From Pseudomonadota bacterium (lineage in GTDB: Bacteria > Pseudomonadota > Gammaproteobacteria > Burkholderiales > Ga0077523), in NCBI GenBank assembly GCA_963205165.1, contig CAUJJX010000037.1, forward strand, positions 1 through 46,052: DNA of 46,052 nt. The letters run 5' to 3'. The notes under the pieces are model-generated. The model ran no database searches. It was given only the letters and a program-made list of their open reading frames with translations, and was not told the origin of the DNA. The position numbers and the translations under genes were made by a program. This document shows, one piece after another, positions 1 through 46,052 of the stretch. Each line of letters begins with the position of its first letter. The stretch's first letter is position 1.

Positions 1-1
1 C

Positions 2-505
2 GCCGCACCTGGCCACGACATGGGCGCGCTGATGTTCTGGTGCGAGGCCGAACGCATCCTGATTTCCGGCGATGCCCTGTGGGCCCGGGGATTCGGCGTC
101 GTGCTGCCCGGCGACGGGGTCGACGAACGGCTCGCCGCGGCCCGCGGGACGCTCCACGCGATCCGCGATCTGCAGCCGCGGATCGTGATCCCCGGTCACG
201 GCAAACCTTTCACCGATGTCGACGGCGCAGTCGCCGCCTGCCTGTCGCGCGTCGCCGCATTCGAGGCCGACGAACGCAAGCTCGCGCGGCACGTCCTGAA
301 GGTGATGCTCGTGTTCTCGATGCTGGAGCGCGGCGGCTTCCGCGAGGACGCCCTCGATGGATTCGTCGCGGCAACGCCGATGTACGCCGACTACGACGCG
401 ACGTGGTTCCAGATCGGCGCCGTCGCACTGGGCCGCGCGGTCACGGAGGAGTTGATCGCGTCCGGCGCGCTGCGCCGCAAGGACGGCTGGCTCAGGCCGG
501 CGTAG
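2..505 (+). CDS. MBL-fold metallo-hydrolase, C-terminal part (5' truncated by window edge)
   Basis: Frame open from the window start; translation includes 'ILISGDALW...VIPGHGKPFTD', typical of the C-terminal half of MBL-fold hydrolases. Confidence 0.75.
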   Translation, partial: AAPGHDMGALMFWCEAERILISGDALWARGFGVVLPGDGVDERLAAARGTLHAIRDLQPRIVIPGHGKPFTDVDGAVAACLSRVAAFEADERKLARHVLKVMLVFSMLERGGFREDALDGFVAATPMYADYDATWFQIGAVALGRAVTEELIASGALRRKDGWLRPA

Positions 506-640
506 CGTTCATTCGAACCCGCCTCGATGTCCGCGCGGCACGTTCCCGCATCCACCGGATGCGCGGCGCGGCTGTGGTTCGCGCGCCGATCGAAGCGTTC
601 GCGCCGGCCGCACGTCCGGCATCCGTCGCGTGAACCGGAC

Positions 641-1198
641 CTAGCGTCTCGCGGGCGCCACGGCCTGCCACACCTGCGGCTCGACTGCGACGCTCTCCGC
701 GCCATCCGACAACCACACCTGCCCTTCCTGGATCGTGCAGTCGAGCTTCATGTTCCGCTGCGCGAGCTTCGCGAGGGCCTGCGTGGATTCGTAGGGCAGG
801 TTCACGACGGTGAGGTTCGCGAGGCGCGCGAGTTCGGTGGCGTTCTGCTTCCACCAGAGATCGGCGCCGCGCCCGCCGTACGTGTAGACGAACACACGAT
901 CCGCGACGCCGCTCGCGCGACGCACCCGGCGTTCCTCGGGGAGCCCCACCTCGATCCATTCCTCGACGCTGCCCGTGAGGTCCTTGCGCCAGAGCGCTGG
1001 TTCGTCCTCGGTGCTGACGCCGCCGCCGAACGCGAGCTGCTCGTCGGCGTGGAGTGCGAAGGCGATGACGCGCACCATCATCCGTTCCTCGGTCTCGGAG
1101 GGATGTCGCGCGATGGTCAACGTGTGGTTGGCGTAGTGCCCGCGGTCGATGTCCGACACCGACAGCTCCGCCTTGTGGATCGTGGATTTGAGTGCCAT
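641..1198 (-). CDS. yaeQ: YaeQ family protein
   Basis: 185-aa product MALKSTIHKAELSVSDIDRGHYANHTLTIARHPSETEERMMVRVIAFAL... matches the YaeQ pattern. Internal ATG at 1198 chosen over the longer 641..1690 ORF. Confidence 0.88.
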   Translation of the reverse strand: MALKSTIHKAELSVSDIDRGHYANHTLTIARHPSETEERMMVRVIAFALHADEQLAFGGGVSTEDEPALWRKDLTGSVEEWIEVGLPEERRVRRASGVADRVFVYTYGGRGADLWWKQNATELARLANLTVVNLPYESTQALAKLAQRNMKLDCTIQEGQVWLSDGAESVAVEPQVWQAVAPARR

Positions 1199-1343
1199 GC
1201 GGCCGATGGTGACCGAGCGTCGCAGTCGAGGCAACGACGGCGGCGCGCCAGCCTTCCCCGCGGCACGACGACGGCCAGCCGCACGTCGCACCGATCGCGC
1301 CGTGCGAGAATCGGCCGCTCGTTCCGCAGCCCCGAGTCGCCGC

Positions 1344-1991
1344 ATGAAAGTCGCCATCGTCCCCGTCACGCCCTTCGAGCAGAACTGCTCCATCCTCGTC
1401 TGCGAACGCACGAAGCGCGCGGCCATCGTCGACCCGGGCGGCGACCTCGACCGCATCGAGGCCGCACTCGCGAAGTTCGGTGCGACCGCCGAGAAGATCT
1501 TCCTGACGCACGGCCACATCGACCATTGCGGCGGCACCGCCGAACTCGCGGCGCGCCTCGGGATCCCCGTCGAAGGTCCGCAGCGCGAAGACGCCTTCTG
1601 GATCGACCAGCTCCCGGAACAGGGCCGGCGCTTCGGCTTCCCGCAGCTCGCCGCGTTCACGCCCGACCGCTGGCTCGAAGGCGGCGACACCGTGCAGTTC
1701 GGCGAGCAGACGCTCGAGGTGCGCTACTGCCCCGGCCACACGCCGGGCCACGTCGTGTTCTTCCACCGGGCGCTGCGCGTGGCGTTCGTCGGGGACGTCC
1801 TGTTCCAGGGCTCGATCGGCCGCACCGACTTCCCCCGCGGCGATCTCGACACGCTCATCGAGTCGATCACGACGCAGCTCTGGCCCCTCGGCGACGACGT
1901 GACGTTCGTACCCGGGCACGGTCCGACGTCGACGTTCGGCGAGGAGCGCGCGAGCAACCCGTACGTCGGCGACGCGGCGCTGGCGCGGTGA
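1344..1991 (+). CDS. MBL-fold hydrolase (glyoxalase II-like)
   Basis: MKVAIVPVTPFEQNCSILVCE... with THGHIDHCGG metal-binding motif, CPGHTPGH and FVGDVLFQGSIGRTDFP. Confidence 0.9.
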   Translation: MKVAIVPVTPFEQNCSILVCERTKRAAIVDPGGDLDRIEAALAKFGATAEKIFLTHGHIDHCGGTAELAARLGIPVEGPQREDAFWIDQLPEQGRRFGFPQLAAFTPDRWLEGGDTVQFGEQTLEVRYCPGHTPGHVVFFHRALRVAFVGDVLFQGSIGRTDFPRGDLDTLIESITTQLWPLGDDVTFVPGHGPTSTFGEERASNPYVGDAALAR

Positions 1992-2069
1992 ATCCCGACG
2001 CCTGCTTCCATCGGCCGTCCCGGTGCTCGCGGGCGGATCGCAGGCGCGATGACCGGCCCTCTCCCCCGG

Positions 2070-2095
2070 CCCCTCTCCCGCGAGCGGGCGAGGGG
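2070..2095. repeat. REP-like/terminator-like palindrome CCCCTCTCCCGCGAGCGGGCGAGGGG
   Basis: Imperfect hairpin (CCCCTC/GAGGGG plus CCC/GGG arms) in the intergenic space. Confidence 0.6.
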
Positions 2096-2118
2096 AGAAC
2101 ATCACGCCGAGGCACGAT

Positions 2119-2212
2119 GCCTGTCGCCCGTCGCCCGTCGCCTGACGCCCAACGCCTGACGCCTGACGCCTGACGCCTGACGCCTGACGCCTAACGCCTA
2201 ACGCCTAACGCC
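2119..2212. repeat. Heptamer tandem array, 13 units of consensus GCCTGAC plus a partial unit
   Basis: Direct reading: GCCTGTC GCCCGTC GCCCGTC GCCTGAC GCCCAAC (GCCTGAC)x5 (GCCTAAC)x3 GCC. Confidence 0.95.
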
Positions 2213-2220
2213 CCCAGAGC

Positions 2221-3180
2221 ATGCACCTCCCCACCCTCAAGCAGCTCGAACACGCCGCGCACGTCGTCCAGCGCGCCATGCAACCCACGCCGCAATACGC
2301 CTGGCCGCTGCTCGGCGCGCGGCTCGGCACCCAGGTCTGGCTCAAGCACGAGAACCACACCCCGGTCGGCGCCTTCAAGGTCCGCGGCGGACTCGTCTAT
2401 TTCCACGAGCTGCTGCAGTCGGGGATGAAGCCCGCAGGCGTGATCACCGCGACGCGGGGCAACCACGGTCAGTCGGTCGCGTTCGCCGCGCGCCGGCACG
2501 ACCTGCCCGTGACGATCGTCGTGCCGACGGGCAACAGCCGCGAGAAGAACGACGCGATGCGCGCGCTCGGCGCCGAGCTGATCGAGCACGGCGACGACTT
2601 CCAGGCGGCGCGCGAGCACGCGAACGAACTCGCCGAGGCGCGGGGGCTGCACATGGTCCCGTCGTTCCACCCGTTCCTCGTGCAGGGCGTCGCGAGCTAC
2701 GCGCTCGAACTGCTGCACGCGCAGCCGGACCTCGACGTGCTGTACGTCCCCATCGGACTCGGCTCCGGCATCTGCGGCGCGATCGCGGTGCGCGAGGCGC
2801 TGGGACTGAAGACGGAGATCGTCGGCGTCTGCTCCGCCGACGCCCCGGCGTACGCACGATCGTTCGAGTACGGCGAGATCGTCGAACGGCCGGCCCGGAC
2901 GCAGATCGCGGACGGCCTCGCGTGCCGCGTCCCCGAACCGTCGGCGCTCGAGACGATCCGGGCGCACGCCTCGCGGATCGTGGAAGTGACCGACGACGAG
3001 GTCGCGGAGGCCATGCGCGTGCTGTTCTCGACGACACACAACGCTGCCGAGGGCGCGGGCGCCGCCGCCGTCGCGGCCATCATCCAGGAGCGCGACCGGG
3101 TCGCCGGCCGGAAGGTGGCCGCGGTGCTCTCGGGGTCGAACGTCGACCGCGACGTGTTCGCGAAGGTGCTCGCCGGGTAG
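2221..3180 (+). CDS. PLP-dependent threonine dehydratase-like / serine-threonine ammonia-lyase family
   Basis: LKHENHTPVGAFKVRGG PLP-lysine motif, ATRGNHGQSVA, VPIGLGSGICG and C-terminal SGSNVD, a fold type II pattern. Confidence 0.9.
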   Translation: MHLPTLKQLEHAAHVVQRAMQPTPQYAWPLLGARLGTQVWLKHENHTPVGAFKVRGGLVYFHELLQSGMKPAGVITATRGNHGQSVAFAARRHDLPVTIVVPTGNSREKNDAMRALGAELIEHGDDFQAAREHANELAEARGLHMVPSFHPFLVQGVASYALELLHAQPDLDVLYVPIGLGSGICGAIAVREALGLKTEIVGVCSADAPAYARSFEYGEIVERPARTQIADGLACRVPEPSALETIRAHASRIVEVTDDEVAEAMRVLFSTTHNAAEGAGAAAVAAIIQERDRVAGRKVAAVLSGSNVDRDVFAKVLAG

Positions 3181-3340
3181 GACCGGCCCGCGCATCGCCC
3201 CGCCGGGACCGCCTCCGCCGTCCGACCAGCCGACGCCGCAACGACCCGTATAGACAACCTCTTTCCGGGATCGGGAAACATTCGCCTGTTCCCCCGGTCG
3301 AAGCCCGGCGAAAATCGCATCCCCTCACACGGAGAGTCCC

Positions 3341-4288
3341 ATGCACCACCCGTCCACCACCGCGGCCTCGCGCCTGCGTCACGCCCTGCTCGGCACCGTC
3401 GCACTGGCCGGCCTGCTCGCCGCCGGCACGGCCGGCGCCCAGACCACGACCGCCGATCCGATGCGGGATCCCCGTTACATGAGCGGTCACCGCGACGCGA
3501 CGCCCCCCGAGATCCCCGAGGAGTTCCGCGACGCCGATGCCCTGACCCGCGTGAAGGGCGTGAAGCGGATCACGGCATGCGCCGACCCGTACGCATTCCC
3601 GTCGACCGAGATCACGGATGTCGCCCGGGGCTTCGACGTCGACATCCTGAAGGCCATCGCCAAGGAACAGGGCTGGGAGACCTTCTTCATCTGGGTGAAC
3701 ACCTCCGGTCGCGGCGGCATGAACCGCGCCTTCCGGACGTCGATCAAGAAAGGCATCTGCGACGTCTTCCTGGGCCTCGGCACGGGCGGGCTCGACCCCG
3801 AACTCGGCAAGTCGCGCCTCAAGCTGCTCGATCCGGTGTTCGGCGTCGGCTACGTCCTCGTGTCGTACGACCCGGCCCTGAAGACGAAAACTCTCGACGA
3901 GCTGGCCGCCGCCAAGGTGCGCGCCGCCGCGACCTACTTCACGGAGTCCGAGAACTTCCTCACGAAGCACGCCATCGATCACGAGACCTTCCCCGAATCG
4001 CGCCGCGCGATCCGGGCACTCGCCGAGGGCAAGGTGCAGATCGCGTTGATCCCGTCGACGATGATCGCCGAGGCCCAGCGCGAATTCCCCGACCGTGCGC
4101 TCGTGATCCTCGACGGCTACCAGTCGAAGGACGGTCTCACCTGGAACAACACGTGGGCCGCCAAGGAGAAGGAAACCGAGCTGAACGCCTTCCTCAACCA
4201 GCGCATCGCAGCGCTCGCCGCCGACGGCCGGCTGAAGACCATCCTCGGCACCTACGGGATCCCGTACTACCCGCCCTTCCCGCAGTGA
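3341..4288 (+). CDS. Periplasmic solute-binding protein family 3-like (MxaJ-like quinoprotein-associated SBP possible)
   Basis: N-terminal signal peptide (LLGTVALAGLLAAGTAGAQ); ...ITACADPYAFPSTEITDVARGFDVDILKAIAKEQGWE..., typical of family 3 SBPs. Confidence 0.75.
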   Translation: MHHPSTTAASRLRHALLGTVALAGLLAAGTAGAQTTTADPMRDPRYMSGHRDATPPEIPEEFRDADALTRVKGVKRITACADPYAFPSTEITDVARGFDVDILKAIAKEQGWETFFIWVNTSGRGGMNRAFRTSIKKGICDVFLGLGTGGLDPELGKSRLKLLDPVFGVGYVLVSYDPALKTKTLDELAAAKVRAAATYFTESENFLTKHAIDHETFPESRRAIRALAEGKVQIALIPSTMIAEAQREFPDRALVILDGYQSKDGLTWNNTWAAKEKETELNAFLNQRIAALAADGRLKTILGTYGIPYYPPFPQ

Positions 4289-4328
4289 CGATGTCCCGGG
4301 GCTGACCGGCCCCGGCGACCGCACCACG

Positions 4329-4369
4329 AAAAAAGCCCACCCCTCGTTGCCGGGGGGTGGGCTTTTTTT
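4329..4369. terminator. Bidirectional intrinsic terminator between convergent genes
   Basis: AAAAAAAGCCCACCCC-TCGTTGCC-GGGGGGTGGGCTTTTTTT: GC-rich stem with an A-tract 5' and a T-tract 3'. Confidence 0.92.
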
Positions 4370-4406
4370 GTTGCTGACCTGCGGGAGCCGAAGCTCCCCC
4401 GGTCGA

Positions 4407-5825
4407 TCAGGCAGTCTTGCGGCGACGCGACCGCATCAGGGCCAGCATGCCGAGGCCGGCGCCGAGCATGGCGTAGGTCTCGGGTTCCGGAACGGCGGTG
4501 ATCTGGATGGTGCGATCGATGCCGCTCGCCGGGTGCTGGATGTTCACGTACGCCTTGTTCGGATCGAGCTTGTCGAAGTACAGGCCCGTGAATTCCGAAC
4601 CGACGGTCCCGTTCGAAGCCCAGCGTGCCAGGCCTTCGCCGGCGTCGAGCAGGTCACCGTCCTTGTTGATGTCCTTCGCGAACCAGATGTCGTCGTCCAC
4701 GCCGCCGTTGCGGTCCTCGATGATGTAGATGTTGCCTTCGGCATCGATGGCGAGGTTGTCCGGGCTGCGCAGGCCGGAGCCCACCGCGAGGCCCGTCGCG
4801 AGGTCGATCGTCGACGTGTTGGCGAACAGCGACGACTGGCCGGTCGTCAGGTTGAACATGTAGACCTCGTTCGTCGTCGTCGTGGCGATGTACATGCGCT
4901 CGTCGCCGTTCGCCGCGACCTGGATCTCGAGGTCTTCCGGACGCTGGTAGTCGGTCCCGCCGACGAGGTTGGCCGCCGCACGACCGTCGAGGGCGAAGTT
5001 GCCGCCGCCGAGGTTGACCATCGCGCTGAACGTCGCGGCGTTGGCCGTGCCGGTGGTGGTCGTGATGGCTTCCCAGGTGATCGCGCCGACGGCGTTTGCG
5101 TTGCTGCCGCCGTCGACCTTCGCGACGAAGGTCTGGCCCTTGTCGAAGTACTGGTCACCGGTCGCGGCATTCGCGTTGGACGACACGTACTTGTAGATCG
5201 AGCCGCCGTTCAGTTCGTCGATGAAGTACATCGACTTCTGGCTGTCGAAGGCGAGGCCTTCGTGCGACACGCGCGGCACGACGTTGCGCTGGATGAAGTT
5301 GCCGCCGTTGGCAGCGGCCGTCGTCGAGTTGGTCACTTCGAACAGGCGACCCTTCTGGCTGCCCGTGCCCCACGATTCCTCGGCCGTGATGTAGGAACCC
5401 CAGGGCGTCCAGCGCGAAGCATCGCCGGCGACGAAGCCTTGCGTGCCCGGCGCGACGATCGTCACGGTGCGGGTGTTGTAGTTCGGATCCTGGAGGTCGA
5501 TGCGCTGCACGCCGCCCGTGCCCGTCTCGTAGGGCATGAGCAGGTAGCGGCCGGCGTCCGGGCCCGATTCGTTGGCCGTGATCATGTCCCAGTTGCCCGA
5601 GTTGGAACCGGGTACGAGCGTGTTCTGCGTGGCGCGGTCGGCGATCGTGAGCTGCGTGAAGTTCGGGCTCGACAGCGTCAGCGGGAACGCTTCGTTGGCC
5701 GTCGGGCCGGCGGACGCGGCGATCGGCGTGAAGTTGTCGAAGTACGTGGTCGCGGCGTTCGCGCCGGCGGCCATGGTCATGAGGGCGCCGGCGACGAGCG
5801 CGGCGAGGGGCTTGCGTTGGAACAT
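4407..5825 (-). CDS. DUF839/PhoX-like PEP-CTERM sorting domain protein
   Basis: Signal peptide MFQRKPLAALVAGALMTMAAGANA; ITAEESWG, SHEGLAFDSQ and SPDNLAIDAEGNIYIIEDRNGG motifs; C-terminal VPEPETYAMLGAGLGMLALMRSRRRK is a PEP-CTERM signal. Confidence 0.9.
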   Translation of the reverse strand: MFQRKPLAALVAGALMTMAAGANAATTYFDNFTPIAASAGPTANEAFPLTLSSPNFTQLTIADRATQNTLVPGSNSGNWDMITANESGPDAGRYLLMPYETGTGGVQRIDLQDPNYNTRTVTIVAPGTQGFVAGDASRWTPWGSYITAEESWGTGSQKGRLFEVTNSTTAAANGGNFIQRNVVPRVSHEGLAFDSQKSMYFIDELNGGSIYKYVSSNANAATGDQYFDKGQTFVAKVDGGSNANAVGAITWEAITTTTGTANAATFSAMVNLGGGNFALDGRAAANLVGGTDYQRPEDLEIQVAANGDERMYIATTTTNEVYMFNLTTGQSSLFANTSTIDLATGLAVGSGLRSPDNLAIDAEGNIYIIEDRNGGVDDDIWFAKDINKDGDLLDAGEGLARWASNGTVGSEFTGLYFDKLDPNKAYVNIQHPASGIDRTIQITAVPEPETYAMLGAGLGMLALMRSRRRKTA

Positions 5826-6115
5826 GGTGCGATCTCCGGGGGTCGGCATCCGGACAGCGACCGGATGCTCGGTTCGAGGGGCTGCGAGGGAACACGATCG
5901 AATCCGTGTGCTCTCCTCACGCCCTCAAGTTAGACCCCCGAATTTGCGTGCCCGTGACTCCGGCCGCCGCCGGCCCTGAGCCCATCGGACCATGCCGGCC
6001 GAATCTCCCGGCCGGCCGGCGGAGCGCAGGCGACCGGATCCGCCGGCCCGAGCGGGCAACGCAGGATGCTCCGACCACGGCGACCGACGCATTGCGCGTC
6101 GCGCCCGTCTCGCAT

Positions 6116-7570
6116 TCAGGGCACCAGCAGCAACGCCCCCCGGCTCGCCCGCGATTCGAGCAGCCGGTGCGCCTCGGCCGCGGAGCCCAGCTCGAAGCGT
6201 CCGCCGATCTCCGGCCGCACGACGCCCGACTGCACGGCCTGCCACAGCCGCCCCGCCATCTCCGCAAGCCGCGCCGGGTCGGCGGTGTAGTGGAAGATCA
6301 CCGGCTGCGAGAACGTCGCGCTCCGGTGCACGAGCGCGTCGGACGCCAGCGGCGGCAGCGCCCCGCTCGCCTGCCCCACGCTGACCCAGTGGCCGAACAG
6401 CGCGAGCGACGCGAGGTTGTCGCGCACGCCGCGCTCGCCGAGTCCGTCGACGATCAGGTCGGCGCCGCGACCGCCGGACGCGCGCAACACGGCGTCCGCG
6501 AAGTTGTACTCGCGGGTCACGACGACGTGATGACAGCCGTGGTCGCGGGCGGTGCGCGCCTTCTCGTCCGTCGAGACGGTGCCGATCACCGTCGCGCCGA
6601 GCGACCGTGCCCAGCCCGCGGCGAGGGTCCCGAGGCCGCCCGCCGCCGCGTGGACGAGCACGACCTCGCCGGGCACGACGCGATGGATCCGGTGCAGCAG
6701 GTACTCCGCCGTCAGGCCCTTCAGGAACACGGCCGCGGCCGTCTCGTTGTCGATGCCGTCCGGGATGCGGGCGACCTGCGCGGCCGGCACGGTGCGGACG
6801 CCGCAGTAGCTCCCGCACGGCAGGAGTGCGTACGCGACGCGGTCGCCGGGGATCACGTTCGTGACGTCCGGCCCGACGTCGAGCACGACACCGCTGGCCT
6901 CCACCCCGAGCACATCGCCCGGTGCCGCGAGCGGCATCCACCCGCGACGGATGTAGACGTCGACGTAGTTGATGCCGATGGCGGCGTGGCGGATGCGCAC
7001 CTCGCCCGGCCCCGGTGCGTTTGCGACGACCCGCACCGGACGCAGCACCTCCGGCCCGCCGGTGCGCTCGAACGCGATCGCGTCGGACTCGATCGGCGCG
7101 CCGCGGGCGTCCCCGAGGCCCGCACCGGCACGCCCGCGCGCGAGGTATTGCCGCAGCCCGGCGAATCCGCCTTCGTACACGCCGACGCCGACCATCTCGG
7201 ACAGCTCGCGCTCGCGGCCGCGCGGCGTCCGGAAGGTCGACTGCCAGTGCCAGAACGTGCGGTTGCCGTCGGTGACGGGCTTGAGCTGCACCGTCGCGAC
7301 GTAGCGTTCGAGCGGCACGTCGGCGTCGAGGATGCAGTACGTCATCCGGTGATCGCGGTCGGACAGTGCGATGAGTTGTTCGCGAATGCGGGCACCGTCG
7401 CGCAGCGTGAAGTTGCGCACGCACCCGACGCGGTCGGACGGCTCGTCGCCCTCGATGCCGGATTCCGCGACGACCGGATGCCACGCCGTGTGCGAATTGA
7501 AGTCCCGGAGGATCGCCCAGACGCGGTCGATGGGCGCGTCGATGATCGCGGAGCGGGTGACTCGCTGCAT
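6116..7570 (-). CDS. Fusion: N-terminal SRPBCC (polyketide cyclase-like) and C-terminal quinone oxidoreductase (MDR family)
   Basis: MQRVTRSAIIDAPIDRVWAILRDFNSHTAWHP... followed in the same frame by AIAFERTGGPEVLRPVRV...GINYVDVYIRRG...VHAAAGGLGTLAAGWARSLGATVIGTV. Confidence 0.88.
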   Translation of the reverse strand: MQRVTRSAIIDAPIDRVWAILRDFNSHTAWHPVVAESGIEGDEPSDRVGCVRNFTLRDGARIREQLIALSDRDHRMTYCILDADVPLERYVATVQLKPVTDGNRTFWHWQSTFRTPRGRERELSEMVGVGVYEGGFAGLRQYLARGRAGAGLGDARGAPIESDAIAFERTGGPEVLRPVRVVANAPGPGEVRIRHAAIGINYVDVYIRRGWMPLAAPGDVLGVEASGVVLDVGPDVTNVIPGDRVAYALLPCGSYCGVRTVPAAQVARIPDGIDNETAAAVFLKGLTAEYLLHRIHRVVPGEVVLVHAAAGGLGTLAAGWARSLGATVIGTVSTDEKARTARDHGCHHVVVTREYNFADAVLRASGGRGADLIVDGLGERGVRDNLASLALFGHWVSVGQASGALPPLASDALVHRSATFSQPVIFHYTADPARLAEMAGRLWQAVQSGVVRPEIGGRFELGSAAEAHRLLESRASRGALLLVP

Positions 7571-7587
7571 GGTCGCCGTGGCGTCGG

Positions 7588-8028
7588 TCAGCGGCGGCCG
7601 AACCGCAGCTTCAGCGCATCGAAGCCGGCCTGGAAGACGCCCTGCCCGATCGTCTGCGACAGCTCGCGTTCGCGCGCCGGTTCGCAGTCGAACTCGGCGC
7701 TCCATTCTGCAAAGCAGCGGTTGCCGTCGGTCACGGGCGTGAGCTTCAGCGTCGCGACGTAGTGCTCGAGCGGCATCGGCGACGCGAGGATCGAGTACGT
7801 GCACTGGTAGTCGTAGTCCGACAGCGAGAGGAGCTGCTCGCGGAGCTGCCCGCCGTCGCGCATCCGGAACGCCCGGACGCAGCCGACCTTGTCCGACGGC
7901 TGCGCGTTCTCGATGCGCGAGTCGGCAATCAGCGGATGCCACGCCGGCAGCGCGTTGAAGTCCCGGATCACGCTCCAGACCGTGTCGGCCGGGGCATCGA
8001 TCACGCTCGACGTGTAGACGCGGATCAC
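7588..8028 (-). CDS. SRPBCC family protein (paralogue of the N-terminal domain of the adjacent fusion)
   Basis: MIRVYTSSVIDAPADTVWSVIRDFNALPAWHP...PSDKVGCVR...EHYVATLKLTPVTDGNR aligns along its length with the fusion's N-terminus. Confidence 0.88.
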   Translation of the reverse strand: MIRVYTSSVIDAPADTVWSVIRDFNALPAWHPLIADSRIENAQPSDKVGCVRAFRMRDGGQLREQLLSLSDYDYQCTYSILASPMPLEHYVATLKLTPVTDGNRCFAEWSAEFDCEPARERELSQTIGQGVFQAGFDALKLRFGRR

Positions 8029-8038
8029 GCGGGCCTCC

Positions 8039-9715
8039 TCATTCCTGCTGCGCGGATGGCAGCACGCCCGTCACCGACTGCGCGAGCTTGCCGATGTCGC
8101 CGCCCTGCACCCCGATCTCGCGGAGCAGCTGGTCGACGAGCGGCGCCTGCGCCCGGAAACGCAGCGCGGAGTTCACGACGCCGTCCGCGAATCCGCCGCC
8201 GCTGCCGTCCGTCGACACGCCGTTGCTGCCACCGCCGAGCCCGTCGACGTGCATGATCCGGATGCTCTCGATGTGCTCCATCGGCTTCACCGACTCGCGG
8301 ATGATCGAGTCGATCTTCTCGATGAGCTTCAGCCGGAACGCCGACATCCGCGCCTCGGGGCTCAGGACGTTCTGCGCCTCGTGCATCAGGCGCGTGCCCT
8401 CGGCCTCGATCTCGGCCCGGACGCGCATCGCGAGCGACCGGATCCGGTCGGCATCGGCTTCGGCTTCGGCCTGCGCGCGCACGGCCGCACCGCGATCGGC
8501 GGACGCGAGCATCTCGGCCTGCGCCGCGACCTGCAATCGCAACGCCTCGCGCTCGGCTTCCTTGCGGGCCTCGATCAGCTCGATCGACTTGCGCCGCTCG
8601 GCCACCTCGGTCTCGCGGGCCGTGAAGACTCGTTCCTCCTGGGTCACCGCGATCGCACGCGCGTGATCGGCGGCGGCCTGCGCTTCCGACTGCGCCTTCG
8701 ATTGTTCGGCGACGGCGATCGCGCGCTGCTGTTCCGCGAGTTCCAGCGACATCCGGCGCTCGATCTCGGCGCCCTGCACGTCGCGTTCGCGATGGATGCG
8801 CGCTTCCTCGACGGTGCGCTCCGATTCGATCCGGGCCTTCTCGATCGTCTCGCGCGACGTGATCTGCGCGCGCTCGCCTTCCTGTTCCTTGTCGGCCCGC
8901 TCACGCGCGAGATCGGCCCGCTGGTGCGCGCGCCGGATCTCGAGTTCACGCTCCTGGGCGAGCCGCGCGTATTCGAGCTCGCGGTCGATGTCGAGGGCCA
9001 TCCGCTCCGTCTCGAGGTTCTTGTTGCGGATCTGGATCATCGTGTCCTGCTCGACGTCGTTGCGCTGCTTCTTGCGCTTCTCGATCTGCTCGGTCAGGCG
9101 CGTCATGCCCTCCGCGTCGAACGCGTTGCTCGGATTGAAGTACTCCATCGCCGTCTGGTCGAGCTGCGTGAGCGACGCCGCCTCGAGTTCGAGGCCGTTC
9201 TTCAGCAGGTCTTCGGAGACCACCTGCCGCACGCGCTTCACGTACTCGCCACGCTTCTCGTGCAGCTCCTCCATCGTCATCTCGGCCGCGACGGTGCGCA
9301 GCGCGTCGACGAACTTGCCTTCGATCAGCGCTTCGAGCTGCTCCGGCTGCAGCGTGCGCTGGCCGAGCGTCTGGGCCGCTGCCGCGACGGCGTCCGGCCC
9401 GGCCTGCACCCGCACGTAGAACTCCGCGATCACGTCGACGCGCATGCGGTCGCGGGTGATGAGCGCCTTGTCGCGGCCGCGGCTCACCTCGAGCTTCAGC
9501 GTGTTCATGTTCACGGGAATCACGTCGTGCACGATCGGCAGCACGAACGCGCCGCCGTCGAGCACGACCTTCTGCCCGCCGAGGCCCGTGCGGACGAACG
9601 CGCGCTCCTTCGACGATCGGAGATAGAGCCAGTGGAGGAGCCACACCGCGATCGCGACGACGATCGCGACCGCGATGAGCCCGAGGATGAAAGTGCCGAA
9701 GTCAGCGCCGGACAT
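8039..9715 (-). CDS. Flotillin-like SPFH domain protein
   Basis: N-terminal TM, then SKERAFVRTGLGGQKVVLDGGAFVLPIVHDVIPVNMNTLKLEVSRG and a long charged coiled-coil with many EAEAEADR-type repeats. Confidence 0.9.
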   Translation of the reverse strand: MSGADFGTFILGLIAVAIVVAIAVWLLHWLYLRSSKERAFVRTGLGGQKVVLDGGAFVLPIVHDVIPVNMNTLKLEVSRGRDKALITRDRMRVDVIAEFYVRVQAGPDAVAAAAQTLGQRTLQPEQLEALIEGKFVDALRTVAAEMTMEELHEKRGEYVKRVRQVVSEDLLKNGLELEAASLTQLDQTAMEYFNPSNAFDAEGMTRLTEQIEKRKKQRNDVEQDTMIQIRNKNLETERMALDIDRELEYARLAQERELEIRRAHQRADLARERADKEQEGERAQITSRETIEKARIESERTVEEARIHRERDVQGAEIERRMSLELAEQQRAIAVAEQSKAQSEAQAAADHARAIAVTQEERVFTARETEVAERRKSIELIEARKEAEREALRLQVAAQAEMLASADRGAAVRAQAEAEADADRIRSLAMRVRAEIEAEGTRLMHEAQNVLSPEARMSAFRLKLIEKIDSIIRESVKPMEHIESIRIMHVDGLGGGSNGVSTDGSGGGFADGVVNSALRFRAQAPLVDQLLREIGVQGGDIGKLAQSVTGVLPSAQQE

Positions 9716-9734
9716 GAGTCTTCTCCTGGTTCCG

Positions 9735-10565
9735 TTATCGCGTGATCTGCTTGAACTTGCGGGTCTGCTCGGTCAGCGCCACCTCGGTCGGCAGGCGCTC
9801 CATGCTCGACGCGCCGTAGAACCCGTGACACCCCGGGCAGTGCTGGAGGATGTAGCGCGCGTCGTCCGGCATCGCGATGGGGCCGCCGTGGCAAAGCACG
9901 ATGACGTCCGGCTTCACCTCGGTCGCGGCAGCCGCGAGCGCGTTGATGCGCGGCACGCAGTCCGCGAGCGTCAGTGCCGTCTCGGCGCCGATCGCGCCGC
10001 CGGTCGTGAGGCCCATGTGGCACACGACGATGTCGGCGCCGGCACCGGCCATGGCGCGGGCGTCGTCCTCGCAGAAGACGTAGGGCGTCGTGAGCAGTCC
10101 GAACTCGTGGGCGCGGGCGATCATCTCGACCTCGATGCCGTAGCCCATGCCCGTCTCTTCGAGGTTCTTGCGGAACGTGCCGTCGATCAGCCCGACCGTC
10201 GGGAAGTTCTGGACGCCCGAGAACCCGAGGTCGATCAGCTGGCGCATCAGGTGGTCGGTGATCATGAACGGATCGGTGCCGTTCACGCCCGCGAGCACCG
10301 GCGTGCGCTTCACGACCGGCAGCACCTCGCGCGCCATCTCGAGCACGACCTCGTTCGCGTTGCCGTAGGCGAGCAGGCCGGCGAGCGAGCCGCGGCCGGC
10401 CATGCGATAGCGGCCGGAGTTGTAGATGACGATGAGGTCGATGCCGCCGGCCTCCTCGCACTTCGCGGAGAGACCGGTGCCGGCGCCTCCGCCGACGATG
10501 GGTTCGCCGCGGCGGATCATGTCGCGGAACTTGTCGAGGATGGCCTGACGGGCGATGCGTGGCAC
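9735..10565 (-). CDS. Phosphoenolpyruvate hydrolase family / TIM-barrel signal transduction protein
   Basis: [47 protein letters not shown]...GVNGTDPF...HMGLTTGG...VLCHGGPI. Confidence 0.88.
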
Positions 10566-10583
10566 GGGGCTGCCTCCTGGCGA

Positions 10584-12863
10584 TCAGGGCCTGCCGGCCC
10601 GGGTGGGACGCGACGACGGGTGGTCGCCGCGCGGTTCGATCTCGGCGAACTGCGCGACGAGCGCATCGACGAACGCCGCGTCGTTGATGTCATACGGCAG
10701 CTTCACGAGCCGCCGCTGCGTGGTGGGACGGAAGTTCCGCTCGATGGCCGAGAACAGCGCGCGGTCGGCCTCGGGCAGCCAGAACGGCTTGCCCGGCACG
10801 TCGAGCAGCGACACGCCGCCCTCGGGAATCAGGAAGCGCACGGGGCCTTCCATCCGGTTGAGCTTCGCGGCGATCCACTCGCCGATCGCGCGGCATTCCT
10901 CGGGGGTCGTGCGCATCAGCGTGACGTTCGCGTTGTGCTTGTAGAGCGTGCGCCCGCGGAACTGCGGCGGCACGGTGTCGAGCGCGTGGAAATTCACCAT
11001 GTCGAGGGCGCCGCACGAACCGATGTAGGGCACGCGCGTGCGGATGATCGAATCGAAGCGCTCCGGCCCCGCCGAGAACACGCCGCCGACCAGTTCGTCG
11101 GCCACCTCGGTCGTCGTGATGTCGATGACCGCCGAGATCAATCCGGAGTCGACGAGCTTCTCCAGCGACTGTCCACCGGTGCCTGTCGCGTGGAAGGTCA
11201 GGCAGTCCCAGCGGTCTTCGAGGCGGTGCGTCACGGCCTGCACGCACGGGGTGGTCACGCCGAACATCGTGAGCCCGATGGCCGGCTTCGAGCGACTCGG
11301 CGCACCGTCGCGCGCGGCGTTCAGGATCATCCCGCCGAGCGCGTGCGCGGCGTTCGCGAGGACACGCTCCGAGATCCGGTTGATGCCCGAGACGTCGGTG
11401 ACCGAATACATCATGCAGATGTCCGACGGACCGACGTAGGGCTTCACGTCGCCCGACGCGACGGTCGACACCATCATCTTCGGGACGCCGATCGGCAGGC
11501 GGCGCATCGCGGGCGTCGCGAGCGCCGTCCCGCCGGAACCGCCCGCGGAGATGATCCCGCCGAGGTCGCGACGCGTCGTCACGAAGCGCTCGAACGCGAT
11601 CGACATCGCCTCGACCGAGGCGCCGCGGTCGCCGGTGAACACGGCGTGCGCGCCCTTCGGATGATGCCGCGCAACTTCGTTCGGCCCGACGTTCGCGGAC
11701 GACGGCTTGCCCGACGTCGACAGGTCGACCGTCACGGTGCGCAGCCCCATGTGTTCGAGGCAGCCGCGGATGAACAGCAGCTCGCGGCCCTTCGTGTCGA
11801 ACGTCCCTGCGACGTAGGCGACGCTGCCCGCCGACCCGGTCATCGGCATCGAGGCGGCCGGCATCGCGGACGCGGGCGCCGGGGTCGACGACCGCGCGTC
11901 GGCATCGTCGCCCGCCGCGCCGATCGCGAACTCGCCCGGATCGGCACCCGGGTCGCCGCTGTTCCAGCGATTGAACGCACGCACCGTCTGCGGCGGCGCC
12001 ACGGACGACGCCGGCGAACCCGGCATCGTGTCGTCGCCCGCGCGGCGCACGGTGAACACCCTCGGCGCATCGGCCGCGTCGGGCTTCGCGGCATCCGGCG
12101 CCTCGTCGACTTCGTCGTCGCCCGCAGACTTCACGCCGAGCAGCCGCTGCTGCAGTTCGTGGTCGGCCGCGAGTTCGTTCGCCGGCATCGTGCGGGCGAT
12201 GCGACCGTTCACCATCACGGCGATGTTGTCGGCGACGTCGAGCGCGACACCGAGGTTCTGCTCGATCAGCAGCACCGAGACCTCGCCCTCGTGCGCGAGG
12301 GCCGAGAGCATCTGCGCGACCTGATCGACGATGACCGGCGCGAGGCCCTCGGTGGGTTCGTCCATCACGAGCAGCGCCGGATTCAGCAGCAGCGCCCGCG
12401 CGATCGCGAGCATCTGCTGCTCGCCGCCGGACAGCTGCGCGCCGCCATTGCCCTTGCGCTCGGCGAGCCGCGGGAAGGTCTTGTAGACGCGATCGACGGT
12501 CCAGGCGCCACGGTTCGCGCCGCGGCTCGCGAGGCGCAGGTGCTCGTCGACCGACAGCGACGGCCACACGCGGCGACCCTGCGGAACGTAGCCGATGCCC
12601 TTCGCGGTGATGCGGTTCGGCGCGAGCCCCAGGATCTCGTCGCCGGCGAGCTTCACGCTGCCGCGCGCCGGGACGAGCCCCGTGATCGCGTTGCAGAGCG
12701 TCGTCTTGCCCATGCCGTTGCGGCCGACGACGGCGAGCACGCCGGCCGGCAGCGTCAGCGAAACCCCCTGCAGCGCATGGGCGCGTCCGTAATGCACGTC
12801 GAGATCGCGCACCTCGAGAATCGGGGTCGTGTCGCCGCTCGTGCCTATGGGTCGCCGGGCCAT
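10584..12863 (-). CDS. Fusion: LivF-type ABC ATPase and Tm-1-like ATP-binding (UPF0261) domain
   Basis: N-terminal Walker [10 protein letters not shown] and [34 protein letters not shown]-terminal [38 protein letters not shown]...[36 protein letters not shown], in a single open frame. Confidence 0.9.
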
Positions 12864-12873
12864 GGAGGGTCGC

Positions 12874-13662
12874 TCAGTGCTTGCCGAGATAGATGGCCTG
12901 CACCTCGGGGTCGGCCTCGATCTCGGCCGGCGTGCCGTGCTTCAGCACGCGCCCGTTGTGCATGATGGTCACGCGCTCGGCCACGCGCAGCGCGATGTCG
13001 AGATCGTGTTCGATGATGACGAAGCCCATGTGCCGCGGCAGCCCTTCGAGCAGCGCGACGAGCTCGCGGCGCTCGGCGGGCGACAGGCCGGCGGCCGGTT
13101 CGTCGAACAGGATGAGCCGCGGCGCACCGGCCAGCGCCATCCCGATTTCGAGCTGGCGCTGCTGGCCGTGCGAGAGCGCGTTCACGAACGTGTCGCCGAC
13201 GGCTTCGAGCCGTACATGCGCGAGCAGTTGTTCGGCCGACGCGCGGGACGGATCCGCCGGGCCGCCGCGTCGCCACGAGAAGCGTCCCGGGTTCACCCCG
13301 CGGACGGCGAGAAAGAGGTTGTCGCGGACCGTGAGGTCGCGGAACAGGAGTGACGCCTGATACGTGCGCCGCATCCCGCGGCGGATGTGCTCGCTCGGCG
13401 GCAGGGAGGTGACGTCCTCGCCGAAGAACACGACGCGTCCGCTCGTCGGGGGGAAGTCACCCGTGATCGCGTTGAAGAGCGTCGTCTTACCCGCACCGTT
13501 GGCCCCGAGGATCGCGCGCCGTTCGCCGGCCGCGACCGTGAGGCTCACGTCGTCGATCGCCTTCAGCGCGCCGAAGCTGCGCGTGACGTGTTCGAGGACG
13601 AGCGCGTCGCCCGAGGTGATCGGGGACGGGGCGGTGGAACGGAGATGGGCGATGGCGGGCAT
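12874..13662 (-). CDS. LivG-type branched-chain amino acid/amide ABC transporter ATP-binding protein
   Basis: [16 protein letters not shown]...[24 protein letters not shown]...[36 protein letters not shown]. Confidence 0.92.
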
Positions 13663-13670
13663 TCGAGGAT

Positions 13671-13719
13671 TCAGGCGTTGGGCTTCAGGCGTCAGGCGTC
13701 AGGCGTCAGGCGTCAGGCG
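13671..13719. repeat. Heptamer tandem array (minus-strand sense CGCCTGA), 7 units, same family as 2119-2212
   Basis: TCAGGCG TTGGGCT (TCAGGCG)x5; its reverse complement is the GCCTGAC heptamer. Confidence 0.93.
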
Positions 13720-13722
13720 GGA

Positions 13723-13820
13723 GCGTAGGTCGGATTAGCGGCGCAGCCGCGTAATCCGACGCCGGCGCTCACACAACCTTCAGCGTCGGATTACGTGCTT
13801 CGCACTAATCCGACCTACGC
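13723..13820. repeat. BIME-like pair of REP-like hairpins (GTAGGTCGGATTA...TAATCCGACCTAC)
   Basis: Outer arms GCGTAGGTCGGATTAG / CTAATCCGACCTACGC are perfect inverted repeats; two inner hairpins CGGATTAgcggcgcagccgcgTAATCCG and CGGATTAcgtgcttcgcacTAATCCG. Confidence 0.93.
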
Positions 13821-13845
13821 ACTACTCCGACCGATGCACCGATCG

Positions 13846-15096
13846 TCACGGGCAGTTCGGCACGTCCCGCGAACCCAGACCCATCTTCTGGAACTCGGCC
13901 TTCGACAGGCCCAGCGTCTGGCTCACGTTCGGGACCGACTTGATGACCTTGCTCGCGAGGCTGCCGTCGGCGTTCTTCACGACTTCCGTGATGTACGTCG
14001 TGCCGACGCCGTTGCGGTTCTCGTCGATCCGGATGTCGCCGGCGGGGCCCTTCACGACGAGCTTCTGCAGCGCCGCGCGGTACTTCTTCTGGCCGTCGGA
14101 AAGATCACCCTTCACCGCGTCCAGCCCTTCGAGCGCGGCCTTCGTGCTGATGTAGTAGAGGAACGCGAACAGCGACGGGCTCGGGAATCCGTCCTTGAAG
14201 TTCGCCTTGTAGTCGGACACGAACTTCTTCCACTCGGGCGTATCGAGCGAGTCGGCCATCGGACCCGCGGACGGCGTGCCGACGAGCGATTCGCGGCGCT
14301 TGCCCTTGTAGTTCAGCACCGTCTGGTCGACCGTGATCGTGCCGCCGACCATCGGCTTGTCGCCGCCGGCCTGCTCGTACTGCGTGAGGAAGTTCACGGC
14401 GTCCGCGCCACCCAGCACGACGAGCACGGCGTCGATGTCGCCCGGGATCTTCGAGACGACCGACGAGTAGTCCTTCGTGCCCAGCGGGACCCACGACTTG
14501 CCGACGATGTGGCCGCCCTTCGCGCAGTAGCTCGCCATGAAGCCCTGCACCTGCGAGTACGGGAAGCCGTAGTCCTCGGCGATCAGGTACATCTTCTTGT
14601 AGCCCTTCGCGAGCGCGTGCTCGCCGAGACCGACCATCCACTGCGCGCCTTCCGTGTGGAAGCGGAAGAAGTTGGCCGACGGATCGACGAGCGTCGTCGC
14701 CTGCGCGCCCGACGAGCCGTTGATGAACGTGACACCCGGCTGGCTCTTCGAGTAGTTCTTGACGGCGATGCCCTCGTCGCCCGACAGCGGTCCGATCATG
14801 ATCTGGACCTTGTCCTGCTCGACGAGCTTGCGGGTCGCGCCGACGGCCTTGTCGGGCGTGGCGTTCGACGAGCCTTTCACGAACTCGATCTTGTGCCCGC
14901 CCGCCATCCCGTTCTTCTGCTTCAGCGCCAGCTCGGCACCACGGATGCCGTCCTGGCCACCGGCCGCGAACGGGCCTTCGAGCGTGGCGAGCACGCCGAT
15001 CCTGATCACGTCGTCCGCATGCGCGGCCCCGGCGAATGCCAGGGCCACGGCCGCAGCGAGCACACCTTTTCCGATCACACGTCGCTTCAGGTCCAT
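13846..15096 (-). CDS. LivJ-type ABC transporter substrate-binding protein
   Basis: MDLKRRVIGKGVLAAAVALAFAGAAHADDVIRIGVLATLEGPFAAGGQDGIRGAELALKQ..., a signal peptide plus periplasmic-binding family 6 pattern. Confidence 0.92.
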   Translation of the reverse strand: MDLKRRVIGKGVLAAAVALAFAGAAHADDVIRIGVLATLEGPFAAGGQDGIRGAELALKQKNGMAGGHKIEFVKGSSNATPDKAVGATRKLVEQDKVQIMIGPLSGDEGIAVKNYSKSQPGVTFINGSSGAQATTLVDPSANFFRFHTEGAQWMVGLGEHALAKGYKKMYLIAEDYGFPYSQVQGFMASYCAKGGHIVGKSWVPLGTKDYSSVVSKIPGDIDAVLVVLGGADAVNFLTQYEQAGGDKPMVGGTITVDQTVLNYKGKRRESLVGTPSAGPMADSLDTPEWKKFVSDYKANFKDGFPSPSLFAFLYYISTKAALEGLDAVKGDLSDGQKKYRAALQKLVVKGPAGDIRIDENRNGVGTTYITEVVKNADGSLASKVIKSVPNVSQTLGLSKAEFQKMGLGSRDVPNCP

Positions 15097-15098
15097 GA

Positions 15099-16247
15099 CT
15101 ACCTCCCTTGTTGTTGCGGCAATCGCCGCGTTTCGGCACCGGGTCCGCGGCGGGCGGCGAAGCGGGTGCGGAGTTGCACCCACCAGCCGAGCATCCCGTC
15201 GGGGGAGAACAGCACGATCACGAGAAAGACGCCGCCGATGACCGTGTTGAAGCGTTCCCGGTAGTCGTTCCCGAGAAGGTCGATGGCGAAGTTCTGGAGC
15301 AGCACATAGATCACCGCGCCGATGAAGGCGCCGAGCGGATGCCGCATGCCGCCGAGCACGGCGATGATCAGGATCTTGATGAGGGCGCCGGTGCCGACCG
15401 TCCCGGGGGTGACGAGTCCGTCGTACCAGACGAGCAGCACGCCGCCGACGGCCGCGAGGAACCCCGCGAGCGTGTAGGCGGCGACGCGATGCGCCACGAC
15501 GTCGAAGCCGAGCGAGTTCATCCGACGGGGGTTGTCGCGCACGCCCTGCAGCGCGAGGCCGAACGGCGCGCGCAGCACGTACTGCACGAGCCAGTAGCCG
15601 CCGAGGGCACAGAAAAGCGCGAGGTAGTAGAAGGGCGTCGCGTCGTGCCAGTTCACGCCGAACGCGACGGGCGCCTCGACCTTCTGGAAGCCCTGGAATC
15701 CGTTGAACAGGCTGTAGTTCTGGACGCAGAGATACTGGAACGCGACGCCGATCGCGAGCGTGATCATGATCGTGTAGATGCCCTCGGTGCGCACCGAGAG
15801 CCAGCCGATGAAGGTCGCGGCGATCGTCGCGATCACCACCGCCATCGACGCCGCGAGCCACCACGGCCAGCCGAGGCTGATGTGATCGGCCGCGCTGAAT
15901 CCGAAGATCGCGACGACGTAGGCGGCGATGCCCGCGACGGTCATCTGGGCGAGCGACACCATGCCGCCGGAGCCCGCGAGGAAGGTCAGCGACAGCGCGA
16001 TCAACCCGAGCGCGAGCGACTGGCCGCCGATCTGGAACGTGAAGAACGGCGTCGCGATCCACGGATAGAGCAGGAGCGCTGCGAGGCCGATCAGGTGCCG
16101 CGGACGGATCGCCGCGATGCGCCGGCGGATGCCCCAGCCCCCGGACACCGGATGTCCGGCCGGCGTGGCGCCCGCAACGTGCGCCACGGGGTTCGCCACA
16201 GCCGCGGCGCCGGCGTTCATCGCACGACGCCAGTGCGCAGCGCTCAT
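15099..16247 (-). CDS. LivM-type branched-chain amino acid ABC transporter permease
   Basis: Multi-TM; SLTFLAGSGGMVSLAQMTVAGIAAYVVAIFG...GVRDNPRRMNSLGFDVVAHRVAAYTLAGFLAAVGG. Confidence 0.92.
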   Translation of the reverse strand: MSAAHWRRAMNAGAAAVANPVAHVAGATPAGHPVSGGWGIRRRIAAIRPRHLIGLAALLLYPWIATPFFTFQIGGQSLALGLIALSLTFLAGSGGMVSLAQMTVAGIAAYVVAIFGFSAADHISLGWPWWLAASMAVVIATIAATFIGWLSVRTEGIYTIMITLAIGVAFQYLCVQNYSLFNGFQGFQKVEAPVAFGVNWHDATPFYYLALFCALGGYWLVQYVLRAPFGLALQGVRDNPRRMNSLGFDVVAHRVAAYTLAGFLAAVGGVLLVWYDGLVTPGTVGTGALIKILIIAVLGGMRHPLGAFIGAVIYVLLQNFAIDLLGNDYRERFNTVIGGVFLVIVLFSPDGMLGWWVQLRTRFAARRGPGAETRRLPQQQGR

Positions 16248-16296
16248 CGGGCACCTCCCGCGCGGACGACGCGTCGCGGCGTGATGCGGTTCGCGC

Positions 16297-17244
16297 TCAT
16301 CCGCGCTTCCCCATCAACCCCTGCGGCCGGAACGCCAGCACGAGCACCATGATCACGAAGGTGAAGACGACGCCGTACGTCGGCGCGTACGCGAGGCCGA
16401 ACTGCTCGGCGAGCCCGATGAGCAGCGCGCCGAGCGCGGCACCGGGGATGGAACCCATGCCGCCGACGATCACGACCTCGAGCGACGCGAGCAGGTAGCG
16501 GGTGTCCTCGCCGGGCGCGATCGACAGCGCTGTCCCGCCGACGACACCGCCGAAGCCCGCGAGCCCGGCACCGATCGCGAACGTGATCGCGAAGACCATC
16601 TGCACGTTCGTCCCGGCGGCCGCGAGCATCGCGCGATCGTCGACGCCTGCACGGATCATCATCCCGACGCGCGTGCGGTTCAGGAACCACCAGAGCAGGA
16701 CGCCGATCACGATGGCCGTCGCGAGCATCACGAGCCGGTACGTCGGGTACGCCTTGATGAACGGCATCGGCGTGCGGCCGAAGATGATCCCGGGCGGATC
16801 GAACTGGTAGATCTCGCCGCCGAAGCCCCACAGCAGGAGGTCGGCGATCACGATGGAGAGACCGATCGTGAACATCGTCTGGCGGAGATCCTGGCCGGGC
16901 ATGTGACGGAACACCGCGACCTGCAGCAGCAGGCCCGCGAGCGCCGACACGAGGAAGCCCGCGACGACGGCCACGAGCCACGACCCGGTGACGTCGCCGA
17001 CGACCCAGCCGATGTAGGCACCGAGCAGGAACAGCGAGCCGTGCGCGAGGTTCACGTTGCGCATCAGTCCGAAGACGAGCGTGAAGCCGCTCGCGACGAC
17101 GAAGTACAGCGACGCGAGCGTCACGCCGTTCAGCAGCGTCCGGAGGAAGAGCTTCGCGTCGTCGGCGCAGGCCCAGACGACGAACACCGCCACCGGGATC
17201 GCGATCACGGCGCGCAGCAGCCAGCGGCGGAATGTCGGATTCAC
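16297..17244 (-). CDS. LivH-type branched-chain amino acid ABC transporter permease (GTG start proposed)
   Basis: FLRTLLNGVTLASLYFVVASGFTLVFGLMRNVNLAHGSLFLLGAYIG..., multi-TM. GTG at 17244 gives VNPTFRRWLLRAVIAIP; an upstream ATG at 17292 overlaps the preceding gene. Confidence 0.9.
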   Translation of the reverse strand: MNPTFRRWLLRAVIAIPVAVFVVWACADDAKLFLRTLLNGVTLASLYFVVASGFTLVFGLMRNVNLAHGSLFLLGAYIGWVVGDVTGSWLVAVVAGFLVSALAGLLLQVAVFRHMPGQDLRQTMFTIGLSIVIADLLLWGFGGEIYQFDPPGIIFGRTPMPFIKAYPTYRLVMLATAIVIGVLLWWFLNRTRVGMMIRAGVDDRAMLAAAGTNVQMVFAITFAIGAGLAGFGGVVGGTALSIAPGEDTRYLLASLEVVIVGGMGSIPGAALGALLIGLAEQFGLAYAPTYGVVFTFVIMVLVLAFRPQGLMGKRG

Positions 17245-17248
17245 GCGC

Positions 17249-18538
17249 CTAAGCCGCCGACAGCGACCAGCGCGACCGGCCGGTGCGGACATCCGGCGTC
17301 TTGTGGAACTCGCCGTCCTTCATGATCGCGAGCAGCCGGGACTTGTCGAGCAGCACGCCGAGATCGGCCACCGGATCGCCGTCGACGAGCAGCAGGTCGG
17401 CGAGCTGGCCGTCCTTCACCTGACCGAGATCGTCGGGCCGCAGCATGATCTGGCCGCCGTACTTCGTGGCCGAGACGAGGGCCTCCATCGGGGTCATCCC
17501 GATGTATTTCACGAAGTACTGGAGGTCCATCGCGTTCGTGCCGTGCGGTGCCCACGAGAATCCGTAGTCGCCGCCGGGCAGGATGCGGATGCCGCGCTTG
17601 TGCATCGCGCGGAGGCTCTTCACGGCGGCCTCCAGCTCGACCTCGTAACCCATGTCCTTCGCCTGCTGGTGCGTGATCCCGACGGCGTCGCCCTCGTAGA
17701 GCAGCTGGATCAGCACCGAGATGCCGGGCGCCACGAAGATGCGGTCGCGCTGCGCCTCGAGCATGTCGAGGGCTTCCTCGTCCGTGAAGCTCGCGTGGTA
17801 GATCACCTCGCAGCCGTGCCGCAGCGCCTGCTTCACGGACTCGCACGACCGCGCGTGCACCGAGACACGCTTGCCGCGGACCTTCGCCTCGCGGACGGCC
17901 ATCGCGACTTCCTCGTCGCTCATCCAGGTCGTCTCGGCGGGCGCGAACGGCACGAAGTTGTCGCCGGACAGGTTGAGCTTGATCGAGTCGACGCCGTACT
18001 TGAGGAACATGCGCACGCACCGGCGCATGTCCTCGGGGCCGCAGACGATCTGGCCGAAGCTGTATTCCGGATACGGGATATGCGGCAGCGTCTCGTCGCC
18101 GAGGCCGCCGGCCACCGTGATCTCCTGGCTGGCCGCGAGATAGCGCGGCCCCTTGATGAGCCCCGACTCGATCGCGTTGCGCGTGACGACGTCGAGCCGC
18201 GGCTTCGCGGTGGCGGCGCCCACGCAGGACGTCCAGCCGTGGTCGAGGTAGACCTTCGCGACGTGCGCGCACCAGAGCGTGTGTTCCTCGGTGGGCATGC
18301 GCTGGATGTCGTCGAAGCTCGACGCGTTGTTCCAGGCGAAGTGCGTGTGCGCCTCGCACATCCCGGGCATCAGCGTGGCACCCGCACCGTCGATCACGGT
18401 GACGCCGGCCTGCGACGTGTGCGACTGCGCACGCGACACCCGTGTGATGCGGTTGCCCTGCACGAGCACCTCGCCGGTGAACGGCTGCGCGCCGGACCCG
18501 TCGAGGATGCGCACGTTCGTGAACAGCACGTGGGCCAT
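17249..18538 (-). CDS. Amidohydrolase family protein (imidazolonepropionase-like)
   Basis: MAHVLFTNVRILDGSGAQPFTGEVLVQGNRI...GAGATLMPGMCEAHTHFAWN (HxH) ...GGDYGFSWAPHGTNAMDL. Confidence 0.93.
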   Translation of the reverse strand: MAHVLFTNVRILDGSGAQPFTGEVLVQGNRITRVSRAQSHTSQAGVTVIDGAGATLMPGMCEAHTHFAWNNASSFDDIQRMPTEEHTLWCAHVAKVYLDHGWTSCVGAATAKPRLDVVTRNAIESGLIKGPRYLAASQEITVAGGLGDETLPHIPYPEYSFGQIVCGPEDMRRCVRMFLKYGVDSIKLNLSGDNFVPFAPAETTWMSDEEVAMAVREAKVRGKRVSVHARSCESVKQALRHGCEVIYHASFTDEEALDMLEAQRDRIFVAPGISVLIQLLYEGDAVGITHQQAKDMGYEVELEAAVKSLRAMHKRGIRILPGGDYGFSWAPHGTNAMDLQYFVKYIGMTPMEALVSATKYGGQIMLRPDDLGQVKDGQLADLLLVDGDPVADLGVLLDKSRLLAIMKDGEFHKTPDVRTGRSRWSLSAA

Positions 18539-18548
18539 GGTGGTCTCC

Positions 18549-19829
18549 TTATGCCGCGCCGAAGCGGCTGCGGCCCGCCCGGACTTCGGGCGCCTTGTGG
18601 AACACGCCGTCCTTCATGACCGCGAGGATGCGGTCGGGGTCCTGGAGGACCGCGATGTTCGCGAGCGGGTCCCCGTCGACGAGCAGCAGGTCGGCGAGAT
18701 AGCCGTCCTTCACGAGGCCCAGTTCACCGGGCCGCATCATGATCTCGCCGCCGAGCTTCGTGGCCGACAGCAGGGCCTCCATCGGGGTGAACCCGAGGAG
18801 CTTCACGAAGTGCTCGAGGTCCTTCGCGTTGGTGCCGTGCTTGATCCAGGCGAACCCGTAGTCGCCGCCCGGCAGGATCCGGATGCCGCGCTTCTTCATC
18901 TTGCGCAGCGTCTCGCACGCGATATCGAGCTCGCGGTGATAACCCATCTTCTTCGCCAGTTCGGGCGTGATGCCGTACTCGGCCGCGTGGAACGACGTGT
19001 TGATGAGCCACGAGATGCCCGGCGCGACGAAGTGGTGGTCCTTGCGGGCCTCGAGCATGTCGAGCGCTTCCTCGTCGGCGAAGCTCGCGTGATAGATGAT
19101 CTCGATGCCGTGCCGCACGCACTGCTTCACCGACTCGCACGACCGTGCGTGGGCCGCGAGGCGCTTGCCGCGCATCCGGACTTCCTGGACGGCCGTCGCG
19201 ATCTCGGCGTCGGTCATCGGCGTGAACTCCGCGGGGATGCCCGCGATGTACTCGCCCGACAGGTTGAGCTTCACGGTGTCGACGCCGTACTTCAGGAACA
19301 TGCGCACGCACTTGCGCATCTCCTCGGCACCGCTCACGACGGCGCCGAAGTTGAGTTCCTCGAAGGGCAGGTGCGGCAGCGTCTCGTCGGCGAGACCGCC
19401 GGCCACCGTGATCTCCTGGGTGGCCGCGAGGTAGCGCGGCCCCGGGATGAGCCCGGACTCGATCGCGTTGCGGATCACGACGTCGAGCCTCGGCTTGGCC
19501 GTCGCGGCGCCGACGCACGACGTGAAACCGCGCGAGAGATAGCGCTCGGCGATGTGGCTGCACCAGAGGATGTGTTCCTCGGGTGGCATCTTCTGGATGG
19601 AACCGAGCGTCGGCTGGTCGTTCCAGGCGAAGTGCGTGTGCGCCTCGCACATGCCGGGCATCAGCGTCGCGCCCGCGCCGTCGATCACGGTGAGCCCCGC
19701 CGACGGGATCGCGCGGCTGCCGCGCGCGACGCGGCGGATGCGGTTGCCTTCCACGAGCACCTCGCCGGTGAAGGGCTGCTCGCCGGTCCCGTCGAAGATG
19801 CGCACGTTCGTGAAGACGATGTCGCTCAT
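18549..19829 (-). CDS. Amidohydrolase family protein (tandem paralogue)
   Basis: MSDIVFTNVRIFDGTGEQPFTGEVLVEGNRIRRV...GATLMPGMCEAHTHFAWN...; highly similar along its length to 17249..18538. Confidence 0.93.
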   Translation of the reverse strand: MSDIVFTNVRIFDGTGEQPFTGEVLVEGNRIRRVARGSRAIPSAGLTVIDGAGATLMPGMCEAHTHFAWNDQPTLGSIQKMPPEEHILWCSHIAERYLSRGFTSCVGAATAKPRLDVVIRNAIESGLIPGPRYLAATQEITVAGGLADETLPHLPFEELNFGAVVSGAEEMRKCVRMFLKYGVDTVKLNLSGEYIAGIPAEFTPMTDAEIATAVQEVRMRGKRLAAHARSCESVKQCVRHGIEIIYHASFADEEALDMLEARKDHHFVAPGISWLINTSFHAAEYGITPELAKKMGYHRELDIACETLRKMKKRGIRILPGGDYGFAWIKHGTNAKDLEHFVKLLGFTPMEALLSATKLGGEIMMRPGELGLVKDGYLADLLLVDGDPLANIAVLQDPDRILAVMKDGVFHKAPEVRAGRSRFGAA

Positions 19830-20626
19830 CGCGCCTCCTGGCCGCGCCGCGACAGGAATTCGCGCGCGAACGACTGGCACTCGGCGGCGCGTTCGACGGG
19901 GGTCCAGTGGCCGCAGCGCGACAGCACCTCGACGCGCGCGTCGGGCATCCGGCCGGCCATCGCGCGGGCGGACTGCGGCGGCGCGACGGCGTCCTCGTCG
20001 CCCGTGACGATCAGCGTCGGACGATCGATCGTCGAGACGTCGGCGGCCTCCGCATCGGCAAGCGCCTCGCACGTGCGGGCATAGCCCTCGGGGTTCTGCC
20101 GCATCAGCGACTCGCGGACGAACGCGACGCCGACGGGCTGCGTCTCGCGCGTGTGCGCCGACAGCGCGCCCCGCACGATGGCGTCCGCGATGCCGGCCAT
20201 GCCGTCGGCGCGGGCCTTCGCGGCGCGCTGCCGGATCGGCGTGCGCGAGGCGTCGGCGGGCGCCAGCAGCGCGCCGAACAGCAGCAGCCCCCGCACCATC
20301 GCCGGTTCGCGCGCCGCGAGGTGCGTGCAGACGATCGTGCCGAGCGAGTGGCCGACGAACCACGCACGCTCGACGTTCAGCGCACTGCACACGCGCAGCA
20401 CCGAGGCGACGAGGCGGTCGATCGTGAGCGGCCCCGCGTCGAGGACGTGCGCGCGATCGGAACGGCCCGAGCCGGGCAGGTCGAGCCGGATCACGCGATG
20501 CCGCGACAGCGCAGGCATCAGCGGGGTCCAGGTGTTCGACGTGCCGCCGAGCCCGTGGACCATCACGACCGCGTCGCCCTCGCCGTCCACCTCGACGGCC
20601 ATGCGGTCGATCGTGTGCTGCGTCAT
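19826..20626 (-). CDS. Alpha/beta hydrolase
   Basis: VMVHGLGGTSNTWTPLMPALSRHRVIRLDLPGSGRSD...FVGHSLGTIVCTHLA (nucleophile elbow GHSLG) ...GHWTPVE; 4-bp overlap with the next gene. Confidence 0.92.
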   Translation of the reverse strand: MTQHTIDRMAVEVDGEGDAVVMVHGLGGTSNTWTPLMPALSRHRVIRLDLPGSGRSDRAHVLDAGPLTIDRLVASVLRVCSALNVERAWFVGHSLGTIVCTHLAAREPAMVRGLLLFGALLAPADASRTPIRQRAAKARADGMAGIADAIVRGALSAHTRETQPVGVAFVRESLMRQNPEGYARTCEALADAEAADVSTIDRPTLIVTGDEDAVAPPQSARAMAGRMPDARVEVLSRCGHWTPVERAAECQSFAREFLSRRGQEAR

Positions 20627-21504
20627 CACGCGACCCCGTTCCCGAGGACGCCGATGCCATCGATCTCGATGCGCACGCGGTCGCCGGCCTGCAGGTACTT
20701 CGGCGGCGTGAACCCGATGCCGACGCCGGCCGGGGTGCCCGTGCAGATGATGTCGCCGGGGTACAGCGTGATGCCGGCCGAGATCGTCTCGATGAGCGTC
20801 GGGATGTCGAAGATGAGATCGCGGGTGGAGGCGTCCTGGCGCAGCTCGTCGTTGATCCAGCAGCGCACGCGCGTCGCGGCGGGGTCCACCGAATCGGTGT
20901 CGGCGGCGAACGGCCCCATCGGACAGAACGTGTCGAACGACTTGCCCATGTGCCACTGCTTGTGGCGGCTCTGCCAGTCGCGCGCCGTGACGTCGTTCAC
21001 GATGGTGGCGCCCCACACGTGCTCCATCGCGCGCGACTTCCGGATGCCGCGTCCGCCGCGCCCGATCACGACGGCCAGCTCGGCTTCGTAGTCGATGGCA
21101 TCGGAGACACCGCGCGGCAGGCGGATCGTGGCGCCGGGCGCGATGACGCACTCGGGGACCTTCGAGAAGATGATCGGATGCTCGGGGATGTCCTGCCCGG
21201 GAGACCGCGAGGTGTCGAAGCCGCTCGCGGCGAATTCCTTCGCGTGCTCGTGGTAGTTCTTGCCGACGCAGAAGAGATTGCGGCGCGGCCGCGGGAACGG
21301 CGCTTCTAGCGTGACGGCGGTGAGCGGCAGCCGCGTGCCCTGCGCCGCCGGCATCGCACCGCCCGCCGCGAGATGCTCGACGAGCGCCGCGACGCCGACC
21401 TCGCGCGCACGGTCGCCGAGCGCGAGCGGCGTCAGCTCCGTGCCGTCGTCGGACAAGCGTCCGACATGGCGCAACCCGCCCCACAGGTAACAGGCATACC
21501 GCAC
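20626..21504 (-). CDS. Fumarylacetoacetate hydrolase family protein (GTG start)
   Basis: NLFCVGKNYHEHAKEF...PIIFSKVPECVIAPGATIRLP...IDYEAELAVVIGRGGRGI...GDIICTGTPAGVGIGFTPPKYLQAGD. Confidence 0.92.
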   Translation of the reverse strand: MRYACYLWGGLRHVGRLSDDGTELTPLALGDRAREVGVAALVEHLAAGGAMPAAQGTRLPLTAVTLEAPFPRPRRNLFCVGKNYHEHAKEFAASGFDTSRSPGQDIPEHPIIFSKVPECVIAPGATIRLPRGVSDAIDYEAELAVVIGRGGRGIRKSRAMEHVWGATIVNDVTARDWQSRHKQWHMGKSFDTFCPMGPFAADTDSVDPAATRVRCWINDELRQDASTRDLIFDIPTLIETISAGITLYPGDIICTGTPAGVGIGFTPPKYLQAGDRVRIEIDGIGVLGNGVA

Positions 21505-21761
21505 TGCATCCTCCCGCGACGTCTCATGGACAGTGGCTGCGGTCTCGGAGGAATGCGCGGTCGAACGGTCGGGGCAGACCACCCCGCGACATCGTCGCTG
21601 CGACACACCTCGGATCCACAACCCTTGCTGCGGCGCACGCGCAACGCAGATGTCACGTCGATGCGGCACCACAACTTATCGTGTTGCGACGCACATGAAG
21701 CGCCACAACCGCTTGCGCGATTCCATGCTGCGGCCGATATGTTCCGGCTCGTGCTTCGGTG

Positions 21762-21783
21762 AAATGAGACGGGCGTCTCATTT
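21762..21783. promoter_or_regulatory. Candidate TetR-family operator AAATGAGACG-GG-CGTCTCATTT
   Basis: Perfect 10-bp inverted arms around a 2-bp centre, 44 bp upstream of the TetR ATG and in the divergent promoter region of the minus-strand operon. Confidence 0.8.
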
Positions 21784-21827
21784 GCAACTAACATAATCGC
21801 AGCCATCGAAAACCGTCAAGCGATCCC

Positions 21828-22493
21828 GTGAAACGCACCCCGATCGACACGCCGACCGAGACCGGACGCCGCGCCCGGACCCACAGACTCCTCATCGACG
21901 AGGCGATGAAGCTCGCCCGTCATGGCGGCGTCGTGTCGGTGTCGGAGGTCGCGCTCGCGGCGGGTGTGTCGCGGGCGACCGCGTATCGCTACTTCCCGAG
22001 CCGCAGCCGGCTCATCGCCGCGATCGTCGACGAGAGTCTCGGCCCCGTCCGCGGCTACGAGTCCCGCGAGATCGACGGCACGGCGCGCGTGCGTGATCTC
22101 TTCGAGCAGACCTTCCTGCGCTTCCGGGAATTCGAGCCGCAGCTGCGCGCCGCGCTCCAGCTGTCGCTCGAACACTGGGCACTGGAACAGTCGGGGACGC
22201 TCGCCGAGGAACCCTACCGGCGCGGCAATCGACGCACGATCCTCGCGCGGGCCGCGGCGCCGCTGAAGACCGAACTGGGGAAGGCGTCCTACACGCGCCT
22301 GCTGAAGGCGCTGTCGCTCGTGTACGGCATCGAGTCGTACGTCGTGCTGAAGGACATCTGGGGATCGGGCAACCGGGAGGTCGACCGCATCGTCCGCTGG
22401 GTCGTCGACGCCGTCGTCGAGAAGTCGCTCCGGGAGAACACGGCTCCCGCTGCCGCCCCACCGTCGCGGGCGAAGCGCCGAGCGACGGGCTGA
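21828..22493 (+). CDS. TetR/AcrR family transcriptional regulator
   Basis: RRARTHRLLIDEAMKLARHGGVVSVSEVALAAGVSRATAYRYFPSRSRLIAAIVDE, an N-terminal TetR helix-turn-helix. Confidence 0.92.
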   Translation: MKRTPIDTPTETGRRARTHRLLIDEAMKLARHGGVVSVSEVALAAGVSRATAYRYFPSRSRLIAAIVDESLGPVRGYESREIDGTARVRDLFEQTFLRFREFEPQLRAALQLSLEHWALEQSGTLAEEPYRRGNRRTILARAAAPLKTELGKASYTRLLKALSLVYGIESYVVLKDIWGSGNREVDRIVRWVVDAVVEKSLRENTAPAAAPPSRAKRRATG

Positions 22494-22589
22494 GACCTGT
22501 TCACACTGCGGATGCCGGTGCGAACAGGCCCAGGGTCCCGAGCCGGTTCGCGGCCCGATCGCGCGACGGCGATCGGCACCGCTGCTTCG

Positions 22590-23705
22590 TCAGCGCGGCT
22601 TCGCGGCCGGTGCAACCGCCTGCGGACGCGGCGCTGCGACGGGTACCGCCGGGCGCGGTGCGGCAGGCGGGGCGGCCACCGGCCTGGGTGCGACGCGGGT
22701 CGCGTCGATTCCCTCGAAGGCCAGGCGACAGCGCACCCCCGCGAGGATGTCGCCCGTCGGATTCGGGAGTTCGAGCCGCACGCCGAAGGTCCCGCTGGCC
22801 GGATCGAGCACCCGGTCGAGCACGACGACCTTCGCCCGGGTCGGCGCCCCGCCGACGACGGCCGGCGTCACGATCGCGGACAGGCCGACCTTGACCTGCC
22901 GGTAGAGATCGGCAGGCAGCAGCGCCTCGACGTTGAGCACGTCGGTCTGCGCGAGCTTCATGATCGGCCGCCGGCCCACGCCGGTCTCGGTGACCTCGCC
23001 GGCGTTCAGGATGCGTTCCATCACGACGCCGTTGATCGGGCTGCGGATCGTCTTCAGCTGGATGATCGCCATCTGACGCCGGTACTCGATCTCGGCGAGC
23101 TTGCGGTTGTCCTCGGCCTCGACGAGCTCCGACTCGGCGATGAGCCGCTCGTTCAGCGCGTCGTCGTGCTGCTGCGCCGGGATGAAGTCCTTCCGGGCGA
23201 GTTCCTTCGCCCGCGCGAACTTGCGCTTGCTGAAATGCACCCGTGACTCGCCGGCACGGATCGCACCGTCCATCTGCGACCGGAACTTCGCGCCCTCGGC
23301 CAGCGCGCGCTCGACCGACGTGTCGATCAGTGCGATCTCCTGGCCCTTGCGGACGCTGCTGCCCCGGTCGACGGTGATGCGCTCGATGAGTCCTTCGATC
23401 GGGCTGCGGATCTCGAGGATCTGGCGCGGCTGGATGACGCAGTCGAAGTCGGCCGCAGCGGCCGTCGACGCGATACCGAGAAGCGCGATCGCCCCGAGGA
23501 CAGACCTTGCGGCGCCCCGCGCGAGGCTCCGCGCGAACGGCGACGCTGCCGTGCGATGCGCGAACAAGGTTCCCCTCGTCGAGCGATCGTTGCCGGATAT
23601 CCGCCCGGCATTCCGTGGCGCGGCGACCGCGCGGTCGAGTGCTTGCGCGGCGTCGACCGCGAGGGTCGGGCGCCGCTGGTGTTCGGTGGTGTATGTCGTC
23701 TTCAT
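22590..23705 (-). CDS. HlyD/RND-type periplasmic adaptor (membrane fusion protein)
   Basis: CVIQPRQILEIRSPIEGLIERITVDRGSSVRKGQEIALIDTSVE...coiled coil...TIRSPINGVVMERILNAGEVTE, with split lipoyl domain halves. ATG at 23705 proposed. Confidence 0.85.
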   Translation of the reverse strand: MKTTYTTEHQRRPTLAVDAAQALDRAVAAPRNAGRISGNDRSTRGTLFAHRTAASPFARSLARGAARSVLGAIALLGIASTAAAADFDCVIQPRQILEIRSPIEGLIERITVDRGSSVRKGQEIALIDTSVERALAEGAKFRSQMDGAIRAGESRVHFSKRKFARAKELARKDFIPAQQHDDALNERLIAESELVEAEDNRKLAEIEYRRQMAIIQLKTIRSPINGVVMERILNAGEVTETGVGRRPIMKLAQTDVLNVEALLPADLYRQVKVGLSAIVTPAVVGGAPTRAKVVVLDRVLDPASGTFGVRLELPNPTGDILAGVRCRLAFEGIDATRVAPRPVAAPPAAPRPAVPVAAPRPQAVAPAAKPR

Positions 23706-24153
23706 GTGGCGCGCGTATCGACCGTTTTCCCGCGATCTTGAGCCCCGGCCGTCGCAGGCCGACCACGCGTCCGGATGTCTGCACCAGACCGCCTCCGGGC
23801 GCCCCTGCCACCGCCCGACGGTCCGGGCGCGGCGTCGCGTGCACGGCCATCCGACGCGCAGTCCGGTCGTCGCATGCCGTGCCGCCACGGTCGATGGAAC
23901 CGTCCCGGCGGGCTGACGGCACGACCGACGTCATTCCGGACATCACCTCAAGTTCTTCCCCTCCGGACCCGTAAACGCGGGGGTCCTGTCGGGCGCTTCC
24001 CCGCGCACCGTCATCGCGTACCCCGGGGCCACGACCGACCCCGCGCCTCGACGCCTCGTGCGGACGCACGCGTGGGCCCGCCGCCGCGCGAGCGGCGCGC
24101 TCAAGCCGATGTCCCGACGACCGTAAGAACCGGCAGCACCACAGGAGCCCGCA

Positions 24154-25704
24154 TTGCCATTGCGCATCATCAGCGAGCGCCCGGAAGTTGCCGGGCCCGC
24201 ACCGCAGCCGACGACCGGCGCCGGACCGGCCCGACTGCGTCCGGCGCGTCCGGCGAATCCGTCTGCCGCTCCCGGCCAGCCGGTGCGCCAGTCCGCGACG
24301 CCTGAACCGCGTCCGGCGCAGGCGAAGTCCGCGGCCCCGCGCGGCGCCGCGACGCTGCTGCAGCTCCAGGGCACGCTGCTCGGGCACGACAACTTCCACG
24401 AAGCCGCGACGGCGTTCGCGACCCAGCTGGCCGACGTCCTCGGCGCGGCCCGCGTGGCCATCGGCTTCTTCGAGAGCGGTTACGCCGAGGTCGCCGCGGT
24501 CTCGCGCGAGGCGGACTTCGAGGGACGCAACGAACTGTTCCGCCTCGTCGGGACCGCGATGGACGAGGCCATCGAGCAGGGCGTGACGATCGTCCATCCC
24601 GGGCGACCCGGCGACAGGCCGCGGATCACGCTCGCCCACACCGAGCTCGCCCGGCACTGGGGCGGCGTCACGATCACCGTCCCGCTCGTCGTCGACGGAC
24701 GCCCCGTCGGTGCCATCGCGCTCGGCGGCGCGGACAACGTCGCCGCGAACGCCGAGGCCGTCGCGTTCTGCGAGCACCTCGCCTGCATCCTCGCGCCGAT
24801 CCTCGTGCTGAAGCGCGCGGCCGACCGGCGGTGGTACCAGCGCCTCGGGCAGGCCGTCTTCGACCTTCGCGAACGCGCCGGCCGCCCCGGCACGACCCGG
24901 ACGATGCTCGGCGCGACCGCGGTCGTGCTCGCCGCCGCCATCGCCCTCGTCGCCTGGCCCGTCGAGTACCGGGTCACGGCGCCCGCCCGCGTCGAGGGCG
25001 CGATCCAGCGCTCGCTCGTCGCGCCGGCGGACGGCTTCCTGAGGCAGATCCACGTGAAGCCCGGCGACGCCGTGAAGGCCGGACAGGTCCTCGTGGAGCT
25101 CGCCGACCAGGACCTGGAGCTCGAACGCCTCAAGTGGACCGCCGAGTTCGCGCAGCACCAGAACAGTTCGCGGTCCGCGCTGGCGCGGACGGAGCGCACG
25201 GAGTACGTCGTCGCCGTCGGCAAGGCGCAGGAGGCGAAGGCCCAGCTGGACCTCGTCGAGCAGGCGATCCAGCGCGCGAGCGTCCGGGCGCCGTTCGACG
25301 GCACCGTCATCAAGGGCGACCTCAGCCAGACGCTCGGGGCGCCGGTGCGCCGCGGCGACGTGCTGCTCACCGTCGCCCCGTCGAACGAGTTCCGGCTCGT
25401 CGTCGAAGTCGACGAGCGCGACATCGCCGACATCGCGCCGGGTGCGACGGGCGAAGTGCACCTCGCCGCCCTCCCCCGTGAATCCGTGCCGTTCCGGGTG
25501 ACGCGCGTGACGCCCGTCGCCACGAGCCGCGACGCCCGCAATTTCTACGAGATCGAGGGACGCCCGGGCGCCCTGCCGGCCGGGCTGCGTCCGGGGCTGC
25601 AGGGCGTCGCGAAGATTGGCGCCGACGACCGCACGCTCGCCTGGATCTGGACCCATCGCCTCGTCGACTGGGCACGCCTCGCCCTCTGGTCGCTCGGAGG
25701 CTGA
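24154..25704 (+). CDS. GAF-like domain + TM + HlyD-type adaptor fusion
   Basis: N-terminal soluble GAF-like region (LADVLGAARVAIGFFESGYAEVAAVS...VTITVPLVVDGRPVGAIALGGADN), TM (TMLGATAVVLAAAIALVAWPVEY), then HlyD barrel/lipoyl (RVEGAIQRSLVAPADGFLRQIHVKPGDAVKAGQVLVELADQDLELE...RAPFDGTVIKGDLSQTLG). Confidence 0.88.
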   Translation: MPLRIISERPEVAGPAPQPTTGAGPARLRPARPANPSAAPGQPVRQSATPEPRPAQAKSAAPRGAATLLQLQGTLLGHDNFHEAATAFATQLADVLGAARVAIGFFESGYAEVAAVSREADFEGRNELFRLVGTAMDEAIEQGVTIVHPGRPGDRPRITLAHTELARHWGGVTITVPLVVDGRPVGAIALGGADNVAANAEAVAFCEHLACILAPILVLKRAADRRWYQRLGQAVFDLRERAGRPGTTRTMLGATAVVLAAAIALVAWPVEYRVTAPARVEGAIQRSLVAPADGFLRQIHVKPGDAVKAGQVLVELADQDLELERLKWTAEFAQHQNSSRSALARTERTEYVVAVGKAQEAKAQLDLVEQAIQRASVRAPFDGTVIKGDLSQTLGAPVRRGDVLLTVAPSNEFRLVVEVDERDIADIAPGATGEVHLAALPRESVPFRVTRVTPVATSRDARNFYEIEGRPGALPAGLRPGLQGVAKIGADDRTLAWIWTHRLVDWARLALWSLGG

Positions 25705-25706
25705 CG

Positions 25707-27851
25707 ATGGCCGAGTCGCTGTTCAGCCCGCACTGGTACCGCTTCGCCGAATCCACGCCGCGCCTCCTCGCCGGCGTGACGGTGCGTCACCAGCACTACC
25801 GCGACGAAGCGTGGTACGTCCTGCTGAGCACGACGACGAGCCGGCAGTACCGGATCAACCGCCGCGCCTACCAGTTCATCGGACGCTGCGACGGCCACCT
25901 CACGGTCGAGCACATCTGGGACGATCTCCTCGAGACGATGCAGGACGAGGCACCGACCCAGGAGGAGATCATCGGGCTGCTGACGAGGCTCGCCGAGGAA
26001 GGTCTCGTCGACTACGGCGCGACTCCGAACTTCTCCGGGCAGCGCGGCCGGCTGCGCAAGCGCCGGCACCGCGGCTTCCCGAATCCGCTCGCCTTCCGCG
26101 TGCCGCTGGGCGATCCGTCGCGCCTGCTCGATCGCCTCGAGGTCGTCGCGAAGTGGATGTTCCACCCGGCCGCGCTCTGGCTCTGGATCGCGGTCGTCGG
26201 GCTCGCGACGATCTCCGCGGCCGCGCACTGGGACGCGCTGCGCCTCCACGCCGAGACCTGGATGGGCACGCCGCGCCACCTGTTCCTCGCGTGGCTCGCG
26301 TACCCGTTCATCAAGGCGCTGCACGAACTGGGGCACGCCCTCGCCGTGCGGCACTGGGGCGGCGCCGTGCACGACACCGGCGTCGGACTCTTCATGCTCA
26401 CCCCCGCGCCGTACGTCGACGCGTCGGCATCCGCCGGATTCCGACGCCGCCACCAGCGCGCCACCGTGGCCGCGATGGGCGTCGCCGTCGAACTGGCGCT
26501 CGCGGCCTTCGCGCTGTTCGTCTGGCTCGAGGTGCAACCCGGACTCGTGCGCGATCTCGCGTTCGTGACGATGATGATCGCGAGCGTCTCGACGCTGGCC
26601 TTCAACGGCAATCCGCTGATGACCTTCGACGCGTACCACGTGCTGTGCGACGCGCTCGACCTCCCCAATCTCGCCGCACGCAGCCGCCGCTGGTGGCAAC
26701 TGCAGCTCCAGCGCGCCGTGTTCGGCGCCGAACGCGTGGCACCGATGCACGTCACCGACGGCGAACGCGGCTGGCTGCTCGCGTACGCGCCGCTCTCGTG
26801 GTCGTGGCGGGTCGTCGTGGCCGCCGCGATCGTGCTGTGGGTCGGCCACTGGTCCGTGATCCTCGGCCTGCTCGTCGGCGCGTACTCGCTCGTCACGGTC
26901 GTGGCGCTGCCGATGATCGGCGCGGCCCGCGGACTCGTCCGTGCCGCCCCCGATGCCTCGCGCCGGTCGCGGGCCGCACGCATGGTCGGCGCGATCGGGC
27001 TCGCGATCGTCGTCGCGTGCTGCGCCGTGCCGCTGCCGTTCCGGACGTCCGCCTGGGGCATCGTCCAGCTGCCCGACCAGTCGCACGCACGCCCCGGCAC
27101 GGACGGATTCATCACCGCGTTCGCCGCGCGCGACGGAGACCGCGTGACGCCCGGACAACTGCTGCTGACGCTCCACGATCCCGCGCTGACCACCGAGCGC
27201 GACCGGCTGCAGAGCCGGCTGGTGGGCCTCCAGGCGAACCGCTTCGATGCGATGCTCGGCGACAACCGCGAGACCGGCAATCTGCAGGAGGAACTGCTGC
27301 GCGTGCGCGGTGAACTGGCGCAGGTCGAGTCCCGGATCGCGCAGCTGGAAGTGCGCAGCCACACGGCGGGCGTGTTCGTGATGCCTCGCCAGGACGACCT
27401 GCTCGGCACGTGGACGCAGCGCGGCGCGACGCTCGGCTACGTGCTCGACGGACGCACCGCCGGCGTGCGGGCGGCCGTGCCGGAAAGCGACGCAGCACTG
27501 ATCCGCGAGGGCCACCGGTCCATCGAGGTCCGGCTCGCGGAGTCCGCCGGCGACACCGTCGAGGCGCGCCTCGTGCGCGACGTGCCGGCGGCTGCGAACG
27601 AACTGCCGAGCCCCGCGCTCGGCGACCGCGGCGGCGGCCCGCACGTGACCGATCCGTCCGACGAGCACGGCGTCCGCACGACCGAACCCGTCGTCGTGAT
27701 CGATCTCGCGCTGCCGCCGGACCGCGTGCCCGAACGGGTCGGCGGCCGCGTGCGCGTGCGCTTCGACCACGGGATGGAACCGATCGCCGTGCAGGCGTAT
27801 CGCCGCCTCCGCCAGCTGTTCCTGCAGCATTTCAGTCCGACGGGCAGCTGA
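25707..27851 (+). CDS. PqqD-like + M50/site-2-protease-like multi-TM + C-terminal lipoyl/HlyD-like protein
   Basis: PqqD-like N-terminus (YVLLSTTTSRQYRINRRAYQFIGRCDGHLTVEHIWDDL), zinc motif HELGHALAVRHWGG, second motif FNGNPLMTFDAYHVL, and a C-terminal barrel-sandwich-like region (ARPGTDGFITAFAARDGDRVTPGQLLLTLHDPAL). Confidence 0.88.
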   Translation: MAESLFSPHWYRFAESTPRLLAGVTVRHQHYRDEAWYVLLSTTTSRQYRINRRAYQFIGRCDGHLTVEHIWDDLLETMQDEAPTQEEIIGLLTRLAEEGLVDYGATPNFSGQRGRLRKRRHRGFPNPLAFRVPLGDPSRLLDRLEVVAKWMFHPAALWLWIAVVGLATISAAAHWDALRLHAETWMGTPRHLFLAWLAYPFIKALHELGHALAVRHWGGAVHDTGVGLFMLTPAPYVDASASAGFRRRHQRATVAAMGVAVELALAAFALFVWLEVQPGLVRDLAFVTMMIASVSTLAFNGNPLMTFDAYHVLCDALDLPNLAARSRRWWQLQLQRAVFGAERVAPMHVTDGERGWLLAYAPLSWSWRVVVAAAIVLWVGHWSVILGLLVGAYSLVTVVALPMIGAARGLVRAAPDASRRSRAARMVGAIGLAIVVACCAVPLPFRTSAWGIVQLPDQSHARPGTDGFITAFAARDGDRVTPGQLLLTLHDPALTTERDRLQSRLVGLQANRFDAMLGDNRETGNLQEELLRVRGELAQVESRIAQLEVRSHTAGVFVMPRQDDLLGTWTQRGATLGYVLDGRTAGVRAAVPESDAALIREGHRSIEVRLAESAGDTVEARLVRDVPAAANELPSPALGDRGGGPHVTDPSDEHGVRTTEPVVVIDLALPPDRVPERVGGRVRVRFDHGMEPIAVQAYRRLRQLFLQHFSPTGS

Positions 27852-27855
27852 CCGC

Positions 27856-29865
27856 ATGGACATCCTTCACGCCGGCCGCACGCCGCGATCGGGACCGCTT
27901 CCGGTGCCGGGGATCCTGCTCGGCGCGTATCCGGAACGCCGCGGCGCCACGATCGACTGGCGCCACCGCGTGCTGGCCGCGGTGAGTGCGCTCGCTGCGC
28001 CACTGGATGCGTTCCGGCTCCGGCGCTACCGCCGCTTCGTCGACGCGGTCGGCGCGCTCGGACCGGCACTCGCGCGCCTCTCGCCCGCGGCGATCGACGA
28101 CCGCATCGAACGCCTGCGTGCCTCGCTGTCGCGATCCGGATTCGCGGAACCGCTGCTCGTCGAGGCATTCGCGCTGATCCGCCACGCGAGCGAACGCACG
28201 CTCGGCCGCCGTCCGTACGACACGCAGCTGATCGCCGCGCGCGTGATGTTCGACAAGCGGGTCGCCGAGATGGCGACCGGCGAAGGCAAGACGCTCGCGG
28301 CGGCCGTGTGCGCAGCGGCCGGCGCGCTCGCCGGTGTCCCGGTGCACGTCATCACCGTGAACGACTACCTCGTCGAACGCGACGCCGACCTGATGCGTCC
28401 GCTCTACGCTGCGCTCGGACTGACGGTCGGACACATCGCCGCGAAGCACGACCTCGTCACGCGGAAGCAGGCGTACGCGTGCGACATCACGTACTGCACG
28501 GCGCGCGACCTCGTGTTCGACTACCTGCGCGATCGCACGGTGCGCAATCCGCTGCTGTCCGAAGCACAGCGCCGTGCCGCGGAACTCGATGCGCCGGGCC
28601 GTGCCGCGCCGACGCTGCTGCGCGGCCTCTGCATGGCCGTCGTCGACGAAGCCGACAGCATCCTGCTCGACGAAGCGCGGATCCCGCTGATCCTGTCGAC
28701 GTCGAGTCCGGACACCGCACGCGCGTCGTTCCACGCACTCGCGCTCGACTTCGCGCGGCGGCTCGTGATCGGCCGCGACTGTGCCGTCGATCCGGAACGG
28801 CAGCACGTCGCGCTGACCGACGCCGGCCGCACCGCGCTCGGGGCCTTCGCCGCCAGCCAGCCCGGCGCGTGGCGCAACCGCCTGCATCGCGAGGAGGCGA
28901 CCTGCACCGCGCTGGCGGCGCTCCACACTTACCACCCGGACCGCCACTACCTCGTGCGCGACGGGAAGATCGTCATCATCGACGCCGCCACCGGACGTCT
29001 CGCGCCGGGCCGGATGTGGGGACGCGGCCTGCACCAGATGATCGAACTGAAGGAAGGCTGCAAGCCGAGCGCCGACCAGGTCACGGCGTCGCAGATCACG
29101 TATCAGCGCTTCTTCCGCCGCTACCTGCACCTCGGCGGGATGAGCGGCACTGTGAGCGAGGCGGGCGCCGAACTGGCCACGGTCTACGGCCTCGAAGTCG
29201 TGCGTGTGCCGCTGCGTCGGCCGAGCCGGCGCACGGTCTTCGCGACGCGGCTGTTCCGCGATCGGGCGACACAGTGGAACGCCGTGATCGCGCGGACGAT
29301 CGCGGTCGCCCGCACCGGACGTCCCGTGCTGATCGGCACGGACTCCGTCGCGGAATCCGAGGAACTCGCGGCGCACCTCGCGGCCGCGCGCGTGCCGCAC
29401 GCCGTGCTGAACGCACGCCACGACGCGACGGAAGCGCACGCCGTCGAACAGGCCGGTCGGGCCGGCCGGATCACCGTGACGACCAACATGGCCGGACGCG
29501 GCACCGACATCCCGCTCGCCCCCGGCGTCGCGGAGCGCGGCGGACTGCACGTGATCTGCTGCCAGCACAACGCGTCGCGCCGCATCGACCGCCAGTTGAT
29601 CGGACGCTGCGGCCGCCAGGGTGACCCCGGCAGCGCCGAGACGATGCTCGCGCTCGACAAGCCGCGGATCGCGCGCGTCGTGCCCCGCTGGATCACGACG
29701 TTCACCGGCCCCGACGGCTGGCAGCGCCCCGCGTGGCTCGTGTCGTTCGTCGTGCGGCTGCCGCAGTGGCTCGACGATCGCGCGCAGCGCCTCGAACGCC
29801 GCGAGGTGCTCGCCCGCGATCACCGCACGGAACAGAGCCACGCCGTCCCCGGAGGACTGGAATGA
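27856..29865 (+). CDS. Truncated SecA-like DEAD motor ATPase (accessory, ~669 aa)
   Basis: MATGEGKTLAAAV (Walker A), VHVITVNDYLVERDADLMRPLYAALGLTVG, VVDEADSILLDEARIPLILS, TTNMAGRGTDIPL, RRIDRQLIGRCGRQGDPGS. Ends soon after motif VI, so the rest of the HSD, the HWD and the Zn tail seen in SecA are missing. Confidence 0.92.
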   Translation: MDILHAGRTPRSGPLPVPGILLGAYPERRGATIDWRHRVLAAVSALAAPLDAFRLRRYRRFVDAVGALGPALARLSPAAIDDRIERLRASLSRSGFAEPLLVEAFALIRHASERTLGRRPYDTQLIAARVMFDKRVAEMATGEGKTLAAAVCAAAGALAGVPVHVITVNDYLVERDADLMRPLYAALGLTVGHIAAKHDLVTRKQAYACDITYCTARDLVFDYLRDRTVRNPLLSEAQRRAAELDAPGRAAPTLLRGLCMAVVDEADSILLDEARIPLILSTSSPDTARASFHALALDFARRLVIGRDCAVDPERQHVALTDAGRTALGAFAASQPGAWRNRLHREEATCTALAALHTYHPDRHYLVRDGKIVIIDAATGRLAPGRMWGRGLHQMIELKEGCKPSADQVTASQITYQRFFRRYLHLGGMSGTVSEAGAELATVYGLEVVRVPLRRPSRRTVFATRLFRDRATQWNAVIARTIAVARTGRPVLIGTDSVAESEELAAHLAAARVPHAVLNARHDATEAHAVEQAGRAGRITVTTNMAGRGTDIPLAPGVAERGGLHVICCQHNASRRIDRQLIGRCGRQGDPGSAETMLALDKPRIARVVPRWITTFTGPDGWQRPAWLVSFVVRLPQWLDDRAQRLERREVLARDHRTEQSHAVPGGLE

Positions 29866-29914
29866 CCCCGCGCTGCGCCGCGCACGCACGCCGCGCACCG
29901 ATCGGGAGCCGCGC

Positions 29915-32900
29915 ATGATCGGCTGGCTCCGGTCACGGTTCGGATCGCGCAGGCAGCAGCGCGCCGAGCTGCTCGTCGAGGAACTCGAGCCGCGCGTCCT
30001 GTACTCCGCGGACGCCGCCGTGCTGCTGTCGCCCGACGCATTCGCCCCCGTCGCGGAGGTCCGGTCGCTCGACGTGTACGCGCCGGTCGACGCCGAAGAC
30101 GATCCGACGTTCGACCCGGGCACGGACACCGACATCGCACCGCTCGACACGCGCGTCGCCGAGAACGCCGACACCACCGTCGCACCGTCCGGCGACATGG
30201 TCGCGACGACGGCCTCGATCGAGACACTGCCGCGCGTCGAGATCGTCTTCATCGACGATCGCGTCGAGGACCAGGACACCCTGCTCGCCGACCTCGCCGC
30301 GCGCGACGCAGGCGACACGGATATCGAGATCGTGCGGCTCGACGGCACGCGCGACGGCCTCGCACAGATCACGGCGGCACTCGACGGACGCTCCGACGTG
30401 TCCGCCATCCACCTCTTCAGCCACGGCACGGACGGCCAGCTGCGGCTCGGCAGCGGCTGGATCGACGAGTCGACGCTGATCAACCGCGCGTCCGAACTGG
30501 CGGCGTGGTCCGGCGCGCTGACGGCAGACGCCGACATCCTGCTCTACGCCTGCGACGTCGCGGCCGATGCGCAGGGCGAGTCGTTCGTGCGGCAGCTCGC
30601 TGCACTCACCGCAGCCGACGTGGCTGCGAGTGCGGACACGACGGGTCACGCGTCCCTCGGCGGCGACTGGAATCTCGAGTACGCCACCGGCACGGTCGAG
30701 TCGTCCGTGCTGCCCGCGCTGGCCACGCAAGAGGCCTGGGTCGACGTGCTGGCCGTGACATCGAACGGCACGGTGTCGTCCGCGCAGACGACGGGTGCGA
30801 CGAGCCTCACGTGGTCGCACACCGTGCTCGCCGGCAGCAACCGCGCGCTCTTCGTCGAACTCGCCATCGACAGTCTCGGCGCGTCGGTCACGAGCGTGAC
30901 GTACGGCGGCGTCGCCTTGACGCAGGTCGGTCGCGGCGCCGGCAACCACGCCGTCGAGATCTGGGTGCTGCTGTCGCCGGCGGAAGGCACCGCCAACGTC
31001 GTCGCGAGTTTCGGTGCGACGACGGCGGCCGCGGGCGGCGCGAGCACGTTCAACGGCGTGAGCCAGACGACCCCCAACGGAACCTTCGTGTCGGCGACCG
31101 GCACCGGCACCGACGCAACGATCGACGCGGCGAGCGCCGTCGGCGACATCGTGATCGACGTGCAGTACTGGCAGGGCGCGCCGTCGGGCGGTGCGCCCGG
31201 CGGCGGCCAGACACTGCAGTGGTGGCAGTCGAGCGGCGTGATGGTGGGCGGGTCCACGTCGGAGCCCGGCGCGACGACCGTCACGATGTCGGGCAGCTTC
31301 ACGAGTTCGACGCAGTGGGAGATCGGCGCGCTCTCGATCAAGGCGGCCGTCAATTCCGCACCGACGATCACCGATGGCGCGACCGTCACGCTGACGGGCA
31401 CGAACGAGAACACGACGTCGTCCGGGACAGCGGTCAGCGCACTCCTGACAGCGGCCGGGTACGCGGACGTCGACGGCGGATCGAGCGGCGTCGCGATCAC
31501 ATCGAAGGCCGGCAACGGCACGTGGCAGTACTCGACGGACGGCGTGACGTGGGCGGGCTTCGGCGCCGTGTCGTCGACGAATGCGCTGCTGCTCACGTCC
31601 ACCACGCAGGTCCGCTACATCCCCGACGCGAACAACGGCGAGACCGCGACCTTCGGCTTCAAGGCGTGGGACCAGACGTCCGGCACGGCGTCGACCAATG
31701 CCGTCGCGGCGTACGCGACCACGGCCAGCTCGGGCGGGACGACGGCGTTCTCCTCGGGTTCCGCCACGGGTTCGATGACCGTGAGCCCGGTCAACGACGC
31801 GCCGGTCCTGGCGGACACCGCACTCGCGCTGAACACCATCGAGGACGCGGGCGTGCCGTCCGGGGCCGTCGGCATCACGGTCGGCTCGATCACGGGCGGC
31901 ATCACCGACGTCGACACGTCCGCCGTCACGGGCATCGCGATCAGCGCGACGGACGAGACGAACGGCGTCTGGTACTACACGACCGACGGCGGCACGAACT
32001 GGACGACGGTCGGCGCGGTCACCGGCGGCTCGTCGCTGCTGCTCGAGGCGAATGCAGACACCCGGCTGTACTTCGCGCCGACCGGCGGGTACAGCGGAAC
32101 CTCGTCGAGCGCACTCACCTTCCGCGCGTGGGACCAATCCAGCGGCACGGCGGGCAGCAAGGTCAGCACGCTCGCCAACGGTGGCACGACCGCGTTCTCC
32201 TCGGCGACCGATGTCGTCGACGTGATCGTCGCCGCGAATGTCGCGCCGACCGCCGACGCGGGCGGCCCTTACACGATCGCCGAGGGTGCATCGCTCACCG
32301 TGGACGGCTCCGCGTCGACCGATCCGGAATCGCGGCCCCTCACGTACGCCTGGGACCTCGACAACGACGGCAACTACGGCGAGGTCGGCGAAGGGACGAC
32401 GTCCGGACCGACGATCTCGTGGGCGACGCTGCAATCGTTCGGCATCACCGACGATGGCACGTACACGATCGGGCTCCGCGTGAGCGATGGCGCGCTGACC
32501 GACACCGCGACGACGACACTGACCGTGACGAATACCGGACCGACGCTGTCGGTGACCGGCGGGTCATCGGCGATCGAGAACCACACGTACACGCTGTCCC
32601 TCGGCGCGACCGACCCGGGCGACGACACGATCACGAGCTGGACCATCGTGTGGGGCGACGGCACGGTCGAGACCGTCGTCGGCAATCCGGCGTCGGTCTC
32701 GCACACCTACGCCGTCCCCGGGTTCACGTACGACATCCTCGCGTCCGCCACCGACGAGGACGGCACGTTCACGAACGTCGATGCGCTCGTCTCGGACCTC
32801 GCGGACCACGCCGTGTATCGCCTCGACGGGACGACCGGTGCGTCGGAAGGCACGCTGCCGGTCAACGCCTCGCTGTCGCAGCCGATGGGCAGCACGTTCG

Positions 32901-35900
32901 GCCCCGATGGCCGGCTCTACGTCGGTGGCAACGCGTCCAACAACGTCGTCTGGCACGACCTGACAGCAGGCACCACGGGCGTCTTCGTGAGCGCCGGCAG
33001 CGGCGGACTGAACTCCGCGGGCGACGTGGCCTTCGGCGCCGACGGCAACCTGTACGTCGCGAGCTACGGCACGGACCAGGTCCTGCGCTACGACGGCACG
33101 ACCGGCGCGTTCATCGACGTGTTCATCGCGGGCGGCGTCAGCGCCCCCGCAGCGCTCGCCTTCGGTGCAGACGGCGATCTCTACGTCGGTGGCTGGTTCG
33201 ACGGCAAGGTCTGGCGGTTCGACGGCACGTCCGGCGCGCTCGTCGGGGGCGGCGCCTTCGTGACGCTCGCGGGCGGGTTCGGTGTCGGCGCCATCGCGTT
33301 CGGGCCGGACGGCAATCTGTACGTCGGCGACGGCAACTTCAACGACCTGATGAAGTACGACGGCACGACCGGCGCCTTCATCGCGAAGCTGGACGACGCC
33401 ATCTCGCCACGCGACATCACGATCGGGCCGGACGGCAACATCTACGTCTCGGATTTCAACACCGGCCACGTCGAGCGCTACGACGCCACGACCGGTGTGT
33501 CGCTCGGCAACTTCGACACCGGCGTGACGGGCATGTCGCAGGCGTGGGGCCTGTCGTTCACGCCGGATGTCCAGGTGACCGTCTCGGCCAACGTCGCGCC
33601 CACGATCACGAACCTCGACGGCGATGCGCTCGCGTACACCGAGGACGACGGCGCTGTCGTCATCGAACAGGGTGGCGACGCGCTCGTGACCGACATCGAC
33701 ACGTCCGACTTCGACGCGGCGACGCTCACCGTCTCGTTCGCCGCCGGATCGGACAGCGCCGAGGATGTCCTCGGCATCCGCCACCAGGGCATGGGCGCGG
33801 GCCAGATCGGCATCTCGGGTTCCGACATCGCGTACGGCGGCGTCGTCATCGGCTCGTTCACCGGCGGGTCGGGCGGCACGCCCCTCGTGGTCACGTTCAC
33901 CAGTGCGGCCGACGCCGCTGCCGTCGGCGCGGTCTTGAACAACGTCACGTACACGAACACCGACGGCGTCGCCCCGACGATCGGCGCGCGCACCGTCCGC
34001 TTCGTGCTGACCGACGGCGACGGCGGGACGAGTGCCGCGTCCGACGCGACCGTGACCGTCGGCCGACTCAACGACGCGCCCGTGCTGGTGGACGGCGCGA
34101 CCGTCGTGCTCACCGGCACGAACGAGAACACGACGAGTGGCGGCAGGCTCGTGAGCAGCCTCATCCTGCCGTCGATCTGGTCGGACGTCGACGACACCGG
34201 ACAGCGCGGTATCGCCGTCACGGGCCTGTCGGGCAACGGGACCTGGCAGTACTCGACCGACGGATCCACATGGACGACGTTCGGCAGCGTGTCGACGACG
34301 CACGCGCTGCTGCTCACGTCGACGACGCAGGTGCGCTACGTCCCCGACGGCGTCACGGCGGAGACCGCGACGTTCGACTACCGCGCGTGGGATCGCGCCA
34401 CCGGCACGGCATCGACCGCGACGGTGCCGGGCTACGCCGACGTCGGCACGTCCGGCGGTTCGACGGCGTACTCCACCGGCACCGCCACGGCGTCGATGAC
34501 GGTGGCGGCTGTGGACGACGCGCCGACGTTCTCCGCGGCGAGCGGCGTCGTGACGACGGACCTCACGACGCGCGACCACGGATACGCGGTGGCCGTGCAG
34601 CCGGACGGCAGGCTGCTCGTCGCGGGCTCCGGCCTTGGCGCGGCGTTCGACACGGACTTCTCGCTGACGCGATACAACGGCGACGGTTCGCTCGACACGA
34701 CATTCGCCGGCACCGGCAACGTGCTCACCGACTTCGGCGCGAGCGACGACACGGCACGCAGCGTCGTGGTCCAGCCCGACGGGAAGATCCTCGTCGGCGG
34801 CACCGCGACGATCGGCGGGCAGAGCGTCTTCGCGCTCGTGCGCTACAACACCGACGGTTCGCTCGACACGAGCTTCGGCGGCACGGGCAAGGTCACGACA
34901 TCGGTCGTCGTCGGCGTGAACTGCAACGCGACGAGCCTCGTCGTGCAGGACGGCGGGAAGATCGTGCTGGCCGGCACGTCGGGCAACGGCAGCACCGACA
35001 TCGCGCTCGTGCGCTACAACGCCGATGGTTCTCTCGACACGACCTTCAACGGCACCGGCACGGTCTCGATCGACTTCGGCGCGAGCTACGACACCGGACT
35101 GGCCGTCGCCCTCCAGGCGGACGGCAGGCTGCTCGTCGCGGGCAACACCAACGTGATCGGCTCGACGCACTTCTCCGTCGTCCGGGTGAACGACGACGGC
35201 ACGCTCGACACCGGCTTCGGCACGGCAGGCAAGGTGACACTCGCGATGGGCGGCGACAGTTCCGCGACCGCCATCGCCGTGCAGGCGGACGGCGGCATCG
35301 TCGTCGGCGGATACGCGCGCGGCGCCGTCTATTACGACTTCACGCTCGTGCGCCTGCAGGCCGACGGATCGCTCGACACGACCTTCAACGGCACCGGCAA
35401 GGTGACGACGGCAGTGAGTCCGACCTCGGACCAGATATACGCGCTCATCATCCAGGACGACGGCAGGATCGTCGCCACGGGCACGACGGAAGCCGCCGGC
35501 AACTACAACTTCGCCGTGGTCCGCTACGCCGCAGACGGCAGCCTCGACACGACGTTCAACGGCACGGGCATCGTGTCCACCGATGTCGGCCAGGCCCTCG
35601 ACACCGCATACGCACTCGTGCAGCAGGCCGATGGAAAACTCGTCGCGGTCGGGGATTCGATCACGTTCGGATTCGGTCCGCAGCCGAGCGTCACCGGGCT
35701 CGTCCGCTACACGACGACCGGTGCACTCGACACGCAGTTCGGCGCCGCCGCGACGACGCTCGACGCGACACCGATGTACGTCGAGAACGGCGCGGCCGTC
35801 GTGCTCGATCCCGACGCCGCGATCTTCGACACGGAGTTGTCGGCCGCGGACAACTTCGCCGGCGCGACACTCACGCTCGCGCGCACCGGCACCGCGAACG

Positions 35901-37960
35901 CCGACGACGTGTTCTCCGCGACCGGCACGCTGTCGGCCCTCACCGAAGGCGATCCGCTCGTCGTCGACGGCACGACCATCGGCACCATCACGACGAACAG
36001 CGGCGGCACGCTCCTGCTGACCTTCGACGCCGGCGCGACCGGGACGCTCGTGAACTCCGCGATGCGGCAGATTGCCTACGCGAACGGCAGCGATGCGCCG
36101 CCGGCGAGCGTGCAGATCGACTGGACCTTCGACGATGGCAACTCGGGCAGCCAGGGCACCGGTGGCACACTGACAGCGACGGGCAGCACGACGGTCACGA
36201 TCACGGCAGTCAACGACGCACCGTCCACGACGCCGGTCGTGCTGACCGCGATCTCCGAAGACAGCGGACCTCGCGTCATCACACAGGCCGAGCTGCTCGG
36301 CAATGTATCCGATGTCGATGGCCCGGCGCTGACGGCAACCGGCCTCGCGATCACCACCGGTGCAGGCCAGCTCGTCGACAACCTCGACGGCACCTGGACG
36401 TACACACCCGCCGCCGACGACGACACCTCGGTGGACTTCAGCTACACCATCACCGACGGCACCGATTCGGTGGCCGGCTCCGCATCGCTGGACATCACGC
36501 CGCTGAACGACGCGCCCGTGCTCGACAGCGCCGGAATCACCGTGTCCGAGGGCCAGTCCGTGACGCTGTCCGCAGCCGATTTCGGCATCACCGATCCGGA
36601 CAGCGCGGCATTCACGTTCACGCCGGGCAGCGTCAGCGGCGGGATCTTCCAGCTGGCCTCCGCTCCCGGCGTGTCGATCGCGTCGTTCACGAGCGCCCAG
36701 CTCGCTGGCGGACTCGTCCAGTTCGTCGACGACGGCAACGAGGTCGCACCGTCGTTCAGCGTGAACGTGAACGACGGCACGTCGAACTCGAACACGCTCG
36801 CGGCGACGATCGGTTACATGACCACCAACGACGCGCCGACCACGACACCCGTCACGCTCACCGCGATCGCCGAAGACAGCGGACCTCGCCTCATCACGCA
36901 GGCCGAGCTGCTCGCCAACGCATCCGACGTCGACGGCCCGGCGTTGACGGCAACAGGCCTCGCCATCACCTCCGGCGCGGGCAACCTCGTCGACAATCTC
37001 GACGGCACCTGGACCTACACGCCCGCCGCTGCCGACGAGAGCGCCGTCGTCTTCGGGTACACCGTCACCGACGGCACACTGTCCGTTGCAGGAACGGCAT
37101 CGATGGACATCACGCCGGCGCCGGCCGTCGCGACGCCGGTGACGGCCCCCGTCTATCCTGGCTGGACGGCGCCGCCGGCCATTGCCGCGCCCGCGACGAC
37201 GCCCGCGGATCTCCCGTCGGTCGCGATCGTCGCGGAGTCGCCGGCCCCATCCACCAGCCCCGCCGCGGAGACGACGATCGAGACCGATGCGGATTCGAGC
37301 GACGCCCTCGCCACGCCACGCGCGTCCGAAACGTCCCGGGCCAGGTCGGGCATCGGCGTCGGGCACTCGGGCAGCGGATCGACCGGCGGACCGGACGACT
37401 ACATCGATCGCGTCGTGGAGGACGCCATCGTGCTCGACCGACTCATGGCCGACGCAGCGGTCGTCGCCGCGGCCAATGCCGGCCCGGATGCGACCTTCCG
37501 GTACTCCGCGATCGGCGTGCCGGCGACGAACGCGCAGACGATCGCGCAGCTCCGGACGCTGCTGGCGAGTTTCGGCATGGACATCTCGGACACGCCTGCG
37601 CCGTCCACACCGTCGGGTGTGATCCGGATCGCTGCAGCGCCCGCATCGACCACCGATCTGCCCGAGGACGCGGGGCCGCAGATCGATCTCAGCGCGGCCG
37701 GCGCCGTCCGCCTGACGGGCGTGGCCATGTCGACCGGCGTCGTCCTGTGGGCGCTGCGCGGCGGCGGCCTGCTCGTGTCGCTGATCGGCGCGGTGCCGGC
37801 GTGGCGCAATCTCGACCCGCTCCCGGTGCTCGCGCCCGAGGAGGACAAGCCCGAGTGGATGGTCCAGGACGACGAGGAAGCCGAGCCGCGGGATCCCGCG
37901 AGCACGCGTCTCCGTGACGCCGCGCGCATCGCCTCGGCCGCTGCGGAGTTCGTGCTGTGA
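29915..37960 (+). CDS. Giant surface/adhesin-like protein (~2,681 aa): LEPR motif, DUF4347-like, cadherin-like, PKD, NHL-type propeller, delta-60 propeller, C-terminal TM
   Basis: MIGWLRSRFGSRRQQRAELLVEELEPRVLYSADAAVLL; DUF4347-like (IHLFSHGTDGQL...DILLYACDVA...GGDWNLEYATG); PKD (APTADAGGPYTIAEGASLTVDGSASTDPESRPLTYAWDLDNDG); 5-6 xGPDGNLYVGD blades; 7 delta-60-type DGSLDTTFNGTGxV repeats; C-terminal hydrophobic VAMSTGVVLWALRGGGLLVSLIGAVPAW. ATG at 29915 chosen over the 29621 ORF start, which lies inside the upstream gene. Confidence 0.92.
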   Translation: MIGWLRSRFGSRRQQRAELLVEELEPRVLYSADAAVLLSPDAFAPVAEVRSLDVYAPVDAEDDPTFDPGTDTDIAPLDTRVAENADTTVAPSGDMVATTASIETLPRVEIVFIDDRVEDQDTLLADLAARDAGDTDIEIVRLDGTRDGLAQITAALDGRSDVSAIHLFSHGTDGQLRLGSGWIDESTLINRASELAAWSGALTADADILLYACDVAADAQGESFVRQLAALTAADVAASADTTGHASLGGDWNLEYATGTVESSVLPALATQEAWVDVLAVTSNGTVSSAQTTGATSLTWSHTVLAGSNRALFVELAIDSLGASVTSVTYGGVALTQVGRGAGNHAVEIWVLLSPAEGTANVVASFGATTAAAGGASTFNGVSQTTPNGTFVSATGTGTDATIDAASAVGDIVIDVQYWQGAPSGGAPGGGQTLQWWQSSGVMVGGSTSEPGATTVTMSGSFTSSTQWEIGALSIKAAVNSAPTITDGATVTLTGTNENTTSSGTAVSALLTAAGYADVDGGSSGVAITSKAGNGTWQYSTDGVTWAGFGAVSSTNALLLTSTTQVRYIPDANNGETATFGFKAWDQTSGTASTNAVAAYATTASSGGTTAFSSGSATGSMTVSPVNDAPVLADTALALNTIEDAGVPSGAVGITVGSITGGITDVDTSAVTGIAISATDETNGVWYYTTDGGTNWTTVGAVTGGSSLLLEANADTRLYFAPTGGYSGTSSSALTFRAWDQSSGTAGSKVSTLANGGTTAFSSATDVVDVIVAANVAPTADAGGPYTIAEGASLTVDGSASTDPESRPLTYAWDLDNDGNYGEVGEGTTSGPTISWATLQSFGITDDGTYTIGLRVSDGALTDTATTTLTVTNTGPTLSVTGGSSAIENHTYTLSLGATDPGDDTITSWTIVWGDGTVETVVGNPASVSHTYAVPGFTYDILASATDEDGTFTNVDALVSDLADHAVYRLDGTTGASEGTLPVNASLSQPMGSTFGPDGRLYVGGNASNNVVWHDLTAGTTGVFVSAGSGGLNSAGDVAFGADGNLYVASYGTDQVLRYDGTTGAFIDVFIAGGVSAPAALAFGADGDLYVGGWFDGKVWRFDGTSGALVGGGAFVTLAGGFGVGAIAFGPDGNLYVGDGNFNDLMKYDGTTGAFIAKLDDAISPRDITIGPDGNIYVSDFNTGHVERYDATTGVSLGNFDTGVTGMSQAWGLSFTPDVQVTVSANVAPTITNLDGDALAYTEDDGAVVIEQGGDALVTDIDTSDFDAATLTVSFAAGSDSAEDVLGIRHQGMGAGQIGISGSDIAYGGVVIGSFTGGSGGTPLVVTFTSAADAAAVGAVLNNVTYTNTDGVAPTIGARTVRFVLTDGDGGTSAASDATVTVGRLNDAPVLVDGATVVLTGTNENTTSGGRLVSSLILPSIWSDVDDTGQRGIAVTGLSGNGTWQYSTDGSTWTTFGSVSTTHALLLTSTTQVRYVPDGVTAETATFDYRAWDRATGTASTATVPGYADVGTSGGSTAYSTGTATASMTVAAVDDAPTFSAASGVVTTDLTTRDHGYAVAVQPDGRLLVAGSGLGAAFDTDFSLTRYNGDGSLDTTFAGTGNVLTDFGASDDTARSVVVQPDGKILVGGTATIGGQSVFALVRYNTDGSLDTSFGGTGKVTTSVVVGVNCNATSLVVQDGGKIVLAGTSGNGSTDIALVRYNADGSLDTTFNGTGTVSIDFGASYDTGLAVALQADGRLLVAGNTNVIGSTHFSVVRVNDDGTLDTGFGTAGKVTLAMGGDSSATAIAVQADGGIVVGGYARGAVYYDFTLVRLQADGSLDTTFNGTGKVTTAVSPTSDQIYALIIQDDGRIVATGTTEAAGNYNFAVVRYAADGSLDTTFNGTGIVSTDVGQALDTAYALVQQADGKLVAVGDSITFGFGPQPSVTGLVRYTTTGALDTQFGAAATTLDATPMYVENGAAVVLDPDAAIFDTELSAADNFAGATLTLARTGTANADDVFSATGTLSALTEGDPLVVDGTTIGTITTNSGGTLLLTFDAGATGTLVNSAMRQIAYANGSDAPPASVQIDWTFDDGNSGSQGTGGTLTATGSTTVTITAVNDAPSTTPVVLTAISEDSGPRVITQAELLGNVSDVDGPALTATGLAITTGAGQLVDNLDGTWTYTPAADDDTSVDFSYTITDGTDSVAGSASLDITPLNDAPVLDSAGITVSEGQSVTLSAADFGITDPDSAAFTFTPGSVSGGIFQLASAPGVSIASFTSAQLAGGLVQFVDDGNEVAPSFSVNVNDGTSNSNTLAATIGYMTTNDAPTTTPVTLTAIAEDSGPRLITQAELLANASDVDGPALTATGLAITSGAGNLVDNLDGTWTYTPAAADESAVVFGYTVTDGTLSVAGTASMDITPAPAVATPVTAPVYPGWTAPPAIAAPATTPADLPSVAIVAESPAPSTSPAAETTIETDADSSDALATPRASETSRARSGIGVGHSGSGSTGGPDDYIDRVVEDAIVLDRLMADAAVVAAANAGPDATFRYSAIGVPATNAQTIAQLRTLLASFGMDISDTPAPSTPSGVIRIAAAPASTTDLPEDAGPQIDLSAAGAVRLTGVAMSTGVVLWALRGGGLLVSLIGAVPAWRNLDPLPVLAPEEDKPEWMVQDDEEAEPRDPASTRLRDAARIASAAAEFVL
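36211..36501 (+). repeat. Intragenic 291-bp cadherin-like direct repeat, copy 1
   Basis: NDAPSTTPVVLTAISEDSGPRVITQAELLGNVSDVDGPALTATGLAIT...; nearly identical DNA recurs at 36826. Confidence 0.85.
36826..37116 (+). repeat. Intragenic 291-bp cadherin-like direct repeat, copy 2
   Basis: NDAPTTTPVTLTAIAEDSGPRLITQAELLANASDVDGPALTATGLAIT...; same length as copy 1. Confidence 0.85.
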
Positions 37961-39504
37961 TCGCCGCGCTCCGCCGTCGCTTCCCGAGGCTCGTCGCGAG
38001 CCCCGCCGTCCGGATCTCGATGGGCATGAGTTCGCTGATCGTCGCGATCCTGCTCGCGATGGATCTCGCGTTCGGGCTGCTGCCCGACCACACGCTGCTC
38101 GTGCGCAAGACGCGGGAGCGCATCGCGGAGAACCTGGCGATCGAGGCAGCGTCGCTGATGGGCTCGGGCGACGTGCTGCGGCTGGGACTCGCGTTCCGCG
38201 AGCAGGTCGCGCGGGACGGGACGATCCTGTCCGCCACGGTGCGACGCAGCGACGGACAGGTCGTCACGCACGCAGGCGAGCAAACGGCGGCGTCCGACGC
38301 GCAGGCCGACAGCGCGGCGCGCGTCGATCACTTTCAGGTGCCGCTCGTGTCGAACGGTCAGCCGTGGGGCGTGCTCGACGTGCGCTTCGAGAGCGCTGCG
38401 CCGCGCGGCCTGCGCGGGTGGCTCACGCATCCGCCGGTGCTCACGGTGCTCGCGCTCGGCTTCGGCAGCTTCGTCGCGTTCTTCCTGTACATGCGCCGCG
38501 TGCTCGCGCACCTCGATCCGTCGACCGTGATCCCGGATCGTGTCCGGAGCGCCTTCGACGTGTTCTCGGGCGGCGTGATGATCGTCGACACGCAGAGCCG
38601 CGTGATGCTGGCGAACGCCGCCCTGCGCGGATGGATGGGCGCCACCGACACCGAGAAGCTGCTGGGCCGCGCCGTCGATTCGATCCCGTGGTTCGCGCGG
38701 GCGCTGCCCGCCGACCGGGATGCGCATCCGTGGGTCCGGACGGTCGCATCGGGGATGCCCGTCGAGGGCGAGCACATCGAGTTCGACCGGAACACGGCGT
38801 CGGCGCTCAAGGTCATCGCGAACACCGCGCCGATCCTGGATGGCGTCGGCGTGGTCCGGGGCTGCCTCGTCACCTTCGACAACGTGACGCATCTCGACAT
38901 CCTGAACACGCAGCTGCTGGCGTCGATGACCGAGCTGACGCAGACGAAGGAGGAGGTCGAGCGGAAGAACGAGGAGCTGCTGCGCCTCGCGACGCGCGAT
39001 CCGCTGACCGGCTGCCTGAACCGGCGCGCGCTGTTCGAGAAGCTCGACCAGCTGTTCGTCGACGCACGCACGGCCGGCACGCCGCTCTGCTGCATCATGA
39101 CCGACATCGATCACTTCAAGTCCTTCAACGACCGGCACGGTCATGCCGTCGGCGACCAGGTGCTGCAGTCGACGTCGCACAAGCTCGGTGGCGGCCTGCG
39201 CGACATGGACCTGCTGGCGCGCTACGGCGGCGAGGAGTTCTGCATCATCCTGCCGGGCACGACGCTGGCGCAGGCCTGCGCCGTCGCCGAACGCCTGCGC
39301 AGCGACGTCGAGCTGCTGGCCGGTGCATCGATCCGGTCGACCCGCGATCTGAAGGTGACGTCGAGCTTCGGTGTCGCGGTGCTGACGGCGGACATCGTCG
39401 ATCCCGCCGAACTGATAGACCAGGCCGACCAGGCGCTCTACGCAGCGAAGAAGGGCGGACGGAACTGCGTGCGGACGTACGAGGCGATCGCCGAGGCTTC
39501 GTGA
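37957..39504 (+). CDS. Membrane diguanylate cyclase (two TMs, PAS-like, GGEEF)
   Basis: TM segments near the N-terminus and at VLTVLALGFGSFVAFFLYM; DPLTGCLNRRALFEKL...IMTDIDHFKSFNDRHGHAVGDQVL...RDMDLLARYGGEEF. GTG start overlaps the stop codon of the giant gene. Confidence 0.92.
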   Translation: MIAALRRRFPRLVASPAVRISMGMSSLIVAILLAMDLAFGLLPDHTLLVRKTRERIAENLAIEAASLMGSGDVLRLGLAFREQVARDGTILSATVRRSDGQVVTHAGEQTAASDAQADSAARVDHFQVPLVSNGQPWGVLDVRFESAAPRGLRGWLTHPPVLTVLALGFGSFVAFFLYMRRVLAHLDPSTVIPDRVRSAFDVFSGGVMIVDTQSRVMLANAALRGWMGATDTEKLLGRAVDSIPWFARALPADRDAHPWVRTVASGMPVEGEHIEFDRNTASALKVIANTAPILDGVGVVRGCLVTFDNVTHLDILNTQLLASMTELTQTKEEVERKNEELLRLATRDPLTGCLNRRALFEKLDQLFVDARTAGTPLCCIMTDIDHFKSFNDRHGHAVGDQVLQSTSHKLGGGLRDMDLLARYGGEEFCIILPGTTLAQACAVAERLRSDVELLAGASIRSTRDLKVTSSFGVAVLTADIVDPAELIDQADQALYAAKKGGRNCVRTYEAIAEAS

Positions 39505-39568
39505 TGCAGCCGATCAGGGCCTCGTGACACCGCGGAACTCAGGTGCGCAGCGCCGACACTGACAGGCC

Positions 39569-40429
39569 CTACCGGAAGAGCTGCTCCGTCGCAGAAAGAT
39601 TGCTGCTCACTTCGATCCGGACGTCGGGCAGGCAGTCGGTCGTCAGGCCCGTGATCCGCCACGCGACGGCGTCGATGTTGTCGACGCACGCTGCGGCCAG
39701 CCGGGTGTCGGCATGGCCGTACGCGAGCATGCCGCCCATGTGCAGCAGCGCGGCCTCGAGTCCGTGGTCGGCGCCTTCCTTCGGTGCGACCTGCTGGCGG
39801 ATGGCCGCGCCGAAACACGACGGCAGGCCCCACGCGTCGGCGAGCGCACCGCCCACTTCGGCGTAGTCGCATCCGATCGTCTCGCGCTCGATCGCGGCGA
39901 GCCGCCACGGCTCTCCACGCGCACTCTCCAGCGCGGCTGCCGCCGGGCCGGGAATCCGGTGGTACATGACCATGTGACCGATGTCGCTCAGCAGGCCTTC
40001 GGTGAACACGCGCCCCAGGTCGACGAGCCGGCCGGACCGCGCGAGCGCCGTCGCGGCAAGCCCGCGATACACGCTGTGTTTCCAGAAGCCGGCGACATCC
40101 ACCTGCTTGGGATCGATGCGCTCGAAGGTCGTCGCCACCGAACTGGCGAGGACGAGGTCGTGGACCTGGAACATGCCGAGCAGCGAGACCGCGCGCGACA
40201 CCGATTCGACACGGCCGCGCACGCCCAGGAACGCGCTGTTCACGAGCTTCAGCACCCGCGCCGTCATGGCGGGGTCCGCGGCGATGACGCGCGCGAGGTC
40301 CAGGGCCGTCGTGTCGGGATCCTCGACGATGGCCTTCACGCGGAGGAACACCTCGGGGAGCGTCAGCAGTTCGATGCTCGACGCGATCAGGTCGGCCGCG
40401 CGATGGCGGGTGGGGGCAGCGGTGGTCAA
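39569..40429 (-). CDS. HDOD domain protein (non-ATG start, 5' end uncertain; TTG at 40429 proposed)
   Basis: IELLTLPEVFLRVKAIVEDPDTTALDLARVIAADPAMTARVLKLVNSAFLGVRGRVESVSRAVSLLGMFQVHDLVLA, the HDOD pattern. The track ORF runs on to 42898 because of GC bias. Confidence 0.85.
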   Translation of the reverse strand: MTTAAPTRHRAADLIASSIELLTLPEVFLRVKAIVEDPDTTALDLARVIAADPAMTARVLKLVNSAFLGVRGRVESVSRAVSLLGMFQVHDLVLASSVATTFERIDPKQVDVAGFWKHSVYRGLAATALARSGRLVDLGRVFTEGLLSDIGHMVMYHRIPGPAAAALESARGEPWRLAAIERETIGCDYAEVGGALADAWGLPSCFGAAIRQQVAPKEGADHGLEAALLHMGGMLAYGHADTRLAAACVDNIDAVAWRITGLTTDCLPDVRIEVSSNLSATEQLFR

Positions 40430-40611
40430 GAGGCCTCGGTCGTCGGCAGCGATCGTCGAATGTCCGCGTCGGCGCCGCGTCGGCCATGGGCCGCGCCGCA
40501 CACGCGCAGTGCTGAGATGACCGTACTTGTCGGCAGTGCTTCCGGACTCTGAAGCGGATTCGCGTGGCGGCCGCGGATCGCCGGCGGACGCGCGTCGATA
40601 CGCCGGCCGGA

Positions 40612-42957
40612 TCAGCTCGCGCGCCCGGCGCGTGCCTCGGTCGCGGCATTCAGGCCGGCCAGCGCGATCAGTTCCTGGTGCAGTTCGAACCAGACCGTGT
40701 GGTAGCTGTCCGCGATGATTCGCGCGACGTACCCGCGGTCGCCGCCCTCGATGCGCGTCAGCGCGCGCGAGAGCCGCACCGGATACGTCGCGAGGCGCGG
40801 CGACAGGGTCGACAGCCGACCGAGCAGCGGCATCGCGCGCCCGTGCAGATCGGCGAGATCCCGGAGGACAGCGCCGTCGTAGCCGGCATCGGCGTGATCG
40901 TTCGGCGTGCCGTCCGGCCGGACCTGCCACGCCGTCATCACCTGCTTCAGCGTCGTGTTGATCCCGCCGAACTCGGCGTAGAGGCTCGCGACGGCCGCTG
41001 CATCGACCCGCGCGCGCTCGCCGTCGAGCAGCACCGCGACGTGGGCCTGCCCGGCGTGCGTGAGCTGCCAGCCGGCGCCGACCCGCGTGCACCAGCCGTG
41101 ACGTGCCATCGAGTCGTAGCGTGCCGCGGTCGCCTCGACCGAGAGCGACAGCGCGTCCGCGAGAAACTCCGCCGGCGCGCGGCCCTTGAGCCCGAGCAAC
41201 CGGAGCAGCGCGAGGTCTGCCGACGCCGCGGCCGGCGCGGCAGTCATCGCTGCGGGCGCCGCTGCGGCAGACACGGAACGCGCCGGACCGTGGAGCATCG
41301 CGAGCAGCGCCGGCAACCGCTGCCCGACGACGACCGCGCCCACGCCCGCCGCCACCGCGGCGCACACGCCCTCGTCGGTATCGAGCACGTGGCCGCGCAC
41401 CGTGACGCCGCGCCGCAGTCCGTCGCGCCAGTCCTCGCCGAGTGCGTCGAGATCGACACACTCGCCGGAGACGTTCCCGGCGCGGAGCAGCGGCACCGGG
41501 GCGAGCGCCATCCCCCATTCGAGCAGCCGGCGGAGGTCCGGGATGGCGGCTTCGTCGGGCGGCTCGACCGCGCGATCGCCGTCCCAGATCCGGCCGGTCG
41601 TGCCGTCGAGCGTGACGCGCCGGCCGGCGAACCTCGTGACGGTGTCCGGGCCGCAGCCGACGACGCACGGCCGGCCCAGCTCGCGACTGAGCACCGCGGC
41701 GTGCGACGTCGCGCCGCCGAGTTCGGTCATCAGGCCGCGCGCGGCGACGATGCCGTGCAGGTCGTCCGGACTCGTCGTCGTGCGCGCGAGGATCACGTCG
41801 TCGCCGCGCCGGGCACGCGCCTCGGCCTCGTCCGGATCGGTGACGACGACGCCCGTCGCGACGCCCGGACACGCGGCTTCGCCGATCGCGAGCGGCTGCG
41901 CGTCGGGGGCCTGCGGTGCGAGCCGTGGCGCGAGAAGCTGCCGCGCCTGCTCGACGCCGATGCGGCGGACGGCGGCCTCCGGCGAGATCAGCCCGGCCTC
42001 GGCGAACGCGACGGCCGCACGCGCGGCAGCCTGCGGCGAACGCTTCGCGACCCGCGTCTGCAGGAGCCACAACCGGCCGGACTCGACGGTGTACTCGATG
42101 TCCTGGAGATCGCGTGCGTCGGCTTCGAGCGTCGCGGCGGCGCGCAGGAGTTCGGCGTGGACATCCGGCATCTGCTCGCGCAGCGCGCCGAGCGCGCCGG
42201 GCGTGAACGCGCCCGCGACGACGTCCTCGCCCTGCCCGTGCGGCAGCCACTCGCCCCATGCCGGCGGATCGCCGGTGACCGGGTTGCGGCTGAAGAGCAC
42301 GCCGGTGCCGGACCGCGCATCGCGGTTGCCGAACACCATCGCCTGGATCGTGACGGCCGTGCCGCCGTCCTCGGAGAAGCCGCGATGGTTGCGATAGACG
42401 CGGGCGCGCGCCGAATGCCAGGAGTCGAACACGGCGGCGACGGACGCGAGGAGCTGCGTCCACGGATCGTCCGGCACGGGGTCGTCGCGACCACCGAGGA
42501 CGACCTTGCGGTACTGCGCGACGAAGCGGCGACGCGTGTCGGCGGCGAACGCGGCATCGCCGGTCTCGGCGGCGAGCGCGGCCTCCACGGAGTCGTCGAT
42601 GCCGAGGTCGAGCACGGTGTCCATCATGCCCGGCATGCTGTGCGCGGCGCCCGATCGCACCGACACGAGCAGCGGACGCGCGGGGTCGCCGAAGCGCCGG
42701 CCGGTGGCGTCCTCGAGCTGCTTCACGGCGACGAGCAGGCGGTCCCGGAGTTGTCCGTCGACGACACGACCCGCGGCGAAATAGGCATGACACGCGTGGA
42801 TCGTCGCCGCGACCGCGGGCGGCACCTGCAGCCCGAGCGCGCGCATCCGGTTGACGCCCCACGCCTTGCCGCCGATCTCTGCGGGCCCGAGCCGGCACGT
42901 GCCGTCCAGGGAAACGACCAGCGGCGGTCGCGGGACCGCGCCATCGAGTTCATCCAA
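40612..42957 (-). CDS. PEP-utilizing enzyme: N-terminal PPDK/PEP-synthase ATP-grasp + phosphohistidine swivel domain (TTG start)
   Basis: GPAEIGGKAWGVNRMRALGLQVPPA; VSVRSGAAHSMPGMMDTVLDLG; GVLFSRNPVTGDP; TELGGATSHAAVLSRELGRPCVVG. AGGAG Shine-Dalgarno 7 nt upstream of TTG at 42957. Confidence 0.88.
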   Translation of the reverse strand: MDELDGAVPRPPLVVSLDGTCRLGPAEIGGKAWGVNRMRALGLQVPPAVAATIHACHAYFAAGRVVDGQLRDRLLVAVKQLEDATGRRFGDPARPLLVSVRSGAAHSMPGMMDTVLDLGIDDSVEAALAAETGDAAFAADTRRRFVAQYRKVVLGGRDDPVPDDPWTQLLASVAAVFDSWHSARARVYRNHRGFSEDGGTAVTIQAMVFGNRDARSGTGVLFSRNPVTGDPPAWGEWLPHGQGEDVVAGAFTPGALGALREQMPDVHAELLRAAATLEADARDLQDIEYTVESGRLWLLQTRVAKRSPQAAARAAVAFAEAGLISPEAAVRRIGVEQARQLLAPRLAPQAPDAQPLAIGEAACPGVATGVVVTDPDEAEARARRGDDVILARTTTSPDDLHGIVAARGLMTELGGATSHAAVLSRELGRPCVVGCGPDTVTRFAGRRVTLDGTTGRIWDGDRAVEPPDEAAIPDLRRLLEWGMALAPVPLLRAGNVSGECVDLDALGEDWRDGLRRGVTVRGHVLDTDEGVCAAVAAGVGAVVVGQRLPALLAMLHGPARSVSAAAAPAAMTAAPAAASADLALLRLLGLKGRAPAEFLADALSLSVEATAARYDSMARHGWCTRVGAGWQLTHAGQAHVAVLLDGERARVDAAAVASLYAEFGGINTTLKQVMTAWQVRPDGTPNDHADAGYDGAVLRDLADLHGRAMPLLGRLSTLSPRLATYPVRLSRALTRIEGGDRGYVARIIADSYHTVWFELHQELIALAGLNAATEARAGRAS

Positions 42958-43128
42958 TCGGAGTCTCCTGGTTGTCGTCGTCCGGTACCGGCGCCGGGTG
43001 CCTGCGCCCGGACGGATCGCCGGGTCGAGAACTACGGTCCGGATGCAGCCTGCGGCGCGGCGGCCGGCGCCCGGAGGTTTGCGCGGACGCCGATGCCGCC
43101 GGATGCGCGGCATCGACGCCGGCAGGCC

Positions 43129-44862
43129 CTACTCCACGATCACGACACCCGTGTTCCCGTCGACCGTGACCATCGCACCGTTGCGGATCAGCCGCGTCGC
43201 GTCCGAGACGGAGACCGCCGCCGGCACGCCGAGTTCGCGCGACACGATCGCGGCGTGCGAGATGGCGGCCCCGGTCTCGACGACGACGGCGCCCGCCGCG
43301 AGGAACAGCGGCCCCCACGAGGCATCGGTCGTCGCGGCGACGATCACCTCGCCGGGCTCGAGATCGCTGTCGAGGTCGAGCGACGTGATGACGCGCGCGC
43401 GCCCCGTGTGACGGCCGGGTGACACGCCGATCCCCTGGAGCCGCGTACCGGCTGCGGCGTGCTCGATGTGCCCGGTGCCGCGATCGCGATAGGCGTCGAG
43501 CGGCGGCGGATCGCCCACGAACACGAACGGCGGTTCCTTGGAGCGGAGCAGTTCGAGCTTCGCCGCACGATCGACGATCAGCCCGGCGAACCGTGCCGGA
43601 TCCGCGATGAAGTCATCGACCTCGTCGTCGGTGACCAGCAGGAGATCCTCCCAGCGCGCGAGCTGGCCGCGTTGCACGAGGCGTAGGCCAAGTTCGCGAA
43701 CGGCGCCGCGCGCCGCGTCGTTCAGCATCGCGCAGTGGAGCTTCCCGCGTTCACGCGCCGCGAGATACCGGCCGGCGTTGCGGGCGGCGCCCGTGAACTG
43801 GCCGAGCACTGCCGGGTTGCCGGACAGCCTCCGCTGGATCTCGGTGACCGCGGCTTCGCGTTCGGCCGCGAAATGCGCGGCGCGGGCGTCGGGCGACGCT
43901 TCGTCGGGCGCCTGGCGGGCGCGGTCGAGCATGCGCAGCGGCATCCCGGGGTCGGTCGCGTACGTCGGCGAACGGAACTCCCAGACGCTCAGGCCGAGGA
44001 AACCCCAGCGCGCGATGAAGGTGTCCCAGGCGTCGAGGAACCGTCCGGCGTCGGGTTCGCCCGTCGCGCGGAGCCGGTCGAGCAGGCCTTCGACGCCGGC
44101 ATCGAACGCCGCGGTCAGCACGGGCGACGCCTTCACGACGCGCGACAGGTTCCAGAGATCGAAGGCCTGCCCGGCGGATTCGACGTCGCCCACGGCGGCC
44201 GTCACCGTTGCGGCGAGTTCGCCGGCTCCCACCGCCGCGCTCACCTGCGCGATGACGCTCGTCAGGACATTCCCGCCGTACGTGTTGCGGACGTGGCGAT
44301 CGAACAGCCGCCGGGCTTCCGGCCGCAGCGAGCGGAAGTACTCGAGGAGCTGCGCGTCGGGCAGCGCCGTGACATCCGGCCGGCGCGCGAGCAGCGCATC
44401 GAGGCGGACGCGATCGACGTCGGTGTCGGGCCGCGGATCGGCCGTGAAGAGCGAGGCGAGCCAGGTGCCGACGGCCGCGGTGCGTGCGGCGTTCGCATCG
44501 CGCGGGTCCGGGCGGTACGGCGGCACGTCGGGGTAGTCGCCGAAGAGGGACTTGTCGATCGCCTCGACGGTCATCCCGGGGATGCGGACGGCGAGCACGC
44601 GCGTGACCGACATGTTGATGTACACGTAGCCGCCGAAGCAGCAGACGATCTCGGGCTGGCCCGGCGGCTTGAACTCGTCGGGCGTGAAGAGGCCGATCCC
44701 GCAGAAGGCATCGCGCCAGCCGGCGTCCCACGCGTGGGGGCCGTACGCGCTCCAGGTGAGCGGCGACACGGCCTCGACGAATGTCTCGCCGACGTTGCCG
44801 CGGGTGAACACGGGAAAACGCTCGCTGCCCTCGTCGTCGCAGACCCAGACCTTGTCGACCAT
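43129..44862 (-). CDS. PEP-synthase/rifampicin phosphotransferase-like protein: middle domain + phosphohistidine swivel domain, no ATP-grasp
   Basis: FTRGNVGETFVEAVSPLTWS near the N-terminus; GISPGRHTGRARVI-type region; VVVETGAAISHAAIVSRELGVPAAVSVSDATRLI swivel-His motif at the C-terminus. Confidence 0.86.
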   Translation of the reverse strand: MVDKVWVCDDEGSERFPVFTRGNVGETFVEAVSPLTWSAYGPHAWDAGWRDAFCGIGLFTPDEFKPPGQPEIVCCFGGYVYINMSVTRVLAVRIPGMTVEAIDKSLFGDYPDVPPYRPDPRDANAARTAAVGTWLASLFTADPRPDTDVDRVRLDALLARRPDVTALPDAQLLEYFRSLRPEARRLFDRHVRNTYGGNVLTSVIAQVSAAVGAGELAATVTAAVGDVESAGQAFDLWNLSRVVKASPVLTAAFDAGVEGLLDRLRATGEPDAGRFLDAWDTFIARWGFLGLSVWEFRSPTYATDPGMPLRMLDRARQAPDEASPDARAAHFAAEREAAVTEIQRRLSGNPAVLGQFTGAARNAGRYLAARERGKLHCAMLNDAARGAVRELGLRLVQRGQLARWEDLLLVTDDEVDDFIADPARFAGLIVDRAAKLELLRSKEPPFVFVGDPPPLDAYRDRGTGHIEHAAAGTRLQGIGVSPGRHTGRARVITSLDLDSDLEPGEVIVAATTDASWGPLFLAAGAVVVETGAAISHAAIVSRELGVPAAVSVSDATRLIRNGAMVTVDGNTGVVIVE

Positions 44863-45107
44863 GCACCCTCCCCCGCGGACCCCGAACCGACCGCACGGCT
44901 CGCGGCGCGCGCGTCGATCGAACCGTGATCCACGGACGTGGACCCGTTGCTTTGTTTGTAACCGCGGCACGGGGGCGCGACATTGATCGAACGCAATCCG
45001 GCAGGGGCGCCGGACACGGCATGCCATGCGGATTCCGGCCGCGATGCACCGGCCGCGGCGACCTGCCGTCGGACCCGCGAGCGTGATCGACGGACAGCGT
45101 GACGCCG

Positions 45108-45965
45108 TCAGCCGTCCCGTCGATCCCGCGCGAGGACCATCACCGGCGCCAGCACGACGGCCTGGACGACGAAGAAGACGACGGCGAACGACAGGAACTC
45201 GCGCCGCCCGAGGACATTCACGGCGATCAGCGTCGCGATGCTCAGGCTGCGCGACGGGAACGCGGCGAGCATCGTCACGGTGTCCCGGCGGTCCCACGAG
45301 AACGCGCGCGCCATCGCGAGCCCCGCTGCGGCGGCACCGACCACGAACAGCGCCGCGGCCAGTGCGATGCCGGCGCCGTGGTCACGGATCGTGTGCGCCT
45401 GATCGAACGCCATGATCGCCAGCATCATCCCGAGGCCCGCGAGGTTCACCGACTGGATCGCACCGCGCCAGTGCGCGACGAACTCGGGCACGAAGTGGCG
45501 CAGGGACATCCCGATGGTCACGGGGAGCAGCAGGCCGGTCGCGATCTGCTGCATCACCCGGACGGTCGGCAACGCGAATCCGGCCTCGCCCGCGTGCAGC
45601 CATTCGAACAGGAACCCGGCCACGAGCGGCATCGTGACGACGGCGAGCGCGCTCGACACGGCCGTGAGCGTGACGGACAGCGCGATGTCGGCGCGGGCAA
45701 GCAGGCAGAAGACGTTGGACGAGATCGCCTGCGGGGCCGCGGCCGTCAGGACCAGGCCGGCGACGACGGCCGGCCCCGGATGCAGCGTGCGGATCAACAC
45801 GACGGCGAGCAGCGGCAGCACGACGAGCTGGACGAGCAGCGCGGACACCACGTGCAGCGGGTAGTGGACGACGCGCTTCAGGTCGGCGAGCGTCAGCTCG
45901 AGGCCGACGACGATCATCGCCATCGTGATCAGCAGCGGCAGGCCGACGCCGACGGCGCTGCTCAT
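45108..45965 (-). CDS. Bile acid:sodium symporter (BASS) family transporter
   Basis: Multi-TM; MIVVGLELTLADLKRVV...LTAAAPQAISSNVFCLLARADIALSVTLTAVSSALAVVTMPLV. Confidence 0.85.
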   Translation of the reverse strand: MSSAVGVGLPLLITMAMIVVGLELTLADLKRVVHYPLHVVSALLVQLVVLPLLAVVLIRTLHPGPAVVAGLVLTAAAPQAISSNVFCLLARADIALSVTLTAVSSALAVVTMPLVAGFLFEWLHAGEAGFALPTVRVMQQIATGLLLPVTIGMSLRHFVPEFVAHWRGAIQSVNLAGLGMMLAIMAFDQAHTIRDHGAGIALAAALFVVGAAAAGLAMARAFSWDRRDTVTMLAAFPSRSLSIATLIAVNVLGRREFLSFAVVFFVVQAVVLAPVMVLARDRRDG

Positions 45966-46052
45966 GGGGCGCGATCCGGTGGTGACGGCGGTCGGTTCAT
46001 CGAGGGTTCGTGACGTTGCTGGGGACCAGCCGATTGCATCACGAATCGCAGG

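Follow-up and report, generated by a model that had tools for sequence, protein, structure and literature searches.

The window analysed here, a stretch of 46,052 nucleotides, encodes a giant protein with a short N-terminal tag. Comparison across genomes gives good support to the view that this tag belongs with a protein that fuses an RRE (PqqD-like) domain, an M50 metalloprotease domain, and an HlyD domain. With a probability of roughly 0.6, we read the tag as a leader that would be recognized by the RRE of an HlyD/TolC-type exporter of giant proteins, with a SecA-like motor in one of two subtypes (subtype A). Giants with this N-terminus are common in the phylum surveyed, with open frames of up to about 19,000 aa, and their sequences leave their exit route from the cell unexplained. 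The tag offers a simple handle for finding such clients, and the partner genes point to a testable machine. Each of the components (HlyD/TolC conduits, RREs, and M50 proteases) has been described before; their combination and its tag appear to be new, and a search of the open-access full-text literature found nothing on the tag-partner pairing. If this reading is true, RRE domains, which are familiar from peptide natural products, double as receptors in protein export.

The tagged giant and its operon

The giant (2,680 aa; 29915..37960, strand +; defined by translation and Pfam domains) starts at the ATG at 29915. This assignment is backed by a GGGAG a few bases 5' of the ATG and by the same N-terminus in two relatives, L063 (MKGWWQRFTGRAREELLVEELSPRILFSADAAALL) and L064 (MRRWWQRFTGKAREELLVEELAPRILFSADAAALL), which match the giant nearly residue for residue but have LSPR or LAPR in place of LEPR. 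The tag (29915..30028, strand +) consists of a basic start followed by LLVEELEPRVLYSADAA. Within it, LEPR occupies residues 24-27 (29984-29995), and the core motif LEPRVLYSADAA (29984..30019, strand +) has a serine at position 8, which in the comparison of tag-partner pairs is the subtype A state. The NCBIfam model NF012209 (LEPR-XLL) matches residues 19-38 of the 2,680 with 20.5 bits where the curated cut-off is 17 (E = 3.6e-5 over the whole six-frame genome); the giant is thus a family member, a large protein with an above-cut-off match near its N-terminus. An earlier note on this DNA had placed a LEPR motif behind a basic start here, and both its frame and its residues proved exact. NF012209 names a sequence family that shares this motif; what the present comparison adds is the connection of the motif with the RRE-M50-HlyD protein and the two subtypes of matched tag and partner. 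Across the tag-partner paired set, the arginine is the sole invariant residue of the motif, and in 33 clients the 20 residues preceding the motif form a basic stretch with a mean net charge of +3.2. The DNA pattern was discarded as evidence for a tag because it is too frequent (4 occurrences in the window, 1.9 expected). The same note had claimed that a Sec h-region is absent, which was borne out: none is seen in the first 90 residues, where mean hydropathy over 19 residues peaks at 1.19, at the motif itself. The giant therefore lacks the hydrophobic core that follows the basic N-terminus of a Sec signal peptide.

The giant lies in an apparent operon on the + strand that encodes, in order, a GAF-HlyD adaptor (24154..25704; domain and neighborhood comparison, start codon uncertain), the RRE(PqqD)-M50-HlyD fusion (714 aa), a short SecA-like ATPase (669 aa), the giant, and a PAS-GGDEF protein (37957..39504). 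The two partners named in the earlier note, PqqD-like/M50 and SecA-like, are thus in place, at 25707-27851 and 27856-29865. A second, divergent adaptor of the HlyD/RND type is annotated at 22590..23888 on the - strand, and its true start is probably near 23708. HlyD adaptors are therefore present, and no TolC gene was found adjoining this system. Elsewhere in the same genome, another contig (G000:C93, locus L080) carries a second subtype A system, and five further LEPR matches lie away from the window (contigs C130, C335, C138, C146, and C118). A different, C-terminal sorting system is represented in the window by the PEP-CTERM sorting signal of a PhoX-like protein encoded at 4410-5849 on the - strand.

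Behind the tag, the giant has a DUF4347 domain (30242..30751, strand +), then PKD, DUF5122, and cadherin-like repeats, a single C-terminal membrane segment (VVLWALRGGGLLVSLIGAV; 37739..37795, strand +; located by hydropathy and found again in relatives), and an acidic tail. The DUF4347 domain, assigned by a domain match, has a predicted caspase-like fold: its structure model (pLDDT 92.6) finds the T6SS protein Tce1 (9qpe) as the best PDB match, followed by caspases, and it contains a nearly invariant histidine and an invariant cysteine. The giant may process itself through this domain after export; the domain is present in some clients only. The C-terminal membrane segment (WALRGGGLLVSL...PAWRNLDPLPVL; 37739-37957) is also found in the giants of L063, L066, L093, L096, and L100, each of which adjoins a GGDEF gene. 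In the window, the start of the PAS-GGDEF gene overlaps the giant's stop, and this protein goes with this class of giants. A link from surface sensing to c-di-GMP through the membrane segment and the GGDEF neighbor is possible.

The RRE-M50-HlyD protein and its co-occurrence with the tag

The proposed tag receptor (25707..27851, strand +) was delineated by profile matches and alignment. Its RRE/PqqD-like domain (25707..26021, strand +) is matched by the Pfam PqqD model PF05402 with 27.5 bits against a cut-off of 23.4; this model finds 16 of 25 members of the family and leaves 9 undetected. The domain has the PqqD-like fold and is modeled as an RRE of the leader-binding type: core pLDDT exceeds 90, and its best matches in the PDB are RREs, mostly with leader peptides (probability 1.0, with modest E-values of 0.007-0.05), including TbiB1-TbiA and a lasso-peptide B1 protein, both solved with the leader peptide. 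The M50 domain, detected by Pfam in 25/25 members, has the HExxH and NxxP...D motifs of site-2 proteases. The HELGH motif lies at 26322..26336 (strand +), and H206, E207, H210, N300, P303, and D308 are invariant in all 25 sequences, which cover both subtypes. Residues 20-406 match the model of the daptide RRE-M50 protease (NF041824) with an E-value of 4e-40, and the score of 138 bits is well below the equivalog cut-off of 300. The daptide protease MpaP was reported to remove the leader of its precursor (PMC10036551). Like MpaP/DapP, the window protein joins an RRE to a membrane protease of the M50 type; unlike them, it has an extra HlyD domain, giant proteins as clients, and no daptide-type modifying enzymes alongside. 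By analogy, cleavage of the leader by the M50 domain is plausible.

To what extent the tag and this protein occur together was assessed in 299 genomes drawn from one phylum, with the tag detected by the NF012209 profile and the partner by an M50 profile. LEPR matches at or above the cut-off were found in 81 genomes and the full-length M50 protein in 84, with both in 68 (n = 299; p 4e-38, for related genomes that are not independent). When LEPR matches are restricted to frames of at least 600 aa, 61 of 65 genomes have the full-length M50 protein (n = 299; Fisher p 4e-39), and when they are restricted to scores of at least 20 bits, 46 of 48 do (n = 299). Counted by family, the tag is accompanied by the M50 protein in 25/25 families (p 1e-14). 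The association signal sits in the tag and not in the giant's body, because genomes with the control body domain Cadherin_5 have the M50 protein in only 67 of 166 cases (odds ratio 4.6), and inside these Cadherin_5 genomes the odds ratio of the LEPR-M50 association is 82. The earlier note had held that the pairing would fail if LEPR proteins occurred routinely in genomes lacking the partners; for the M50 protein, the 61 of 65 genomes show no such pattern.

The four long-frame exceptions are of different kinds. In G216, the client adjoins an HlyD gene on a 2.7-kb contig, which amounts to a contig break; the G243 genome is 57% complete; and the match in G086 is near the cut-off (17.2 bits). In G266 (86% complete), a good LEPR protein stands without any M50 match, and this is the one strong unexplained case. 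Other LEPR-only genomes were set aside as counter-examples, since their matches are mostly near the cut-off and in short frames. Conversely, 16 genomes have the M50 protein and no LEPR match above the cut-off, and the tag variants LEQRMMFDAA, LEARMMFDGA, and LEQRIAFDAA account for some of them.

The two genes are usually close: where a LEPR match and an M50 gene occur on one contig (51 matches), the distance is no more than 12 kb in 44 cases. Several clients are far from the M50 gene, and thus some systems probably serve clients in trans. As for the earlier suggestion that the tag is a recognition and processing signal paired with the PqqD-like/M50 protein, its recognition part is supported by co-occurrence, adjacency, subtype covariation (see below), and the RRE-like fold, and its processing part is suggested by the intact M50 active-site residues and the daptide analogy.

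Two subtypes with matching tags

The partner systems fall into two subtypes. Subtype A, to which the window belongs, includes the short SecA-like ATPase, and its clients carry LEPRxxxS[A/G][D/E]. Its gene order is GAF-HlyD, M50, SecA-like, HlyD: in 24 of 26 subtype A pairs the M50 gene lies between the GAF-HlyD and SecA-like genes, and the second HlyD gene is usually nearby. Subtype B (gene order TolC, HlyD, HlyD, M50) is without a SecA-like gene, its operon usually includes TolC, and its clients carry LEPRxxxD[G/A]A. At position 8 of the motif, 25 of 26 subtype A pairs have S or N and all 30 subtype B pairs have D; for these 56 neighboring pairs, gathered by hand, the p-value of 5e-15 is overstated because relatives are not independent, and it is the near-lack of exceptions that counts. 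The one exception is the A-type system of G323, which has D at position 8.

Both subtypes are also found on plasmids, subtype A in Methylosinus, Mesorhizobium, Pseudosulfitobacter, and a Rhodobacteraceae bacterium and subtype B in Azospirillum, Cupriavidus metallidurans CH34, and Citrobacter. Where the N-termini of plasmid clients could be read, they carry the expected tag (LEPRVLLNAD, LEPRLLLSAD, and FEPRVLLSAD for subtype A; LEPRFMFDAA, LEPRLLYDAA, and LESRQLFDGA for subtype B). Most subtype B operons encode TolC, as does the subtype A operon of Methylosinus.

The SecA-like protein of the window (27856..29865, strand +), recognized by profile matches and comparison with SecA, shares with SecA and SecA2 the motor domains, the preprotein cross-linking domain, and the ATPase motifs. 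In contrast to them, it is only 669 aa long and is without most of the helical scaffold, the wing, and the C-tail that complete a SecA translocase. It scores 503 bits against the SecA model, below the cut-off of 814, and a canonical SecA is encoded elsewhere in the same genome. The helical scaffold holds the two-helix finger of SecA. Because homology to B. subtilis SecA covers residues 15-545 only, most of this scaffold is missing, and a mode of pushing different from that of SecA is likely.

The earlier note had named the SecA-like protein together with the M50 protein as a pair of partners, which cannot be maintained for the tag in general: only canonical SecA was found in 20 genomes in which no subtype A M50 protein was seen (18 typed by neighborhood and 2 by profile score), most of which have LEPR giants. 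The two kinds of SecA separate by score: intact short SecA-like proteins reach 648-1037 bits, and no canonical SecA exceeds 563. Two subtype A-like M50 genes, L188 (G240) and L066 (G027:C2), have no SecA-like neighbor; a genome-wide search of G240 found no short SecA-like protein, and its client tag is LEPRLLFSAT. In many subtype A systems (L164, L165, L166, L177, L178, and L183-L187), the gene next to GAF-HlyD codes for a small DUF3467 protein, which was not seen in the window's operon.

The subtype B operon has no ATPase that would account for its energy supply. The idea that a type I ABC transporter is the hidden motor of subtype B was considered and rejected, as matches were scattered and not conserved.

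The proposed export route and its alternatives

In the route that we propose, the N-terminal leader would mark giants for an envelope-spanning export machine composed of the RRE-M50-HlyD protein in the inner membrane, additional adaptors of the HlyD type, and an outer-membrane channel of the TolC type, which in the genome studied here would also be a TolC. The RRE domain would physically bind the basic stretch and LEPRxxxSAD, and export would start N-terminus first through the HlyD/TolC conduit. In subtype A, the short SecA-like ATPase would act as the motor and supply the energy, and the M50 domain may cleave the leader. We hold more tentatively to the full picture of an undescribed secretion system, in which a SecA-like protein would push giants with an RRE-read LEPR leader via M50/HlyD into TolC, the leader would be removed within the membrane, a motorless subtype would use a cognate leader with D for S, and planctomycete giants would carry the same signal. 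The differing tag residues of the two subtypes permit a specificity swap.

Such a machine would have HlyD-type adaptors, TolC, and very large surface-protein clients in common with type I and other tripartite exporters. It differs from them in having an M50 protease and a SecA-like ATPase instead of a conserved ABC, RND, or MFS transporter, and in having an N-terminal and not a C-terminal tag. The giant's operon contains no ABC exporter that could serve as the inner-membrane part of a type I system. Similarly, the window shares with LapA/LapD/LapG a giant adhesin-like protein, a proposed route of the HlyD/TolC type, a c-di-GMP enzyme nearby, and a cysteine-protease-like fold; however, this fold is part of the giant, neither LapG nor LapD was seen, and the N-terminus is a short tag.

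An alternative, which we regard as unlikely, is that the tag is a LapA-type retention anchor: the giant would be exported by another route via a C-terminal signal, and the tag would hold it in the HlyD/TolC channel until release. The HlyD and TolC partners and the c-di-GMP enzyme adjoining the giant fit this, as does a Vibrio LEPR giant reported to have RTX C-terminal domains (PMC10868602), an architecture that would go with a type I signal at the C-terminus. A short C-terminal motif common to subtype B clients can be read in the same way; it was seen in clients encoded directly before TolC (L084, L088, L168, L169, L238, L239, L243, and L246), in forms such as GFSRQLRQ, SFTDQIRQ, AFSRQVAQ, and PFSEQVND. 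However, across 21 loci of subtype A and 26 of subtype B, no ABC family recurs as a conserved neighbor, and RTX repeats are essentially absent from the 14 complete client frames that were examined. A partner that combines an RRE of the leader-binding type with a membrane protease also fits better with recognition inside the cell. The Ig-like proteins RSP and RSP2 of IncHI plasmids were considered as experimentally known clients and rejected, since their export was reported to be of type IV.

It is still less probable that giants and operons are merely inherited together as blocks, with no role of the N-terminus in export. Client and partner genes do usually adjoin, and the relatives compared are not independent; yet the tag is kept while the bodies differ, clients also occur away from the operon, position 8 tracks the partner subtype in 55 of 56 pairs, and Cadherin_5 bodies track the partner far less closely. 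Least probable of all is a leader for maturation only, with the RRE-M50 protein maturing the giant's N-terminus as in peptide natural products and export proceeding elsewhere: the daptide leader protease is the best family match of the M50 part and some members carry the NCBI name "PqqD family peptide modification chaperone," but the same protein has an HlyD domain, further HlyD and often TolC are encoded alongside, and no peptide-modifying enzyme is conserved in the loci.

Outside the phylum surveyed, a planctomycete giant encoded on plasmid PALBO1 of Paludisphaera borealis (L257) starts with RLRRSALEWLEARTLLAVLP, which resembles the subtype A tag.
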